DNA from: Gemmatimonadota bacterium
GTDB taxonomy: Bacteria > Gemmatimonadota > Gemmatimonadetes > Gemmatimonadales > Gemmatimonadaceae
Length of the DNA stretch: 64,000 nucleotides
Direction of reading: 5' to 3'
Assembly (NCBI GenBank): GCA_027307165.1
Contig: DAHUXM010000016.1
Span: 1-64,000 of the forward strand
Shown here: positions 1 through 64,000 of the stretch, one piece after another
Position numbering within the stretch: position 1 is the stretch's first letter
Layout: every line of letters starts with the position of its first letter
Made by a program: the position numbers and the translations under genes
The notes under the pieces: model-generated
What the model saw: only the letters and a program-made list of their open reading frames with translations
The model's database searches: none
What the model was told of the DNA's origin: nothing

Positions 1-192
1 CGCATTCTGGCGCAGACCATCGTTCTCCCAGATTCGCACGAGCGGCGCGGCGAGCGCGCGCGAGAGCCCGAATGCGTTCAGCTCACTGTCGTAGCAGCGG
101 CGCAGCTTCTCCCGGAGCGGACACAGGGTGGCGATGAAGGACACTTCGAGGCTGTCCCTGGGAGTCGCCGGATGGTTCTTGGATGAGCGCAT
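1..192 (-). CDS. MarR-family transcriptional regulator, N-terminal part (runs off the window)
   Basis: Reading the minus strand from an ATG at 190-192 gives 64 codons with no stop before the window edge. The segment RALAAPLVRIWENDGLRQNA has the look of helix 2 of a MarR winged-helix protein, where LxxLxxxxGLxQ is typical. MarR proteins are dimeric repressors that usually bind a dyad near their own promoter, and one lies just upstream at 197-220. The wing and dimer region are outside the window, so family assignment rests on a short stretch. The gene is divergent in effect from nothing: the next gene downstream in the window is also on the minus strand. Confidence 0.6.
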   Translation of the reverse strand, partial: MRSSKNHPATPRDSLEVSFIATLCPLREKLRRCYDSELNAFGLSRALAAPLVRIWENDGLRQNA

Positions 193-196
193 GCGG

Positions 197-220
197 TTAG
201 ATAGATAGCTACCTACCTAA
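197..220. promoter_or_regulatory. Imperfect 24-bp dyad, probable MarR operator
   Basis: The sequence from TTAGATAGATAG to CTACCTACCTAA reads nearly the same on both strands, differing only where A on one arm faces C on the other. It ends 4 bases before the MarR start codon. MarR repressors normally bind such dyads over their own promoter; binding here is an inference from position and symmetry. Confidence 0.5.
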
Positions 221-303
221 TTTTACGGAAGCCCCCATTTTTAGGCCGGCAGCCCGCGGCCGGAGTGGCGCTCTCGCGATGCTATCTCGCCGCTGTCCCG
301 CCT

Positions 304-864
304 CTATCTGGGCCAGAGCCAGGCGAACGCACCCGCCGTCAGCAGTGCGTAGATGATGCCGTCGATCGTGGCCTTGAAGGTCGTCATCCACGAGCGTCGC
401 CACCAGATCGACATCTGCCACAATGCGACTGCGTAGCCGATGAACGCCGTTATCGCGACGAAGTGAAACACTGCGTGGTAATCCGAGCCTGGCGGCGCTG
501 CGAGTCCGGTGAGCCATGCCGCGAGAATGCTTACGATCAGACAGTATAGAAACCAGAGGCCGAGGTTGCGGCCCATCGACCACTGAGCGTTGGGAAGCAC
601 CGTCATGACTATGTTGGGTCCCTGCCTTACCCGCTCCAGAAATTCCGGCGACTTGAGATCCGCGCTGCTCGCGGGACGCGGCAGGATGTAATCGCCCGGA
701 GGTATCGCGAACGGACGAAGCGCCGCGCTGACCTGTTCCTCGTTCGCCACTGATCGGTAGTCGCCCTTGTGCCACGGCAGCACGGTGTGGATGAGCGCGC
801 TTGCGATGAACACGAACACCGCGGAAACAAGGATCGGCAGCCACAGTGCGATGAGCCCTGTCAT
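304..864 (-). CDS. Conserved-looking four-helix membrane protein of unknown function
   Basis: A 186-residue protein with hydrophobic segments at about residues 3-28, 100-122, 130-150 and 165-184, with a soluble loop of about 60 residues after the first one. The loop holds HTVLPWHKGDY and ILPRP; the fourth segment is preceded by the basic stretch WWRRSW. I do not recognise a named family. A clear Shine-Dalgarno (GGAGG, 5 bases before ATG) supports the start at 864. It is on the same strand as the MarR gene but separated by about 110 bases containing the MarR dyad, so it need not be cotranscribed. Confidence 0.65.
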   Translation of the reverse strand: MTGLIALWLPILVSAVFVFIASALIHTVLPWHKGDYRSVANEEQVSAALRPFAIPPGDYILPRPASSADLKSPEFLERVRQGPNIVMTVLPNAQWSMGRNLGLWFLYCLIVSILAAWLTGLAAPPGSDYHAVFHFVAITAFIGYAVALWQMSIWWRRSWMTTFKATIDGIIYALLTAGAFAWLWPR

Positions 865-1164
865 GACAACCTCCGTCGTCCAGATGTGGGTGAGGCGAAT
901 TCCGGATTGGCGAACCAGAAAAATCTACGAAGAATCTCTTGCGCCCGCGCTAGCTTTCCGGCATGGGCTCGAGACGCATCAGCCGCCACATCGACATGCG
1001 ATACGGGTTGAAATGACGGTCTCATATACGCTGAGCGATGCGCATGATGGCACCGACATCGCGGCCGTGCACGACGGCGTTGTGCGCGGCGTTTCGCCGC
1101 AGGACAGCGGGAGCGGCTGGGGGAAGTCGCGGAGAAAGCTCGCGGAGCCTCTGGAGTCGCGTTC
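865..1164. other. Divergent intergenic region, no gene seen
   Basis: About 300 bases between two divergent genes. Open frames here are only extensions or antisense shadows of the neighbouring glycosylase gene. It should hold the promoters of both neighbours, but I see no convincing paired -35/-10 elements or dyad. Confidence 0.5.
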
Positions 1165-1725
1165 GTGAAGCAGCTCGCGCAACCGGGCAGACGATTCGAC
1201 CCGCATGCAACACTTCCGGACATTCTGGATACCGGCCTGTCCGTAATCTTCTGCGGCATCAACCCGGGCCTGCGGTCGGCCACCTCTGGCCATCATTTCA
1301 GCAGCGGCGGGAATCGCTTCTGGCGCACCATTCATCTTGCGCGTTTTACACCCGATCTCATCGCTCCACCCGACGACCGCGCAATTCTGCAATACGGCTC
1401 TGGCCTGACGACGGCGGTCGCGCGTCCAACCGCACGAGCAAGCGAGCTCTCGAAGCACGAATTTCTCGCCGCGTCCTTCGGCCTCGAGAAAAAGATCCAG
1501 CACTTCGCACCGGAATATGTCGCCTTCCTCGGAAAGGTCGCATACTCGTCCATGTCCGGTCTCCGCAAAGTCGAGTGGGGCCTCCAATCACTCACCTTTG
1601 GCGGCTCGAAGGTCTGGATACTGCCAAACCCAAGCGGTCTGAATCGCGCATTCAGCCTCGACGACCTCGTCGGCCACTACGGAGAGTTGCAGCAGGCATC
1701 TCGCCACTTTCGGACACGGCGATGA
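1165..1725 (+). CDS. mug: Mug/TDG-type mismatch-specific uracil/thymine DNA glycosylase
   Basis: Family 2 uracil-DNA glycosylase, which removes uracil or thymine from G:U and G:T mismatches to start base-excision repair. The two family signatures are present: GINPGLRSA near residues 30-38 (active-site motif GINPG with the catalytic Asn) and NPSGLNR near residues 150-156 (the lesion-reading loop). Length 186 residues matches bacterial Mug (about 170). Start is GTG with GGAG 8 bases upstream. It is followed 100-120 bases later by an alkyltransferase gene on the same strand, forming a small DNA-repair neighbourhood. Confidence 0.88.
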   Translation: MKQLAQPGRRFDPHATLPDILDTGLSVIFCGINPGLRSATSGHHFSSGGNRFWRTIHLARFTPDLIAPPDDRAILQYGSGLTTAVARPTARASELSKHEFLAASFGLEKKIQHFAPEYVAFLGKVAYSSMSGLRKVEWGLQSLTFGGSKVWILPNPSGLNRAFSLDDLVGHYGELQQASRHFRTRR

Positions 1726-1845
1726 GCGACAATGCACGTGATGGTCACGGGGATGCCGGCGGCGGTGTCGTGGCACTTGCGTGTCCGAAAATGGCGAGCG
1801 TGACGCGGCCGCCGCGCTAGCTTGTAGATGAACATGGAGACAGAC

Positions 1846-2388
1846 ATGGCCATCAATCACACAGTCATCGATTCACCACTTGGCGAATTGACTCTCGTTG
1901 CTCGCGACGGGGTGCTATGCGGCGTGTACTTCGCGGATCATTCGCGCCTGCCCGACCCTGCCACGTTCGGACCATACGTGCAGACCGGTTTCGAAGCGGT
2001 TGGCGAGCAGCTCGGCGAGTACTTCGCTGGCGATCGCATCGAGTTCGATCTTCCACTGGCTCCGCGCGGCAGCGCATTTCAGCTGCGCGTGTGGAATCTG
2101 CTGCGCGAAATACCGTATGGTGAGACGCGTTCGTACGGCCAGCTTGCGAAGCAGTTGGGAAACGTGGCGCTTGCACGTGAGGTGGGAGGAGCGAATGCTC
2201 GCAATCCGCTCAGTATAATCGTCCCGTGTCACCGGGTCGTCGGCGCCGACGGGCGGCTGGTTGGCTACGCCGGCGGACTCGAGCGGAAACGCTTCCTGCT
2301 GGATCTGGAAGCGCCAGCGGCGAGCGGGCAGCTGCACATCGGCGGCCGGCCCTGGCACTCGAGCCGCACAGATAGCGGCAACGGCTAG
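1846..2388 (+). CDS. ogt: Methylated-DNA--protein-cysteine methyltransferase
   Basis: Suicide enzyme that transfers the alkyl group of O6-alkylguanine to its own cysteine. The active-site motif IVPCHRVVGADGRLVGYAGG lies in the C-terminal half, with the acceptor Cys in PCHR; the upstream stretch SYGQLAKQLG is the DNA-binding helix region. At 180 residues it has the single-domain Ogt layout and lacks the N-terminal zinc domain of Ada. In-frame ATGs exist at 1828 and 1834, but GGAG at 1836-1839 lies 6 bases before the ATG at 1846, which I therefore prefer. The tail after the active site is about 25 residues longer than needed. Confidence 0.9.
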   Translation: MAINHTVIDSPLGELTLVARDGVLCGVYFADHSRLPDPATFGPYVQTGFEAVGEQLGEYFAGDRIEFDLPLAPRGSAFQLRVWNLLREIPYGETRSYGQLAKQLGNVALAREVGGANARNPLSIIVPCHRVVGADGRLVGYAGGLERKRFLLDLEAPAASGQLHIGGRPWHSSRTDSGNG

Positions 2389-2477
2389 CGAGATATCGCG
2401 CGCATCACCTGTCCGACGTCGATGCCCGTCGATCCATGTGGCGCGGCGGAGCAGACTCTACGCGACGCCGACGACTG

Positions 2478-4952
2478 TCATGTACGTCGTGATAGCGGAG
2501 ACGACGCCGGGGCACTTCCCGCAATGCAACGCAGGAGTTCGCCGTGCGTCATGGGTCGCGCAAACAGGAACCCCTGTCCGAGCGTGCAGCCGAGCCCGCG
2601 AAGGGCAGAATGCTGCGCGCCATCTTCGATGCCTTCCGCTACCGTCCGGAGTTGAAGTGTGTCTGCGAGCGCAACGATAGTGCGTGCCAGCGCGGCACCG
2701 TCACCGCCACGCGCGATTCCGTCGATGAAACTCTTGTCGATCTTGAGCACGTCCACCGGGAACTGCCTGAGATAGCTGAGCGACGAGTATCCCGTGCCGA
2801 AATCGTCGACCGCGAGGCGGAGTCCCAGTGTCTTGAGCGCTCTCAGCTGGTCCAGGGTCTGCGACGTGTCGCGCATGACGACGCTTTCGGTGATCTCGAG
2901 CGTCAGTCGCTCCGGCGCGAGCCCGGTCAGCGCGAGCACCGCCCGGACATCGTCGACGATGGAAGCTTCCTGGAGCTGTCGGCCCGAGAGATTGACCGAG
3001 ACGCCGATTTCACTGTCGTCGGCGGAAATCGGCCACGTCGCGGCAGCGGCGCACGCCTGAGTAAGCACCCAGAGGCCGAGTGGAACGATGAGTCCGGTGT
3101 CCTCCGCCACTGGAATGAACTCCTCGGGAGATATCAGTCCGCGCCGCGGGTGATGCCAGCGCACCAGCGCTTCGGCACTTACCACACGATGAGTGTCCAG
3201 CGCCACGATGGGTTGGAAGACCACGCCGAACGGACTTTCGCCGCCATTCATCAGCTCTGCAACTGACACGCGCAGGTCCTCTTCGAGTCGCAGACGCGTG
3301 AGCGCTTCCTCGTGCATCGATCGCTCGAAGTGCATCGCCTGCCCCTTACCGCGTGCTTTCGCGGCGTACATCGCGACGTCGGCATTGCGCAGCAAGGCTT
3401 CCGCGTCCTCCCCCGGTGTGGCGAGCGCAATGCCGACGCTTGCCTTGACGAATATCTCGCGCTCGGAGCCGGCGCCGCTCCCTTCGCTGGTTTCGTCTCG
3501 GTTCGCATCGCCAGACGGCGCGGTGCCGGGTTGCGGGAGCGTCACGGTGACCGGCAGCATCAGTGCGGAATACAATCGCGCTGCGGCAGCATCAGCTTCG
3601 TCCACGGTCCGGACATCCTCGAGCAGGATGGCGAACTCGTCGCCGCCGAGTCTCGCGACCGTGTCGCCATCGCGTACGGCGCGCTGGAAACACTCGGCGA
3701 CCCTGCACAGCACGGCGTCGCCTACACCGTGCCCAAGCCCGTCATTGACCAGCTTGAACCCGTCGAGATCGACGAGCAGTACCGCGACGCTGCCCGCGTT
3801 GCGGCTGCCCCGCGCAAGCGCGTGCGCTACGCGATCGCGGAACAGTACGCGGTTGGCGAGTCCTGTCAACGCATCGGTGAGCGCCTGATGTGCCAGCTCA
3901 CGCTCCAGGCGAACGCGAGCAGTGACGTCGTGGAAACTGAGTACGCGTCCGACTGCGTTCGTACCGACGTGCTGCGGGCGAACGTGACATTCGAACACAC
4001 GGCCGTCGGTGAGCTCCACCTGATCGAGCCGCTGGCATATTGGCTCACTGCCCGTGACAGCGTAGTGCGCCCCAAGCGCCACAGGATCGCAAACCTGCGC
4101 GAGGAGCCGGTTCCGGACGGCGGTGCCATCGCCTTCGGCGAGGAGAAGGGGCGAGATCGCCCACATTTCGGCCACGCGCTTGTTGTAGTCCGTGACCCTG
4201 CCAGTACCGTCGAGTACGAGGATACCGTCAGCAGTTGCCTCGAGCGTTGCTTCGACGAGCGCAAGAGAGCGCGCAGTGTCTGCCTCACGCTCGGCGAGCG
4301 CGGCATTGACGCCGGCCAGTGTGGCGCGCTGCCTTGCATCGCGAATCGTTCGCTGACGGAGAGCGTAGGTCCAGAATGATGCGATCACGACCTCCACGAC
4401 GGCGATGCCGAAGTGGAAGCCGAGCTGCATGGTTCCCGCGTGACTGTGGTCGAAGAACGGTACCCCGCCAATCGGATGCCCCCGATTGTGCCAGTATGCG
4501 AACAGCGTATGCTGCGCTACGATGCATACGACGCCTGGCCAGAGCGCGACGACGTCCTGGTAGGCGATCATCATCGTCACAGCGGTGAAGATGAAGAAGT
4601 GCATCTCCGCGAGGCCGTGCATCTGATAGATGTGCAAAGCGGCGAAACCCTGGAGTGCGACACCTGCCAGGCAGCGCGTCCAGAAGGAGCCCGGCCAGCG
4701 CCATGCGCTGACAACGAACGACAGAGCGAGCCCGCCGCCAACGAGGACTACGGCGTTCCAGGTTCCGTACACCGGCGCGATCGCGACCGCGAAGAGGAGA
4801 TGAGCGGAGATGAACACCGCGATCCACCGGTCGGCCTGACGATAGATTGCCCCGAGCGCCGCGGCCGGCGTGAAGGACTCGTCGGCCTCCGCAACTGCGA
4901 CGGTCGCGTTCTGCGGGCCGGCGGTTGTGGCGACCTGGGGATAGGGCGTCAT
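2478..4952 (-). CDS. Membrane-anchored PAS-GGDEF-EAL cyclic-di-GMP protein
   Basis: Bifunctional-type c-di-GMP turnover protein of about 824 residues. The N-terminal third has about six hydrophobic helices with a His-rich sequence (HIYQMHGLAEMHFF, then YQD) that looks like an integral-membrane sensor. A PAS-like segment follows (LVEATLEATADGILVLDGTGRV). The GGDEF domain keeps ARLGGDEFAIL and an RxxD inhibitory site five residues before it. The EAL domain keeps EALVRW and DDFGTGYSSLSYL, so both halves look intact; which activity dominates cannot be read from sequence. The ATG at 4952 is chosen because the longer frame to 5060 adds an Arg-rich stretch without domain character. It converges on ogt. 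Confidence 0.88.
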   Translation of the reverse strand: MTPYPQVATTAGPQNATVAVAEADESFTPAAALGAIYRQADRWIAVFISAHLLFAVAIAPVYGTWNAVVLVGGGLALSFVVSAWRWPGSFWTRCLAGVALQGFAALHIYQMHGLAEMHFFIFTAVTMMIAYQDVVALWPGVVCIVAQHTLFAYWHNRGHPIGGVPFFDHSHAGTMQLGFHFGIAVVEVVIASFWTYALRQRTIRDARQRATLAGVNAALAEREADTARSLALVEATLEATADGILVLDGTGRVTDYNKRVAEMWAISPLLLAEGDGTAVRNRLLAQVCDPVALGAHYAVTGSEPICQRLDQVELTDGRVFECHVRPQHVGTNAVGRVLSFHDVTARVRLERELAHQALTDALTGLANRVLFRDRVAHALARGSRNAGSVAVLLVDLDGFKLVNDGLGHGVGDAVLCRVAECFQRAVRDGDTVARLGGDEFAILLEDVRTVDEADAAAARLYSALMLPVTVTLPQPGTAPSGDANRDETSEGSGAGSEREIFVKASVGIALATPGEDAEALLRNADVAMYAAKARGKGQAMHFERSMHEEALTRLRLEEDLRVSVAELMNGGESPFGVVFQPIVALDTHRVVSAEALVRWHHPRRGLISPEEFIPVAEDTGLIVPLGLWVLTQACAAAATWPISADDSEIGVSVNLSGRQLQEASIVDDVRAVLALTGLAPERLTLEITESVVMRDTSQTLDQLRALKTLGLRLAVDDFGTGYSSLSYLRQFPVDVLKIDKSFIDGIARGGDGAALARTIVALADTLQLRTVAEGIEDGAQHSALRGLGCTLGQGFLFARPMTHGELLRCIAGSAPASSPLSRRT

Positions 4953-5091
4953 GTGGAGAAGTATCGACCCGACGGTGACGGAACCACATTCCCGACCCGC
5001 TACCCGAGCCCGCGAGGCGGAGCGTTGGCGGTGTCGCCCCACGCATCCGCGTGCGGACACGGGCGAGACCGCCAGGCGTCGCGGTCATCTG

Positions 5092-5415
5092 CTACAGGTT
5101 CATGATCATCGGCGGGACAGTCGCTTGCGCAGTCGGTCCGCTCGTATGGTCGCCGCTGGCATCGTGCACCGTTACGTTATATCCAAACTCTCCGGTGGAT
5201 GTAAACGCGTCGTCCACCTCGAGTTCGGAGCCGTTGCCCTTTAGGCGCCACGTGAACTGGCCCGGGAGGTTGTTGATGCTTACAAAGGTCCACGCCGCGC
5301 CGGCCGGCTTGCGCTGGAATATGATCTTCCCTGCGGCATTCAAACTCGCAATTGGCGGATCGAACGAAAACGTGTTCGGATCGGTGAACGTTACTTGGAC
5401 TGTGATGTCCGGCAT
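5092..5415 (-). CDS. Small beta-rich protein of unknown function next to the Ser/Thr kinase
   Basis: A 107-residue protein without signal peptide, rich in beta-favouring residues (ITVQVTFTDPNTFSFDPP, then WTFVSINNLPGQFTWRL and GYNVTVHDASGDHTSGP), suggesting an immunoglobulin-like or cupredoxin-like sandwich. No family is recognised. GGAGG at 5424-5428 sits 8 bases before the ATG at 5415, which decides the start over the ATG at 5430. The frame extends upstream over the kinase 3' end but that part is not coding. It lies 91 bases downstream of the kinase on the same strand and may be cotranscribed; a substrate or partner role is possible but unproven. Confidence 0.6.
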   Translation of the reverse strand: MPDITVQVTFTDPNTFSFDPPIASLNAAGKIIFQRKPAGAAWTFVSINNLPGQFTWRLKGNGSELEVDDAFTSTGEFGYNVTVHDASGDHTSGPTAQATVPPMIMNL

Positions 5416-5506
5416 CTGACGAGCCTCCATGACGGGTGAATTGCCGGCTGCGGGCGGGATGTCCGCGGCCGCTACTTGATGCTCCGTCCTCCGTCGTTCG
5501 CGAGCA

Positions 5507-8122
5507 TCACGCCGCAGAACGTTGATGTTTGCGGACGAGCCTGAGGAACGAAGGTCTGCGGTAACCGCGCCGAAGAAGTTCTGTGGTGATCGGCGCGGCG
5601 TCCTTCTCACGTCCGAGCTCCAGTAGCGCGGTGGCCTGCGCCGCAAGCAGTTCCGTCTGCCTCGTCGCGGTCGCAGTGGAATCGATGAGCGAAAGAGCAT
5701 GCGACCGCGCGCCGCGTGCGCCAGCGGCGTCACCGATCTGCGATTGTGCGTCACCCAACGCGAGACTTGCCTCCGCCGCCGCAAGCCGATGCTCGGTGTC
5801 GCTCGGCTTTGTTGCGACGGCCGAATCAGCTTGCAATGCCACGCGCTGTGCCACGACCACCGCATCACTCAGGCGCCCGATCGCGACCAGACATTGCGCC
5901 TGCACGGTGCCGGACCGTATTCGTTCGGCGGCGGCACGCGGGTTGATCGGAGACTTGACCAACAGACGGCGAATGATGGGCTGGCCTGCGCTCAGGTCTG
6001 CGAGGGCCGCCTGCGGATTTCCTTCCTCCAGATGAATCTGCGCAATCTGCCGTTCGGTCTTCGCCAAGCTCCATTGCATCGACGCGTTGGTCGTGTCGTG
6101 TGCGACGATTCTCGCATAGAGCGCACGCGTCGCCGACGCATCCTCGAACGCGCCTCTTTCGTCGCCCGTCAGCATGCGAAGCTCACCACGGTACGCATGC
6201 GCGATGCCGACGTAGTGCTCGTATTCGACATTGGTTGAATCGTGCGCCAGCAGCGACTGCTTGATGACCAGTTCGGTGTCGTGGCTCGCTAGTGCGCCCG
6301 TGAGATCGCCGAGCTTGCGCTGGGCCACAGCCGCGGCATTGTGCTCCGCGGCAAGACTGACCTGCCACTCCAGCTTCTTTGGATCGCGATTCACGAGGCT
6401 CTGGTTGATCCCGAGGCTCGCCATGTATGACGACAGTGCACCACGGATGTCGCCGGTCGCTTCCTTCGCGAAGCCGATGTTGTTCAGCGCGTACGCCAAC
6501 TCGGCGCGATATTCCAGGCTGTCCGGATAGTGCGCGATCAGACGACGGCTGATCGTGACGAATGGTACGAAATGAGCGAGCGCCGAATCGATGCTTCCGA
6601 GCTCCCAATCGACATTGCCAGCCCAGAAATGGCTGTGAGCGAGTCCCATCTGCCATCGACCGTTCAACGAATCGCGCTGCGCCAGTCTCTCCGAGATAGC
6701 AAGAGACTGTCCCATCAACCGGGCAGCGTCCGGCAGCTTGCCTTGCGCCATGCGCACCTCGCCCAGTTGCTGCAGCGCCTGCGCACGCCGGAACAACTCC
6801 TCGTCGCTGAGTTGTGACGCGGGGACGGCAGCGAAATAGACGAGTGCCTTGGCGCCAACGGAATCCAGTACATCGAGCCGTCCCATCACCGTCAGCTTGT
6901 CGCGCAGATCGCCAAGCATGAATCCGATCAGATCCTCCGCCTGACCCTGCCGTGCGACGGCGACGGCACGCGCGCGCGCAAGCCGTCGCGCCTGGATAGT
7001 CGCGCCGATCGCAGCTGCAGACAGAAGAACCAGCACTGTCGCCGCGAAGGCCACACCGACGCGATGACGTCGCGTGAACTTCCGGGCGCGATACGCGACG
7101 CTGGAGGTATGTGCAGCGACAGGTTTGTTCGCGAGGTAGTTCTCGAGATCGAGCGCGAAAGCGTTGGCGGTCGCGTAGCGCCGCTCACGATCGCGCTCGA
7201 GCGCTTCCATGATGACAGCGTCGAGATCGCCTGCGAGTGTGCGCGTCAGCGTGGTTGCGTCGGTGCGACGTTCCGCGGCAAGCATCGCGCGCTGCTCGGC
7301 TGGCAGTCCGCCGAATCGCACACTCGGCAGGGGCGGGTCGTTGGTTATGTGCTGCGCCAGCAACGCCGCCACTCCGGAAGACTTTGTGGAATCGAACGGC
7401 AGCACGCCGGCGAGTAATTCGTACAGCATCGCGCCCAGCGCGTAGATGTCCGCGCGAGTATCGATGTCCGTCCCGTCGGAGAGGAACTGCTCCGGGCTCA
7501 TGTATGCGGGAGTGCCGAGCGCCATTCCCGTCATCGTCAGGCGCGCGCCTGCCAGGGCGGGCGCAATGGCTTTCGCGATTCCGAAGTCGATCACCTTGCA
7601 CAGCGGCTCGCCGTCCGCATCCGTGACGATGACGTTGGACGGCTTGATGTCGCGATGCACGATTCCCTTCTGATGTGCGTGCTGTACCGCTCGGCAAACC
7701 TGAATGAACAGATCGATGCGTTCGCGTATGCTGAGACGATGCGTTGCAGCGTACTCGGTGATGGTGTGTCCAACCACGTACTCCATCACGAAATACGGCA
7801 GCCCCGACTCCGTGACACCCGCGTCGTAAACTCGCGTGATGTTGGGGTGCTCCATCATCGCCAGAGTCTGCTGCTCGGCGTGGAAGCGCGCGACGACTTC
7901 GTTCGTGTTGAGCCCGTGGCGGAGAATCTTCAGGGCCACCTGGCGGCGAACGGGCTCGTCCTGTTCTGCGAGATACACGACGCCCATGCCGCCTTCGCCG
8001 AGGAGGCGAATTATACGGTAGGGCCCAACGTGCGTGGAAGCGCCCGGCGGTTGAGTCGATCGAGCGCCGGTCGATGCCGGCTCCCCGGAGGAACTTACGT
8101 CAACGGACTCGGACGGCACCAC
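5507..8122 (-). CDS. Serine/threonine protein kinase with C-terminal TPR repeats
   Basis: Hanks-type kinase of 871 residues. The kinase domain (about 35-300) has the Gly loop GEGGMGVVY, the catalytic-lysine motif VALKIL (Lys65), HRDIKPSN, DFG (IDFGIAKA) and the APE-equivalent SPEQ. One hydrophobic helix follows at about 358-380, placing the kinase in the cytoplasm and the remaining half outside the membrane or on its other face. The C-terminal half is Ala/Leu-rich helical repeats of TPR type. GTG at 8122 has GAGG 6 bases upstream. This kinase-TM-TPR layout is common in Gemmatimonadota, Acidobacteriota and Planctomycetota. No partner phosphatase is adjacent. Confidence 0.9.
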   Translation of the reverse strand: MVPSESVDVSSSGEPASTGARSTQPPGASTHVGPYRIIRLLGEGGMGVVYLAEQDEPVRRQVALKILRHGLNTNEVVARFHAEQQTLAMMEHPNITRVYDAGVTESGLPYFVMEYVVGHTITEYAATHRLSIRERIDLFIQVCRAVQHAHQKGIVHRDIKPSNVIVTDADGEPLCKVIDFGIAKAIAPALAGARLTMTGMALGTPAYMSPEQFLSDGTDIDTRADIYALGAMLYELLAGVLPFDSTKSSGVAALLAQHITNDPPLPSVRFGGLPAEQRAMLAAERRTDATTLTRTLAGDLDAVIMEALERDRERRYATANAFALDLENYLANKPVAAHTSSVAYRARKFTRRHRVGVAFAATVLVLLSAAAIGATIQARRLARARAVAVARQGQAEDLIGFMLGDLRDKLTVMGRLDVLDSVGAKALVYFAAVPASQLSDEELFRRAQALQQLGEVRMAQGKLPDAARLMGQSLAISERLAQRDSLNGRWQMGLAHSHFWAGNVDWELGSIDSALAHFVPFVTISRRLIAHYPDSLEYRAELAYALNNIGFAKEATGDIRGALSSYMASLGINQSLVNRDPKKLEWQVSLAAEHNAAAVAQRKLGDLTGALASHDTELVIKQSLLAHDSTNVEYEHYVGIAHAYRGELRMLTGDERGAFEDASATRALYARIVAHDTTNASMQWSLAKTERQIAQIHLEEGNPQAALADLSAGQPIIRRLLVKSPINPRAAAERIRSGTVQAQCLVAIGRLSDAVVVAQRVALQADSAVATKPSDTEHRLAAAEASLALGDAQSQIGDAAGARGARSHALSLIDSTATATRQTELLAAQATALLELGREKDAAPITTELLRRGYRRPSFLRLVRKHQRSAA

Positions 8123-8537
8123 GCTGCACCTCGCTCATCATGAGTGAAGAGGTCGCAACTCGGCCTGTGTGCAGGGGGAGGCTGATCTATCCCCTGACCG
8201 ATCAATTATGGACTGCCCGTATTCGGCCCGCAATAGAGACGCGTCCGCGGATGTCGACTGGCTCGCAGGTCGTGGCAAGAGCACACGCGTCGAACGACGC
8301 AAACGCCGTGGGTCATTTTCAGCCGAACTGTTGGCCGTGGTAGCGACAGATTGCGCGCCTTACCTCGACCGCTCGGGATTCGGTTGTGAATCACGGGCGG
8401 TCGAGCCCACAGAGTGCGGTTTGCACGAGTACAGGCGATCGGTTTCAACTCCACGAGCTATAGGCCGGGCAGTACCTCCCCGCCCTCCACTCTCGATCCT
8501 GTCTTGACATATTCCGATATCGGCATATGATTGAGCC
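8123..8537. other. Divergent intergenic region, 415 bases
   Basis: Separates the Ser/Thr kinase (minus) from the ArsR operon (plus). Only shadow frames occur. Its right end holds the ArsR promoter and operator described separately; the rest shows no hairpin or coding signal I can support. Confidence 0.5.
8504..8531 (+). promoter_or_regulatory. Promoter with embedded operator for the ArsR operon
   Basis: A -35 TTGACA at 8504-8509 and a -10 TATGAT at 8526-8531 are 16 bases apart. The spacer is filled by a 20-bp dyad at 8509-8528 (ATATtCCGAT/ATCGGcATAT, one mismatch pair). A repressor bound there would block RNA polymerase directly, as for ArsR/SmtB proteins. The expected transcription start falls at or next to the ATG at 8538. 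Confidence 0.75.
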
Positions 8538-8879
8538 ATGGCAAGAGCAGCGACGACGTCGGACGTCTTCAACGCGATCGCCGAGCGGCAGCGGCGACAG
8601 ATTCTGGTGCTGCTGCGGGCGGGCGAGCGGCCGGTGGCCGAGTTGGCCCACGAGCTGGGGATGACCCAGCCGGGGGCGTCCAAGCACCTGCGGGTGCTTC
8701 GGGAGGTCGGATTGCTTAAGGAGCGCAAGGCAGGCAAGCAACGACTGTACCGACTCGACGCCCGCGGACTGCGACCTGTTCACGAGTGGACGGGCGGATT
8801 CGAGCAGCTCTGGAACGAGCGCTTCGACCGGCTGGACGCGTACGTCCAGGATCTCAAACATGCAAGACGGGAGGAGTGA
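8538..8879 (+). CDS. ArsR/SmtB-family winged-helix transcriptional regulator
   Basis: A 113-residue repressor-type protein. The winged helix covers residues 5-90, with FNAIAERQRRQILVLL (helix 1-2), PVAELAHELGMTQPGASKHLRVL (recognition helix) and the wing GLLKERKAGKQRLYRLD. It lacks the ELCVC metal-binding motif, so it is not a classical arsenic or zinc sensor; it belongs with ArsR proteins commonly paired with SRPBCC genes. The next gene begins 3 bases after its stop. No Shine-Dalgarno precedes the ATG and the predicted transcript starts at about the ATG, so translation may be leaderless. The promoter dyad at 8509-8528 suggests autoregulation. Confidence 0.88.
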   Translation: MARAATTSDVFNAIAERQRRQILVLLRAGERPVAELAHELGMTQPGASKHLRVLREVGLLKERKAGKQRLYRLDARGLRPVHEWTGGFEQLWNERFDRLDAYVQDLKHARREE

Positions 8880-8882
8880 CCG

Positions 8883-9389
8883 ATGGCAGCAACAGGATGG
8901 GATGCGTCGCCGCAGTCCGCGACGGCCGACCGCGAGATCGTGATCTCCCGCGTCATCGATGCCCCGCGGGAGCTGGTGTTCGAGGCGTTCACGGAAGTGC
9001 GGCACCTGTCGCGCTGGTGGGGGCCGGACGGGTTCACCACCACTACGCGGGCGTTCGAGTTCCGGGTCGGCGGGGATTGGGACTTCGTGATGCACGGACC
9101 GGACGGGACGGACTACCAGGAGTGGATCTCCTGGACCGAGATCAAGCCGCCGGAGCGGATCGCGCTGCTGCACGGAGAGTCACGCGGCGACGCGAACGCC
9201 TTCGAATCGTTCCTGACGTTCGCGCCCGACGGCGCGGCGACCCGAATCGAGATGCGCACAGTGTTCCCCACCAGGGAGATGCGCGACGAGGTGGTCGAGA
9301 AGTACCACGCAATCGAAGGCGGCCAGCAGACGCTGAGCAACCTGGCTGCGTACGTCACCGACGTCCTTCTGAACGGAGTCGAGACCTGA
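8883..9389 (+). CDS. SRPBCC/AHSA1-domain protein
   Basis: A 168-residue START-like (activator of Hsp90 ATPase homologue 1) protein. The typical opening EIVISRVIDAPRELVFEAFTE, the LSRWWGPDGF segment and the C-terminal helix (about 135-160) with GGQQTLSNLAAYV match the family, which forms a hydrophobic ligand cavity. Function in these ArsR-linked versions is generally unknown. GGAGG lies just upstream, and the gene is in one operon with ArsR. Its stop TGA overlaps the ATG of a 24-codon frame that reaches the next gene. Confidence 0.85.
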   Translation: MAATGWDASPQSATADREIVISRVIDAPRELVFEAFTEVRHLSRWWGPDGFTTTTRAFEFRVGGDWDFVMHGPDGTDYQEWISWTEIKPPERIALLHGESRGDANAFESFLTFAPDGAATRIEMRTVFPTREMRDEVVEKYHAIEGGQQTLSNLAAYVTDVLLNGVET

Positions 9390-9463
9390 TGACCGCCAAG
9401 CTGTTTTTAAGAGCGATGACGTTGCTGGACCGATTCATCATCGTGCAGCGGAGTGCTGCATGA
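9389..9463 (+). CDS. 24-codon bridging ORF, possible translational-coupling peptide
   Basis: ATG at 9389 shares its A with the TGA of the SRPBCC gene, and its own TGA (9461-9463) overlaps the ATG of the hydrolase at 9460. The product would be 24 residues (MTAKLFLRAMTLLDRF...). Such a frame could carry ribosomes across the 70-base gap to the hydrolase gene. The double overlap could be chance; no conservation evidence is available here. Confidence 0.35.
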   Translation: MTAKLFLRAMTLLDRFIIVQRSAA

Positions 9464-10389
9464 AGTGGCTGAGATGGGCAGGCTACGGCCTTCTAGTGAT
9501 CGTCGCGGTGAGCATCCCCGCATACTGGTGGCTCCTTGTTGAAACCCATACGGCTTCGCCAGCTGCCTACGCCATCGACATCGCCCGGGTACGACAGCTC
9601 GCAGATTCGCAAGCTGGGGAGAAGCCGCAGCTCATCCGCGTCGAGACCGTCGCGCATCTGTCGGCGCCGAGGACGATTGTTATTGCGGGGGGCGGCTGGC
9701 AGCGGACCGATCTGCCGGTGTCGTCCTATGAACTGGTATATCGCGATCACGTGGCGCTCGTCGATGCGGCACTCGACGCGGGCATCGCAAAATCCATGGG
9801 CGCTGGAGTCTTCGACAGCGCTGCGTATTCGCGGATGAGCGGCGCGCTGGCCCGCGCCACCGTGATCCTCGTGACGCATGAGCATCCGGACCACATCGGC
9901 GGCCTGCTGGCTCAACCGAACGTGAAAGCACTGTTGCCCGTCACGCGCCTAACGCGAGAACAGGTCACCGAGCTCGAGGCGAACCTCAAGTCGGATCCTT
10001 TCGCAGCGCTGCATCTGCCGTCCAGCATTTTCGATGGCTATCGTCCGCTCGACTATGTCCGATACCACGCAGTCGCTCCCGGGGTGGTGCTGATCAAGTC
10101 ACCGGGCCACACGCCGGGCAGTCAGATGGTGTATGTCCGGCGAGCCGACGGGGTGGAGTTCCTGTTCGTGGGCGATGTCGCGTGGCAAATGGAAAACATC
10201 GAGACCGCGCGAGAAAAGGCCCGGGTGGTCACATGGGTGGCTGGCGAGGATCGCGACAAGGTTCGGGAGGAGCTGGCGGGACTCCATCGACTCCATGCCG
10301 CCGAGCCCGAGATCCACATGATGCCGGGTCACGACGCCGCAGCTATCGACTCTCTGGTGAAGAACGGGTTGCTGGTGAGAGGCTTCTAA
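9460..10389 (+). CDS. Membrane-anchored metallo-beta-lactamase-fold hydrolase
   Basis: A 309-residue protein with one N-terminal hydrophobic helix (residues 7-27), so the catalytic domain is probably exported and tethered. The MBL metal motif is present as THEHPDHIGG (His140, His142, Asp144, His145), followed by GHTPGSQ and VGDVAW, and PGHD near the C terminus, giving the ligands for a binuclear site. Substrate unknown; it is closer to hydrolase/lactonase-type members than to true beta-lactamases as far as motifs show. Third main gene of the ArsR operon, joined by ATGA overlap to the bridging ORF. Confidence 0.82.
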   Translation: MKWLRWAGYGLLVIVAVSIPAYWWLLVETHTASPAAYAIDIARVRQLADSQAGEKPQLIRVETVAHLSAPRTIVIAGGGWQRTDLPVSSYELVYRDHVALVDAALDAGIAKSMGAGVFDSAAYSRMSGALARATVILVTHEHPDHIGGLLAQPNVKALLPVTRLTREQVTELEANLKSDPFAALHLPSSIFDGYRPLDYVRYHAVAPGVVLIKSPGHTPGSQMVYVRRADGVEFLFVGDVAWQMENIETAREKARVVTWVAGEDRDKVREELAGLHRLHAAEPEIHMMPGHDAAAIDSLVKNGLLVRGF

Positions 10390-10454
10390 CGCCTGCGCGG
10401 GGAATCGCGCCGGTTCGGGCGTCGTTTCTGTCCGGAGAGTTGTCCAAACGCAAA

Positions 10455-10484
10455 AATCGCCGCGCAGATAACTGCGCGGCGATT
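10455..10484 (-). terminator. Intrinsic terminator of the tRNA cluster
   Basis: A 13-bp perfect stem (10455-10467 with 10472-10484) and a 4-base loop. On the minus strand the stem is followed by five T, ideal for stopping transcription from the tRNA genes; it may also act as the weaker plus-strand end of the hydrolase operon. Confidence 0.85.
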
Positions 10485-10520
10485 CGTGTCAACGAGTGTG
10501 ATTCGACAATTTGCACAAGG

Positions 10521-10593
10521 AGCGGGTGAAGGGGCTCGAACCCTCGACATCCAGCTTGGGAAGCTGGCGCTCTACCAACTGAGCTACACCCGC
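10521..10593 (-). tRNA. tRNA-Gly (anticodon CCC)
   Basis: Cloverleaf with acceptor GCGGGTG/CACCCGC, TAGCTCAG D-arm, anticodon loop TTCCCAA and GGTTCGAGCC T-arm. The 3' CCA is not encoded. Last gene of the six-tRNA cluster. Confidence 0.95.
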
Positions 10594-10609
10594 AACGCTC
10601 ACTCAAAAG

Positions 10610-10681
10610 AGCCACAGATCGGGATTGAACCGATGACCGCTCGATTACGAATCGAGTGCTCTACCACTGAGCTACTGTGGC
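10610..10681 (-). tRNA. tRNA-Thr (anticodon CGT)
   Basis: Acceptor GCCACAG/CTGTGGC, anticodon stem CTCGA/TCGAG around loop TTCGTAA, T-arm GGTTCAATCC. CCA not encoded. Confidence 0.95.
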
Positions 10682-10759
10682 ATGATCGCGGACACGATCC
10701 CAAGTGCGCCGTCCGATCCACCAAAACCGCCCTCAATGCTGCCCTGCTCCACCACTTCA

Positions 10760-10841
<82 letters not shown>

Positions 10842-10905
10842 GGCCGTCCGAACTGCTCCTTCAGGACCAATATATCCGGCTGTCACACCGGCCCAAACTG
10901 CAACA

Positions 10906-10931
10906 TGGATTCCCGTTTTCGCGGGAATGAC
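10906..10931. repeat. REP-like palindromic repeat between two tRNA genes
   Basis: The stretch GGATTCCCG-TTTTCG-CGGGAATGAC forms a 7-bp stem (10909-10915 with 10922-10928). Hairpins of this ATTCCCGC/GCGGGAAT type are widespread dispersed intergenic repeats in many bacteria. It lies in the Leu-Asp tRNA spacer and could also be an RNA-processing signal. Confidence 0.5.
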
Positions 10932-10955
10932 AAATCCCGCCCATCCATATACGTA

Positions 10956-11030
10956 CGGGGCCGACGGGGGTCGAACCCGCGACCTCTCGAGTGACAGTCG
11001 AGTGCTCTAACCAAACTGAGCTACGGCCCC
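10956..11030 (-). tRNA. tRNA-Asp (anticodon GTC)
   Basis: Acceptor GGGGCCG/CGGCCCC with discriminator G, anticodon stem CTCGA/TCGAG around loop CTGTCAC, T-arm GGGTTCGACCCC. CCA not encoded. Confidence 0.95.
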
Positions 11031-11121
11031 AAACACAAAACACCCACACGCGGACCCTTCCCGCGCCCCATCCCGCCAACCGCGCGGGCCCAACAACCTA
11101 ACCAAACTGCGTCCAACCCTA

Positions 11122-11193
11122 TAGCCCCAAGGGGAATCGAACCCCTCTCTGCACCGTGAAAGGGTGCCGTCCTAACCGATAGACGATGGGGCC
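11122..11193 (-). tRNA. tRNA-Glu (anticodon TTC)
   Basis: Acceptor GGCCCCA pairs with TGGGGCT (first pair a G-U wobble), anticodon loop CTTTCAC, T-arm AGGGGTTCGATTCCCCT. CCA not encoded. Confidence 0.93.
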
Positions 11194-11216
11194 GCGACGG
11201 TCCGTCCATGGCAAAA

Positions 11217-11289
11217 TAGCGCTAACGGGATTCGAACCCGTGTTTGGGCCTTGAGAGGGCCCCGTCCTGGTCCCCTAGACGATAGCGCC
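11217..11289 (-). tRNA. tRNA-Glu (anticodon CTC)
   Basis: Acceptor GGCGCTA pairs with TAGCGCT, anticodon stem GGGCC/GGCCC around loop CTCTCAA, T-arm CGGGTTCGAATCCCG. First gene of the tRNA transcript. Having both CTC and TTC Glu tRNAs side by side suits a GC-rich genome. Confidence 0.93.
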
Positions 11290-11360
11290 GCGACACCTTG
11301 TTCGACCTATTTCCCCGGTTCGCCCGGAGCCTTGCAATATCGCCAGTTGCCAGCCCGGAA

Positions 11361-11397
11361 ATCAACCCATACGAAGTTGATGTTTTAGGCTTATAAT
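11361..11397 (+). promoter_or_regulatory. Candidate operator and -10 element of the aryl-CoA operon
   Basis: ATCAAC at 11361-11366 and GTTGAT at 11376-11381 form an inverted repeat with a 9-base spacer. A consensus TATAAT follows at 11392-11397, about 55 bases before the first start codon. No good -35 lies 17 bases upstream of it. The operon encodes a MarR regulator, the obvious candidate for this dyad, but that link is inference. Confidence 0.45.
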
Positions 11398-11451
11398 ATC
11401 TCCGCACCACCCTGCACCTGCTCCGCCCCTCGGCATTCCATGAGCCTATAA

Positions 11452-13761
11452 GTGCGCGTCGTCACCATCGGCGGTGGTCCCGCCGGCCTCTATTTCGCCC
11501 TCCTCCTCAAGAAGGCGCATGCGGAGCACGACGTGACTGTGCTCGAACGCAATGCGCCCGGCGTCACCTTCGGCTGGGGAGTGGTCTTCTCGGATCAGAC
11601 GCTGCAGAACTTCCAGGCCGCCGACGAGGACACGTACCACACCATCGTCGAGCACTTCGCCCACTGGGACGACATCGACGTTGTCGTCGGCGACAGGACA
11701 ATCACTTCCGGCGGACACGGCTTCAGCGGAATCGCGCGCCGCACTCTCCTCGAAATTCTGCATCGGCGTGCTGTGTCGCTCGGCGTCGACGTTCGCTTCA
11801 ATTGCAATGTCGCCAGCATCGAAGCTCTCGACTCCATCCGCGCGTGCAACAACGCCGATCTCATCGTCGCTGCCGACGGTGTCAACAGCGCAATCAGACA
11901 CGAACGCGCGGCCGTGTTCAAGCCACACCTCGATGTGCGCCCGGCACATTTCGTCTGGTTCGGTACGACACGTCCTTTCGACGCATTCACGTTCTTCTTC
12001 GTCCAGAACGAGCTCGGAGTGTTCCAGGCGCACTGCTACCGCTTCGAAGACGGGCTTTCCACTTTCATCGTGGAATGCGACGACGAATCATGGCGCCGCG
12101 CGGGTTTCGACGGAGCCGACGCATCGACAACTATCGCGATCTGCGAGCGCATGTTCAGCCAGTGGCTGGATGGCCATCATCTGATGAGCAATGCGACGCA
12201 TCGCGAGCGTTCGCCGTGGGTCAACTTCGTTCGCGTCACCAATGAGCGCTGGTTCGACGACAACGTGGTGCTGGTCGGCGATGCCGCTCATACCGCGCAC
12301 TTCTCGATCGGCTCCGGTACCAAGCTGGCGATGGAAGACGCAATATCGCTCGCACGCGCGGTCGCCACGCACTCCTCGCTTCCGTCCGCGCTCCAGACGT
12401 ATCAGGACGAGCGCATGATAGAAGCGCTGCGTCTCCAGAACGCATCCCGCAACTCGATGGAGTGGTTCGAGAACGTTCGGCGCTACATCCACCTTCCCCC
12501 TGAACAGTTCGCCTACAGCCTGCTCACGCGCAGTCAGCGTGTCAGCCATGAAAATCTGCGCCTCCGCGATTCGGCGTACCTATCGGGTGTCGAGCGCTGG
12601 TTCGCTGCAAGGGCAACCGCCGCCGCCTCGCGGCCGACGACGGAAACCGAGGTCGCGCCGCCGATGTTCACGCCGTACACCTTGCGCGGCATGACGCTGG
12701 TAAACCGCATCGCGGTCGCACCGATGGACATGTATCGTTCCATCGACGGCGTGCCGGGCGAGTTCCACGCGGTGCACCTCGGCGCACGGGCACTTGGTGG
12801 CGCGGGGTTGATCTTCACCGAGATGGTGTGCGTGTCGCCAGACGCGCGCATAACCCTCGGCTGCGCCGGAATGTACACGAGCGAGCACGCGAAGGCATGG
12901 CGGCGCATCGTGGACTTCGCGCACCGCGAGAGTGACGCCAGGATCTGTCTGCAGCTGGGTCACTCGGGTCGTCGAGGTTCGACGAAACTTCCGTGGGAAG
13001 CGAGCAACGCCTCGCTGGATACCGGCGGATGGGAGACCATCGCGCCATCCGCGATTCCGTACACACCGGCGATGCACACGCCGCGCGAGATGACGCGAGC
13101 CGACATGGATGCAGTACGCGACGATTTCGTACGCGGCGTGCGCCACGGCATCGACGCAGGCTTCGACATGATCGAGCTGCACTGCGCACACGGTTACCTC
13201 ATGTCGAGCTTCATTACGCCGCTCAGCAATCGTCGCGACGACTGTTACGGCGGGTCACTGGAAAACAGGTTGCGTTTTCCTCTCGAAGTGTGCGCCGCAA
13301 TGCGCGAGGCGTGGCCGGCCGACCGGCCGATGTCGGTTCGCATCTCCGCGACGGACTGGGTGGAAGGCGGCGTGGATGGCGCGGAGTCGGTCGAGATCGC
13401 ACGCGCATTCGTCGACGCGGGCGCGGACATCATCCACGTGTCAACGGGAGAGACGTCGATCGACGCGCAGCCGGTGTATGGACGCATGTACCAGACACCG
13501 TACAGCGACCGCATCCGCAACGAAGCCGGAGTGCGCACCATCGCGGTGGGCAACATTCTCGACGCGGACCAGGTCAACGCGATCATTACATCGGGCCGGG
13601 CAGACATATGCGCGCTCGGCCGCCCGCATCTCACCGACCCGAACTGGACTCTGCGTGCGGCGGCAGAGCTTGGATATGCGCCTCAGCGGTGGACGCCGTC
13701 GTACTATCCCGGCCGCCGCCAGCTCGAGCGTGAACTGGCAAAACAACGGAGCACAGGATGA
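11452..13761 (+). CDS. Bifunctional aryl-CoA monooxygenase/reductase (2-aminobenzoyl-CoA or salicylyl-CoA type)
   Basis: Two-domain flavoprotein of 769 residues. Residues 1-385 are a class A FAD monooxygenase like salicylate hydroxylase (GGGPAG at 7-12; VGDAAHTAHF near 275). Residues 405-760 are an Old Yellow Enzyme-type reductase (NRIAVAPMDMY, HSGRRGS, HCAHGYL and SNRRDDCYGGS). This fusion is known from 2-aminobenzoyl-CoA monooxygenase/reductase, which hydroxylates and then reduces the ring, and from salicylyl-CoA 5-hydroxylases. Dearomatisation of 2-aminobenzoyl-CoA is the best guess because a RidA and beta-oxidation genes follow. Start is GTG without a clear Shine-Dalgarno. Stop overlaps the next ATG (ATGA). 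Confidence 0.88.
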   Translation: MRVVTIGGGPAGLYFALLLKKAHAEHDVTVLERNAPGVTFGWGVVFSDQTLQNFQAADEDTYHTIVEHFAHWDDIDVVVGDRTITSGGHGFSGIARRTLLEILHRRAVSLGVDVRFNCNVASIEALDSIRACNNADLIVAADGVNSAIRHERAAVFKPHLDVRPAHFVWFGTTRPFDAFTFFFVQNELGVFQAHCYRFEDGLSTFIVECDDESWRRAGFDGADASTTIAICERMFSQWLDGHHLMSNATHRERSPWVNFVRVTNERWFDDNVVLVGDAAHTAHFSIGSGTKLAMEDAISLARAVATHSSLPSALQTYQDERMIEALRLQNASRNSMEWFENVRRYIHLPPEQFAYSLLTRSQRVSHENLRLRDSAYLSGVERWFAARATAAASRPTTETEVAPPMFTPYTLRGMTLVNRIAVAPMDMYRSIDGVPGEFHAVHLGARALGGAGLIFTEMVCVSPDARITLGCAGMYTSEHAKAWRRIVDFAHRESDARICLQLGHSGRRGSTKLPWEASNASLDTGGWETIAPSAIPYTPAMHTPREMTRADMDAVRDDFVRGVRHGIDAGFDMIELHCAHGYLMSSFITPLSNRRDDCYGGSLENRLRFPLEVCAAMREAWPADRPMSVRISATDWVEGGVDGAESVEIARAFVDAGADIIHVSTGETSIDAQPVYGRMYQTPYSDRIRNEAGVRTIAVGNILDADQVNAIITSGRADICALGRPHLTDPNWTLRAAAELGYAPQRWTPSYYPGRRQLERELAKQRSTG

Positions 13762-14564
13762 CCGAACGCAACAACGATTCCACCACCGACTTTCTCCGCG
13801 GCAGGCACGCAATAGTCACGGGTGGTGGCCGCGGACTGGGCAGAACGATCGCGACGCAGCTCGCAGGAGCTGGAGCCGATCTGACGGTCATGGGGCGCGA
13901 TCACGCGGATCTCGAGGAGTGTGCATCGGAGCTGCGCGACCGATTCGGGGTCGAAGCGCGCGGAGTCGTCTGCGATGTGAGCGATCCGGATTCGGTTTCG
14001 GTCGCCTTCGCATCTGCCACGGACGCACTTGGCGCGGCGCACGTACTCGTCAACAACGCCGGTCAGGCGCGAAGTGCGTCGTTCACGGAGACATCGCTCG
14101 ACCTCTGGGAACACACCATCGCCGTGAATCTCACCGGCCCGTTCATGTGCACGCAGCAGGTGCTCCCATCAATGCTCGGCAATCACGCCGGGCGAATCGT
14201 CAACGTCGCCTCCACCGCGGCGCTCCGGGGCTACGCCACGCTGGCTGCGTATTGCGCATCGAAGCACGGATTGCTCGGCATGACTCGCTCTCTTGCCGCC
14301 GAGGTGGCACAGTCCGGCATCACGGTCAATGCAGTGTGTCCCGGATACACCGAGGGCGGAATGTCCGACCAGGCGGTTGCAGCGATAATGGCCCTGCGAG
14401 GTGTGAGTGCCGACGAAGCGCTGGCGATGCTCACGCGCCGCAATCCGCAGAAACGTCTCACGACTCAGGATGAAATTGCGGCAACTGTCGTGTGGCTCTG
14501 CTCGCCGGATGCTTCGGCTATCACGGCTCAGGCGATCGCCGTCGCTGGCGGGGAGGTAATGTGA
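13758..14564 (+). CDS. Short-chain dehydrogenase/reductase of the aryl-CoA operon
   Basis: A 268-residue SDR with NAD(P)-binding TGGGRGLG, structural NNAG, and the active-site tetrad including Ser in VASTA and Tyr/Lys in YCASK. It resembles 3-oxoacyl reductases and 3-hydroxyacyl-CoA dehydrogenases. In the proposed pathway it could reduce or oxidise a ring ketone or hydroxyl after dearomatisation; the exact step is inferred. ATG overlaps the stop of the preceding gene, and its stop overlaps the GTG of the MarR gene. Confidence 0.87.
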   Translation: MTERNNDSTTDFLRGRHAIVTGGGRGLGRTIATQLAGAGADLTVMGRDHADLEECASELRDRFGVEARGVVCDVSDPDSVSVAFASATDALGAAHVLVNNAGQARSASFTETSLDLWEHTIAVNLTGPFMCTQQVLPSMLGNHAGRIVNVASTAALRGYATLAAYCASKHGLLGMTRSLAAEVAQSGITVNAVCPGYTEGGMSDQAVAAIMALRGVSADEALAMLTRRNPQKRLTTQDEIAATVVWLCSPDASAITAQAIAVAGGEVM

Positions 14565-15076
14565 CCGCGTCACTTCGCGCCGAGCCATTGCACGAGGACA
14601 TGCCACGCGTAAGTGACACTCGTGCGGTTCTCCGCACGTGGCTTCGCCTGCTCGCGTGCAGCAACATCATCGGGGGGCGAATTCGCGGCGGGCTACGGGA
14701 GAAGTTCGACACTACACTTCCGCGCTTCGACCTTCTGGCCCAACTCGACGCCAGCTCTGCCGAAGCGCCGCGCGGGCTGACGATGAGCGAGCTGTCGCGT
14801 CGCTTGATGGTCACAAACGGCAATCTCACCGGTCTTGTCGATCGTCTGGCGCGTGAAGGACTGGTCGCGCGCGCGGTCTCGCCACCAGATCGCCGCACAC
14901 AGATGATCTCACTCACAGCCGCAGGCAAGGAAGCACTAGGCGCGATGAGGCCAGATCACGCCAGATGGGTCGGTGAAATGTTCGCCGGCCTGACCGACGC
15001 GGAGCGGGCACAGCTATACGCGTTGCTCGGCAAGCTCAAGCGGTCTGCACGGATCGCGGCGGGCCAGGCGCAATGA
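14561..15076 (+). CDS. MarR-family regulator inside the aryl-CoA operon
   Basis: A 171-residue MarR protein. The winged helix covers roughly residues 55-125 with [31 protein letters not shown] (recognition helix) and the wing [17 protein letters not shown]. MarR proteins in aromatic-acid operons often respond to the aryl-CoA itself (BadR and CouR are known examples), so 2-aminobenzoyl-CoA is a plausible effector here. The GTG at 14561 is preferred over the upstream ATG at 14492 because GGGGAGG sits just ahead and the extra 23 residues would overlap the SDR gene. Its stop overlaps the next ATG. Confidence 0.85.
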
Positions 15077-15906
15077 CCGACGATATACAGGGTGCCCACT
15101 TCAAGGCGCGCCATTTTGGATGGAGCGTCGAGGATCGCGTGGCGACCATCACACTCGACCGCCCGGAGCGGAAGAACCCACTCACGTTCGAGTCATATCG
15201 AGAGTTGATCGCGACGTTTCGTGCGCTGCAGAAGATGGAGGACGTCAAGGCGGTAGTCCTGACCGGCGCCGGAGGGAACTTCTCGTCTGGCGGCGACGTT
15301 CACGAGATTATCGGACCACTCGTGGAACTGCGCGACGACGGCGACCTCGACGGCCTGCTCAGCTTCACTCGAATGACGGGCTCACTGGTCAGCGCCATGC
15401 GTGACTGCCCACAGCCGATTGTCGCAGCCGTTGATGGCGTGTGCGCTGGTGCCGGCGCAATTCTCGCAATGGCCAGCGATCTCCGGTACGGAACGCCGGC
15501 AAGCAGAGTTGGCTTTCTGTTCGTGCGTGTCGGGTTGAGCGGTGCGGATATGGGTGCATGTGCGATACTCCCGCGCATCATCGGCCACGGGCGCGCCACC
15601 GAGTTGCTTTACACCGGACGATTCATGAGTGCCGAAGAAGCGGAGCGATGGGGTTTCTACAATCGCGTGATCGCAGCTGATACTGTACTGACGGAAGCTC
15701 AGTCGATGGCGCGCACGCTCGCCTACGGGCCGACGTTTGCGCACGCGCTCACCAAGCGCTGCCTGCACCACGAGTGGGCGATGGCGATCGATGACGCACT
15801 GACGCTCGAAGCCGAAGCACAGGCACTGTGCATGCAGAGCGAGGACTTTGCGCGCGCATATCGCGCATTCGCCGCGAAGCAGACCCCCGTATTCGAGGGC
15901 GATTGA
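15073..15906 (+). CDS. Enoyl-CoA hydratase/isomerase family protein
   Basis: Crotonase-fold enzyme of 277 residues. The first oxyanion-hole strand is [13 protein letters not shown] (near residues 70-82) and the second is in [18 protein letters not shown] (about 118-135). Crotonases hydrate enoyl-CoA or hydrolyse ring ketones such as 2-ketocyclohexane-carboxyl-CoA; either would fit a ring-opening pathway. Joined by ATGA to the MarR gene before it and by TGATG to the dehydrogenase after it. Confidence 0.87.
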
Positions 15907-17117
15907 TGACAGATACGTCATACATGGACTGGCCCTTCTTAGAGGAACGCCATCGCACGCTCGCTGCCGAGGTAAGAGTCTGGGCAGAACGCGAGATCGC
16001 TCCGACGGAGAAGGATGAGCCGCGTGGTGTCGAGCTCGATCGCACTTGCACGACGTTCGTGCGCGAGCTCGGTAGCGCGGGATGGTTGCGCCGCGCGGTC
16101 ACGGCGCCGTACGGCGGCATTTCGGAAACCCTCGATGTCCGGAGTCTCTGCATAATCCGCGAGACGCTCGCTTCATACTCGGGGATCGCCGATTTCGTCT
16201 TTGCGCTGCAGGGACTGGGCGCCGGACCGATCACGCTCTTCGGCTCCGACGAGCTCAAGCGACGCTACCTTCCCCGCATTGCAGCCGGCGAGGCGATTGC
16301 TGCCTTCGCAATATCGGAAGCCGATGCCGGCTCGGATGTGGGCTCGATGCGCACGAGGGCAACGCGCGACGGTGACTCGTACGTCATCGACGGAGAGAAG
16401 AGCTGGATATCGAACGCAGGCATCGCGGACTTCTACGTCGTATTCTGTCGCCTCGAGGCGGCGGAGAACGGCAAGCACGTCGCGCTCGTTGTCGACGCAT
16501 CGACGCCGGGGCTCACTGTCACTGCGCGCGGTGACATCACAGCTCCGCATTCGATCGGCACTGTGTCGTTCACGGGTTGCAGGGTTCCCGCGACCCGTGT
16601 TGTCGGCGTTCCAGGCAAGGGGATGAGTGTCGCACTCGGAACGCTCGACGTATTTCGCGCTACCGTGGGCGCCGCGGCACTCGGCTTCGCGCGCCGAGCA
16701 CTTGACGAGACGCTGAGCCACGTGACGGATCGCAAGGTGTTTGGCGCCCGTCTCGCGGACATGCAGCTGACGCAGGCGAGGATCGCCACGATGGCGACAG
16801 ACATCGATGCTAGTGCGCTTCTGATCTACAGAGCGGCCTGGGCGCACGACTGTCGCACGCAACGAGTAACCCGTGAAGCCGCGATGGCCAAGTGGTTCGC
16901 TACGGAAGCCGCGCAGCGGACCGTTGACAGCGCGGTCCAGTTGCTCGGCGGACGTGGAGTCGTTGCCGGCGCGACTGCCGAGCGGCTCTATCGAGAAGTT
17001 CGCGCGCTGCGGATATATGAAGGCACGAGCGAGATCCAGCAACTCGTTATCGCAAACCAGATACTCGCGCCGTACTCGGCGGCTCCCACGGTCCCGACGG
17101 GGGAGGAGAAGAAATGA
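15906..17117 (+). CDS. Acyl-CoA dehydrogenase
   Basis: FAD enzyme of 403 residues that forms an alpha-beta double bond in acyl-CoA esters. Family features include AFAISEADAGSDVGS (FAD/substrate loop, about 135-150), SYVIDGEKSWISNA, and the C-terminal IYEGTSEIQQLVIANQIL that carries the FAD-contact and, in many members, the catalytic Glu region. The ATG at 15906 overlaps the stop of the hydratase and is chosen over the upstream frame start at 15828, which would overlap that gene by 78 bases. It likely acts on a ring-derived or dicarboxylic acyl-CoA of the operon's pathway. Confidence 0.9.
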   Translation: MTDTSYMDWPFLEERHRTLAAEVRVWAEREIAPTEKDEPRGVELDRTCTTFVRELGSAGWLRRAVTAPYGGISETLDVRSLCIIRETLASYSGIADFVFALQGLGAGPITLFGSDELKRRYLPRIAAGEAIAAFAISEADAGSDVGSMRTRATRDGDSYVIDGEKSWISNAGIADFYVVFCRLEAAENGKHVALVVDASTPGLTVTARGDITAPHSIGTVSFTGCRVPATRVVGVPGKGMSVALGTLDVFRATVGAAALGFARRALDETLSHVTDRKVFGARLADMQLTQARIATMATDIDASALLIYRAAWAHDCRTQRVTREAAMAKWFATEAAQRTVDSAVQLLGGRGVVAGATAERLYREVRALRIYEGTSEIQQLVIANQILAPYSAAPTVPTGEEKK

Positions 17118-18754
17118 GTGAGCGCAGCGGACATGTCGACACGTTCTGCGCCGACAATCTTCCACCACGCGAGCTGTGGCCGCAGATGGACTACGGCTCG
17201 CTTCCCGATCTCGCGTATCCCGCGCGACTGAATTGCGCAGCCGATCTGCTGGACAGTGTCGTCAATTGCGGCCGCGGAGACGCAACGGTATTCCTGTATG
17301 AGGGCTCGCGCTGGACGTATCGCGACCTGCTGGATGCCGCCAACCAGATCGCGCACGTTCTGGTCGAAGATCTCGGCGTCGTCCCGGGGAATCGCGTTCT
17401 GCTCCGCGCTCCGAATACACCGATGCTGGCAGCCTGCTGGTTCGCGGTACTCAAGGCGGGAGGCGTGGTAGTCTCAACCATGCCGCTGCTCCGCCCCCGG
17501 GAGATTGCGTACACGGTTGACAGAGCACGCATCTCGCTTGCGCTCACCGACTCGAGGGTCGCGGAGGACTGCGAGCGTGCGATGCTTACCGACGTTTCTA
17601 CGGACGCCCCGAAAGGCGCGCGCGTCGTGCACTTCAACAGCGAGAGCCGCAACGGCCTCGAATCGCTGATGCACTCGAAACCGACGACGTTCGATAACTG
17701 CGATACCAGCGCTGAAGACGTCGCCCTCATCGCATTCACCTCGGGAACGACGGGCAGAGCCAAGGGAACGATGCACACGCATCGTGACGTGCTCGCGATC
17801 ACCGATTGTTTCGCACGGTATATTCTCAAACCGGATGCTTCCGATCTTTTCTGCGGCTCGCCACCGCTGGCATTCACGTACGCGCTGGGCGGACTGCTGC
17901 TCTTCCCGATGCGGTTCGGCGCATCCACGTTGATGCTGGAGCAGGCATCTCCGCCCAATCTCATCAGGGCGATTCAGAAGTACCGCCCCACAGTCTGCTT
18001 CACCGCTCCCACCGCGTACCGCGCGATGCTCGGAATGCTGAGCGACTTCGACGTGTCGAGCCTTCGCAAGTGCGTATCTGCAGGCGAAACGTTGCCGGCG
18101 CCAACGTTCGAGGCGTGGGAAGCTGCGACCGGAATCAGGATCATCGACGGCATCGGCGCGACGGAGATGCTGCACATCTTCATCAGTGCTTGCGGGGACG
18201 ACATCCGCGCTGGATCGACGGGGCGCGCGATACCGGGTTATGAGGCGCGCGTCGTCGACGAGTCCGGCACACCGCTGCCACCGGGCGAGATCGGCCTGCT
18301 CGAGGTTCGTGGCCCGACGGGCTGTCGATATCTGGACGACGTGGAGCGACAGCGGGCCTACGTGCGCGACGGCTGGAACCGTACCGGCGATTCCTACCGC
18401 ATGGACGAGGATGGCTATTTCTGGTATCAGGCGCGCAGCGACGACATGATCGTCTCGTCCGGTTACAACATTGCCGCGCCCGAGGTGGAGAATGCACTGC
18501 TGACGCACCCGGACGTGCACGAGTGCGCCGTCATCGGCCTGCCAGATTCAGAGCGCGGTAGCATCGTCAAGGCGTTCGTCGTGCTGCACCCGCACGCGCG
18601 CGACAATCCGCCTGCGATAAAGGCGCTTCAGGACTATGTGAAGGCCGAGATAGCGCCGTACAAATATCCACGCGCGATCGAGTTCGTCGATACGCTTCCC
18701 CGCACCGATACGGGGAAGCTTCAGCGTTTCCGATTGAGGGAAGCAACACCATGA
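17114..18754 (+). CDS. Aryl-CoA ligase (benzoate/2-aminobenzoate-CoA ligase family)
   Basis: Adenylate-forming enzyme of 546 residues that activates an aromatic acid with ATP and CoA. The phosphate-binding loop AFTSGTTGRAKGTMHTH is near residues 206-222, the hinge YRMDEDGYFWYQARSDDMI near 430-450, and the catalytic Lys in DTGKLQRF near the C terminus. Length matches benzoate-CoA ligases (about 520-550). With the bifunctional monooxygenase and RidA in the same operon, 2-aminobenzoate (anthranilate, from tryptophan/kynurenine) is the preferred substrate; salicylate or benzoate cannot be excluded. ATGA overlaps at both ends. Confidence 0.9.
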   Translation: MSERSGHVDTFCADNLPPRELWPQMDYGSLPDLAYPARLNCAADLLDSVVNCGRGDATVFLYEGSRWTYRDLLDAANQIAHVLVEDLGVVPGNRVLLRAPNTPMLAACWFAVLKAGGVVVSTMPLLRPREIAYTVDRARISLALTDSRVAEDCERAMLTDVSTDAPKGARVVHFNSESRNGLESLMHSKPTTFDNCDTSAEDVALIAFTSGTTGRAKGTMHTHRDVLAITDCFARYILKPDASDLFCGSPPLAFTYALGGLLLFPMRFGASTLMLEQASPPNLIRAIQKYRPTVCFTAPTAYRAMLGMLSDFDVSSLRKCVSAGETLPAPTFEAWEAATGIRIIDGIGATEMLHIFISACGDDIRAGSTGRAIPGYEARVVDESGTPLPPGEIGLLEVRGPTGCRYLDDVERQRAYVRDGWNRTGDSYRMDEDGYFWYQARSDDMIVSSGYNIAAPEVENALLTHPDVHECAVIGLPDSERGSIVKAFVVLHPHARDNPPAIKALQDYVKAEIAPYKYPRAIEFVDTLPRTDTGKLQRFRLREATP

Positions 18755-19155
18755 CCGATATCGATGTGATCCAGCCAGACGGCTGGCTCGCGCCGCGCGG
18801 ATATGCAAATGGGATCAGCGCCCGAGGACGGGTGATCTCGATTGCGGGCCAGATCGGCTGGAATCCGACGACCGGCGTGATCGAGAGCTCCGATTTCGCA
18901 CGGCAGACGGCGCAGGCACTTCGCAACATCGTCACCGTACTTGCGCGCGCCAATGCGCGACCCGAGCATCTCGTTCGCATGACATGGTTCGTCACAGATC
19001 GCCAGGCATATGTCGATGCACGCGTACGGATCGGTGACGCGTATCGCGAGATAATCGGGCGACACTATCCCGCGATGTCGGTGATAATCGTCTGCGGCCT
19101 TGTAGAAGCAGATGCGCTGGTCGAAATCGAGGCTACTGCGGTCGTGCCCGAATGA
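18751..19155 (+). CDS. RidA/YjgF/UK114-family enamine-imine deaminase
   Basis: A 134-residue RidA-type protein with the characteristic opening DGWLAPRGYANGISARG, IAGQIGWNP and the C-terminal VDALVEIEATAVVPE (trimer, active site at subunit interfaces). RidA members hydrolyse enamines or imines to ketones plus ammonia. In RidA the catalytic Arg lies near residue 105; here the corresponding region reads PAMSVIIVCGLVEAD, where the canonical RxxVxV arginine is replaced, so this may be a specialised member. Its place in an anthraniloyl-CoA operon suggests it removes the ring nitrogen after dearomatisation (inference). Confidence 0.85.
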   Translation: MTDIDVIQPDGWLAPRGYANGISARGRVISIAGQIGWNPTTGVIESSDFARQTAQALRNIVTVLARANARPEHLVRMTWFVTDRQAYVDARVRIGDAYREIIGRHYPAMSVIIVCGLVEADALVEIEATAVVPE

Positions 19156-20369
19156 GCACGACACGAAATGGGCGCGACGCTGTGATAGTGGACGCCGTGC
19201 GGACTCCCATCGGAAGACATCGTGGCGCGCTTGCGACCATTCGTCCGGACGATCTGGCTGCCAGAGTGATCCGCGCGCTGGTCGAGCGCACCGGACTGAA
19301 TCCGTCGTTCATCGACGATGTAATCTTCGGGTGCAGCAATCAGGCTGGTGAAGACAGTCGCAATGTCGGGCGTCTCGCAGCGCTGATCGCTGGCCTTCCG
19401 GTCGAGGTCCCCGGCCAGACGGTGAACCGACTGTGCGGCTCCGGCCTCCAGGCGATCGTCAGCGCCGCGCACGCCATCCGGTCGGACGAGGGTGACTGCT
19501 TCATCGCCGGCGGTGTGGAGAGCATGACGCGAGCGCCGTGGGTGACGCTTCGGCCGGATGAGCCGTTTGCCCGCTCCGTTCCAGAGACGGCTGATAGCAC
19601 TATCGGTTGGCGCTTCACCAACGCGGCACTTCCCCGCGAATGGACGATATCGATGGGCCAGACGGCCGAAGTCGTCGCGGAGCGATACCACATCTCGCGC
19701 GAAGACCAGGATGCATTCGCGCTGGAGAGTCAGAGGCGTACCGCGGATGCAATCGCACACGGACGGTTCGACGCCGAGCTGGTTCCCGTCACCGCACCGC
19801 GCCGAGGAGGCGAGCCGGTCGTCATCGACCGCGACGAACATCCGCGGCCCGACGTCAGCGCGGAGGCGTTGCGCAAACTCCGGCCCGCGTTCCGCGACGA
19901 CGGCGGCACGGTCACAGCCGGATCATCGAGCGGGATCAACGATGGTGCGGCAGCACTCCTGGTGATGAGTGAACACGCTGCTGCGGACGGACATTACACA
20001 CCGATCGCACGGGTGGTATCGAGCGCCGTCGCCGGAGTTTCACCGGACGTCATGGGCGTGGGCCCTGTCCCTGCCGTGCGGCTCGCGCTCAAACGCGCCG
20101 GGCTGACAATCGACGATATGGATCTCATCGAGCTGAACGAAGCATTTGCGTCGCAGGCGCTCGCGTGCATGCGGGAGCTGCGCATGCCTGCCGATCGCGT
20201 CAACGTGAACGGCGGCGCAATCGCACTCGGCCATCCACTCGGCGCAAGCGGCGCGCGCATCGTAACCACGCTCGTCCACGAAATGCGACGGCGCGACGTG
20301 CAGCATGGACTCGCAACGATGTGCATCGGGGTCGGTCAGGGGATTGCAATCATTCTGGAGCGCGCATGA
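19152..20369 (+). CDS. Thiolase (acetyl-CoA C-acyltransferase)
   Basis: A 405-residue degradative thiolase. The acylated cysteine is in NRLCGSGLQAI (about residue 95), the His in GGAIALGHPLGASGAR (about 360) and the second Cys in MCIGVGQGIA (about 390). PIGRHRGALA near the start is typical of the PaaJ/PcaF/FadA group, which cleaves 3-oxoacyl-CoA or 3-oxoadipyl-CoA to acetyl-CoA. It is the expected last step of the operon's beta-oxidation-like route. ATGA overlaps on both sides. Confidence 0.92.
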   Translation: MSTTRNGRDAVIVDAVRTPIGRHRGALATIRPDDLAARVIRALVERTGLNPSFIDDVIFGCSNQAGEDSRNVGRLAALIAGLPVEVPGQTVNRLCGSGLQAIVSAAHAIRSDEGDCFIAGGVESMTRAPWVTLRPDEPFARSVPETADSTIGWRFTNAALPREWTISMGQTAEVVAERYHISREDQDAFALESQRRTADAIAHGRFDAELVPVTAPRRGGEPVVIDRDEHPRPDVSAEALRKLRPAFRDDGGTVTAGSSSGINDGAAALLVMSEHAAADGHYTPIARVVSSAVAGVSPDVMGVGPVPAVRLALKRAGLTIDDMDLIELNEAFASQALACMRELRMPADRVNVNGGAIALGHPLGASGARIVTTLVHEMRRRDVQHGLATMCIGVGQGIAIILERA

Positions 20370-21223
20370 CGAATGTCGCGATAGTGGGCGCCGGCGCGAT
20401 GGGGCATGGAATCGGATATGTTACCGCCATAGCGGGTTATACGGTAACATTGACGGATGTGGACGAGGACGTTCTCGAGCGTGCTCGCGCCCATATCGGT
20501 CTGGCACTCGATTCCGGCGTGATGCGCGGCAAGGTTAGCGAGGAAACACGGCGCGAAGCAATGGGTCGCATTTCGCTCTCGACGAATCTCGAAGGTGCGA
20601 TCGACGGCGCGCAGGTCGTCATCGAATCCGCCCCGGAGAAGCTCGCGCTCAAACAGGATCTCTTCAGACGGATCTGTGTCACGGCACCCCGGGACGCGCT
20701 GCTCGCGACGAACACATCGTCGCTGTCCGTCTCGGAGATCGCTCGCGCGACGAACTGTCCTGAACGCGTGGTCGGGATGCATTTCTTCAACCCTGTCGCG
20801 GCGATGAAACTCGTGGAAGTCATCCGCGGTGCGGAAACGAGCGGCGAATCGACTGGCAAGGCGCACGCGTTCGCCGAATCGTTGGGCAAGAAGGCGATAG
20901 TGGTCCGCGACACGCCGGGTTTCGCCACCAGCCGCCTCGGCATCGTCCTCGGGCTCGAGGCAATGCGAATGCTGGAACAGGGCGTTGCCAGCGCAGCAGA
21001 CATCGATACCGCCATGGAGCTGGGCTACAACCACCCGGTGGGTCCACTCAGGCTCACCGACATCGTCGGTCTCGACGTCCGGCTCGCGGTTGCCGATCAT
21101 CTTCACGCGTCCCTCGGCGGGGATGCCTTCGCCGCGCCAGCAATTCTGCGCGAGATGGTGGCTGCGGGACACCTGGGAAAGAAGAGTGGCCGTGGCTTTT
21201 ATGACTGGTTGACACCGCAGTAA
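20366..21223 (+). CDS. 3-hydroxyacyl-CoA dehydrogenase
   Basis: A 285-residue single-function NAD enzyme of the PaaH/HbdA type. The Rossmann motif GAGAMGHGIGYVTAIAGYTVTLTD is at residues 8-31, NTSSLSVSEIA marks the catalytic-Ser region, HFFNPVAAMKLVEV carries the catalytic His, and DTPGFATSRLG plus the C-terminal NHPVGPLRLTDIVGLDV complete the family pattern. The start at 20366 overlaps the thiolase stop (ATGA); the longer frame from 20165 is an artefact inside the thiolase gene. Last gene of the operon. Confidence 0.92.
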   Translation: MTNVAIVGAGAMGHGIGYVTAIAGYTVTLTDVDEDVLERARAHIGLALDSGVMRGKVSEETRREAMGRISLSTNLEGAIDGAQVVIESAPEKLALKQDLFRRICVTAPRDALLATNTSSLSVSEIARATNCPERVVGMHFFNPVAAMKLVEVIRGAETSGESTGKAHAFAESLGKKAIVVRDTPGFATSRLGIVLGLEAMRMLEQGVASAADIDTAMELGYNHPVGPLRLTDIVGLDVRLAVADHLHASLGGDAFAAPAILREMVAAGHLGKKSGRGFYDWLTPQ

Positions 21224-21332
21224 TCGTGCACCGCGTGGCCCGACGATGCGGTAACTTAATGGCAGCAGGATCGTCCCTCAAACAGCGCGGGATCGTCTTT
21301 CACCTCCCGATTTACCGTCGCTACGTAATCAG

Positions 21333-23048
21333 ATGAAATTGCAGGACCAACCGACGGAACCTCAACATACGACGACGTTGACCGACGCTGATCACGCGCG
21401 TGAGCTCGCCGAACGCGAAGAGCGGCTGAAGCTGATCTACAACAGTACGCACGACTGCATGTTCCTCATGCGAGTCGAGGGCATCGGGCAGTTCCGCTGT
21501 GAGTCGGTCAATCGGGCCTACACCGCGGTGACCGGCTTGCGAGAGGACCAGGTCGTCGGGCACCGTCCGGAGGACATCCTGCCTCCCGCCGCCGCCGCGT
21601 TTGCGCTCGGACGTTACATGGCCGCGATAGACTCGCGCTCCCCGCTCGTCTACGCTGAAGACATCATGCTTCCCGCCGGCCGCGTCGTGTTCGAGACGAT
21701 ACTGACGCCGATCATCGATGCAAACGGAGATTGTACGCATCTCCTGGGCGCACTCCGCGACATAACTGCGCGGAAGATTGCGGAGGAGGCACTCCAGGAG
21801 AGCGAGGCACGCTATCGCCAGCTGTTCGAGAGCAATGGCTCGGTTCAGTTTCTGGTCGACGCGGAAAGCTCGCACATCCTCGATGCCAATCCGGCGGCTG
21901 AGCGATTCTACGGATGGACACGCGAACAGATGCGCGCGATGAACGCATCCGACATCGCCGACATGACGATTGACGAGTGGAAGACATACACTCGTGGCAT
22001 TTCGCATGGAGAGAACACGTCGGCGGTGCGCATCCACAAACTGGCGTCGGGTGAGAAGCGTACGGTGGAGATCTTCGCCGGCGAATTCATGCTGGGTGAC
22101 AGGCGCGTCTTTCACTCCATCGTGCATGATGTGAGCGACCGGGTGCGTGCAGAGGAAGCGTTGCGTGACTCCGAGGCGCGCTTTCGCAATGCCCTCGACA
22201 GCAGCCTCGACATCTTCACCGTGCTCGACACGGTTCGTGACGCCGACGGCGTGATCATCGACTTTCGTGTCGTCGAGGTGAATGCGCGCGCCGGCACGGT
22301 GCTCGGTGTCGACGCTTCGCGGATGATCGGGCGCAGCTTTGGCGAGTTGCTGCCGTACGCGGCCAATGGCGCACTGCTCAAGAGCCTCGTCGCCGTCGCG
22401 GAGACTGGTGAAGCAACCGAGACCGAGGTCCAGCCACGCGTTGGGCCACTCGCGGACAAGTGGCTCTCGTGCCAGATCGTTCCGCTCGGACGCGGCGTCG
22501 CGATCACCGCACGCGACGTCACCGACCGACGTCGCGCCGAAGATGAGCTGCGCGCACTGTCGCTCGTCGATTCCCTCACCGGCCTCTTCAACCGTCGCGG
22601 CTTCGAAGCGGTTGCGGCGCAGCAACTGAAGAACGCCGAGCACACTACCAAGGCTTCGTTCCTGTTCTACTTCGACATGAACGACTTCAAGGTGATCAAC
22701 GACACTTGGGGCCACGCCGCCGGCGATGACGCGCTGGTCAAGATGGCCGGAGTCCTGAGGCAGACGTTTCGTGAGACCGACGTCATCGCGCGAATGGGCG
22801 GCGATGAGTTCGTTGCCCTCGCGCTCAATTGCGGCGAGGTCTCCAACACGGTGCTGGAGCGGCTCCGGTCCGAGCTGGCGCAACAGAACGCGCGCAATGG
22901 ACTGGCGGGGCTTGGTTACACGCTCTCGTCCGGCGTCGGCATAGCTCGCTTCATGCCCGAAGCACCGCGGACGCTGGAAGGGCTCCTGGCCATTGCAGAC
23001 CGGGACCTTTACGAGGACAAGCGACTCGGCGGACGAGAAACGGCATAG
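21333..23048 (+). CDS. Three-PAS diguanylate cyclase
   Basis: A 571-residue cytoplasmic protein with no membrane segment. Three PAS domains occupy about 25-145, 150-270 and 275-395 (for example LKLIYNSTHDCMFLMRV; RQLFESNGSVQFLVDAES; FRNALDSSLDIFTVLDT). The GGDEF domain (about 405-565) keeps ARMGGDEFVAL and an RxxD inhibitory site (RETD) five residues before it, so it should make c-di-GMP with product inhibition. It stands 109 bases after the aryl-CoA operon and 78 bases before the two-component genes; no link is evident beyond proximity. Confidence 0.9.
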   Translation: MKLQDQPTEPQHTTTLTDADHARELAEREERLKLIYNSTHDCMFLMRVEGIGQFRCESVNRAYTAVTGLREDQVVGHRPEDILPPAAAAFALGRYMAAIDSRSPLVYAEDIMLPAGRVVFETILTPIIDANGDCTHLLGALRDITARKIAEEALQESEARYRQLFESNGSVQFLVDAESSHILDANPAAERFYGWTREQMRAMNASDIADMTIDEWKTYTRGISHGENTSAVRIHKLASGEKRTVEIFAGEFMLGDRRVFHSIVHDVSDRVRAEEALRDSEARFRNALDSSLDIFTVLDTVRDADGVIIDFRVVEVNARAGTVLGVDASRMIGRSFGELLPYAANGALLKSLVAVAETGEATETEVQPRVGPLADKWLSCQIVPLGRGVAITARDVTDRRRAEDELRALSLVDSLTGLFNRRGFEAVAAQQLKNAEHTTKASFLFYFDMNDFKVINDTWGHAAGDDALVKMAGVLRQTFRETDVIARMGGDEFVALALNCGEVSNTVLERLRSELAQQNARNGLAGLGYTLSSGVGIARFMPEAPRTLEGLLAIADRDLYEDKRLGGRETA

Positions 23049-23126
23049 ACCGCGGTTCCCCCGTTCCGGCACGGACTTTCCCCACAGTGCCGGGCTATCA
23101 GCACCCAATGTTTACATTGAAGCAGT

Positions 23127-24487
<1,361 letters not shown>

Positions 24488-24491
<4 letters not shown>

Positions 24492-26062
24492 AGGTCGCGA
24501 CAAAGCTTCGCGCTGCCTTCGCTCTGTACATCACGCTACTCGGCGTGCTGCTCATATATCATGTGAGCACGATCCGCCACGTTGTCGCTACAGGGCACGA
24601 GCTGTCGGAGCTGTCGGAGCGCGTGCGCGCGACATCGACTGAGCAGTACATGCGCATCGCCCAGCTGGGCGAGAACGCGGCGAAGTATTCGATCACGCGC
24701 GACCCTGGGTACCTGGACAAGTTCGATCAGCTCGCGACCGCATATGCGTCGGAGTTTCAGACGCTTGAAGAAATGCCGCTCAGCGATCGCGAGCGCAAGG
24801 AGATCGATGTGGTCGCGAATCAGTGGCACGCGCTCGGATCGCCGACGCGGCGACTCGCATCGTTCGCGCGGCTCGGATCGCTGAACGCCGTGCAGGATTC
24901 GCTCGGCGCACTGCAGGGTCAGCTCGACGCTCTGCAAGCTCTCACTCAGCGCGTTGGCGAGGCGTCGCAGTCGGAGATGGAGGCGCGCCTCGCGCAGTCG
25001 TCCAGCGCGGCGACTCTCGCCGAGCGCATATCATGGATCGCGGCGCTGGGCATTCTGTTCCTCAGTCTCGTCCTCTCGGCGCTGATCGCACGATCGATTT
25101 CGGAGCCGCTGCATCGGCTTACCGAAGGAACACGCAAGGTCGCGCAGGGACAGTTCGACTACAGACTCGATACCACGCGCGATGATGAATTCGCGCAGGT
25201 CGCGCGAGCGTTCAACTCGATGACCGAGCGACTCGCCGTACTCGACCGAATGAAGCGCGATTTCGTCACCGGCGTGTCACACGATCTCAAGACACCGCTT
25301 ACTTCGATGCAGGAAACCATCAGCATACTGCTGGACGAAGTGCCGGGCCCTCTGACCGACAAGCAGCGCACGCTGCTCGTGCTCAATCAGCAGAGTGGCG
25401 CGCGCTTGTCCGGAATGCTGGCAAAGCTGCTGAATCTGTCGCGGCTGGAAGGTGGACTCCCACCGGAGATGCAGGTGACGGATGGCGCACAGCTGTTGCG
25501 GCGCGCAGTCGCACAGGCCGAGAGCGCGGCGGAGGAGCATGGGATCCACATCGACGTCATGGAGCCGGACCGCAAGGTGCTCGTGGAGTGCGACCAGGAT
25601 CGAATTCTTCAGGTGCTCGACAACCTGTTGGAGAACGCAATCAAGTTCTCGCCCGATGGCGGCGAGGTGCGCGCCGAGATGCGGGTGCTCGCGGCGCGAC
25701 CGGATCAGATTCCACCTGCGCGTTGGGCCGCCGTTCGCTCACAGCGGCAGGAATCGAGCGTCATGTGGATAACCGTCACCGATCACGGGCCCGGTATCCC
25801 CGATTCGGAGAAGGAACGCATCTTCGAGCGGTTCTACCAGACGCCTTCCGGACGCGCGGTCCGGCATAGAGGCGTGGGACTCGGACTCACCATCTGCCGT
25901 GAAATCGTGAAAGTACACTCGGGTGTCATCTGGGTTGCCGACAACCCCGCCGGCAACGGGACGGTGTTCAATGTCCTTCTACCGGGCGCATTTCGTGCGT
26001 CACCAGAAGCCACCATCGCAGCTTCTGCTTCCGTTCCCTCAGGCAGTCCATCGGTAGTCTAG
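24488..26062 (+). CDS. HAMP-domain sensor histidine kinase (GlrK/QseE type)
   Basis: A 524-residue inner-membrane kinase. Two hydrophobic helices (about 10-30 and 180-202) flank a helical periplasmic sensor with a coiled-coil look. HAMP follows (about 202-255), then HisKA with the phosphorylated His in VSHDLKTPLTS (about 264) and LLDEVPGPLTDKQ, then HATPase with NAIKFSPDGGEV, DHGPGIPDSEKE and GVGLGLTIC. The DEVPGPLT-type stretch after the H-box recalls GlrK/QseE kinases. Partner is the preceding sigma-54 regulator. Stop TAG overlaps a GTG starting the lipoprotein gene. Confidence 0.92.
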
Positions 26063-26703
26063 TGATCCACAGCCGTCGAGTCGTTCGTTCCGTCGTCGCC
26101 TCAGCCTGCGCCACGACGATCATCGCCATAGCCTGCGCGACTGCGCGGACGTCGCAGTTCGACAGCGCAATCGACGCGCGCAACTGGTCCGACGCTGCGA
26201 CTGCACTCGCGGCCGACACGTCGCTCCTGCACAACGAGTCGACTCTGTTCCAGGCGGCGATGCTGTACAGCTTTCCAGACCGGCCGACGTACGATCCGGC
26301 GCGCGCGCGCGAACTGTTCGAGCGGCTGCTGCGGGAATACCCCAACACATCTCGGCGAGAGGCGGCGACGGATCAGTTGTCGCTGCTCTACGAGCTGCAG
26401 AAGGCGAGCAGCGACGCCGTTGCGAAACAGCAAGGCCTGCGTGCGCAGATCGCCCAGTTGACCTCGGACACGCTGAAGCTACGCCGGAGCATCGACTCGA
26501 TCTCGGTTCGACTGCAGGCTGAGCAGGACCAGAGTGCGTTGCTCAGAAAGGTCGCGACGCGTATGGAGAGCGATCTTCAGGACCGGGAAAACCAGCTCAA
26601 GGTTCTGCATGACGAGCTGAATCATCTCAAGGCGATCGATCTGCGGTCGACCATCCGGACGCCGGCCGGCGACACGGCGCTGAAAAAACCGCGCAAGCCA
26701 TAG
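26062..26703 (+). CDS. Probable outer-membrane lipoprotein of the two-component module (QseG-like position)
   Basis: A 213-residue exported protein with N-terminal RRVVR, a hydrophobic stretch and Cys25 in a weak lipobox (AIAC). The next segment resembles one TPR-like unit (SAIDARNWSDAATALA ... ARELFERLLREYPNTS), and residues about 120-195 are a long coiled coil. In enterobacteria the QseE kinase and QseF regulator are also accompanied by a lipoprotein (QseG) that signals to the kinase; gene order differs but composition is the same. The analogy is inference. GTG start overlaps the kinase stop. Confidence 0.65.
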   Translation: MIHSRRVVRSVVASACATTIIAIACATARTSQFDSAIDARNWSDAATALAADTSLLHNESTLFQAAMLYSFPDRPTYDPARARELFERLLREYPNTSRREAATDQLSLLYELQKASSDAVAKQQGLRAQIAQLTSDTLKLRRSIDSISVRLQAEQDQSALLRKVATRMESDLQDRENQLKVLHDELNHLKAIDLRSTIRTPAGDTALKKPRKP

Positions 26704-26736
26704 ACGGGCGTTGCGCGGCTGGAATGGCGACGTACT

Positions 26737-26772
26737 GCGGGCGCGACATCACCGTCGTGACACCGCGCCCGC
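26737..26772 (+). terminator. Strong hairpin after the two-component operon
   Basis: Arms GCGGGCGCG (26737-26745) and CGCGCCCGC (26764-26772) are perfectly complementary, with a smaller internal stem TCAC/GTGA in the loop. No T-tract follows, so it may be a weak terminator or an RNA-stabilising hairpin between converging genes. Confidence 0.45.
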
Positions 26773-26798
26773 ACTCACCGCTCTGAACTGCTGAAAAA

Positions 26799-27062
26799 TT
26801 AGAGCGGCTTGACTGCTGGAGCCGGCTTGGTCGTGTCCGGCTTTGGCTTGGTCGTATCCGGCTTGGTCGGCATCGGCGGCATCGTCGTGTCGGGCTTCGG
26901 ACGGGCCGTGTCCGGCTTGGTCGGGATCGTGTCAGCTACGGTCGCAGCGATCGGGGTCTGCTGCGCGATCACTGGAGTTGCGTACAGCGCAACGGCGGTT
27001 CCCGCCGTCGCGACGCTCAGGCCGAGCGCGATCGCACGCAAGGTGTTGGAATTCTTCTTCAT
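26799..27062 (-). CDS. Small secreted protein with KPDT repeats
   Basis: An 87-residue protein. Residues 1-33 are a clear signal peptide (MKKNSNTLR basic start, hydrophobic core, VIAQQ cleavage region). The mature part is almost only Pro, Lys, Asp and Thr with repeats of KPDT (TKPDTARPKPDTTMPP, TKPDTTKPKPDTTKP). Such low-complexity exported peptides may span the cell wall or bind surfaces; no function can be assigned. AGGAG 8 bases before the ATG supports the start. Confidence 0.7.
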   Translation of the reverse strand: MKKNSNTLRAIALGLSVATAGTAVALYATPVIAQQTPIAATVADTIPTKPDTARPKPDTTMPPMPTKPDTTKPKPDTTKPAPAVKPL

Positions 27063-27372
27063 CTAGATACTCCTGTTGGTGAGTTCCCGACAACCACCAT
27101 CAGTGGTGCTTGCCTGACAGAGCCGCACAAGGCGGCCGGCTTCAGGCATCAGTAAAGGCAATGGATGTGCCTCGCTTGCCGAGTCCATAAACCATTGCTA
27201 CACAAGGACTTAGGCGGAGTTGGCCTGCATCGGGACTTGTTGCAAACCCGGGATCGGGGAAATCTTCCCCGGGTCCTGGGCCGATCAGATCCGGCCTGTT
27301 TGACCTGAAATCGGCGCTGAAATCCGAAAAATTCTGTGTATATTCGCGGACCCGCGTCCCGGAGGACTTTGC
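27063..27372. other. Divergent intergenic region, 310 bases
   Basis: Lies between the KPDT-repeat gene and the PaiB-like gene. It contains a small palindrome GGGGAA-ATC-TTCCCC at 27256-27270 and, near the right end, TATATT at 27339-27344 that could be a -10 for the PaiB-like gene, without a matching -35. No coding frame is convincing. Confidence 0.4.
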
Positions 27373-28020
27373 ATGTACCAGCCACCGAATTTTCGTGAAG
27401 ATCGGCTCGACGCTCAGCACAGTCTGATTCGTGCCCACCCGCTCGGCCTGATCATCACCGCCGGTCCCGGAGGCCTGATGGCCAACTGGATTCCGTGTCT
27501 GGTCGACGCGGACGCAACGCAGTTCGGCACCATCCGGTGCCATCTGGCACGGGCGAACGGTCAGTGGAGAGAGCTGGCGTCCGTGGAGGAATGCATGGTC
27601 GTCTTCCAGGGTCCTCAGGACTACGTAACGCCATCCTGGTACGCGACCAAGCGAGAAACCGGGAAGGTGGTTCCGACGTGGAATTATGCGACCGTGCACG
27701 TCTGGGGTCGGCCACGTGTGGTCGAGGACGACGTCTGGCTTCGCCGCCAGCTGGACGATCTCACACAGCAGTGCGAAAGCGATCGTCCGATGCCATGGAA
27801 GGTGGATGATGCGCCGGCTGACTTCATAGTTGCACAGATGAAGGGGATCGTCGGGATCGAGATTCCGATCACGAGGATCGAGGGCAAGTGGAAGATGGGC
27901 CAGAATCGACCCGAGGCGGATCGGGTTGGCGTGCTGGATGGATATCGAGAGAAAGGAGCGGCAGCGGAACGAATGGCGAGGCTGGTCGCTGAGCGCGGCG
28001 GATTGCCAGCGCCGGAATGA
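27373..28020 (+). CDS. FMN-binding negative transcriptional regulator, PaiB family
   Basis: A 215-residue split-barrel flavin-binding protein. The opening MYQPPNFREDRLDAQHSLIRAHPLGLI and the conserved WYATK, TWNYATVHVWG and IVGIEIPITRIEGKWKMGQNR match the PaiB family. In Bacillus subtilis PaiB is annotated as a repressor of sporulation and protease genes, but many homologues are probably flavin-linked enzymes, so the regulator label is cautious. Single gene between divergent and converging neighbours. Confidence 0.87.
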   Translation: MYQPPNFREDRLDAQHSLIRAHPLGLIITAGPGGLMANWIPCLVDADATQFGTIRCHLARANGQWRELASVEECMVVFQGPQDYVTPSWYATKRETGKVVPTWNYATVHVWGRPRVVEDDVWLRRQLDDLTQQCESDRPMPWKVDDAPADFIVAQMKGIVGIEIPITRIEGKWKMGQNRPEADRVGVLDGYREKGAAAERMARLVAERGGLPAPE

Positions 28021-28118
28021 TCGATTTACCAGCTACGGACCCGTACACACACCGATCTGGGAGCTACTGACTCGCGCACACCGGAGAACCCCTCGAAAGA
28101 AGTCTGGGTAGTCAGAGG

Positions 28119-30422
28119 TCAGATGGTCGGCTGCAGCGACTGTCGAACGTGCGCTGCGGCCTGCACTATCGCGCTCATGCTGGGGCGGACTTCCTCCCAC
28201 CGGCGCGTCTTGAGACCACAGTCGGGGTTTACCCAGAGCTGATCCGGCGTGAGCACGGTGAGCGCTTTGTTGAGATGCTTCTCGATCTCGGCAGCGACTG
28301 GAACCGCGGGGGAGTGTACGTCGTATACTCCGGGCCCAATTCCATTCGGATAGCTCACGCGAGCGAAGGTGTCGAGCAGCGTCATGTCCGAACGCGACGT
28401 CTCTATCGAGAGTACATCCGCGTCCATTCGCGCTACTGCATCGATGATGTCGTCAAATGCCGAGTAGCACATGTGCGTGTGCACCTGCGTTTCGTCGCGC
28501 ACGCCCGATGACGCAAGGCGAAAGGCATTCACCGACCACTCCAGGTACTCGTGCCGGTCTTCTGTCTTGAGCGGCAAACCCTCGCGGATCGCGGGTTCGT
28601 CGATCTGGATGATGCGTATGCCCGCCGCTTCCAGATCGGCAGTTTCGTCGCGAATGGCGAGCGCGAGTTGCCGGCATGTTTCGTCGCGCGGCTGGTCGTC
28701 ACGAACGAATGACCATTGCAACATCGTCACCGGTCCGGTGAGCATCCCCTTGACGGGTCGCGACGTGAGTGACTGGGCGAATGCTGTCCACGTCGTAGTC
28801 ATCGCGCCGCCACGGGAGATATCGCCATAGATGATGGGCGGCTTCACACAGCGCGAGCCGTAACTCTGGACCCACCCGCGTTGCGTGACTACAAATCCTG
28901 CGAGGCGCTCGGCGAAGTACTCCACCATGTCATTCCGTTCGAACTCGCCGTGGACGAGCACGTCGAGACCGACTTCTTCCTGGAACCGAATTGCGTCTTC
29001 GATCTGCGAGCGCAGGAACGCATCGTAGTCTGACGGAGCCATGTGCCCGGCCCGCGCCGCGGCGCGCGCGCGACGCAGTTCGGCGGTCTGTGGAAAGGAG
29101 CCGATTGTCGTCGTCGGAAGTTGCGGCAGTTTGAGCGCACGTTCCTGTTGCGTGCTGCGCGCACGATAGGGCGTACGGCGAAACATGTCCTCACTCACCG
29201 CGCGCTGCCTCTCCTGCACCGCCGCATCGTGCGCACGAGGCGACGCTCGACGTTGGGCCAGTGCGGCGCGCGCGTCCGCGAGCGCATCGGTGATTGCGTC
29301 AGGCATCGTGTCCGGCCCGTGCTGCAGCGCGGCCGAGAGCGTTGCTACCTCGTGCAGTTTCTGCGTACCGAAGGCCAGCCAGCGACGCACGTCAGCATCC
29401 AGCGCCGTCTCATTATCCAGATCCACGGGGACATGGAGCAGCGAACACGAAGGCGCGACCATGACGCGATGCGGACCGAGCGCGTGAGTCGCCCGCGTCA
29501 GGAGTCCAAGTGTTGCATCCAGGTCTGCACGCCATACGTTGCGTCCGTCCACGACGCCGAGCGAAAGCACGAGGTTGCGTGGTGCTCGTTCCAGCGCCGC
29601 AGAGAGCTGGCCGGGCCCGCGCACGAGGTCGAGATGTAGCGCCGCGACTGGGAGTCCAAGTGCGGTTGGCAGATTTGCGCCAAGGTCGCCGAAGTACGTC
29701 GCGACGAGTACGCGCGGACCGGCGTCACCGAGGCGTTCGTACGCCGCCTGGTACGCGCGCAGGGTTTCGCGCGGGAGGTCCAGCACCAGACAGGGTTCGT
29801 CCAGTTGCACCCACTCGGCGCCCGCGCCAGCGAGCAGCTCGAGCATTTGCTCGTATACCGGCAATACCGAGTCGAGCAACGTGAGCGGGCCCGCCGATGT
29901 ACCGCACATCCTGCCAAGCAGGAGAAAGGACACCGGTCCGAGAATTACCGGACGCGTGGTGATGCCGAGTGCCTTTGCCTCCAGAAACTCATCGATCGGT
30001 TTGGTGGACGCGAGATGAAAATCCTGCGCGGGCTCGAACTCGGGGACGATGTAGTGGTAGTTGGTGTCGAACCACTTCGTCATCTCCATCGCGGGAATCG
30101 AAGATGCGCCGTCGGCCAGGCCCCGCGCCATCGCGAAGTAGCGATCCAGATTGCTCAGGCCGGCGCGATGAGCGAATCGGCGGGGAATCGCGCCGAGCAT
30201 GACTGCTGTATCGAGCACATGGTCGTCCAGCGAGAAGTCATTCGACGGAACGTGCTCGATGCCGGCGTCCGCCTGAAGCTGCCAGTTGGTGCGACGAATA
30301 TCGCGAGCAGCCGCTGCGAGATCGTCCGCAGTCGAGCGTCCGGCCCAGTAAGCTTCGAGCGCGCGCTTGAGCTCGCGATCGGGTCCGATACGTGGGAAAC
30401 CTAGGTTCGACGCGATGGGCAT
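28119..30422 (-). CDS. metE: Cobalamin-independent methionine synthase
   Basis: Full-length (767 residues) MetE, which methylates homocysteine from 5-methyltetrahydropteroyl-triglutamate. The N-terminal barrel begins ASNLGFPRIGPDRELKRALEAYW; the C-terminal barrel carries the zinc ligands in HTHMCYSAFDDI and NPDCGLKTR, and the substrate region GDISRGGAMTT. It is divergent from a MerR-family gene across a 170-base region with a 20-bp dyad and a 13-base element repeated before the DUF542 gene. No B12 or SAM riboswitch motif is seen upstream. Confidence 0.95.
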   Translation of the reverse strand: MPIASNLGFPRIGPDRELKRALEAYWAGRSTADDLAAAARDIRRTNWQLQADAGIEHVPSNDFSLDDHVLDTAVMLGAIPRRFAHRAGLSNLDRYFAMARGLADGASSIPAMEMTKWFDTNYHYIVPEFEPAQDFHLASTKPIDEFLEAKALGITTRPVILGPVSFLLLGRMCGTSAGPLTLLDSVLPVYEQMLELLAGAGAEWVQLDEPCLVLDLPRETLRAYQAAYERLGDAGPRVLVATYFGDLGANLPTALGLPVAALHLDLVRGPGQLSAALERAPRNLVLSLGVVDGRNVWRADLDATLGLLTRATHALGPHRVMVAPSCSLLHVPVDLDNETALDADVRRWLAFGTQKLHEVATLSAALQHGPDTMPDAITDALADARAALAQRRASPRAHDAAVQERQRAVSEDMFRRTPYRARSTQQERALKLPQLPTTTIGSFPQTAELRRARAAARAGHMAPSDYDAFLRSQIEDAIRFQEEVGLDVLVHGEFERNDMVEYFAERLAGFVVTQRGWVQSYGSRCVKPPIIYGDISRGGAMTTTWTAFAQSLTSRPVKGMLTGPVTMLQWSFVRDDQPRDETCRQLALAIRDETADLEAAGIRIIQIDEPAIREGLPLKTEDRHEYLEWSVNAFRLASSGVRDETQVHTHMCYSAFDDIIDAVARMDADVLSIETSRSDMTLLDTFARVSYPNGIGPGVYDVHSPAVPVAAEIEKHLNKALTVLTPDQLWVNPDCGLKTRRWEEVRPSMSAIVQAAAHVRQSLQPTI

Positions 30423-30455
30423 TGATGTTTCGGAACGGGTAACCGGTCAACACGA

Positions 30456-30468
30456 CGCTCGTGCACGT
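30456..30468. promoter_or_regulatory. 13-base element CGCTCGTGCACGT, copy 1
   Basis: Lies 34 bases upstream of the metE start. An identical 13-mer in the same orientation lies 40 bases upstream of the DUF542 gene at 31355-31367. The core GTGCAC is palindromic. A shared regulator binding site is possible. Confidence 0.4.
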
Positions 30469-30516
30469 CGACACCGGACGCTTCCATCAACTTCGGCAGA
30501 TCGGTTGTACTCCGGC

Positions 30517-30536
30517 GTGACGGATGTCACCGTCAC
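30517..30536. promoter_or_regulatory. 20-bp dyad between metE and the MerR gene
   Basis: Perfect 7-bp arms GTGACGG and CCGTCAC flank ATGTCA. Its position in the divergent region, 94 bases from metE and 55 bases from the MerR gene, suggests an operator. Which gene it controls is unknown. Confidence 0.5.
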
Positions 30537-30591
30537 AGCCCGGTCGGACACTACTGTACCAAGACGCCCGACTTGTGCCAGATTGCATGCT

Positions 30592-31011
30592 ATGACTATC
30601 GGTGAGTTGGCCGAACGCGCGGGCGTGAATGTCCAGACCGTGCGCTACTACGAGCGCCGCGGGCTGCTGGCCAAACCGCGGCGGACGGACTCCGGGTACC
30701 GCACCTACACAGACGTCACGCTCGACCGCCTGCGGTTTATCCGCCGCGCGCAGGAGCTTGGTTTCACGCTCTCGGAAATCGGAGAGTTGCTGGTGCTGCG
30801 GCTCGATCCACACACGACGGCGTCGACAGTGAAGGCGCGTGCGGAGGCGAAGATCGCGGATGTGGACCGTCGCATCCACGATCTCGAGCATATCAAACAC
30901 GCGCTGGTACACCTCGCCGGAAGATGCCATGGTGGGCGCGGGCCGCTGGGCGATTGTCCGCTGCTCGATGCATTGGGACCATTGAGCAGCGCCGGCAGCA
31001 CCGTAGACTGA
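30592..31011 (+). CDS. MerR-family metal-type transcriptional regulator
   Basis: A 139-residue MerR protein. The DNA-binding domain reads MTIGELAERAGVNVQTVRYYERRGLLAKPRR with the second wing TYTDVTLDRLRFIRRAQELGFTLSEIGELL. A long dimer helix follows, then a C-terminal loop RCHGGRGPLGDCPLLDAL with two Cys ten residues apart, as in MerR, ZntR and CueR metal sensors. The helix position that holds Cys82 in mercuric MerR is not Cys here, arguing against mercury. No metal pump is adjacent; the nearest candidate target is the DUF542 gene, whose promoter has MerR-like geometry. Confidence 0.85.
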   Translation: MTIGELAERAGVNVQTVRYYERRGLLAKPRRTDSGYRTYTDVTLDRLRFIRRAQELGFTLSEIGELLVLRLDPHTTASTVKARAEAKIADVDRRIHDLEHIKHALVHLAGRCHGGRGPLGDCPLLDALGPLSSAGSTVD

Positions 31012-31117
31012 CGTACCGTCACGCAGCGTAACCGATTGCACCGGTTGCGAAGCGACACCAGCGGTTCGTAACTCTACTGGAACCGCATCGGCCGCGCAGT
31101 CAACCGGTCGATGCGAG

Positions 31118-31315
31118 CTACTGTGAGCGCGCGACGGTATGCAGCTCGCTGCAGAGCGCATCTCTCTTCGAACCCGCTACCTCCTCCACCGTCATCATCG
31201 CACCGCAGCACGTGTCGACGCCGAAACGGTTGAACACCGCCATGGCAGCTGGATGCCGCCGAATCACTTCGTCCACAGTCCATCCGCAGTCGATTTCGAG
31301 TTCTGTCGCAGGCAT
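31118..31315 (-). CDS. Stand-alone DUF542 (ScdA/RIC N-terminal) protein
   Basis: A 65-residue protein consisting only of the DUF542 domain: TVDEVIRRHPAAMAVFNRFGVDTCCGAMMTVEEVA. In RIC/YtfE/ScdA iron-sulfur repair proteins this domain, with its CCGG-like pair (here CCGA), precedes a di-iron hemerythrin domain that is absent here. Stand-alone versions occur next to redox and nitrogen-oxide genes. It converges on the MerR gene and has a MerR-like promoter. GGAG lies 11 bases before the ATG. Role in Fe-S cluster stress is inference. Confidence 0.8.
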   Translation of the reverse strand: MPATELEIDCGWTVDEVIRRHPAAMAVFNRFGVDTCCGAMMTVEEVAGSKRDALCSELHTVARSQ

Positions 31316-31354
31316 GATCGGTTACTCCATATAAAGGTCCAACGTGGGTGTACA

Positions 31355-31367
31355 CGCTCGTGCACGT
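31355..31367. promoter_or_regulatory. 13-base element CGCTCGTGCACGT, copy 2
   Basis: Identical to the copy before metE and likewise upstream of a minus-strand gene. It sits between the DUF542 start and its predicted MerR-type promoter. Confidence 0.4.
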
Positions 31368-31370
31368 TGT

Positions 31371-31402
31371 ACGATACAGTCTGTACCTAGATATAAGGTC
31401 AA
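31371..31402 (-). promoter_or_regulatory. MerR-type promoter with long spacer and internal dyad
   Basis: On the minus strand, TTGACC (31402 to 31397) is followed after 20 bases by TATCGT. The dyad ACCT-N7-AGGT (31385-31399) begins inside the -35, exactly as in MerR/CueR/ZntR targets where 19-20 bp spacers are twisted open by the regulator. An 11-bp palindrome TACAGACTGTA follows. It should drive the DUF542 gene. Confidence 0.55.
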
Positions 31403-31614
31403 GGGGTGGTCGCGCCCAACATCGATCGGTTCGCACCACGGTTTACAGCGGGGAAATCCCGGAGAAGATCCTTATTGCGGGCGGGGCTATCCGGGGCGAG
31501 GCCTGAAACACACTCGCGTCTGACCGGAAATCTCGCGCGACGCTCTGCGAAACCCCAGCAGAAGGCCGTTCACTCGTTGCCGCGCGCGGTCGGCAGGTCG
31601 TAACCTCACGTCAA
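31403..31614. other. Intergenic stretch with no feature seen
   Basis: Between the DUF542 promoter and tRNA-Trp. No coding frame of quality and no clear terminator hairpin for the tRNA transcript was found. Confidence 0.4.
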
Positions 31615-31687
31615 CAGGCCCGGCAGGAATCGAACCTGCAACCCCCGGTTTTGGAGACCGGTGCTCTACCAATTGAGCTACGGACCT
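31615..31687 (-). tRNA. tRNA-Trp (anticodon CCA)
   Basis: Acceptor AGGTCCG pairs with CGGGCCT (one T-G wobble), discriminator G as usual for Trp, anticodon stem CCGGT/ACCGG around loop CTCCAAA, T-arm AGGTTCGATTCCT. Confidence 0.94.
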
Positions 31688-31722
31688 ACACTGATCTTCC
31701 AGACCCCTGAAGCCCTGCCAGG

Positions 31723-31797
31723 GGTGGCTGACGGGAATTGAACCCGCAACCCCCGGAACCACAATCCGGTGCTCTAACCAATTGAGCTACAGCCACC
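31723..31797 (-). tRNA. tRNA-His (anticodon GTG)
   Basis: Includes the extra 5' G (G-1) opposite discriminator C that marks tRNA-His. Acceptor GTGGCTG/CAGCCAC, anticodon stem CCGGA/TCCGG around loop TTGTGGT. Confidence 0.94.
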
Positions 31798-31883
31798 ATG
31801 TCCGGGGCCACGTCGCCCCGAGCATTTCATTCTAATCCCGCAATCGAGAGCCAGCAACTAACGCCGCCGGCCTCCTGCCTCAA

Positions 31884-32450
31884 TCAGTCCTTCGCGCGAT
31901 CCATGTACTCGCCGGTCGTCGGATTCACCCGAACCCGCTCGCCCTGAGCGATGAACTCCGGGACGTTGATCGTCACGCCATTGCTCAGCTTTGCCGGCTT
32001 GGTCGAGGCGGTCTTCGTCGCTGTCTTCATGACCGGAGCCGTGTCCACGATCTCGAGATTGAGCGAGTTGGGAAGCTGGATGCCGATCGGGTTGCCGTTG
32101 TAGTACTCGGCCTGGATCTTCATGCCCGGCTGCATCCACTGAGCTGAATCGCCCAGTGCTTCCTCGTCCATCTCGATCTGATCGTAGTTCTCGGTGTTCA
32201 TGAAATGATAGGTGTCGCCACCCTGATACATGAACTCCAGGTCGTGGGTTTCCATCGCAGCCTTCTCGATGGAATCCGCTGCGCGGAACCGGTGCTCGAA
32301 GCTGTTGCCGGTGCGAATATTCTTGAGCTTGGCCTGCACCATCGCCCGGAGGTTTCCCGGCGTGTGGTGGCGGAACTCAACGACGCGGCATGGCTCACCC
32401 TCGAACACGAGAACCATCCCCCGCCGAATCTGCGTGGCTGGCATCGCCAT
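31884..32450 (-). CDS. efp: Translation elongation factor P
   Basis: A 188-residue, three-domain beta-barrel protein that relieves ribosome stalling at polyproline. Domain I carries the tip loop HHTPGNLRA: the residue aligned with the modified Lys34 (E. coli) or Arg32 (Pseudomonas) is Asn33, with Arg two residues later. Domains II and III keep MNTENYDQIEMDEEALGD and the C-terminal PEFIAQGERVRVNPTTGEYMDRAKD. No epmA, epmB or earP gene is nearby. GAGG 9 bases before the ATG supports the start. It follows tRNA-His/Trp upstream in the same orientation. Confidence 0.95.
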   Translation of the reverse strand: MAMPATQIRRGMVLVFEGEPCRVVEFRHHTPGNLRAMVQAKLKNIRTGNSFEHRFRAADSIEKAAMETHDLEFMYQGGDTYHFMNTENYDQIEMDEEALGDSAQWMQPGMKIQAEYYNGNPIGIQLPNSLNLEIVDTAPVMKTATKTASTKPAKLSNGVTINVPEFIAQGERVRVNPTTGEYMDRAKD

Positions 32451-32641
32451 TCGTCAAATCCTCGGAAAAACGTACATAGCCTTTAAAGGTAGCAAGTAAG
32501 GCCCGCTACAGGCAACCGGCCACTGGTGGGATGGCTGAAATCGGGCAATCTTCACCCAGGATGTAGAGAATCCACCGCCGCCTCCGACTTCTCTACGAAG
32601 CGCCGGTTTGGGCGCCCAAACCCGAAGAGGAGATCGTGCCC

Positions 32642-33055
32642 ATGAAGTACATGATGATGATGAATGCCCCGCGCGGGAACGGTGAATACCAGATCAACGA
32701 CTGGTCGCCAGAGGATTTCCAGGCGCACATCGCGTTCATGCACGGCTTCAACAGGAAGCTCAGCGAGGCGGGCGAGATGGTGGCGTGCGAGGGCCTGACT
32801 CCGCCCGCGCAGGCGAAGCTGGTGCGCGCCGGAAAGGACGGGCGGCCGGTAACCGATGGTCCCTTCCCCGAAACAAAGGAGTTTCTCGCGGGCTTCTGGA
32901 TCATCGACGTCGACAGCCCCGAACGCGCGTACGAGCTGGCGGCTGCCGTCTCCGCGGCACCCGGGCCTGGCGGCGCTCCGCTCAACATGGCGGTCGAGTT
33001 ACGGCCTGTCATGAGCGCGCCGCCCGATCCATCCGCGCCCTCGCTCACGCGCTGA
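32642..33055 (+). CDS. YCII-related (DGPF-domain) protein
   Basis: A 137-residue ferredoxin-like protein with the conserved opening KYMMMMNAP, the signature TDGPFPETKEFLAGFWIIDVDS, and the end VELRPVM. DGPF proteins are consistently paired with ECF42 sigma factors, and such a sigma factor gene begins 12 bases downstream. Biochemical role unknown. ATG at 32642 has GGAG 9 bases upstream and is preferred to the GTG at 32636. Confidence 0.87.
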   Translation: MKYMMMMNAPRGNGEYQINDWSPEDFQAHIAFMHGFNRKLSEAGEMVACEGLTPPAQAKLVRAGKDGRPVTDGPFPETKEFLAGFWIIDVDSPERAYELAAAVSAAPGPGGAPLNMAVELRPVMSAPPDPSAPSLTR

Positions 33056-33066
33056 ACGCGACGCTC

Positions 33067-34338
33067 GTGACGGATCGAACCACCAGCACGAACGCTGCTG
33101 AATTCGCCGATCACCTGCTGCGCGAGCTTGCGCCGCAGGTGCTCGGCGTCGTCGCACGGAAGTGCGGTGATTTCGCTGACGCGGAGGATGCGGTCCAGGA
33201 AGCGCTCATCGCAGCAGCCACGCAGTGGCGCGCTGCCGGCGTGCCCACGAATCCGCGCGGCTGGCTGTACAGCGTTGCGATGAGGCGGCTCAAGGATCGC
33301 GCGCGCAGCGAGAGTGCGAGGCGCCGGCGCGAGAAGAAAGTCGCAAGCGAGCATGCGCATGTGCAGCCGTTCGTCTCGCCACCCGACGCGGAACTCGGCC
33401 TGATGGCGGACGACACACTCGTGCTTCTCTTCATGTGCTGCCATTCCGCGCTCTCACCCTCGTCGGCGATCGCTCTCACTCTGCGCGCGGTCGGCGGGCT
33501 CACGACGGCCGAGATAGCGAGTGCGTTTCTCGTTCCGGAAGCGACGATGGCACAGCGTATCAGCAGGGCCAAGCAGAGCATCAAGTCGTCAGGAGTCGCG
33601 TTCCACATGCCGACGGACGACGACATGGTGGAGCGACTGGGCGCAGTGATGCACGTGCTGTATCTCATCTTCAACGAGGGATACGCGAGCAGCAGCGGTC
33701 CGGAGCTGCATCGTGTGGATCTCTCCGCCGAGGCGATCAGACTCACACGGATGTTGCGCGCGTTGACGCCGGACGATGGTGAAGTCGCCGGCTTGCTGGC
33801 GCTGATGCTGCTCACCGATGCACGTCGCGCTGCACGAGCGGGACGTCACGGTGAGCTGATTCCGCTGGACGCCCAGGATCGATCGTTATGGGATCGACAG
33901 ATGATCAGCGAAGGAACGGCACTCGTGTCGAGTGCATTCGCAGCGGGATCGGTTGGACCGTATCTGCTCCAGGCTGCAATCGCCGCGATTCACGACGAGT
34001 CGCCCCGCGTGCAGGACACCGACTGGCCGCAGATAATGGCGTTGTACGGAGTGTTGACGCGAATGTCGGACAATCCGATGGTCGCGTTGAACCACGCGAT
34101 TGCAGTTGCGATGGTGGATGGCGCGGAAGTTGGTCTTGCGTTGGTGGGCGAACTCGACACGGATCAGAAGCTGCGCGGGCATTACAGGCTCGATGCGGTT
34201 CGCGCGCATCTGTACGAGATGCTCGGTGACGATGCGCGCGCGATTCTGCATTATCGCGCGGCTGCCGAGGGCACGGCGAGTATTCCGGAGCGAGATTATC
34301 TGAACCTGAAGGCGGCGCGAGCGAGCGGAAGATGCTGA
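33067..34338 (+). CDS. ECF-type RNA polymerase sigma factor with long C-terminal domain (ECF42-like)
   Basis: A 423-residue sigma factor. Region 2 (about 15-85) shows VARKCGDFADAEDAVQEALIAAATQW; region 4 (about 125-185) shows LTLRAVGGLTTAEIASAFLVPEATMAQRISRAKQ. The remaining 230 residues form the helical, TPR-like extension of this group (EGYASSSGPELHRVDLSAEAIRL; LLTDARRAARAGRHGELIPL). ECF42 members lack an anti-sigma factor and are thought to be controlled by this extension and by promoters of DGPF genes. GTG at 33067 is the first reasonable start after the DGPF gene. Confidence 0.88.
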   Translation: MTDRTTSTNAAEFADHLLRELAPQVLGVVARKCGDFADAEDAVQEALIAAATQWRAAGVPTNPRGWLYSVAMRRLKDRARSESARRRREKKVASEHAHVQPFVSPPDAELGLMADDTLVLLFMCCHSALSPSSAIALTLRAVGGLTTAEIASAFLVPEATMAQRISRAKQSIKSSGVAFHMPTDDDMVERLGAVMHVLYLIFNEGYASSSGPELHRVDLSAEAIRLTRMLRALTPDDGEVAGLLALMLLTDARRAARAGRHGELIPLDAQDRSLWDRQMISEGTALVSSAFAAGSVGPYLLQAAIAAIHDESPRVQDTDWPQIMALYGVLTRMSDNPMVALNHAIAVAMVDGAEVGLALVGELDTDQKLRGHYRLDAVRAHLYEMLGDDARAILHYRAAAEGTASIPERDYLNLKAARASGRC

Positions 34339-34391
34339 CCGTTCGTCCTTCCCGTGCAAGCACGAATTGACGGGTGGCGACGGGGGTTCTC

Positions 34392-35108
34392 CTACAACAC
34401 TTTCTTCAACGAATTCCACACGTTCGTCGCAACGATCTCCTCGCCTGTCACGTTCGGATGCAATCCGTCCGCCTGATTCAAATCGGCGTGTCCTGCAACC
34501 CCATTCAGCAGGAACGGAATGAGTGTCACACCCTTCTCGCGCGCGAGGTCTGCATACATCTTGTGAAATGCGGTGGTGTACTGCTGGCCAAGGTTGGGCG
34601 GGGCTTCCATCTGAATGAGGAATATCTTCGCGTGCGGCTTTGCAGCCTTTATCCGATCCAGAATTTCAGCGATGTTTGACCGCGCCTCGGAGACCGGGAG
34701 CGCCCGAAGGGCGTCGTTGGCCCCGGTTTCCAGGACGACTACATCGGCCGGGCTGCGGAGCACCCAGTCGATCCGGTTCAGCGCACCGGCCGACGTTTCG
34801 CCGCTGACACCGGCATTCACGGCGGTGAGCGGTGTACCGGCGGAGTCGGCCTTTGCCTGGATCAGTGCCGGATAGGCCTGCTCCGGCCGCAGGCCGAGGC
34901 CGGCCGTGAGGCTGGTACCGATGAAGAGCACCGTCGGGCCAGCCGCGGCGGGGTCGGGCGACGATACGCTCTCGGGCGGAGCGGCCTCAACCGTCTGGAC
35001 CGCCTGCGGTGTCTTATCTTTCGCCGCCGGGTTGCATCCGCCAATTAGCAGCGCCGCCGCCAGGCTCGCAGTAGTGCAGGGACTCATATAACGGACGTTT
35101 TTCTTCAT
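34392..35108 (-). CDS. tesA: TesA-like SGNH esterase/lysophospholipase, lipoprotein
   Basis: About 238 residues with signal peptide MKKNVRYMSPCTTASLAAALLIGGC, where LIGGC is a lipobox. The SGNH blocks are present: FIGTSLTAGLGLRPEQAYPALIQ (Ser block; Thr replaces the usual Asp), NAGVSGETSAG, ETGANDALRALPV and DGLHPNVTGEE (Asp-His pair). TesA acts as a periplasmic thioesterase/protease I/lysophospholipase. The gene is divergent from ybbA, the same arrangement as tesA-ybbA-ybbP in E. coli. Start codons at 35114 and 35108 are possible; 35108 shares the palindrome CATG with the ybbA start. Confidence 0.88.
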   Translation of the reverse strand: MKKNVRYMSPCTTASLAAALLIGGCNPAAKDKTPQAVQTVEAAPPESVSSPDPAAAGPTVLFIGTSLTAGLGLRPEQAYPALIQAKADSAGTPLTAVNAGVSGETSAGALNRIDWVLRSPADVVVLETGANDALRALPVSEARSNIAEILDRIKAAKPHAKIFLIQMEAPPNLGQQYTTAFHKMYADLAREKGVTLIPFLLNGVAGHADLNQADGLHPNVTGEEIVATNVWNSLKKVL

Positions 35109-35793
35109 GCTCATCGCTGAATCGTTGACCAAGGAATACCGGAGTGGCGAGCGCACGCTCGCGGTGCTCCGGAACGTATCGTTCTCCGTGCAGCCGGGCG
35201 AGTTCGTCGCCATTACCGGGCCATCCGGAAGCGGCAAAACTACCCTTCTCGGCCTGCTCGCGGGTCTCGATACACCGAGCGGCGGTCGCGTGATCCTGGA
35301 CGGCGCCGAGATGTCGAGCATGAGCGAGGACGATCGGGCTCGAATACGATCGGCGAAGGTCGGATTTGTCTTCCAGAGCTTTCAGCTGATCTCGACGCTT
35401 ACCGCCGCGGAAAATGTCCAGGTTCCGCTCGAGCTGCGTGGCGAGAGCGGTGCGGAGCGACGCGCGTCGGACCTGCTCGAGCGCGTTGGACTCGCCGAGC
35501 GGGCGACGCACTTCCCTACCCAGCTGTCCGGCGGCGAGCAGCAGCGCGTGGCGATCGCGCGCGCGTTTTCCAATCGGCCATCGATTCTGTTTGCGGACGA
35601 GCCAACTGGAAATCTCGACGCCGCGAGCGGCGAGCGGGTCGTTGCATTGCTCGAAGAGCTGAACCACGAGTCGGGCTCGACTGTCGTGATAGTCACGCAT
35701 GACGCCACGCTGGCGGCGCGTGCACGGCGACAGATCAGACTGGCCGATGGAGTGGTGATCGAGGATACCGGATCGACGGAGCGCGTAGATTGA
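35107..35793 (+). CDS. ybbA: ABC transporter ATP-binding protein, YbbA/LolD group
   Basis: A 228-residue nucleotide-binding subunit of the MacB/LolD family. Walker A is GPSGSGKTT, the Q-loop is in VFQSFQLISTLTAAEN, the signature is LSGGEQQRVAIARA, Walker B is ILFADEPTGNLD and the switch His is in IVTHD. It powers the FtsX-like permease encoded immediately downstream (overlap of four bases). In E. coli ybbA-ybbP next to tesA is an envelope-lipid related exporter whose substrate is not settled. Confidence 0.92.
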   Translation: MLIAESLTKEYRSGERTLAVLRNVSFSVQPGEFVAITGPSGSGKTTLLGLLAGLDTPSGGRVILDGAEMSSMSEDDRARIRSAKVGFVFQSFQLISTLTAAENVQVPLELRGESGAERRASDLLERVGLAERATHFPTQLSGGEQQRVAIARAFSNRPSILFADEPTGNLDAASGERVVALLEELNHESGSTVVIVTHDATLAARARRQIRLADGVVIEDTGSTERVD

Positions 35794-38360
35794 GTGCTTC
35801 GCAGATGCAACTGGCGCGGCTTGCATGGCGCGAGAGCCGCACCACGCGACGAAAGCTGTTTCTGTACATGTCCACGATCGCGGTGGGCGTGGCGGCGCTG
35901 GTGTCGATCGATTCGTTCGCGCGCAACGTCACACGTTCGGTGCGCGAACAATCCCGCTCGCTTCTCGGCGGCGATGTCCAGTTTTCCAGCAGGCGCCCCT
36001 TCGCGAAGGAGACAGAGCAACTGCTCGACTCTCTGGCGCGCGCCGGAATTCCGAATGCGCGCTCGACGACCTTCCCGTCGATGGCCGTCATTCCGCGCAA
36101 CGGGAACACACGACTTGCGCAGATCCATGGTGTGAGCGCCGGATACCCGCTGTACGGTGCGATCACCACTCAACCTGCGGGCAGATACGAGACGCTGCAA
36201 TCGGGACCGAACGCGCTGGTCGACCCGTCGCTGCTCATCGTGCTCGACGCACGGATCGGCGACACTCTCAAGGTTGGTTATGGCGAGTTCGTGATCACAG
36301 GTACGCTCAAGGACGTGCCGGGAACCTCGGGTCTTTCATCCGCATTCGCACCACGCATCTACATTCCCGCGCGATATCTCCCGGAGACGCGGCTGCTGGT
36401 GTTCGGCAGTACCGCGGAATACGCAGCGCTTCTCAAGCTTCCTTCCGATCGGGATCCCAAGGGGTTCGCAGCACCGTTCCGCGCGCCACTGACCAGGCAG
36501 GACGTCAACGTGCGAACGGTCACGCAGACGGAAGAGTCGGCCGCAAGAGCCACCGAGAGTCTCGCGAACTTCATCGGCATCGTCGGAATGGTCGCTCTGC
36601 TGCTGGGCGGTATCGGCGTCGCGAGCGGAGTGCGGGCCTTCGTCGCGCGAAAGATCGACACCGTCGCGATCTTCCGCTGCCTCGGCGCTTCGGGCAATCA
36701 GGTGCTCGCGATGTACGTGGTGCAGGCTGCGGCAATGGGCCTGCTCGGTGCGCTGCTCGGTGCAGTGGCCGGAGTCGCGATTCAGTTTCTGCTTCCGATC
36801 GCATTTGTCGGGTTGCTTCCCGTGGACGTACACGTCACGGCCGAACCCGTGGCGATACTCACAGGAGTGCTGATCGGCGACTGGATCGCGCTCGTATTTG
36901 CGCTGCGCCCGCTGCTCGCATTGCGAAACGTTTCGCCGTTGCAGACGCTCAGACGCGATGCTGATTCCGACGTGCTGCGAATGCGCTGGAACGATCTTCC
37001 GCGACTGCTTGTCAATGCCGCTCTGGTGCTGAGTGTCGTCGCGGTCGCGGTCGCACGTGCGCAATCCGTACGACAGGGGCTCTGGATCGCAGCTGCCACG
37101 GGCGGCGTTCTTCTCGTTCTGGCTCTGGTCGCGAGCGCACTGGCATGGGGCGCAAGGCGATCTGTGCGCGCGGGATGGCCATACGTCGTACGGCAGGGGC
37201 TTGCCAACGTGTACAGACCAGCGAATCAGACGCGCGCCGTGATGCTGTCGCTCGGATTCGGTGCCTTCCTCGTCACCACGCTCTATCTCGTTCAGAACAG
37301 CATAGTGCAGGATCTCGCGCTCAACGCATCGTCGTCCGGCGCCAACCTGCTGCTGTTCGATGTACAACAGGACCAGGCCGCGCCGATCGATTCGATCATT
37401 CGCGCGCGCGGATTCAAGGTAGCGCAGCAATCACCCGTAGTCCCGATGCGCATCGCATCGATCAACGGAAGAAGCACCGAGTCGATCGTGGGCGATTCCG
37501 CGAAGAACCGGCGCGCCGGCTGGGCAGTGCGGCGGGAATATCGCTCGACCTATCGCGACTCGATCACCGCCGGTGAAACGCTGACCGGTGGCAAGTGGTT
37601 CGCGCCAGAGCGTGCGGGCGCCGCGCCGTTCGCGCCTGGCGACACGGGCGAGGTATCGCTCGACGCAGGCGTCGCCGGCGAGCTCAAGGTCAAGCTTGGC
37701 GACGAGATCACCTGGAACGTCCAGGGAATCGACATACCTACAAGGGTCACGAGCCTGCGCGACGTGAAGTGGACGCGGTTCGAGCCGAATTTCTTCGCCG
37801 TATTTCCGAGCCGTGTTCTGCGCGACGCTCCGCATCAGTTCACGGTGCTCGCGAACGTGCCCGGCGTGCTGGATGTGGCGACGGTACAGCGTGACCTCGT
37901 GCGCCGGTTTCCGAATGTCAGCAGCATCGATCTGTCGCTCATCACCGAGACGATCGGGAAGATCGTCGCGCGCGTGTCGACCGCAGTTCGGTTCATGGCG
38001 CTGTTCAGCGTCATCATGGGAATTCCGGTACTGTTCAGCGCGGTATCGTCCACCCGGCGCGAGCGCATTCGAGAGAGCGTGCTGCTCAAGACACTCGGCG
38101 CGACGCGCGCGCAGATCATGCGGATACTGCTTACGGAGTACGCACTTCTCGGGATACTGGGCAGTCTCACCGGGCTGGTGCTCGCGCTCGCGGGCAGTTG
38201 GGCGCTGGTGCACTTCGTCTTCGATGTGAAGTACACGCCGCAGTTCGGGCCGGCGATCGCAATAACCGCGGTGATGATGGTGATCGCGATTTCAATCGGG
38301 TTGATCGCAGGGCGCGACGTGTTCAAGGAGACTGCGATGACGGCGTTGCGGGAAGGCTAG
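35790..38360 (+). CDS. ybbP: FtsX-family ABC transporter permease, YbbP-like
   Basis: A large permease of 856 residues with two FtsX units, total about ten membrane helices, and big extracytoplasmic domains: helix 1 near residues 18-38, helices at 265-290, 310-340, 360-385, then 420-460, 490-510 and three in the last 170 residues. Conserved FtsX signatures include VALLLGGIGVASGVRAFVARK and TLGATRAQIMRILLTEYALLGILGS. Size and double-FtsX layout match YbbP. Start is TTG overlapping the ybbA stop. Confidence 0.88.
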   Translation: MSASQMQLARLAWRESRTTRRKLFLYMSTIAVGVAALVSIDSFARNVTRSVREQSRSLLGGDVQFSSRRPFAKETEQLLDSLARAGIPNARSTTFPSMAVIPRNGNTRLAQIHGVSAGYPLYGAITTQPAGRYETLQSGPNALVDPSLLIVLDARIGDTLKVGYGEFVITGTLKDVPGTSGLSSAFAPRIYIPARYLPETRLLVFGSTAEYAALLKLPSDRDPKGFAAPFRAPLTRQDVNVRTVTQTEESAARATESLANFIGIVGMVALLLGGIGVASGVRAFVARKIDTVAIFRCLGASGNQVLAMYVVQAAAMGLLGALLGAVAGVAIQFLLPIAFVGLLPVDVHVTAEPVAILTGVLIGDWIALVFALRPLLALRNVSPLQTLRRDADSDVLRMRWNDLPRLLVNAALVLSVVAVAVARAQSVRQGLWIAAATGGVLLVLALVASALAWGARRSVRAGWPYVVRQGLANVYRPANQTRAVMLSLGFGAFLVTTLYLVQNSIVQDLALNASSSGANLLLFDVQQDQAAPIDSIIRARGFKVAQQSPVVPMRIASINGRSTESIVGDSAKNRRAGWAVRREYRSTYRDSITAGETLTGGKWFAPERAGAAPFAPGDTGEVSLDAGVAGELKVKLGDEITWNVQGIDIPTRVTSLRDVKWTRFEPNFFAVFPSRVLRDAPHQFTVLANVPGVLDVATVQRDLVRRFPNVSSIDLSLITETIGKIVARVSTAVRFMALFSVIMGIPVLFSAVSSTRRERIRESVLLKTLGATRAQIMRILLTEYALLGILGSLTGLVLALAGSWALVHFVFDVKYTPQFGPAIAITAVMMVIAISIGLIAGRDVFKETAMTALREG

Positions 38361-38393
38361 GCCGACGCAACTCATGCACCGAATTGGTGGTCA

Positions 38394-38620
38394 TGCGTAG
38401 GGCGCGGATTTATCCGCGCCTGGCCCCGTAACGCGCGATGGGATTCCAACGAGCGCGGACGGGGTGAACGATGGGATGAACGTCGGCGTTGTCGAACGTC
38501 CGGTTTGTCGAACGTCGTCGCAACGGCGTCCGTTGAACGACCCGCGTTGAACGACCCGCGTTGATCCGATTTCGATACGACGTAAATGGAAGAGGCGCGG
38601 ATAAATCCGCGCCCTACGCA
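38394..38620. repeat. 227-bp unit bounded by exact 27-bp inverted repeats (MITE/REP-like)
   Basis: Positions 38394-38420 and 38594-38620 are exact reverse complements. Each end is itself a hairpin (GGCGCGGAT/ATCCGCGCC) preceded by GTAGG. The interior has a 14-base tandem (GTTGAACGACCCGC twice, near 38532-38560) and repeated TGTCGAACGTC. No transposase is encoded, so it would be non-autonomous; it may also act as a bidirectional terminator. Confidence 0.6.
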
Positions 38621-38621
38621 G

Positions 38622-38686
38622 GCGTACCGGATCGGCGCGTGGGTAGCGTCGTCGGGAACGCGTACCGGATCGGCGCGTGGGTAGCG
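38622..38686. repeat. Two 27-bp direct repeats separated by 11 bases
   Basis: Copies at 38622-38648 and 38660-38686 are identical, each starting GCGTACCGGATCGG and ending GGGTAGCG. They lie directly between the inverted-repeat unit and the stop codon of the protease gene (38690). Confidence 0.75.
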
Positions 38687-38689
38687 CCC

Positions 38690-40453
38690 TTATTGTACCC
38701 GCATCACGTACACGCGTCCGTTCGGATCCGACGACGTTGTCCCGCCCGCATTCGTTATTCGGATCGTTCGCGCGCCCGATCCCGACGTAACGAAATAGGC
38801 CGCGGACGATGCTGGCACGTTCGCGGTGAGTGACGCGCCGGTGCCGATCGGCGCTACCGGGAGATACGACGCGGCTGTCTCGGAACCGATCATCACTCCC
38901 GAAACGATCTGCCTGAAGTTGTAACTCTTGAAGTTGTACGGTGACGCTGGCGGCGTAGCAGCGCGGTGGTCCGCGTAGAGCGTGACGAGAAAATGCGCGA
39001 GGATCGTATCCATCGGCACGCCTGTCGCCTTGACGAGATTCGTAGTACCGGTGTCCGGGCCGGCAACGAGCTTGCGCGTGAGCGTGCGCGGATCGCCGCC
39101 GGTATTGAACCAGTCGGCGACGTACCTCACGAGCGCCCACTCCGCGCCGCGTGACGCAAGGTTGGCTGCCGCCTTGGGGTGGTTCACGATCGCAGCGGTC
39201 GTGTCCGGACGCTCCACGTAATACTTCGCACGGGCCAGATTCTGCAGGAAGAACGCCTGCGTTATCGTCGTGTCGAGGTTGTTGATGTCGGACAGTCCGA
39301 CCGTGGTGTTGTCAGCGAAACCTGCCTCGACCCTACCCACTGCTTCTTCCGCGAAGTGCGCGAGCCCCTCGTCAAGCCACGTCGCCTCGAAGTTCACCAC
39401 CGACGGCGAGATGTATCTGTTGCCGGAGTTGATCATGTGCTGGAATTCGTGCGCGACCGTGCCGCGTGTTATCTGCCGCACGAATGCAGTACTGAAAGAA
39501 TTGCCGTTCACTCCGCTCGGATCCGGCGCAAGAAGGTAGAAGATCTCACCCAGATTGCTGGACAGACAGCCGGCAGACGTCGGCGGATACAGATCACCGG
39601 CGAAGAAGAATCCGCCAACGTATCCGGATTTGCTCGCCGATCCCGCTGGCGTCAGCTTGTTCACCGCGGGCGTGTAGTAGATGATGATGTGGCCATTGTT
39701 GTCGATGTCGGTCGGCGTGCCGAAGTATCCGACATCGGTCGGGTAGATCATCTGGTCGAACTCGTCGCCGATGGACTTGAAATCGGCGTCGGTGAACCCC
39801 CCAGCAGGCGAGTTGACGTCGCTCACGACTATCGCATGCGTCGATACGTATCGCACCATGCCGAGCGTCGTCGTGGAACTGCCCGCGTCGCACGCTTTGG
39901 CGGACACGCCGCCGAAGCCGGCAGGCGTCAGGACCTTGAGTGACATCGTTGACCCGACGGCTGGCGCGGCGCTCACGGCACGCGAGGGCGTCAGCACATT
40001 GGCACTCGCAGCGGCGCCCGTACCGCCGCTCCGTCGCCCACCCGGACGCGGAAGACCCGTGCGCTCGAAGTTTCGCAGCTGGGCCTCGAACTGCTCGCCA
40101 CGCGATACCGTCCCCGGTACCACGAGCGGATGCTGAATCGGCGGGAATACATCCGCCACCGGTATCTGCACCGACGGCGTCAGCCAGTCGCCGTGAACGC
40201 CGTAGCTGCCGACCGTGCCGGCGTTCACATTCGAATTGCCCAGAATCACAGCGAACTGCGCCGAGCCGGACGACGCCGGAATGGACAGCCCGCCGGATGC
40301 GGCAGAGAAAGTCATCGCTCGAACGTCGCCGACATTCATCGTGCCGAGATCCGAAAGCGTCGGATCGGGCACTCCAGGAATCGGCGCGACCGCAGAGTCA
40401 CTACATCCGACAACCAGAAGAGCAGCGCCAAAGACACCGTACAGTGATTTCAC
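38690..40453 (-). CDS. Secreted zinc metalloprotease-like lipoprotein (M30 type)
   Basis: About 587 residues with a lipoprotein signal (SLYGVFGAALLVVGC). The zinc motif HEFQH, near residue 333, followed by LDEGLAHFAEE about 22 residues later resembles M30/hyicolysin-type gluzincins. The region before it (DADFKSIGDEFDQMIYPTDVGYFGTPTDIDNNGHIIIYYTPAVN) is typical of that group. Residues 1-170 are Ala/Gly/Ser-rich and may hold a beta domain. The GTG at 40453 starts directly at the signal peptide; the ATG at 40486 would add 11 residues and cannot be excluded. Confidence 0.8.
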   Translation of the reverse strand: MKSLYGVFGAALLVVGCSDSAVAPIPGVPDPTLSDLGTMNVGDVRAMTFSAASGGLSIPASSGSAQFAVILGNSNVNAGTVGSYGVHGDWLTPSVQIPVADVFPPIQHPLVVPGTVSRGEQFEAQLRNFERTGLPRPGGRRSGGTGAAASANVLTPSRAVSAAPAVGSTMSLKVLTPAGFGGVSAKACDAGSSTTTLGMVRYVSTHAIVVSDVNSPAGGFTDADFKSIGDEFDQMIYPTDVGYFGTPTDIDNNGHIIIYYTPAVNKLTPAGSASKSGYVGGFFFAGDLYPPTSAGCLSSNLGEIFYLLAPDPSGVNGNSFSTAFVRQITRGTVAHEFQHMINSGNRYISPSVVNFEATWLDEGLAHFAEEAVGRVEAGFADNTTVGLSDINNLDTTITQAFFLQNLARAKYYVERPDTTAAIVNHPKAAANLASRGAEWALVRYVADWFNTGGDPRTLTRKLVAGPDTGTTNLVKATGVPMDTILAHFLVTLYADHRAATPPASPYNFKSYNFRQIVSGVMIGSETAASYLPVAPIGTGASLTANVPASSAAYFVTSGSGARTIRITNAGGTTSSDPNGRVYVMRVQ

Positions 40454-40768
40454 ACGCGATTCCAAGTTAGGTGCAGCTCGCCGCACGGGGCGGCATCATC
40501 GATGACGTTGGACGGTGCGAATCGCAGGCCGTTAGGGGCCTGAGAGTCACACCAGGCTGCTACGAATGCGCGGCGACCTGTGCTGCGCAGGCCAGAAACA
40601 TAGCCACCGTGAAGGCAAGAAATGCGCGCTGCGCGAGGGGTCGGCGCGTAAAAAATTGAACTATCTCATCCATTTTGTGCGGTCCAAACGGGCGTTGAGG
40701 AGAAAAACCATATGACGCGTCAGAATGCTCAGCGAAACAAACGATTTTCGCCGGAGCTTGTTCCCGCA
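40454..40768. other. Gap with only a marginal small ORF
   Basis: This 315-base stretch lies between two minus-strand genes. The only item worth noting is the 37-codon frame at 40560-40673; otherwise nothing is recognisable. Confidence 0.4.
40560..40673 (-). CDS. Possible 37-residue single-helix membrane peptide
   Basis: ATG at 40673 gives MDEIVQFFTRRPLAQRAF followed by a hydrophobic helix ending QVAAHS. Positive residues precede the helix, as for an inner-membrane peptide. No Shine-Dalgarno is visible, and a longer frame to 40769 exists, so this is only a candidate. Confidence 0.25.
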   Translation of the reverse strand: MDEIVQFFTRRPLAQRAFLAFTVAMFLACAAQVAAHS

Positions 40769-41728
40769 CTATCTGGTATCGGCTGCTGCAGCGCCAACAG
40801 GTTGCAGCCCAGATGCGACAAGGATCGAACGGCCTTCCGGTGACATCAAAAATGTGATAAACCGGTGCGCCGCCTCAGCGTGCGGAGCGTCCTTTGGGAC
40901 ACCCGCTCCGAACACAATCGGCGCACCGTGCATCACCAGCGGCGCGTGCGAGGTGCCGCCCGACCTGCTCCCCGAGCTCGGCGATGAAATGTCGACGCTC
41001 GCCACGTAGTACGTCGTGGCGAGCGTTGGATCGCCGAGGTCGACCTCACGCGGGAGGTTGACGAATCGAAGGCCCAGCTTACGGGCGACGGACTCGTACT
41101 CCCAGGCGTAGTCCAGGTTCCCCGTCTGGAGCAATGCGACAAGATCTGCGGATTTTGGACGCACGTTCGAAGTCGATGCCGCCGCCCGGAGCCTGGCCGC
41201 GAGTCCGGGGCGCTTGTAGTAGCGTTCGGCCAGCTGCATCGCCATGAGCGCCCGATAACCCGCAGGATCGAGCGTGGGATCGCTCCTCCCAACCTGGACG
41301 CCCTGCCTCGTCGTGACGTCGGCCCAGTTCCGGGCAGTCACCTCGTCAGCGAAGCGGGAACGGTCGGTGTACGCCAGAACCAGGCGGCTGCTACCCAGCA
41401 GCGCGATCGGGCCCGTGAGCCGGCCGGGTATCAGGCGAGCGAACAGAGCCGTATCGGCGACTGCGACCACGTCCGGCACGCGACCCAGATCGCTGATCTT
41501 CCGAATCGTCTCCACAGACCCGGCGTGTTCCTGGCTCACTCCGTACCCGTGGCTCGGCGCGAACGAGTCGAGCGCCGCGCGTAACGGCAGCGCGAGCGCG
41601 CCGGCATTGAAGACGACGAGCGGCGGATGATCCGGCCGCGGAGACGCGCTGCAGGCGACGATCAGCGCGGCCACCGCCGCAGAGAGGACCGGGGAGGCTG
41701 TTGACCGCGCGGATAGTAGCCGATTCAT
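40769..41728 (-). CDS. Tungstate/molybdate ABC transporter substrate-binding lipoprotein (WtpA type), orphan
   Basis: A 319-residue binding protein with lipoprotein signal (SAAVAALIVACSAS). The mature start LVVFNAGALALPLRAALDSF, then EHAGSVETIRKISDLGRVPDVVAVAD, match WtpA/ModA group proteins that bind MoO4 or WO4. The later LVALLQTGNLDYAWEYESVA and GAPIVFGAGVPKDAPHAEAAHRFITFLMSPEGR are family features. No permease or ATPase gene is adjacent, so it must work with a system elsewhere. The ATG at 41728 begins the signal peptide; an upstream ATG at 41767 is possible. Confidence 0.85.
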   Translation of the reverse strand: MNRLLSARSTASPVLSAAVAALIVACSASPRPDHPPLVVFNAGALALPLRAALDSFAPSHGYGVSQEHAGSVETIRKISDLGRVPDVVAVADTALFARLIPGRLTGPIALLGSSRLVLAYTDRSRFADEVTARNWADVTTRQGVQVGRSDPTLDPAGYRALMAMQLAERYYKRPGLAARLRAAASTSNVRPKSADLVALLQTGNLDYAWEYESVARKLGLRFVNLPREVDLGDPTLATTYYVASVDISSPSSGSRSGGTSHAPLVMHGAPIVFGAGVPKDAPHAEAAHRFITFLMSPEGRSILVASGLQPVGAAAADTR

Positions 41729-41777
41729 CGCTGGACGGGTAACATACACTGGTTGCATCCGGCACATGGAGCTCTAA

Positions 41778-42716
41778 ATGGCGACGACGTTGGGACACGA
41801 CACGGCGGAAGATATTCCCGGGCTCACGACTACGCGCGCCCCGTTCATAGAAGCCGCGCGCGCGCACGGCGAACTGTACATCGAACAGCCGTACGACCTG
41901 TATAACGGCGAGAATCACGAGGCGTGGAGGCAGTTGTTCGCACGGATGGGCGATCGGTGGCAGCGCTACGCCAATCCGCGTTTCCTGCAGGGCGTCGAAA
42001 CACTCTGCCTCGATCCGAGTGCAGTTCCACGCCTGGAAGACGTGAACAAGTTCATGGCGCCGCGCACGGGCTTCAAGGCGAAAGCGGTGAGCGGGTATGT
42101 GCCGGCGTATCTCTTTTTCGATTCGTTGCGGAAGCGCGAGTTCCCGACGACCATCACCATCCGCGATGCTGGCCGGCTGGATTACCTCCCCGAGCCGGAC
42201 ATCTTCCACGACATCGCCGGCCACGTGCCGATGCACACCGATCCCGCCTTCGCCGATGCGCTCGTACGCTTCGGAGAGGCGGCGCAGACTGCCGTTCATA
42301 TCGTGAAGCGTATCAAGGACCCGGACGAGCAGGTTCGTCGCACCACGAGCATCATGAAGGCCATGGCGCGGTTCTTCTGGTTCACGGTCGAGTTCGGACT
42401 GATGCGAGCGCCGGACGGAAAAGGGGTCAAGGCGTACGGCAGCGGCCTGCTCTCGTCCTACGGCGAGCTGCAGCACAGCATCGAGTCGCCGATGGTGCAG
42501 CGGTATCCGATCCAGCTGGAGTGGGTGATCAACCAGTACTTCGAGATCGATCACTACCAGCCGCTTCTCTTCATCGTGGAGTCGTTCGAACATCTGTTCG
42601 AGCAGGTCGGCGTACTCGAAGACTGGATGAAGCAGGGAAAGCTGGACAATGTGTCGCCGGGGGAGCCGAGTCTGTCGGAAGTCGACGTCCGCAGCTTCAT
42701 CGAAGCCTCGGCGTAA
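41778..42716 (+). CDS. phhA: Phenylalanine 4-monooxygenase
   Basis: A 312-residue pterin- and iron-dependent aromatic amino acid hydroxylase that makes tyrosine from phenylalanine. The iron ligands are the two His of FHDIAGHVPMHTD (about 143 and 148) and the Glu in FWFTVEFGL (about 204). RTGFKAKAVSGYVPAYLFFDSL and GAELQHS-like GELQHSIESP are family signatures. Length is typical of bacterial enzymes (about 260-310). No pterin dehydratase gene is adjacent. The next gene follows in 15 bases. Confidence 0.92.
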   Translation: MATTLGHDTAEDIPGLTTTRAPFIEAARAHGELYIEQPYDLYNGENHEAWRQLFARMGDRWQRYANPRFLQGVETLCLDPSAVPRLEDVNKFMAPRTGFKAKAVSGYVPAYLFFDSLRKREFPTTITIRDAGRLDYLPEPDIFHDIAGHVPMHTDPAFADALVRFGEAAQTAVHIVKRIKDPDEQVRRTTSIMKAMARFFWFTVEFGLMRAPDGKGVKAYGSGLLSSYGELQHSIESPMVQRYPIQLEWVINQYFEIDHYQPLLFIVESFEHLFEQVGVLEDWMKQGKLDNVSPGEPSLSEVDVRSFIEASA

Positions 42717-42731
42717 GGACGGATCGCACCG

Positions 42732-44630
42732 TTGTCTGCGCCACGGGAACGGATAAGGGTAGTCGTTGCGGAAGATGATGAAATTGCGCGGCTGATCGCG
42801 GGCAGGATGCGCGACATGATTCTCGCGCGGCAGAAATCAGGCGACCATGCGGTGCTCGGACTTGCGACCGGAAGCACGCCGATCGGTATCTATCGAGAGC
42901 TGATCCGGATGCACCGCGACGAAGGTCTGGACTTCTCCGACGTCGTGACTTTCAATCTCGACGAATATTTCGGAGTCGCGCCGGACGACATCCACAGTTA
43001 CCACCGCTACATGTGGGAGAATCTCTTTTCCCACGTCAACATCGCACGCGAGAACGTGCACATTCCCCGGGGTGACGTTCCGCGCGACGCGATCGACGCC
43101 GAATGCGCGCGATACGAGCAGGCAATTCGCGACGCCGGCGGAATAGATCTGCAACTGCTCGGCATCGGCAAGACGGGGCATATCGGCTTCAACGAGCCGG
43201 GCTCCGGCGCCGACTCGCGCACGCGCATCGTCACGCTCGACACGATAACACGGCGCGACGCCGCCGCGGACTTCTTCGGTGAGGAGAACGTTCCGACCGA
43301 AGCGGTAACGATGGGAGTTGCGACGATTCTCGAAGCGCGGGAGATCGCGCTGGTTGCCACTGGCGAGCACAAGGCGGCGATCGTGCGACGGGCGGTGGAA
43401 GGAGAGCCGAGTCCGGACGTTGCTGCGACGTATCTGCAGGAACATCCCGACGCGACGTTCTACGTCGATCCTGCAGCGGCAGCGGATCTCACGCGTATTG
43501 CGACACCGTGGCTGGTGGGCGAGGTACAGTGGACGCACGACCGCGCGATCGACGCCGTGATCTGGTTGAGCAGGCTTACAGGTAAATCCGTGCTCAAGCT
43601 CGACACACACGATTACCGGGAGAACCATCTCAGCTCGCTCGTCGCGCGCTACGGCTCCGCCGGCCCGCTCAACGGCGAGGTATTCAACGCGCTGGTAGCG
43701 AAGGTGCGCGGCCGCAGCAAGCTGCCGCACGGCCGTCGTATCATCGTGTTCTCGCCGCATCCCGACGACGACGTGATCTCGATGGGCGGAATGTTGCACA
43801 AGCTGCACCAGAACGGCAACGAGATTCTCGTCGCGTATCAGACGTCGGGCAACATCGCCGTGTTCGATCACGAAGTGCGCCGGTACCTCGACTTCGTCGG
43901 CCGCATGGATCGTGAGTTCAAGCTGGACGACGCACCGATGCGGAGACTGGTCAACGCCGCTGAGCACTCGCTTGAAATCAAGAAGCAGGGACAAGTCGAT
44001 TCGGACGAAGTGCAGGCGATCAAGCGCTCGATAAGGGAAGCCGAGGCAGTTTCGGCGATCGAAAGCTTCGGCATGAAGCGGGAGCAGGCGCGCTTCCTGA
44101 ATCTTCCGTTCTATCAGACCGGGAAAGTGCACAAGGCACCCGTTGGCCCCGAGGACGTCCGCATCACTCTCGCGCTGCTCGAGTCGCACATGCCGGAGCT
44201 GATCTTTGTAGCTGGCGATCTGTCCGATCCGCACGGCACTCACCGGATGTGCCTGGAAGTGGTGGAGCGCGCGCTCGCGGAATATTCCGGCGAGGTGCCG
44301 GAGCTGTGGTATTATCGCGGTGCGTGGCAGGAGTGGACTGTGGCTGCAGCCGACGTGCTGGTCCCGCTCTCCGAAGAAGAGCTGCGTGAAAAGATTCTCG
44401 CGATCTTCAAACATCAAAGCCAGAAGGATCGTGCCCCATTCCCTGGCCAGGACGAGCGCGAGTTCTGGCAGCGTGTCGAAGATCGCAACCGCAGCACGGC
44501 GGCGTTGATCGATGGACTTGGATTACCCGAGTACTACGCGATGGAAGCGTATGTGGTACGAAAGCACGGCAAGCCGATCGACGCGCCCGCAGTTCCGACC
44601 AGCGCTCTGGGCGACGCGCCGGAGCATTGA
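42732..44630 (+). CDS. nagB: Glucosamine-6-phosphate deaminase fused to a PIG-L/LmbE-type deacetylase
   Basis: A 632-residue fusion. Residues 1-285 are NagB-like: LATGSTPIGIYREL (phosphate loop), FNLDEYFGV, GIGKTGHIGFNEPGS. The Asp of the usual ND-GH catalytic motif is Thr here (KTGH), a variant also typical of long NagB-like proteins. Residues about 330-620 are a zinc PIG-L domain: SPHPDDDVISMGG and DLSDPHGTHRMC supply metal ligands. PIG-L enzymes deacetylate GlcNAc derivatives, so one protein may deacetylate and deaminate amino-sugars, replacing a separate NagA. Start is TTG. Long NagB fusions of this kind occur in Bacteroidota. Confidence 0.87.
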   Translation: MSAPRERIRVVVAEDDEIARLIAGRMRDMILARQKSGDHAVLGLATGSTPIGIYRELIRMHRDEGLDFSDVVTFNLDEYFGVAPDDIHSYHRYMWENLFSHVNIARENVHIPRGDVPRDAIDAECARYEQAIRDAGGIDLQLLGIGKTGHIGFNEPGSGADSRTRIVTLDTITRRDAAADFFGEENVPTEAVTMGVATILEAREIALVATGEHKAAIVRRAVEGEPSPDVAATYLQEHPDATFYVDPAAAADLTRIATPWLVGEVQWTHDRAIDAVIWLSRLTGKSVLKLDTHDYRENHLSSLVARYGSAGPLNGEVFNALVAKVRGRSKLPHGRRIIVFSPHPDDDVISMGGMLHKLHQNGNEILVAYQTSGNIAVFDHEVRRYLDFVGRMDREFKLDDAPMRRLVNAAEHSLEIKKQGQVDSDEVQAIKRSIREAEAVSAIESFGMKREQARFLNLPFYQTGKVHKAPVGPEDVRITLALLESHMPELIFVAGDLSDPHGTHRMCLEVVERALAEYSGEVPELWYYRGAWQEWTVAAADVLVPLSEEELREKILAIFKHQSQKDRAPFPGQDEREFWQRVEDRNRSTAALIDGLGLPEYYAMEAYVVRKHGKPIDAPAVPTSALGDAPEH

Positions 44631-44676
44631 GCGAAAGGCGCGCATACTGACAAACCATACTCCACTCAGCAAGACC

Positions 44677-45924
44677 ATGCATCGAGCAAGCAGGTTCGGC
44701 ATCGCCACAGGTGCGGTAGCTGCGATGATTGTCACCGCGTGCAGCGCCACGGTTCATCCCGTGACGCCAAGCATTCCAGCTGCAAGTACTGCAACCAACG
44801 CGAGAGCCGTCGCAGGTTTGAATCCGGCGCTGCCGGCACGCATCGACTCGATCATCAACGCGGCGATCGCAGACCACGCCGCGCCGGCAATGGCGGTCGC
44901 GATCGGACGCTACGACAATCTCATCTATCTGCACTCATATGGTCGTCTGACGTACGCGGACACCGCACCGCCGGTGGATGAGCACACCCGCTTCGACATG
45001 GCCTCGCTTACCAAGGTGGTGGCAACCACCACCGCGGCGATGATGCTGGAGGAACAGGGAAAGCTCGACATAAGCAGGACAGTGGCGTCGTACCTGCCCG
45101 AATTCAACGCACCGGACAAGAAGGACATAACGGTGCGGCAGCTGATCACGCACCGCGGCGGACTGGAAGCGTTCGCGCCGCTATGGGCCACGCTCAAGGG
45201 GAAGCAGGAGTTCCTCGCTGCGATAAATTCGCGCCCGCTGGCATATCCACCGGGCACCAAGTCGATCTACAGCGACTGGGATTACGTTCTGATGGGGTTC
45301 ATCGTGGAGCGGATCACGGGTCAGACGCTCGACACCTACACTGCGCAGCACATCTTCGGACCGCTCGGCATGAGCGAGACCGGATATCGCCCGGATACGG
45401 TGGACAGGCGTCACATCGCACCAACGGAAATTGATACGTTGCGGGGCCTCGTGTGGGGCAAGGTGCACGATGAGAACGCGAACGCGATGGGAGGTGTGTC
45501 GGGCCACGCGGGCCTCTTCTCGACTGCGCACGACATGGCGATCTTCGCGCGGATGCTGTTGAATGGTGGAAGCGTTGGATCCGTGCGCCTTCTGGCGCCC
45601 ACGACGATCGCACGCTGGACCGCGGCGCAGGATCCGGGTTCGAGCCGTGCGCTTGGCTGGGACACCCCTGCACCGCATTCGAGCGCGGGCCGGTACTTCT
45701 CGCCGCGCAGTTACGGCCACACCGGCTTTACCGGCACTTCCATCTGGACCGACCCGGAGCGCGGGGTGTGGGTGGTGCTGCTGACCAACCGCGTCTATCC
45801 CACGCGCAATAACCAGAAAGCCGGGCCGTTGCGTCGCGCGATTGCGGACGCCGTCCAGGAAGCGGTGATGGACGCACCGCTGATCGACTGGGAGGCGCTG
45901 CATCCGGCAGCTCGGCCGGAATGA
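44677..45924 (+). CDS. Serine beta-lactamase-family hydrolase, lipoprotein
   Basis: A 415-residue penicillin-binding-protein-like hydrolase (class C beta-lactamase/EstB group). The lipobox is in AAMIVTACSAT. The catalytic set is Ser110-x-x-Lys113 (MASLTKVV), Tyr198 in YSDWDY, and His348-Thr-Gly in GHTGFTG. HTG in place of KTG and YSD in place of YAN suggest an esterase or D-aminopeptidase-like enzyme rather than an antibiotic-resistance lactamase. The true start is at the signal peptide (ATG 44677); the frame extends upstream into nagB. Confidence 0.86.
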   Translation: MHRASRFGIATGAVAAMIVTACSATVHPVTPSIPAASTATNARAVAGLNPALPARIDSIINAAIADHAAPAMAVAIGRYDNLIYLHSYGRLTYADTAPPVDEHTRFDMASLTKVVATTTAAMMLEEQGKLDISRTVASYLPEFNAPDKKDITVRQLITHRGGLEAFAPLWATLKGKQEFLAAINSRPLAYPPGTKSIYSDWDYVLMGFIVERITGQTLDTYTAQHIFGPLGMSETGYRPDTVDRRHIAPTEIDTLRGLVWGKVHDENANAMGGVSGHAGLFSTAHDMAIFARMLLNGGSVGSVRLLAPTTIARWTAAQDPGSSRALGWDTPAPHSSAGRYFSPRSYGHTGFTGTSIWTDPERGVWVVLLTNRVYPTRNNQKAGPLRRAIADAVQEAVMDAPLIDWEALHPAARPE

Positions 45925-46002
45925 CGTGCGTCATCGCCCCGACTTAACCCGGCCGCGAGTTCGCTGCCGAACATCGAGCCGTGTCCCGTGATCGACTCTT
46001 CG

Positions 46003-48090
46003 TCACTTCCTGACGGAGAGTAGATCGATGCCGACGTGGAACGTTCTGCCCGCGGCCGGATCGAAGTAGCGGCCGCCGAATGCGTTGATCGACACCGACG
46101 TGTCGTAAACCTCGTCGAAGAGGTTGCCGATCCCGCCAAACAGCGACATCGACCCGACGCGCATCGAGCCACGCAGATTCGTAACGATCGACGCCGGTGC
46201 AGATGCGGTGTTCGCGTCGTTGACCAGAATATTGGACCGATAGCGCTCCTCGACGGAGAAGAAGCGCGACTCCGGAGCGCCGACATCCAGCGACAGCGAT
46301 GCAAGGTTCGGCGCCACGCCGGGAACACGGTTGGTCGCGTAGGACGTCGTCGTTGCGCCTGAGGCGACTGTGTAGCTCACGTAACGCGCATCGGTGAACG
46401 AGTATGTACCATGCAGCCGAACATCGGGCACGAGCACAGCGGTCGCGCTCGCATCGATGCCGCGATGCCGAGCGGTGCCGGCGTTGCGGTAGAACTGCCG
46501 TCCTGCAGCGGAAGCCACCTCGAATGGGATCAACTCATCGTCGATGCGCATGTCATAGGCGGCGAAGTCGTATGACATGAAGCTCGCACGGCCCTTGAAT
46601 CCAGCCTCGTGCGAATGGGTGCGCTCCGGCTCCAGCGTCGGATTGAAACCACCGGCGCCACTTGGACGATTGGCGAGTTCGGTCGTCGTCGGTGTCTGGA
46701 ATCCGTTGGACACGTTGGTGTACAGAGACAGCAGCGGCGTCACGGCGTACGTGACACCCAGCGTCGGACTCGTGGACGTCATCCTGCGCACGCCCGAATC
46801 GTCCGGGTTGGTCGCGTTGATGAGATGGTCCTGCGCTTGGAAACGAAACTGGTCGTAGCGTGCACCGCCCAGAAAGGTCAGCTTGCCGGCGGTTGCACTC
46901 AACTGCAGAAATGGCGACGTGCTCGTGACGCGTTCGCGCTGGTCCAGCGTCAATGCGCGGGCGACACCGGCGTTGTTCACCCAGTTGCGCCGGTCGTCGC
47001 GCTGCAGATCGGACTCGCCGCCTATCATGGCTGTCACGTTGCGATCGGCGCTGCCCTGGGTCACGGCGTATGCTGCGCGCAGTCCGCCGGCCGCTCTGTG
47101 AATGCCGATTATGCTGGTCGGGATTGGGTTGTTGATCGAGCGAGTCAGCCCGTATGCAGACAGCCGCAGCTCGCCGACTCCGAGTTGCGCACGTGCAGTG
47201 GCACCCAGCTGATTCTGACGTCCGCGCTCGCCGGTGCGTTGCCTGAAATTGTTGGAGTATGCCTGACGTCGATCGATCTTCAAAAGCGAATCCGAAAGGC
47301 TTCCGGGATTCTCGGCGTTGTACTGCACGCCGTTGGCGACAAGCTTGAGCGATATTCGGTCCCAGTCCCACGTCCCGAGTGCGTTGACGTGCGCGTTGCG
47401 TGCGTGGCTGTACGTGCGGTAGCCGGAATAGTCGAGTCTGTCGGCGTTTACGACGTAGCTGCCTCGCCCCTGCATTCCGCCCGCGCCGAGCTGGAATCGC
47501 GCGAGCCCGTTGCTGCCTGACATGACGCGCGCGGTTGGTGCAAACGGGACTGACGGCGGCGGCAGCGTCCGAAACGAGATGACGCCAGCGGATGCATTTC
47601 CGTACAGCGCGGATGCCGGACCGCGAATAGCCTCCGCCAGGCCGAGCGAGCCCATGTCGATGTTGTTGAGCGCGGATTGACCGTCTGCGAGCGTTGCAGG
47701 AATGTCGTCGACCAGCACGCGAACGCCGCGCGTGCCGAACTGCGAGCGTACACCGATGCCACGCACGGAGAGGCGTTCACCGATCGCGAAGTTCAGTCTG
47801 TCATCGACCTGAATCCCCGCGACCTGCCCCAGAGCTTCGTCGAGTGAAAAGCCAGGTCGCGCAACAGCGATGTCGCGCGCGCCGACCGATGCAACGTTCA
47901 GTGGTGCTCTCGTGACATCGAACGGCGTGCGAAGCACGGTGACGTGAACCGCCGGCAAGGTGTCGGTTGGCGTGCCCTGGGCGGAGAGCTGCTGCGCGAG
48001 AGCTGGAACCAGCGCCGCGACAAGACAGGGGATGAAGTGCGTCATGACGCGATCGGTCCGACGCGGACGAGGCAGTGCAGAGTCTTTCAT
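46003..48090 (-). CDS. TonB-dependent outer-membrane receptor
   Basis: A 695-residue receptor with signal peptide (THFIPCLVAALVPALAQQLSAQG), plug domain (about 45-165: FSLDEALGQVAGIQVDDRLN, ERLSVRGIGVRSQFGTRGVRVLVDDIPATLADGQS, GPASALYGNASAGVISFRT) and a 22-strand-type barrel ending FHVGIDLLSVRK. The barrel part TYSFTDARY and NRVPGVAPNLASLSLD matches the FecA/siderophore-like group. Ligand unknown; a haem-type binding lipoprotein is encoded 10 kb away. Start could also be the ATG at 48045, directly at the signal peptide. Confidence 0.9.
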   Translation of the reverse strand: MKDSALPRPRRTDRVMTHFIPCLVAALVPALAQQLSAQGTPTDTLPAVHVTVLRTPFDVTRAPLNVASVGARDIAVARPGFSLDEALGQVAGIQVDDRLNFAIGERLSVRGIGVRSQFGTRGVRVLVDDIPATLADGQSALNNIDMGSLGLAEAIRGPASALYGNASAGVISFRTLPPPSVPFAPTARVMSGSNGLARFQLGAGGMQGRGSYVVNADRLDYSGYRTYSHARNAHVNALGTWDWDRISLKLVANGVQYNAENPGSLSDSLLKIDRRQAYSNNFRQRTGERGRQNQLGATARAQLGVGELRLSAYGLTRSINNPIPTSIIGIHRAAGGLRAAYAVTQGSADRNVTAMIGGESDLQRDDRRNWVNNAGVARALTLDQRERVTSTSPFLQLSATAGKLTFLGGARYDQFRFQAQDHLINATNPDDSGVRRMTSTSPTLGVTYAVTPLLSLYTNVSNGFQTPTTTELANRPSGAGGFNPTLEPERTHSHEAGFKGRASFMSYDFAAYDMRIDDELIPFEVASAAGRQFYRNAGTARHRGIDASATAVLVPDVRLHGTYSFTDARYVSYTVASGATTTSYATNRVPGVAPNLASLSLDVGAPESRFFSVEERYRSNILVNDANTASAPASIVTNLRGSMRVGSMSLFGGIGNLFDEVYDTSVSINAFGGRYFDPAAGRTFHVGIDLLSVRK

Positions 48091-48166
48091 GTCAGGAAAG
48101 TTGGCGCAGTCGCGAGAATCGACAACTCCGCCGGGACGAGCGGGATAACCGGCTTGACGCAGGTGA

Positions 48167-48463
48167 CTACACGTCCTCGTCCGATTCCCCGAGATCTCCG
48201 ATGTAGAGCGATACGAGCCACGGGGTGAGCTGGGATCGGAGCCATAACGCGCGTTCCGCCGTGCCGGGATGGTTGACGTGATCGGCGGCGAGTCGCACGG
48301 CGCCCTTCAGGACCACGAGAATTTCTTCCATCGTCAGTCCGTCGCCCTTCATCGAGCGGCCGGCTTGCAGAACCGTCTCCTGCACCTCTTCGGCGGGCGC
48401 GCGCAGGTGCAGGTAACGAACTGAAACGTCGCGAACGGATACGAGCTCTGGACGATTCGCCAC
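48167..48463 (-). CDS. Small helical protein of unknown family, paralogue 1
   Basis: A 98-residue soluble protein, predominantly helical, no signal peptide. Residues 15-90 align without gaps to the product of 49383-49691, sharing R-x-M-x(3)-GLT-x(3)-IL-x(2)-L-x-GAV-x(2)-AA and LR-x(4)-PWL. I do not recognise the family. It is in a minus-strand run with the TonB receptor downstream and the TM/coiled-coil protein 15 bases upstream, so it is probably cotranscribed with the latter. Confidence 0.7.
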   Translation of the reverse strand: MANRPELVSVRDVSVRYLHLRAPAEEVQETVLQAGRSMKGDGLTMEEILVVLKGAVRLAADHVNHPGTAERALWLRSQLTPWLVSLYIGDLGESDEDV

Positions 48464-48477
48464 CTTTTTGCCGGGTC

Positions 48478-48774
48478 CTACGCGCCGAAACGATCGGCGT
48501 TCATGCCAATGTTCGCCGGTGTACGATCCGGCGCCGCTGTCAACAATTTGGTGGTGAAGCGCTGGCCTTCGGCGATTCGCTCGGTTTCGATTGCAATCGC
48601 CTGTACCGCAACCTCGATGCGCTCGAGGCGAGCCTCCAGCGCCGCGTCAGCCGGCCGCTGGCCCAACTCCTTTTTTGCCGATGGACGATGGAGCCACATG
48701 TACATCAGCGCGACCGGAGCTCCAAAAGCCCCGACGGTTCCGATGATTGCGACCAGCGCTGTTCCTGGATCCAT
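48478..48774 (-). CDS. Small single-helix membrane protein with coiled coil
   Basis: A 98-residue protein starting MDPGTALVAIIGTVG, with one hydrophobic helix at residues 3-26, then the basic stretch HRPSAKK and a helical region (about 45-80: ALEARLERIEVAVQAIAIETERIAEGQRF) of heptad character. This resembles small membrane proteins of phage-shock-C or band-7 helper type, but no family is recognised. The ATG at 48774 is chosen because the longer frame adds only polar, Pro-rich residues. It precedes paralogue 1 by 15 bases on the same strand. Confidence 0.65.
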   Translation of the reverse strand: MDPGTALVAIIGTVGAFGAPVALMYMWLHRPSAKKELGQRPADAALEARLERIEVAVQAIAIETERIAEGQRFTTKLLTAAPDRTPANIGMNADRFGA

Positions 48775-48868
48775 TTCGTAATTACCGGGTGGCGGGCAGT
48801 GGGAAGCACTGCTTGAATATACGACACGCACACATCGGACGGGGTTGCTCCAGCTGCTACCGCAGGCG

Positions 48869-49333
48869 CTAGGCCGACACGCCGGATTGCCCGATATTCG
48901 TGGCCGCCAGATCCTTCGCGAAGACTCCCTTGTACCTGCTGACCTCGCTCCGTTCCAGATCGAGCTCCGGGATATTGCGGCGCGTGAATCCGAATCGCGC
49001 GAAGAACTCGGTATCGTTGCTCACGGCGAACAGCGTCGTGTAATCGCGCGCTCGCGCGAACCGCTCGGTGGCCGCGACGAGCGCCTTTCCTATTCCGATA
49101 CCCTGCGCCCCCGGTGCAACTGCAAGCGAGCGAAGCTCCGCCAGGCTGGGCGAGTATTCGTCCAGGTGCACGCAGCCGACGATTTCGCCGTCCCGCTCCA
49201 CGACGACGAATTCGTGGGCGTACATGGCGATGAATTCTTCGGATCGCGGCAGGAGAGTGCCGCTGGGCACGTAGAGGTCGATCAACGCGCTGATCGATGC
49301 AGCGTCTTCGGGAGTTGCCTTGCGAGTAATCAC
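48869..49333 (-). CDS. GNAT-family N-acetyltransferase (single-domain NAGS-like)
   Basis: A 154-residue GNAT protein: VITRKATPEDAASISALIDLY, the beta-4/5 region LAELRSLAVAPGAQGIGIGKALV (acetyl-CoA pyrophosphate loop Q/R-x-x-G-x-G/A) and FFARFGFTRR. The plan of residues resembles short ArgA-type N-acetylglutamate synthases, but the C-terminal Cys-rich tail of many ArgA proteins is absent, so the substrate stays open. GTG at 49333 is the natural start; the longer frame overlaps the neighbour gene. Confidence 0.75.
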   Translation of the reverse strand: MITRKATPEDAASISALIDLYVPSGTLLPRSEEFIAMYAHEFVVVERDGEIVGCVHLDEYSPSLAELRSLAVAPGAQGIGIGKALVAATERFARARDYTTLFAVSNDTEFFARFGFTRRNIPELDLERSEVSRYKGVFAKDLAATNIGQSGVSA

Positions 49334-49382
49334 GCCCTGAAAATGCCTAGGCCCGCAGGGCCGCGCCAGTCCCGCCTGCCGC

Positions 49383-49691
49383 TCATGCCAGCGGCCACAC
49401 GGGTCCGGTCGCCACGATCGGATCGAAGCACTCACCCATCAGCCACGGGACGATATTCTCCCGCAGCGCACGCGCGTGGTCCGCCGTATTGGCGCTGACG
49501 GTCTCATTGGCAGCGACCTTCACCGCCCCATCGAGGATGGAGAGAATCATGTCCGGCGTCAGACCGGAATCCAGCATCGCGCGCGTCGCCACGACGGTCG
49601 GCTCGCGAAGGTCGGCAAGGGTTGCGTCGCGCAACATGTACAACTCGAATATCTCTATTAGCGGTGCGACCTGCGAATCGTGAGAGAGCAT
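49383..49691 (-). CDS. Small helical protein of unknown family, paralogue 2
   Basis: A 102-residue protein starting MLSHDSQVAPLIEIFELYML. It aligns with the 48167-48463 product over 75 residues without gaps (RAMLDSGLTPDMILSILDG versus RSMKGDGLTMEEILVVLKG; VPWLM versus TPWLV), so the two are duplicates of one family. It is 49 bases upstream of the GNAT gene on the same strand and divergent from the cupin gene. No Shine-Dalgarno is visible before the ATG. Confidence 0.65.
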   Translation of the reverse strand: MLSHDSQVAPLIEIFELYMLRDATLADLREPTVVATRAMLDSGLTPDMILSILDGAVKVAANETVSANTADHARALRENIVPWLMGECFDPIVATGPVWPLA

Positions 49692-49882
49692 CGGCGGGGA
49701 GATGAGTCGAGGATGAGTCGAGAGCGATGGCCAGCGAATCTCTGCTGCTGGTACCGCTATTCGCAAATCGCTTGCCCGGACGTATGTTCCCCGAGCGTAG
49801 GCGCTGCCGAGCCGTGCGCTCGCGACCCTACGTATGTTTTTCGTAAGTCCTATTCTCCCTGTACCCCTCAACCAGAACCACG

Positions 49883-50254
49883 ATGAACACCAAGGTGCGG
49901 CATTTTCGCTGGGACAACATGCCAAAGGAGGTCGTGACGGACAGCATCTCCCGCCGGCTGATCACGGGTGACGACATGATGCTCGCCCATGTATACCTCG
50001 ACAAGGGCGCAATCGTGCCGCAGCACTCGCATCACAACGAGCAGCTGACGTATATCCTCGAAGGCGCTCTGCACTTCTGGATCGGCGCGGACGGAAAGGA
50101 GGAAGTGGTCGTCAACGCCGGCGAAGTCCTGCACATCCCATCCAACGTGCCGCACCGTGCAGAAGCGCTCGAAGACACGCTCGATGTCGACATCTTCAGC
50201 CCACCTCGCGAAGACTGGCTGAACGGGACCGACAGCTACTTCCACAAGAAATAG
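49883..50254 (+). CDS. Single-domain cupin protein (KdgF-like)
   Basis: A 123-residue cupin. The metal-binding motif is HSHHNEQLTYILEGALHFWIG, with PSNVPHRAEA as the second cupin motif. The ending DIFSPPREDWLNGTDSYF resembles KdgF-type proteins, which help linearise unsaturated uronates in pectin and alginate breakdown. No uronate genes are adjacent, so the substrate is unknown. The next gene (SDR) starts 3 bases after its stop, so they form a bicistronic unit. Confidence 0.82.
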   Translation: MNTKVRHFRWDNMPKEVVTDSISRRLITGDDMMLAHVYLDKGAIVPQHSHHNEQLTYILEGALHFWIGADGKEEVVVNAGEVLHIPSNVPHRAEALEDTLDVDIFSPPREDWLNGTDSYFHKK

Positions 50255-50256
50255 CG

Positions 50257-51048
50257 ATGGATCTCGGCATCAAGGACAAGGTCGCCCTCGTCACGGCGTC
50301 CAGCCGTGGACTCGGTCGCGCGGTCGCGGAAGAGCTGGCGGCGGAGGGAGCGAATCTGGTGCTGTGTGCACGCAGCGAGTCATCGCTGGACGAAACCGTG
50401 CGCGCGATAACCGGGTCGAGCAGCGTAAGAGTCATTTCCGTCGTGGCAGACATTTCCGACCCCGCGGCGGTCGAGCGCGTCTGGGCCTGCGCGCGAGATG
50501 AATTCGGTCGCGTGGACATTCTCGTCAACAACGCTGGCGGTCCGCGCGCCGGTCCGTTCGAGGCCCATCCGCCGTCAGCATGGACCGACGCGTGGCGGCT
50601 TACATTCGAGAGCGCGGTCAACATGACCCGCTCCGTGCTGCCGGGAATGAAGCAGCGTCTGTGGGGGCGCATCATCAACATCACATCGATTGCCGTCAAG
50701 CAGCCAGTGGACGGCCTGATCCTCTCGAACAGTGTGCGAGCAGCGGTTACAGGTTTCGCTCGCACACTGGCGAACGAAGTCGCGACCTACGGCGTGACAG
50801 TGAACAACGTGATGCCGGGGTACACACTCACGGATCGCATCGCGCACCTGGCCGAGAGCAACGCAACGCGACGCGGCACGACGGTCGCGGCGGAGATCGC
50901 CGCGATGGAATCGCAGATTCCTATGCGTAGACTCGGCACACCGAAGGAATTCGCGGCGATGGTCGCGTTCCTGGCATCGGAGCGCGCGACTTACACAACC
51001 GGAGCGTCGATACCCGTCGACGGAGGCTGGATTCGCTCGCTACTCTGA
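50257..51048 (+). CDS. Short-chain dehydrogenase-like protein lacking the Tyr-x3-Lys motif
   Basis: A 263-residue SDR with cofactor motif TASSRGLG and NNAGGPRAGPFE. At the place of the catalytic YxxxK it reads LSNSVRAAVTGFARTLANEV, so Tyr and Lys are replaced by Asn/Ser and Arg. This is a recognised variant group related to 3-oxoacyl-ACP reductases; the reaction may differ or need other residues. C-terminal PVDGGWIRSLL is normal. Coupled to the cupin gene. It converges on the PLP decarboxylase with an overlap of 9 bases. Confidence 0.83.
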   Translation: MDLGIKDKVALVTASSRGLGRAVAEELAAEGANLVLCARSESSLDETVRAITGSSSVRVISVVADISDPAAVERVWACARDEFGRVDILVNNAGGPRAGPFEAHPPSAWTDAWRLTFESAVNMTRSVLPGMKQRLWGRIINITSIAVKQPVDGLILSNSVRAAVTGFARTLANEVATYGVTVNNVMPGYTLTDRIAHLAESNATRRGTTVAAEIAAMESQIPMRRLGTPKEFAAMVAFLASERATYTTGASIPVDGGWIRSLL

Positions 51049-52488
51049 GATCAGCTTTGCGGCTTCTGCTGCAAGTCCATCGAGCAGGGCTCTCGTGTGA
51101 TGCGTGCGCGTGCGGTGATTCATCAACGTCACGCGCAGCACCGGCCGTCCTTCAAGGACCGTGAGAGTGATCCATCCCTTTCCCGAACGGTTGTATGCCG
51201 CGCGCAAATTGCGATTCAGTGCATCTATGAAATCGGAATCGCGATTGCCTCCGCCGAGGTAGCGAAAGCAGAGGATGTTCGATTCCGGCGCGTGCAGTGC
51301 TTCGAAGTCGCTACGCGACGTGATCGCATCGTACAGGTCGCGCGTCACGTCGCACAGATGGTCGTACACGCGGCCGATTCCGTCCGCGCCGTAGCGCTGC
51401 AGCACAACCCATAGCTTCAAGACGTCTGCGCGGCGGGAGCACTGAAAGCTCTCCTTGCCGAGGTCCCACGCACGCGCGCCGACGCGCTCGTGAAACAGAT
51501 ATGGCGCACGCTGTGCGAAGGCGCGCTGCAGATCCCGATCGTCCCGCATCAACAACATTCCGGTAGCGATCGGCAACAGCATTCCCTTGTGCGGGTCCCA
51601 TGCAAGCGATCGAGCGCGCTCCAGTCCGTGAAGCGCTGCCGCGCGCGACTCCGAGAGGAGCGCCGACGCGCCGTGTGCGCCATCCACGTGGAGCCATACG
51701 CCGTGGGCGTCGCAGATGGCGCCAATAGCACTGAGATCGTCGAACGATCCCGTGGCCGTCGATCCCACAGTCGCAACGACGGCCATCACTGCCTTTCCCG
51801 ATGCACGCGCGTCGACGAGCGCGCGTTCGAGCGCGTCGGGATCCATCCGGAACTCGCGCGAAGGGATGGTGACGAGACTGCGCACGCCCAGTCCAAGCTC
51901 GCCGAGCGCTCGGGAGACTGCGTAGTGCGCATGCTCGCCGCAGAGTACGACGGGGGGATTCGCGCCGACTCCGTCGGTCCACGCGTCGGGAATTATCGCA
52001 TTGCGCGCCGCCAGCAGAGCCGTGAATGTCGCCTCCGTACCACCGGATGTAAGCGTGCCGCCACTGGCCTCGTCCCAACCGACGAGATCCGTCATCCAGC
52101 GAATCACGCGATGTTCTATCACGGTTGCGGTGGGAGACATCTCCCAGACCGCGACTGACTGGTTCATCACGCTTATGAGCGGCTCGGTCCACACGGCCGC
52201 GGGCAGAGGCGGCGCGACCTGATGGCCCATGTACATCGGATGGTACAGCCGGTTGGCGTCCGCCATCACGTCTGTTCGCAGACGCTGCGCGACGTGTCGA
52301 AGCGACTGTCCGCCACGCGGTAGCGGCTCATCGAAGCGTACGGCTAGCTGTTCCGGTGTGAGCTCGGTCGAGACGGCGCCTGTGCCATCTCGAGTGGAGT
52401 CGAAGTATTCTGCAACGAGAGCGACAACCTCGGCGCCGGATGCCGCCTGAGTGTCGCTCTCCAGTGTTTCAAGGATCGGATCCGTCAT
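51040..52488 (-). CDS. PLP-dependent decarboxylase (group II aromatic/glutamate type)
   Basis: A 482-residue fold-type I decarboxylase. The PLP lysine is in SLAWDPHKGMLLP (about 299), the Asp-His pair in HVDGAHGASALLSE, and the N-terminal substrate region MYMGHQVAPPLPAAVWTEPL plus GWDEASGGTLTSGGTEATFTALLAAR match DDC/Gad relatives. Substrate could be an aromatic amino acid, glutamate or diaminobutyrate-like; sequence alone does not decide. The ATG at 52488 fits the family length. Confidence 0.88.
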   Translation of the reverse strand: MTDPILETLESDTQAASGAEVVALVAEYFDSTRDGTGAVSTELTPEQLAVRFDEPLPRGGQSLRHVAQRLRTDVMADANRLYHPMYMGHQVAPPLPAAVWTEPLISVMNQSVAVWEMSPTATVIEHRVIRWMTDLVGWDEASGGTLTSGGTEATFTALLAARNAIIPDAWTDGVGANPPVVLCGEHAHYAVSRALGELGLGVRSLVTIPSREFRMDPDALERALVDARASGKAVMAVVATVGSTATGSFDDLSAIGAICDAHGVWLHVDGAHGASALLSESRAAALHGLERARSLAWDPHKGMLLPIATGMLLMRDDRDLQRAFAQRAPYLFHERVGARAWDLGKESFQCSRRADVLKLWVVLQRYGADGIGRVYDHLCDVTRDLYDAITSRSDFEALHAPESNILCFRYLGGGNRDSDFIDALNRNLRAAYNRSGKGWITLTVLEGRPVLRVTLMNHRTRTHHTRALLDGLAAEAAKLISE

Positions 52489-52538
52489 CCGATCAATCTA
52501 TCAAAACATCTCTCAGCTCATCGATCGACTCGCTGCGG

Positions 52539-53354
52539 TCACCAGTCGCGCCCCCGCCTCGGCACACTCACGCGGCCCTTGACGTTGGTGTACGACACCG
52601 AGCCACTTCCCTTTCTGTCGACTGTGAGATCACCGCCAATCCTGTCGGCATCGACGCTGCCGGAGCCGATCGAGCCCATGTGGAGTGAGCCGGTTACGTC
52701 GCTCACGTTTACCCCGCCGGAGCCTGCCTCGCGTACGTCAACCGAGCCGGTCACACCCGCGATGGTGATGCCGCCTGAACCAGTGGAGACCGTCACGTCC
52801 CCGTGAACGTTGCGCAACCTTACGCCGCCCGAGCCGCTCCGCACTTCCGCCGCGCCTCTGACGTTGCTGACCTGTACACCGCCGGATCCAGCGTGGAGGC
52901 TGACCGGGCCCACGTTATCGATCTGGGCGACGCCGCTGCCGTTATTGACGTCGAGACTGAGACTGGGCGGTACTTCAATCGTGAGGTTGATGCTGACGTT
53001 GTCGTTCCCGAACCAGTCGCTGTCCCGACGATCCGTCCGCACTACAATCGCGTCGCCTTCGCGGCGTGCGATCAGCTTGACAGCGTCCATGGCGCGCTGG
53101 GAGGAACCGCGCACCGTAGCGGTTGCGGATACCTGCGAAGCGCCTTCCTTGCCGTTGATCACAAGATGTCCCGATCCGTTCTCGACGCGAATACGCGTCG
53201 CGCCGGCCGTGGACACGACGGCGTGCAGAGGCACCGGATAGCCACTTTCCTGAGCCCCTGCCCCCGAGGCCGCGAGCGTCGTCAGAATAACTGCGAGCCC
53301 GATCGGGAATCGGGTAACGCCGTAGGCGGTCTTACCGGTATGTTCGGAGAACAT
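52539..53354 (-). CDS. Secreted DUF4097 beta-helix protein
   Basis: About 271 residues with signal peptide (FPIGLAVILTTLAASGAGAQ). The mature protein is a run of short repeats of the form GSGxVxVxxVxG (for example NGSGVAQIDNVGPVSLHAGSGGVQVSNVRG), giving a right-handed beta-solenoid typical of DUF4097. Such proteins are abundant in Gemmatimonadota and their role is unknown. ATG at 53354 is chosen at the start of the signal region; the frame extends to 53468 without signal character. Confidence 0.82.
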   Translation of the reverse strand: MFSEHTGKTAYGVTRFPIGLAVILTTLAASGAGAQESGYPVPLHAVVSTAGATRIRVENGSGHLVINGKEGASQVSATATVRGSSQRAMDAVKLIARREGDAIVVRTDRRDSDWFGNDNVSINLTIEVPPSLSLDVNNGSGVAQIDNVGPVSLHAGSGGVQVSNVRGAAEVRSGSGGVRLRNVHGDVTVSTGSGGITIAGVTGSVDVREAGSGGVNVSDVTGSLHMGSIGSGSVDADRIGGDLTVDRKGSGSVSYTNVKGRVSVPRRGRDW

Positions 53355-53496
53355 GGTCTTGATGGCTATGGGTGAAAGTTCGGCAGCGATGCGCAATGAC
53401 GAGCCAGGACATCTTGCGACCGGCTCTCCAGGGATAGGATGGTCCGCGCGACGAAATGGTTTCCTCAACTAACTTTGGGAAACCTCGACCCAACAA

Positions 53497-54090
53497 ATGA
53501 ATTCGACCATAGACCTGCTGCTCACACGCAGATCCGTTCCACTGCGCCTGCTCGCCGCACCGGCTCCAACGCGAGCGGAAATCCGTACGTTGCTCACGAT
53601 CGCCAGCCGGGTGCCCGATCATGGCCGAGTCGTACCCTGGCGGTTCGTGGTGATCGGGCCGGCCGGCGGAGCTCGACTGGGCGATCTGATTGCGAACGCG
53701 TTCCGCACTGATCATCCCGACGCGACGCCGGAACTCCTGGAGATCGAGCGTGGTCTCCTGGTCCGCGCCCCACTGGTAATCGCAGTAATCTCGAGCACGC
53801 GCGAGCACCCCAAGGCGCCCGAGTGGGAGCAGATTCTTTCCGCCGGCGCAGCGACGATGAGCCTCGTCATCGCGGCCAACGCAATGGGATACGGAGCGAA
53901 CTGGCACACCGAGTGGTACGCGTACGATCGGCGGATCATCCACGAGCTAGGCGTGAGGGATGACGAGCGGATCGCTGGATTCGTGCACATCGGTACGGCG
54001 ACCGAGCGTCCTGGCGATCGGCCGCGACCGCTGTTGGACGACGTGGCTGTGGAGTATGGTGCAGACGGCATCAGTGCGCTGGCGCAATGA
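53497..54090 (+). CDS. Nitroreductase-family flavoprotein
   Basis: A 197-residue FMN enzyme of the YdjA-like short group. TRRSVPLRLLAAPAPTRAEIRTLLTIASRVPDHGRVVPWRFVVI holds the FMN-phosphate Arg and the DHGxxxPWRF signature; GAATMSLVIAANAMGYGANW and IHIGTATERPGDRPRPLL-like C-terminal sequence match. Electron acceptor unknown. Divergent from the DUF4097 gene, convergent on the Nudix gene. Confidence 0.9.
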   Translation: MNSTIDLLLTRRSVPLRLLAAPAPTRAEIRTLLTIASRVPDHGRVVPWRFVVIGPAGGARLGDLIANAFRTDHPDATPELLEIERGLLVRAPLVIAVISSTREHPKAPEWEQILSAGAATMSLVIAANAMGYGANWHTEWYAYDRRIIHELGVRDDERIAGFVHIGTATERPGDRPRPLLDDVAVEYGADGISALAQ

Positions 54091-54099
54091 CCGCGACGC

Positions 54100-54624
54100 T
54101 TACGGGAACTGCCCCTGTTTCACGGTTGCGAGAAATTCATGAATAATTCTCTCCGTCAAACCCCACAGCACGTGACCTTGCCATAGCAGACCGCGTACGT
54201 GAATCGCTGAGCCGTCGCGTATCGTAACCGGGGTGGTCACCCACGCATCTTCACGCTGAAGCTGTTCGACTGGAATCCACCAGGATTCCACTATCTCGCA
54301 TGATATGGTGACGCGCCTGTCACCCCCGTATCGAAACACGAAAGGCGCGATCGTTATGGCAGGCGCCGTCATGAAGCTCGGCGTCACGGTGGTGAGCGTA
54401 GCAATGCGGGCACTTTGCGACAGGTCGATACCAGTCTCCTCCAGCGTCTCGCGCCTTGCGGTCTCCTCGAGGGTCGCATCGCCCGGCTCGTGGCCACCGC
54501 CGGGCAACGCCAGATGACCGCTCCAGGGATCCCCGTCCACGGTTGCGCGCCTGATGAGCAGCAAGTCCTCGCCCGCCGCTCCCGGCGAAAGCACGATCGC
54601 AACCGCCGCATGACGAACGCTCAT
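54100..54624 (-). CDS. Nudix hydrolase, CoA-pyrophosphatase (NudL) type
   Basis: About 174 residues. The Nudix box is GGHEPGDATLEETARRETLEETGIDL with the metal-binding REtlEE core, preceded by the UPF0035/NudL marker DPWSGHLALPGG. NudL enzymes cleave CoA to 4'-phosphopantetheine and ADP. ATG at 54624 is preferred; a TTG at 54645 would add seven residues. Ends 9 bases from the converging nitroreductase gene. Confidence 0.87.
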   Translation of the reverse strand: MSVRHAAVAIVLSPGAAGEDLLLIRRATVDGDPWSGHLALPGGGHEPGDATLEETARRETLEETGIDLSQSARIATLTTVTPSFMTAPAITIAPFVFRYGGDRRVTISCEIVESWWIPVEQLQREDAWVTTPVTIRDGSAIHVRGLLWQGHVLWGLTERIIHEFLATVKQGQFP

Positions 54625-54824
54625 ACCAACCGGACGACGCACCAAGAGGTCATTCCGAACTGTACTGCGCTCGCGACGGTCGTGGAAGGAGCTCCGGCCT
54701 CATCGCGCGCGCTCGACGTTACAACGTCCTTCAAGTCCGACCGTACATCTATGGGTCGCAGGGTACGAATATCGCTGGCGAATGTCAGCGGCGTACACAA
54801 CACCAACATTCAAGAGGAATCGAC

Positions 54825-55190
54825 ATGCGGCGAATCAACATTGCGGCGTGCTCCCTGGTGCTCCTTGCCGCGGCGAGTGCTCCGGTGATGGCGCAGGGGA
54901 ACATGGGTGGACGGATGGATCCTTCGCAGATGGTAGAGCGCTCGACCACCCGCCTGCTGACCGGCATCACGCTTACCGCGGCAGAGACCGACTCGGTCAA
55001 GGCAATCAACGAGCGTCTTGCGACGGCTGCAAAGGCCGAGACGGGCGGCGACATGCGCGCCAGGATGACCGAGATGCGCACCAATCAGCGCACTCAGCTC
55101 CGCGCAATCCTCACGCCCGAGCAGCAGGCCGTGTTCGACAAGAACGTTGCGGACATGGACAAGGCGCGCATGAACCGGCCACAGCCGTAG
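54825..55190 (+). CDS. Small periplasmic LTXXQ-type (Spy/CpxP-like) protein
   Basis: A 121-residue exported protein: signal peptide (RRINIAACSLVLLAAASAPVMAQ) followed by helices with ITLTAAETDSVKAI and ILTPEQQAVFDKNVADM, the LTxxQ repeats of Spy/CpxP periplasmic chaperone-like proteins. It contains many Met and Arg. AGAGGAA lies 9 bases before the ATG. A terminator hairpin follows 45 bases after the stop. Confidence 0.78.
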   Translation: MRRINIAACSLVLLAAASAPVMAQGNMGGRMDPSQMVERSTTRLLTGITLTAAETDSVKAINERLATAAKAETGGDMRARMTEMRTNQRTQLRAILTPEQQAVFDKNVADMDKARMNRPQP

Positions 55191-55210
55191 CACACCGTCA
55201 ACACACAGTA

Positions 55211-55230
55211 ACAACCAGTAACAACCAGTA
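55211..55230. repeat. Short tandem repeat of a 10-base unit
   Basis: ACAACCAGTA occurs twice in tandem, with a degenerate copy just before (ACACACAGTA). It fills the space between the LTXXQ gene and its terminator and is probably a slippage product. Confidence 0.7.
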
Positions 55231-55236
55231 ACAAAA

Positions 55237-55259
55237 AAGGACCGCACCATGCGGTCCTT
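55237..55259. terminator. Bidirectional intrinsic terminator
   Basis: Perfect 10-bp stem AAGGACCGCA/TGCGGTCCTT with a 3-base loop, preceded by A-tract and followed by CTTTGTT. Serves the LTXXQ gene (plus) and the sugar transferase gene (minus). Confidence 0.85.
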
Positions 55260-55275
55260 CTTTGTTATCGCACAG

Positions 55276-56076
55276 TCACCGTGAGCCGCGCTTGAAGATC
55301 ATCACCGGAAGTGTCCGCATCATGATTTTGAGATCCTCCGCCAGCGATTGCCGCGCGAGATACTCGAGGTCGAGTTGAATCTTGACGCGCACGTCGTCGA
55401 TGGACGTGTCGTACGAGTGATTGATCTGCGCCCAGCCGGTGATGCCCGGACGCGCCTGCTGACGTAACTGATAGCCGTCGATGTTCTCGCGCAGCTCTGC
55501 GAATATGCTGGGTCGCTCCGGCCGCGGACCCACGATGTTCATGTCTCCCAGCACGACGTTGATGAGCTGGGGGAGCTCGTCCAGACGCGTCTTGCGCAGA
55601 AAATTTCCGACCGGCGTCACACGCGGATCCTGCTGCGCCGCCCACACTGCGCCAGTGCCGGCCTCGGCGTCCTGCCGCATCGACCGGAATTTGAGGATGC
55701 GAAACGGCCGCCCCCCGACATTCGACCTGCGCCTGTCTTCGCCGGGTGAAACAGCTCGGCGACGACGATCCACGCCAACACGGTCCTGCACGTAGAAGAC
55801 CGGACCGCGCGAAGTGAGCCTCACCGCGAGCGCGATGAGCAGCATGACCGGAGCGAGCACGATCAACGCAAGTACGGCAATGAAGACGTTGAGCAGACGA
55901 TTGAGCGCTTCCGATCGCTGCGCGGCGATGACTCTCTGAGCGTACGCATCGCCAGCCTCCGCTCGATTGGGTGCACTGGCGCGCTCGGACGCAGCGATGG
56001 GAGCCGGGTCTCGACGCGGCTCGTCGTCGATCATCTCCGTCTGCTCATCCTGTACAGGATAGGAGTCGGTGTTCAT
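55276..56076 (-). CDS. Undecaprenyl-phosphate sugar phosphotransferase (WcaJ/bac_transf family)
   Basis: A 266-residue monotopic phosphoglycosyl transferase that starts exopolysaccharide or O-antigen repeat units by moving a sugar-1-phosphate to undecaprenyl phosphate. One membrane helix (about 63-86: [27 protein letters not shown]), then [35 protein letters not shown] (catalytic DE pair) and the end [24 protein letters not shown]. The 60-residue N terminus is polar and unstructured. No glycan cluster surrounds it. A 109-residue membrane protein gene precedes it by 26 bases. Confidence 0.9.
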
Positions 56077-56102
56077 CGCTTACGTATCCGAGCTTTCAGC
56101 AC

Positions 56103-56432
56103 TTACAATTTTGCGAGGGTGTATAGTCCAACCAGCAACAACTCGATTCCGACGAATCCAGCCCAGAAGCTGCCGCGCGTCACCGCGTACGCGAGGAGAG
56201 CACCTGCGCCAGGCAACCACAACGCAACGTACAATTTGACGCTGGAGTCCGCACGCTTGCGCGGGGGCGGCTGCTCCGGCTGATGCTCCGGATCGACTTC
56301 TGGCAACCCGTACGTCTCCTCGTCAGTCTCTGGCGACTGAATTGACTGGTTCACAGTTGTCCCGATCGGGTGGGAGGAAGCGCCTTCCAGTGGAGAGCCA
56401 CCGAGCACGTATAGTACCACCGCAGTCGGCAA
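56103..56432 (-). CDS. Small membrane protein of unknown function upstream of the sugar transferase
   Basis: A 109-residue protein. The first 60 residues are polar and Pro/Glu-rich; two hydrophobic helices lie at about 68-85 and 87-106 (VALWLPGAGALLAYAVTRGSFWAGFVGIELLLVGLYTLA). I do not recognise it. The start is uncertain, since a later GTG near 56354 would remove 26 residues of weak coding character. It is 26 bases upstream of the sugar transferase gene and probably cotranscribed. Confidence 0.55.
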   Translation of the reverse strand: MPTAVVLYVLGGSPLEGASSHPIGTTVNQSIQSPETDEETYGLPEVDPEHQPEQPPPRKRADSSVKLYVALWLPGAGALLAYAVTRGSFWAGFVGIELLLVGLYTLAKL

Positions 56433-56519
56433 GCCGCACTACCCCGAGTTTCGGCTGGCCGGACGCTGCCGCAAGTGTTCGGGCAAAAACCGCCGCCCCG
56501 GCCGGCTATAAAGCTTCGA

Positions 56520-56639
56520 TCAGTGGCCGCGGACCAGCCAGACGACGATCGCGATCAGCAGGATGCCGATCCCCGTCGGAATCAGAAAACGCCTGGTGAG
56601 GAACGACGCGCCAAAGTCGTTCCGCAGGCGCCCGCTCAT
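56520..56639 (-). CDS. 39-residue single-helix membrane peptide coupled to the GNAT gene
   Basis: ATG at 56639 overlaps the TGA of the preceding GNAT gene (ATGA). The product starts MSGRLRNDFGASFLTRRF and continues as one hydrophobic helix (about 19-36) ending WLVRGH, with positive residues before the helix. Overlap and membrane character speak for a real coupled micropeptide, perhaps a partner of the membrane-anchored GNAT. It is too short for most gene finders. Confidence 0.55.
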   Translation of the reverse strand: MSGRLRNDFGASFLTRRFLIPTGIGILLIAIVVWLVRGH

Positions 56640-57400
56640 TGCGTTGGGGTGGGGGTAAGGGTGAATCCGGTGGGTCCGCGCACACATCCGATGCGCTCGA
56701 AAAAGCCGATGCAGTCCGGCTGTGCCTCGATAAGCAGGCGCGCATCCGGTGCGGCGGCGAGTGCCCGCGACATGAGATTGCGCCCGATGCCGAGGCGCTG
56801 GTAGTCCGGATCGACCAGGATGTCGGCTATCACGCTGAACGTGTAGCCGTCGCTGAGCAAGCGCACCGCTCCAACGAGACGCCCGGCGTCCCACGCACCG
56901 ATATTGATCGTCCTGGCGAGCGCCTCGCGCACTTTGGGGATTTCGTAGCGAACCGGGCGCACGCGTTCGGCCAGCGGTATGAACGAAGCGGCGTAGACGC
57001 CAGCTTCGTCGTAGTAAACATTGCTCACATCGCGCCGCGCGGATGCGCCGGACGTCGACGTCCTTCGCACCGGCGCGATTGGCGTTGCACCGGCCCACGC
57101 GATGGTCGGCGATCCGCCTGCGATCGCAAATTCGCGATTATGGCGATGATGTTTGTGATATCGCTCCCAGACTCCGCCGAGCAGATTGCCAGCCTCGAGA
57201 CCGATGAGTCCCATGACGATGCCGGTACCGAGCACGACTGAGAGGAAGTACGCGAGTCCGCGGATCATGTCGCCCTGATCCACCTGGTCGGCCAGGAAGG
57301 GCCACGCGAACGCCCCCGACCAGACGAAGCCGAGGAAGAATGTGAGCAGCGCAGTGGCGTCCTTGATTACTACGCGTCGGCGTCGATAGAAGTCGGACAT
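56636..57400 (-). CDS. Membrane-tethered GNAT-family acetyltransferase
   Basis: A 254-residue fusion. Residues 1-75 hold two hydrophobic helices (about 15-38 and 48-72) linked by FLADQVDQGDMIRG, then a His/Arg-rich stretch (ERYHKHHRHNRE) and a 45-residue Ser/Arg/Ala linker. Residues about 130-250 are a GNAT domain with the acetyl-CoA loop VDPDYQRLGIGRNLM and IGFFERIGCVR. GNATs are usually soluble, so anchoring is unusual. GGAGG lies 9 bases before the ATG at 57400. Substrate unknown. The 39-residue membrane peptide overlaps its stop. Confidence 0.75.
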   Translation of the reverse strand: MSDFYRRRRVVIKDATALLTFFLGFVWSGAFAWPFLADQVDQGDMIRGLAYFLSVVLGTGIVMGLIGLEAGNLLGGVWERYHKHHRHNREFAIAGGSPTIAWAGATPIAPVRRTSTSGASARRDVSNVYYDEAGVYAASFIPLAERVRPVRYEIPKVREALARTINIGAWDAGRLVGAVRLLSDGYTFSVIADILVDPDYQRLGIGRNLMSRALAAAPDARLLIEAQPDCIGFFERIGCVRGPTGFTLTPTPTQ

Positions 57401-57567
57401 GGGCTTCCCCTCCCGCGTTGGCCAGCGACCTGCAGCGCCTGACAGAACTGGCAGTCGCACCACGAAAGATACCCCGCAGAACCTCCGCGTGCCGCGCGTC
57501 CGGAACGCAATCAGGGGCGACCGACAAGTGTCGATCGCCCCCGATCATCATGCGTCGGTTGGTACCG

Positions 57568-58131
57568 TCAGGTCCAGCTGGCCACTCCGCCGTGGCCGCT
57601 GCAGGCGCCCTGGCGATGAGTAGCGTGCGAGTAGAGACCATCCTTGCACTTGGCGATTGCACCGACCGGATTGTTGTCCTCCTTGCCACCCGATCCGACC
57701 GTCGCCTTGGACGCGGTCGAAGCCTTGGCCGCTTTAGCCGCCTTGGCTGGCTTGGCTGTGGATGCCGCCGCTGGCGCAGGGGTAACCGCAGCCGCTGCTG
57801 CTGCCGCCGTCTTTACACCGCCATGACCGGAGCATGCGCCGCGGCCGCCCTTCGACATCGTTCCATCAGTGCATGTAACCATGGCGGCGCTCGTCGCAGC
57901 CTTCGCCGGCGCTGGCGCCGTTGCAGCCTTGCCAGCCTTCGGAGCCTTCGCCGCACTTGCGGCCTTCGCCACGCCGCCGTGTCCGGAACAAGCACCGCGA
58001 CCAGACGCCGCGCTCGTGGTTCCGTCCTTGCACGTTACAACCGTTCCCTGTGCACCTGCCGCACCGACCCTTAGTGCCGATGCCATCGCGATTGCCGCCG
58101 CCATCGCGAACGAGCGTGAGATGAGCCGCAT
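57568..58131 (-). CDS. Secreted protein with three DUF3761 domains and Ala/Lys linkers
   Basis: A 187-residue exported protein: signal peptide (ISRSFAMAAAIAMASALRVGAAGAQ) then three copies of the DUF3761 motif C-K/T-DG-T/L-x(3-8)-GACSGHGGV (at about 33-55, 84-103 and 160-182). The copies are joined by linkers built of Ala, Lys, Pro and Thr (AKAAKAAKAS), similar in composition to histone H1 tails. The paired Cys in each unit could form a disulfide. GGAG 7 bases before the ATG at 58131 decides the start over 58137. Role unknown. Confidence 0.78.
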   Translation of the reverse strand: MRLISRSFAMAAAIAMASALRVGAAGAQGTVVTCKDGTTSAASGRGACSGHGGVAKAASAAKAPKAGKAATAPAPAKAATSAAMVTCTDGTMSKGGRGACSGHGGVKTAAAAAAAVTPAPAAASTAKPAKAAKAAKASTASKATVGSGGKEDNNPVGAIAKCKDGLYSHATHRQGACSGHGGVASWT

Positions 58132-58162
58132 AGCCATTCTCCATGAAGGGAATTGGTACTCC

Positions 58163-58178
58163 TAGCAAGAAATTGCTA
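58163..58178. other. Small stable hairpin in the leader of the haem-type binding protein gene
   Basis: TAGCAA-GAAA-TTGCTA is a perfect 6-bp stem closed by a GNRA tetraloop, about 112 bases before the start codon of the plus-strand gene. Such loops are stable in RNA. Function unknown; no cobalamin-riboswitch motif is seen. Confidence 0.35.
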
Positions 58179-58289
58179 AGCGCCCAGTCGGCGCGCAACG
58201 GAGTAATCGGCCTTAGCGTAATCTTAGTTGCGCGACCCCGGCCGCCACCGCGACAGCCCTGCATTCCGCCAATCCTCGAGTACACGCCA

Positions 58290-59195
58290 ATGCGTCACAT
58301 AGAGTTTCAAACAGCTCCCTCATTCAATCGCGGACGAATTGCACTCGCGGTGGCCATCGCGCTCTCGTTCGCCGCATGCGGAAGATCCAACGGCGGTGGA
58401 AACGGCAACCGGGTCGTCGGAGTGTCGAAGCAGATCAACGAATTCATGTACGAGATCGGTGCGCAGGACAATCTCGTAGCCAGAGATCTCACATCGATCT
58501 ATCCTCCCGCAATCAGATCGCTCCCCTCGGTCGGCTACCACCGCGCGCTGAGCGCGGAGGGGATCATATCGATGAAGCCAACGCTGTTTCTCACGGACGG
58601 AAATGTTGGACCCGACGCCGTGCTCGATCAGCTCAGGAAGGTCGGCATTCCCATGCTCGTCATCAAGCCGGGAGAATCGCTGGACAGCGCGCAGATGCTG
58701 ATGACGCAACTCGGCAAGCAGTTCCATCGTGAGAAAGCTGCGGACAGCGTCATCGCGAAGTGGCGCAGCGGAATGGATTCGGTCTGGCAGGACACGGCGC
58801 AGTGGACCGGCAAGCCGCATCCGCGCGTGCTCATCATGCACTTCGGCCAGATCGGGAACAGCTATCTCGCAGTTGGCGGAGAAGGCCCGGCGACTCAGAT
58901 GCTGCGCTGGGCTGGTGCAGCGAATGCGATCGACTCGACCAGAACCATGACGCGACTCACACCGGAGCTCATCGCACAGTTGGCGCCGGACATCATAATC
59001 GCGACCGATGTCGGCTTCGATCGGGTTGGAAGTTCGGACAAGTTCGCGACTTTGCCAGGTGTTAATCTCACACCCGCCGGCAGGAACAAGCGCATCTATC
59101 GAATCAACGAGCAGGAGCTTCTGTACTTCGGACCACGCACGCCTGCGACCGTGCGCGAACTGGTGACGATGGTGCACCCGCCAGCTGCGCAATAG
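58290..59195 (+). CDS. Haem/cobalamin-type ABC substrate-binding lipoprotein (HmuT-like), orphan
   Basis: A 301-residue class III binding protein. The lipobox is in AIALSFAACGRS. The mature start RVVGVSKQINEFMYEIGAQDNLVARD, SIYPPAIRSLPSVGYHRALSAEGIISMKPTLFL and PAGRNKRIYRINEQELLYFGPRTP match HmuT/BtuF-type proteins; the Tyr of VGYHRALS is the usual haem-iron ligand position in HmuT. No permease or ATPase gene is adjacent. The ATG at 58290 is chosen at the signal peptide. Confidence 0.82.
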   Translation: MRHIEFQTAPSFNRGRIALAVAIALSFAACGRSNGGGNGNRVVGVSKQINEFMYEIGAQDNLVARDLTSIYPPAIRSLPSVGYHRALSAEGIISMKPTLFLTDGNVGPDAVLDQLRKVGIPMLVIKPGESLDSAQMLMTQLGKQFHREKAADSVIAKWRSGMDSVWQDTAQWTGKPHPRVLIMHFGQIGNSYLAVGGEGPATQMLRWAGAANAIDSTRTMTRLTPELIAQLAPDIIIATDVGFDRVGSSDKFATLPGVNLTPAGRNKRIYRINEQELLYFGPRTPATVRELVTMVHPPAAQ

Positions 59196-59242
59196 CGGCC
59201 GGCGGTCGCGATCAATGCTACAACATCGTTATAACATGGATC

Positions 59243-60076
59243 TCATGCCGTCGACTTGCCGATGGCATGTTCACGTGCCCAGCCCATCGCGAAATCAGCC
59301 ACCTCTTCCCAGCCTGGAACTCCGATCGTCAGGTGAGGGCGATCGGGGTACTCGTGATAGTCGGTGACGGCGCGCGACTTCTTGAACAGGTTGAAGTTTG
59401 CCCTGGTTACCGACGCCGGCACGGTGTGATCCATGCCCCCTCCGATCAGCAACAGTGGCGCACGATCGTCGTTGCGGAAATTCACCGTCGTTTCGGCGTG
59501 CGGATTGAAGTTGGCGAGACTCGCCTGGAACAACACGTGGTTCGGACCCGGAACTGCATAACGCGTGTAGATCGGAACGGTTTGCTCTTCTGATAGCGTG
59601 TTGGTGAATCCGTAGTGGAACTGCTCCAGCGTCAACGCGACGGCGCGGTGTCGCTCGAACGGATTCTTGAGTGCCGGGAACGCCGACTTGAGACTTGCGA
59701 ACGGTAGAACGAAGATCCCCTTCACGGGTGCAGGATCTATCGCGACACCAGCGGCGCCGAGTCCGCGATCGAGCAGGATTTCCGTGATCAGTCCGCCGAA
59801 GGAATGTCCGATGATGATGGGCGGACGATCCAGCGCGCGCACGATTCGCTCATAATGCTCGACGATCTCTTCCACTCCGAGTCCGTCGATCGCCGCCGGA
59901 TCGCGACGGAGCTCTTCGATGTCGCCTTCCATTCCGGGCCAGCTGCGCGCAATCACGCGGTAGCCCTTCGCGGTATAGTGACTCACCCAGTGCTCCCAGC
60001 TGAGCGCAGTGAGCCAGAGTCCGTTGATGAGAACGATCGTGTCCGGGGAATTTGCAACATTACTTCCTGTCGCCAT
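59243..60076 (-). CDS. Alpha/beta-hydrolase
   Basis: A 277-residue alpha/beta-hydrolase, no signal peptide. The opening TIVLINGLWLTALSWEHWVSHYTAKGYRVIARSWPGM contains the HG-like oxyanion strand (NGLW), the nucleophile elbow is GHSFGG (about residue 92), and the catalytic His is probably in YPDRPHLTI near the C terminus. Several features (WLTALSWEHW, SWPGMEGDIEELR) resemble esterases annotated as haloalkane- or epoxide-hydrolase-like proteins. Substrate unknown. Confidence 0.85.
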   Translation of the reverse strand: MATGSNVANSPDTIVLINGLWLTALSWEHWVSHYTAKGYRVIARSWPGMEGDIEELRRDPAAIDGLGVEEIVEHYERIVRALDRPPIIIGHSFGGLITEILLDRGLGAAGVAIDPAPVKGIFVLPFASLKSAFPALKNPFERHRAVALTLEQFHYGFTNTLSEEQTVPIYTRYAVPGPNHVLFQASLANFNPHAETTVNFRNDDRAPLLLIGGGMDHTVPASVTRANFNLFKKSRAVTDYHEYPDRPHLTIGVPGWEEVADFAMGWAREHAIGKSTA

Positions 60077-60438
60077 AACCGTCTCCGTGAACGTTCATGC
60101 GTTGACCGGAGCAGCGGCGGCATTCGTCCGCGGTCCGCGTTGACGCGATAGCAGCATCGATCTCCGCATCGGTCGTCACCACCCGATGCGCAGAATGTAC
60201 ACGATCTTCCGGATAGGCGTTGAACCGGACGCCACCCTCAACAACAGTGGACGTCGTCCGTAAAACCTAAGCGCCTTAGGCTTCCAGGCAAATGCGCGTG
60301 TGGAGGCTTACACGCCATCGCGGGTGAGGATGTCATCCATCAGACGCCGTCCCCGGAAACGCAAACGGCTCCCGTCAGGGATCCGCTCGTTGAATCGAAC
60401 TTCTTCAATCTTCGCTCGTCGAGGGTGGCGGCCACGCC
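60077..60438. other. Intergenic region, 362 bases, one palindrome
   Basis: Between the hydrolase and LTXXQ genes, both on the minus strand. Apart from the hairpin at 60266-60280 there is no supported feature. Confidence 0.4.
60266..60280 (-). terminator. Palindrome CCTAAG-GCG-CTTAGG followed by T-tract on the minus strand
   Basis: Perfect 6-bp stem with a 3-base loop; on the minus strand it is followed by TTTTA. It may end the LTXXQ transcript (about 160 bases downstream of its stop) or be an operator for the hydrolase. Confidence 0.4.
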
Positions 60439-61035
60439 TCACGGACCGCCCATTCCACCACCGGGCCGCCCACCGCCGCGGCGACCACCGCTGCCCGCTC
60501 CGCGTCCGGCCCCGTTACCCGGCACGATCGGAGCATCCGCCTGCTCCTCCAACTGTTCGGCCTTTTTCTGTTGATCGAGGTTGAGCACGAGCAGCGTCTC
60601 GTTGCGCGCGTTCACGTCCACGTCGTGAAGATCGCCGAGTACCGATGCAAGCTCGCGGCGCTGAGCGGCCATCGCCTTGCGTGACGAGTCTGTGGATGGC
60701 GCCGCGACACTGGTCGGATGCATCGCCATGATCGCCTTTACTGAGTCGAGCGTGTTGTTGAGCGTTACACGCCTGCTCATCGCCCGCATGCGAATCTCGC
60801 TCACCCTGGTTGTCTGCGAATCGGCGAGCTGAAGGTCAGAGCGGTGCGCGAAGACGATCTCGGCGAAACTCATTTGAGGTCGCGGTGCCCCCGTGGCAGT
60901 AGTATCGCCCTCGCCGCGTTGACCGCGTCCTCGACTGCCGCCACTACCGAATCCACCGCGACCACCCTGCGCCACCGCGAGAGCAGGCATGGCGGCCACG
61001 GATACGAAAAGAACTGCATTGAGAAGTCTTGTCAT
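60439..61035 (-). CDS. Secreted Gly/Arg-rich LTXXQ-like protein
   Basis: A 198-residue exported protein: signal peptide (TRLLNAVLFVSVAAMPALAVAQ), then a Gly/Arg-rich block (GGRGGFGSGGSRGRGQRG), a helical core (about 55-160) with LQLADSQTTRVSEIRMRAMSRR and LLVLNLDQQKKAEQL resembling Spy/CpxP-type LTxxQ helices, and a Gly/Arg-rich tail (GRGAGSGGRRGGGRPGGGMGGP). The glycine-arginine ends resemble RNA- or polyanion-binding tails but are on an exported protein. Function unknown. Confidence 0.7.
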   Translation of the reverse strand: MTRLLNAVLFVSVAAMPALAVAQGGRGGFGSGGSRGRGQRGEGDTTATGAPRPQMSFAEIVFAHRSDLQLADSQTTRVSEIRMRAMSRRVTLNNTLDSVKAIMAMHPTSVAAPSTDSSRKAMAAQRRELASVLGDLHDVDVNARNETLLVLNLDQQKKAEQLEEQADAPIVPGNGAGRGAGSGGRRGGGRPGGGMGGP

Positions 61036-61245
61036 GAATTCAGTTGACTGGCCGGAATTGGCTTCGTTAAGACATTCTGACCCGCACATTGTTCCGATTC
61101 ACGCCATGCCAGATCGCGGACAACGCTGATTCGTGCATTGCACGATGCGACACGATTTCGGACTGCTACCTCGTGCAGAGCTGAATCCAGGACGACGAAT
61201 CGTTGATGACCGCCGCCGCATTGTAGACCCACCAGGTACGACAAA

Positions 61246-61275
61246 GCCCCGCAACGGCAGGAACCGTTACGGGGC
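61246..61275 (-). terminator. Terminator hairpin of tRNA-Ile
   Basis: Arms GCCCCGCAACGG and CCGTTACGGGGC pair with one internal mismatch, 6-base loop, and TTTG follows on the minus strand, 25 bases after the tRNA-Ile 3' end. Confidence 0.75.
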
Positions 61276-61300
61276 CGACATCGCGTTTACAATCGAACAG

Positions 61301-61374
<74 letters not shown>

Positions 61375-61488
61375 TCGATCCGTCTTCCATATCGAACGAT
61401 GACGTGGAAAACGACCGGGAGCCCTTGAAGATAAAAGAGCCCACACCCCCGAGCAAGCGACTGCGCCGCATCCGCATTCCTCAAACCG

Positions 61489-62037
61489 TCAGGGACGCTT
61501 CCCCTCACGCCTCAGGATTCGCACCACCACATCCCACGCGGCATCGACGTCGGCGCATACATCGACATCATCGCGCTCATCAAATGGAGTCGACGAAACG
61601 GCATTGCGCGCACCCGCCAGCAACAGGGATTCGGCGCCTCGCCGTTGCTCCTGCGTGCAGCCGCACTCACGCAACCGGTCCAGATAGCCCAGAGCAACCG
61701 ATCTTGCCCGCTCGGGAAGCTCCGCCGTGGCCGGATACAGATACCGACGTCCCGATCCTTCGTGCAGCTCCGCCTTGCCCGCTGGGACCGCCGCAGGGTC
61801 GCCGCTGATCAGCCACTCGACCGATACCTCCAGCGCGCCTGCCAACGCCGCCAGCACCGCGGGATCGCTGGGCACCATGGCCCCGTTCTCCCACCGGCTC
61901 ACCGTGTTCCGATTTACCCCCACGGCCCTGGCCAGGTCGCCCTGCGTCACCTTATGACCGCCAACGCGCAGCCCTTCCCGCGCCGATTTCACCCGATCCC
62001 CGAGTGACACCCTGCGCCCGATCCGGCTGCGTATCAT
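61489..62037 (-). CDS. XRE-family repressor-type regulator
   Basis: A 182-residue protein. The N-terminal lambda-repressor-like helix-turn-helix is KVTQGDLARAVGVNRNTVSRWENGAMVPSDPAVLAALAGALEVSVEWLISG (about 28-80). The C-terminal 100 residues are helical and have no recognisable peptidase (LexA-type) motif, so it is not an auto-cleaving CI. It is divergent from a small HTH gene; its ATG overlaps one of three ATGATAC/GTATCAT half-sites, suggesting autorepression. Confidence 0.85.
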   Translation of the reverse strand: MIRSRIGRRVSLGDRVKSAREGLRVGGHKVTQGDLARAVGVNRNTVSRWENGAMVPSDPAVLAALAGALEVSVEWLISGDPAAVPAGKAELHEGSGRRYLYPATAELPERARSVALGYLDRLRECGCTQEQRRGAESLLLAGARNAVSSTPFDERDDVDVCADVDAAWDVVVRILRREGKRP

Positions 62038-62095
62038 AGATTGCTTGACTTGCTACGCCCGCGTATCATATTCCACACCGCATGAGGCGTGATAC
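62031..62095. promoter_or_regulatory. Control region of the XRE/HTH pair with three GTATCA half-sites
   Basis: GTATCA occurs at 62031-62036 and 62063-62068, and its inverse TGATAC at 62090-62095. The last two face each other as an inverted pair 21 bases apart. A plus-strand -35 TTGACT is at 62045-62050 with CATATT/TATTCC near 62067-62074 as a possible -10. The layout recalls a CI/Cro switch region. Confidence 0.55.
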
Positions 62096-62133
62096 TTCTA
62101 ACCGTTAGAAATGCAACGTATTGGTAGCCAAGA

Positions 62134-62370
62134 ATGGCTATGACGCCACTCGAACGCAAGGCGGCGTTGAGGGCCGCCGTGACGCTGCGCGAGTTGACGA
62201 TGGCGGAGGCCGCCGCCGAGCTTGGCGTCTCCTACAACCACCTCACCCTCGTCATCAGCGGTGAGCGGGTCGGCAGTGCGCGGCTGGAAGAGGCCATTTC
62301 AGCGCTGATCGGCCGGCCGGTCGCGGAAGTCTTCGGACGCACCGCGCGACCTGCACGGAAAAAGCGCTAG
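62134..62370 (+). CDS. Small helix-turn-helix DNA-binding protein (Cro-like position)
   Basis: A 78-residue protein: MTPLERKAALRAAVTLRELTMAEAAAELGVSYNHLTLVISGERVGSARLEEAISALIG, a compact XRE-type HTH (about 22-58), followed by the basic tail RTARPARKKR. Size and divergent arrangement with an XRE repressor resemble Cro or other small phage/plasmid regulators. No phage genes are nearby. A strong terminator follows after 18 bases. Confidence 0.75.
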   Translation: MAMTPLERKAALRAAVTLRELTMAEAAAELGVSYNHLTLVISGERVGSARLEEAISALIGRPVAEVFGRTARPARKKR

Positions 62371-62388
62371 CGCGAATCGCTCACGGAC

Positions 62389-62426
62389 AAGAAAAGGGCG
62401 GCCCCTGACAGGGTCGCCCTTTTCTT
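62389..62426. terminator. Strong bidirectional terminator
   Basis: A 16-bp stem, AAGAAAAGGGCG+GCCC with GGGT+CGCCCTTTTCTT (one G-T pair), 6-base loop. T/A-rich ends make it work for the small HTH gene (plus) and for the acidic-protein gene (minus). Confidence 0.88.
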
Positions 62427-62470
62427 GAATTGTCCAGCTGTGCGGAGCGCCGGCTCACGCCGGCACGACG

Positions 62471-62827
62471 CTAGAGATCGGCATCCTCGCCGTCGTCCAC
62501 ATCGTCGATGTCAGCGTCCTCGTCCAGATCGTCATCGAGGTCTTCATCGTCGTCTTCGTCATCATCGTCGAAGTCGTCGTCCACCTCGTCGTCTTCATCA
62601 TCGTCGTCGATGTCGAGTTCGTCGTCGTCCTCTTCATCGTCGTCGTCATCCAGGTCGTCGTCGAAGTCGTCATCGTCTTCTTCGTCGTCGTCGTCGAACG
62701 CGTTCGGCGGACCCTCGTCCTCCGGGTCTTCCTCGAACGGTCTCGCCAGGTCATAGCCGGCGAAATCGGTGCGCATGCCAATCGTGCCGGGCACGTCGAG
62801 ATCATCCAACAGCATTTCCTTCTCCAT
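62471..62827 (-). CDS. Highly acidic Asp/Glu-rich protein
   Basis: A 118-residue protein. Residues 1-40 (MLLDDLDVPGTIGMRTDFAGYDLARPFEED) look structured; the rest is almost unbroken Asp/Glu with a few Phe, Leu and Ile. Such tails occur in bacterial proteins that bind basic partners (for example RNA-polymerase delta subunit) or metals. No family is recognised. GGAG-AAGGAA precedes a second ATG at 62815, which is an alternative start. On the opposite strand the same codons read as poly-Ser, which is not a gene. Confidence 0.6.
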   Translation of the reverse strand: MEKEMLLDDLDVPGTIGMRTDFAGYDLARPFEEDPEDEGPPNAFDDDDEEDDDDFDDDLDDDDDEEDDDELDIDDDDEDDEVDDDFDDDDEDDDEDLDDDLDEDADIDDVDDGEDADL

Positions 62828-62955
62828 CTGAATTACACGGGGTTCACGGGAAGTTAATCGGGCAGCCACTCGCGAAGTCAATACCTGTCACACAGAAGCG
62901 CAGCGGTCGTGCAACAAACGTGCAACCCTGAAAACGGGTGAGTTCCGCCGGTCGG

Positions 62956-64000
62956 TCAACCGGCGGCACGCTCACGTTTTGCCTCACGCGACATCTTCTT
63001 CCGATCGTTCGCGCTGAGGTGACGCTTACGCAAACGGATGGCCGCCGGCGTCACCTCGATCAGTTCGTCCTCCTCGATATATTCGAGCGCACTTTCCAGA
63101 GTCATTACCCGCGGTGGCTCCAGTTGGATGTTCTCATCGGTCGATTTGGATCGCATGTTGGACATCTTTTTTTCGCGCGTCGGGTTGACGTCCATGTCAC
63201 CCGGGCGTGAATTCTCGCCGATTATCATACCCTCGTACACCGGATCGGTCGGCGATACGAATAGTGTCGACCGCTCGGCGAGGTTAGCCAGAGCGAATGC
63301 AACGATCACGCCGGAGTCCATCGATACCAGCGTTCCGCGCGAGCGCCCCGACAGCGGACCGGCCCAGGGTCCGTACTCCAGAAACCGATGGTGCATGATT
63401 CCCGTGCCACGAGTATCGGTCAGAAATTCCGAGCGATAGCCGAACAGTCCGCGCGCCGGAATCCGGTACGTCAGACGGGTCATTCCCTGGCCCGGATTCT
63501 TCATCTCGATCATCTCGCCGCGGCGCGGACCGAGCTTCTCGATCACCGCACCCAGGAACTCCTCGGGCACGTCGATTGAAAGCTCTTCGTAAGGCTCCAG
63601 ACGCTCGCCGTCCGGCCCCTCACGCGTTATGACGCGCGGCCTCGAAACCTGGAACTCGTAGCCCTCACGCCGCATCGTCTCCATCAGAATCGTGAGATGC
63701 AGCTCGCCGCGTCCGGCCACGGTCCACGTATCGGTCGCCGACGTATCCTCCACCCGCAGGGCGACGTTGCGCTCAAGCTCCTTGTACAGCCGCTCACGCA
63801 GCTGGCGCGACGTCACGAACTTCCCTTCCTTGCCGGCGAAGGGCGAATTGTTGACGAGGAAGTCGACCGAGATGGTCGGCTCCTCGACCGAAATTCCTTC
63901 CAGTCGCTCGGGCGTGTTGACGTCGGTGATCGTGAGTCCGATCTCGACACCTTCGAGTCCCGCCAGCGCAACGATGTTACCGGCGGTCGAGCTGTTCACT
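62956..64000 (-). CDS. typA: Ribosome-associated GTPase TypA/BipA, C-terminal part (5' end outside window)
   Basis: The last 347 residues of TypA/BipA, a translational GTPase that acts in ribosome assembly and stress. The GTPase domain is missing from the window. Present are the domain II/III motifs (SRQLRERLYKELERNVALRVED; VAGRGELHLTILMETMRREGYEFQVSRP), and the family-specific C-terminal domain (RGTGIMHHRFLEYGPWAG; GEDGEDS-like GENSRPGDMDVNPTREKKMSNMRSKSTDENIQL; SALEYIEEDELIEVTPAAIRLRKRHLSANDRKK). The reading is continuous to the window edge. Confidence 0.96.
   Translation of the reverse strand, partial: VNSSTAGNIVALAGLEGVEIGLTITDVNTPERLEGISVEEPTISVDFLVNNSPFAGKEGKFVTSRQLRERLYKELERNVALRVEDTSATDTWTVAGRGELHLTILMETMRREGYEFQVSRPRVITREGPDGERLEPYEELSIDVPEEFLGAVIEKLGPRRGEMIEMKNPGQGMTRLTYRIPARGLFGYRSEFLTDTRGTGIMHHRFLEYGPWAGPLSGRSRGTLVSMDSGVIVAFALANLAERSTLFVSPTDPVYEGMIIGENSRPGDMDVNPTREKKMSNMRSKSTDENIQLEPPRVMTLESALEYIEEDELIEVTPAAIRLRKRHLSANDRKKMSREAKRERAAG

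Follow-up and report, generated by a model that had tools for sequence, protein, structure and literature searches.

A conserved MerR-type promoter ahead of a stand-alone DUF542 gene in Gemmatimonadota and a probable regulon shared with a zinc-free ribosomal protein S4

Regulators of the MerR family act on operators that lie within unusually long promoter spacers of 19-20 bp, and MerR, CueR and ZntR activate transcription by distorting the DNA. The closest described relatives of the gene considered here are the RIC proteins (YtfE, ScdA and NorA/DnrN), in which DUF542, with its vicinal cysteine pair, forms the N-terminal dithiol domain of a protein induced by nitric oxide (NO) (PMC9052748, PMC9268430). 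The ric regulators named in the parts of this literature drawn on here are NsrR, DnrD, NorR, SrrAB and others, not MerR. A further point of comparison is offered by the C- paralogues of zinc-binding ribosomal proteins, known from Zur and sigma-R regulons and from C+/C- pairs of S4, in which a copy free of zinc ligands stands beside a main copy with four cysteines. Such copies are usually explained by zinc starvation acting through Zur. The sections of a 2009 survey of S4 consulted here report no Zur site near the Cys-free S4 paralogues, describe their regulation as seemingly different and leave it open (PMC3087516).

The window analysed here is a stretch of 64,000 nucleotides from a Gemmatimonadota genome of 3.7 Mb (G000, the source genome), in which a stand-alone DUF542 gene is preceded by a MerR-type promoter (Table 1). 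As the original prediction had it, the merR gene lies on the far side of the DUF542 gene, with which it is convergent, and no transporter gene stands beside the DUF542 locus.

Table 1. Coordinates of the features at the DUF542 locus of the window.
Feature	Position	Strand	Basis
MerR-family regulator, 139 aa, Cys112-x9-Cys122	30592..31011	plus	translation, Pfam, NCBIfam, alignments
Stand-alone DUF542 (ScdA_N) protein, 65 aa, vicinal Cys36-Cys37 (DTCCG); ATG at 31315	31118..31315	minus	translation, Pfam, profile
Likely ribosome-binding site GGAG of the DUF542 gene	31325..31328	minus	read from sequence
MerR-type promoter	31371..31402	minus	sequence; PWM from other genera; 12-site alignment
-10 TATCGT	31376-31371	minus	read from sequence; DUF542 ATG 55 bases further on
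Conserved operator dyad TTATATC-TA-GGTACAG	31381..31396	minus	12-promoter alignment; genome pattern scans with controls
-35 TTGACC	31402-31397	minus	read from sequence

The TTGACC element and the 20-base spacer, which had been predicted as marks of MerR-family control, occur in the window site (spacer TTATATCTAGGTACAGACTG, minus strand, 5' to 3'). A spacer of this length recurs in 12 aligned sites and falls in the range of the family. Comparison of these 12 promoters from nine related genomes establishes both promoter and operator, as they align without gaps over the promoter and diverge in the flanks:
TTGACYYTNTANYNNGGTAYA
The dyad originally proposed, ACCT-N7-AGGT, is literally present (31399-31396 and 31388-31385), but it is not the conserved operator; it is centred at spacer position 5, off-centre by 3.5 bases, and its register is not kept in the 12-promoter alignment. 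The dyad that recurs in the nine genomes, together with the 20-bp spacer, is CTATACC-N2-GGTATAG (consensus CTATAcC-N2-GGTAyAG), centred at spacer position 8.5. In the window itself the copy is imperfect, with 4/7 base pairs matched.

A weight matrix (PWM) trained on five homologous sites, all outside the window's genus, gave the DUF542 promoter 32.1 bits. The runners-up across the 64 kb scored 11.1 bits (the reverse complement of the same site) and 5.7 bits, and the maximum over 20 Markov-1 simulated 64-kb windows was 12.2 bits. A degenerate pattern, designed with the window site already known, matched just two locations genome-wide (3.7 Mb) when up to three mismatches were allowed, the DUF542 promoter and one other, which is matched on both strands because it is palindromic; the reversed control pattern had no match in the whole genome. 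When the pattern was loosened and at most two mismatches were allowed, each of the nine genomes yielded one to three places, several of them reverse readings of one palindrome and one a further place on C3 of G002, and the controls yielded none. Scanning for generic sigma-70 promoters with spacers of 16-18 nt gave none between 29500 and 33500, as expected for an over-long spacer of MerR type. Judged by these comparisons, the promoter is real and more than a chance match, and its control by MerR is a well-supported prediction.

MerR orthologues were found at E <= 1e-41 in 9 of 288 genomes of the order, all with at least 69% identity. In the phylum sample, where 50/395 genomes had matches at 1e-28, identity drops from 69% to 62% (G222) and then to 57% or below. 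DUF542 is the next gene to MerR in seven of the nine orthologous loci, and in eight of nine the operator heads the gene row that holds DUF542. The two genes are convergent in the source genome and in G002 and lie on the same strand in G048, G241, G367 and G441. In G174 they share one open reading frame, which could reflect a fusion, a second gene that starts within the frame or an error of assembly. In G001 they are on different contigs, with the operator still kept at DUF542. In a control set of 60 genomes, a MerR-like gene lay within 1.5 kb of 3 of 26 DUF542 matches, all three of the same orthogroup.

Several observations count against the link. In G029, MerR and the operator are kept, but the operator heads a DUF6448-MerR row, and the DUF542 gene has no operator. 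In the congener G003 (89% complete), a close MerR and an S4 paralogue are both missing, and the DUF542 is more distant. The same operator class also serves mer-type MerRs and is therefore not specific to the MerR-DUF542 orthogroup; the source genome has no other close MerR. Taken over all genomes compared, the link between MerR and DUF542 is strong, and the MerR-type control originally predicted for DUF542 gains support because operator, spacing and gene linkage are all conserved across several genera from two families.

Two gene families recur near these loci. In G367 (L116 4441-5742) and G441 (L268) a threonine-dehydratase-like gene lies between the operator and MerR-DUF542, the former product having a PLP fold and an ACT domain. 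A DUF6448 gene, with a start of the HCDxMDGPVV type, stands behind the MerR operator in four genomes (L119 1001-1690, L121 5623-6222, L101 1949-2767 and L072 5103-5768); a literature search on DUF6448 found no paper.

The window MerR has the winged HTH and DNA-binding domains of its family (Pfam MerR_1, 2.4e-23; MerR-DNA-bind, 1.7e-20), and its nearest solved structures are MerR, CueR and CadR. It falls below all NCBIfam equivalog cut-offs, scoring 132 bits with mercury MerR (TIGR02051, cut-off 150.85), 131 with CueR (TIGR02044, 147.4), 126.6 with ZntR (167.95) and 102.6 with CadR-PbrR (151.45). The two-cysteine loop without the mercury-specific cysteine that had been read from the sequence is indeed there. 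Cys112 and Cys122 are invariant in the nine aligned orthologues, and the mercury position, threonine in the window, is never cysteine; we take the ligand positions in question to be 77 and 79 in CueR/ZntR/MerR numbering. Like CueR, a sensor of Cu(I)/Ag(I), the window MerR has a residue other than cysteine at position 77 and two loop cysteines. It differs in its C-x9-C loop, two residues longer than the C-x7-C loop of CueR, in having threonine instead of serine, and in having no adjoining copper ATPase. Autoregulation of merR in the window was considered and rejected, the best PWM score upstream of the gene being -9.5.

In a tree of 104 aligned relatives, the nine orthologues form a supported clade (99/93) with G204 and G296. 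The mercury cysteine (Cys79) is absent from all nine and from the whole 11-member clade and present in 79 of the 104, and its loss across the tree was not a single event (12 label changes). The window MerR shares fold, operator class and 20-bp spacer with the regulators of mer operons. Relatives of about 50% identity within the phylum, its nearest outside the group, keep the mercury cysteine, share the operator class and have mer-type neighbours, namely MerT (3/3 tested) and HMA proteins (2/2 tested); one more small neighbour gene was assigned to no family on testing. In contrast to these, the window MerR lacks the mercury cysteine, has DUF542 and an S4 paralogue as its apparent targets and is not accompanied by mer genes. 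The original reading was incomplete in that clade members or near-outsiders carry the operator ahead of DUF6448. This is the case within the clade in G204, where a P-type ATPase then follows, and in G296; outside it, sites precede DUF6448 and MerR in G222, where an HMA-like protein and broken ATPase-like frames lie further downstream. With cysteine-bearing mer-type near relatives and altered targets in the clade, this seems to be a mercury-type regulator that lost its mercury specificity and changed its targets. When named genomes were searched with the alignment of MerR proteins, 80 loci came up (best identity 58%), none of which matched the DUF542 HMM.

The original prediction of DUF542 as a target of MerR stands, but DUF542 is not the sole target suggested by the comparison. 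The other operator site in the source genome (C9:4434, minus) has 7/7 base pairs matched and heads an operon for a 74-aa small CC protein, beginning MAWKTECCGWDVW, and a 204-aa paralogue of ribosomal protein S4. The main S4 (C25) has four zinc-ribbon cysteines, none of which is present in the paralogue. In G002 the same operon is headed by the operator. In G001 the operator leads a single row made up of a small protein related to the 74-aa one, MerR and an S4 paralogue whose start is blurred by unread bases; this arrangement ties MerR to both targets. This locus thus resembles the C- paralogues described elsewhere and differs from them in its MerR-type operator, common to the S4 paralogue and DUF542. 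Close matches to the Cys-free S4 paralogue occur in 17/395 genomes, of which three, all of the window's genus, have the operator within 1.5 kb, so that the operator-based link to S4 is limited to one genus. G204 supplies an independent connection between the two genes: there, DUF542 and a Cys-free S4 are divergent neighbours around TGTGACTCACGTCACA, which matches the HcpR motif wTGTGAnnnnnnTCACAw as given in the portion of the source used (PMC1274295), and a Crp/Fnr gene lies in the DUF542 row.

No family was found for the small CC protein of the S4 operon. Its matches beyond the genus look like chance, the one in G130 lying inside what reads as a tryptophan-synthase-like frame. Other Cys-free S4 paralogues have small CC proteins of DUF6686 type ahead of them (L225, L227 and L234), one of which exceeds the Pfam cut-off while two fall short of it. 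Literature searches found no paper on DUF542 together with MerR, only unrelated papers for MerR with ribosomal protein S4 and operator, and none recognised as describing a MerR-DUF542-S4 regulon.

The DUF542 protein of the window matches Pfam ScdA_N with E 1.3e-6 and 28.4 bits, under the gathering score of 32.5; the domain in G174 passes with 39.0 bits. A profile of its relatives matches the solved structures of ScdA (4.5e-11) and YtfE (4.3e-4), and Cys36-Cys37 is invariant in the alignment and aligns with ScdA. The protein thus shares the domain and its vicinal cysteines with RIC proteins but, ending at 65 aa, lacks their hemerythrin-like di-iron domain. A leader hairpin acting as a regulatory RNA was rejected, as the folds of the window and G002 leaders did not outdo those of shuffled sequences (z +1.3 and +1.1); for G001 z is -1.6. 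Near the locus, only tRNAs exceeded the Rfam threshold. The leader of a second DUF542 gene (G000 C7, L025 about 1640-1850; L026, L027, L014) shares across four genomes of the genus a conserved block, CAGGGAAAnnCTGACACCGAT, together with GTCAG/CTGAC arms; it may be a leader element of a new type, and Rfam at gathering scores gave no match for it.

We consider it probable, from genome comparison, that MerR governs a small regulon comprising DUF542 and the zinc-free S4 operon, with the DUF542 site as an activated promoter; this regulon would control the response to metal-centre damage. Binding by MerR, activation, signal and regulon function are what we infer in the following scheme. A MerR homodimer would bind CTATACC-N2-GGTATAG within the 20-bp spacer and keep RNA polymerase silent. 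On capture of a thiophilic signal by Cys112 and Cys122, the DNA would be distorted so that the -35 and -10 elements line up, and MerR would switch on the adjoining DUF542 gene and, in trans, the operon of the small CC protein and the S4 paralogue. Because agents that attack thiolate centres would destroy Fe-S and Zn-Cys sites, the cell would make a RIC-type dithiol protein and exchange its zinc-ribbon S4 for a copy that cannot be poisoned. The shared signal suggests a stress response that guards metal centres and rebuilds ribosomes together. More tentatively, this former mercury regulator without its mercury ligand could be the master of a metal-centre damage response, with DUF542 as a dithiol protein that talks back to MerR and with ribosome remodelling set by thiol or NO attack, not by zinc starvation.

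A thiophilic metal is the slightly favoured candidate for the inducer, though short of a probable one, and is pointed to by the MerR family, the two-cysteine loop, the mer relatives and the ATPase in G204. NO or thiol oxidation is a plausible candidate as well, and anything else is unlikely. Metal and NO both attack Zn-Cys and Fe-S centres, so both would fit DUF542 and S4 as targets. It is accordingly a real possibility that the system is primarily a nitric-oxide response, in which Cys112/Cys122, either unaided or jointly with DUF542, would be the site of action of NO or nitrosothiols, nitrosylated Fe-S centres would be repaired and the NO-sensitive zinc-ribbon S4 would be replaced. The HcpR-type match between DUF542 and S4 in G204, with a Crp/Fnr gene alongside, is consistent with this, as are the genes downstream of MerR-DUF542 in G048, which encode an Mrp/NUBPL Fe-S carrier, a COX1-like protein and a protein with DUF1858 and DUF2249. 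Against it, the nearest MerR relatives are mercury-type regulators, the operator in G204, of the same clade, precedes DUF6448 and a P-type ATPase, and we know of no two-Cys MerR of the window type that senses NO directly. The NO-induced RIC/YtfE proteins, whose N-terminal domain is DUF542 (PMC9052748, PMC9268430), argue for it, and DUF1858 and DUF2249 are also the domains of DrpB in nitrate-respiring Thermus, according to the part of that report used here (PMC6282519).

The in-frame arrangement in G174 raises the question of whether DUF542 works mainly in signalling with MerR, as a dithiol relay, a metal donor or an off-switch, and less as an effector; we regard this as doubtful. The genes overlap or abut in G367, G241, G441 and G048, and the CC pair of YtfE is described, in the material consulted, as passing electrons to its di-iron site (PMC9052748). 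The single frame is known from one incomplete genome, where an assembly error is possible, and keeps an internal ATG after GGAG; MerR and DUF542 are unlinked in G001, and operon partners need not touch. A role in zinc economy, with MerR sensing zinc status and the S4 paralogue serving under zinc limitation like the Zur-controlled ribosomal proteins, is improbable. Metal sensors of the MerR type switch genes on when metal is in excess, not when it is scarce, and we know of no role of DUF542 in zinc uptake. The paralogue does lack the four zinc ligands kept by the main S4, and other such paralogues are zinc-limitation genes, but the same survey, as far as it is used here, found no Zur site near those of S4 (PMC3087516). 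That the promoter-like sequence is a product of chance or a relic outside MerR control in the source strain agrees with the imperfect dyad but is highly improbable given the gap in PWM score (32.1 against 12.2 bits for the simulated best), the conservation of 12 sites and the retention of the site in G002, where DUF542 is 94% and MerR 97% identical.

With a small MerR regulon as the preferred reading, the finding would grow from a single stand-alone gene to a set that includes a zinc-free S4, and would bear on how Cys-free S4 paralogues are regulated, the point left open in the survey sections cited above (PMC3087516). As one MerR-type operator is common to the S4 paralogue and a protein of the iron-centre-repair type, damage to thiolate metal centres becomes a testable alternative trigger to zinc lack. 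The regulon would also suggest what stand-alone DUF542 proteins do, and would be an example of a mercury-type regulator taken over for new targets.

Two further elements were seen near merR. A CRP/HcpR-like palindrome, CGTGACGGATGTCACC, lies at 30516-30531 of the window, 76 bases upstream of the MerR start, and is near-identical in G002; similar boxes occur near genes of the same set in G204, G222 and G048. CRP-type palindromes were present in 7 of 31 stretches upstream of DUF542, S4 and MerR genes (9 of the 31 end points are off a start codon), and since the seven include one site counted for two stretches and a further pair that is near-identical, they are no more than suggestive. Divergent from merR, at 28119-30422, lies a gene that reads as metE, for cobalamin-independent methionine synthase, an enzyme family that depends on a zinc-thiolate centre; its position beside merR is a possible further link to thiol stress.
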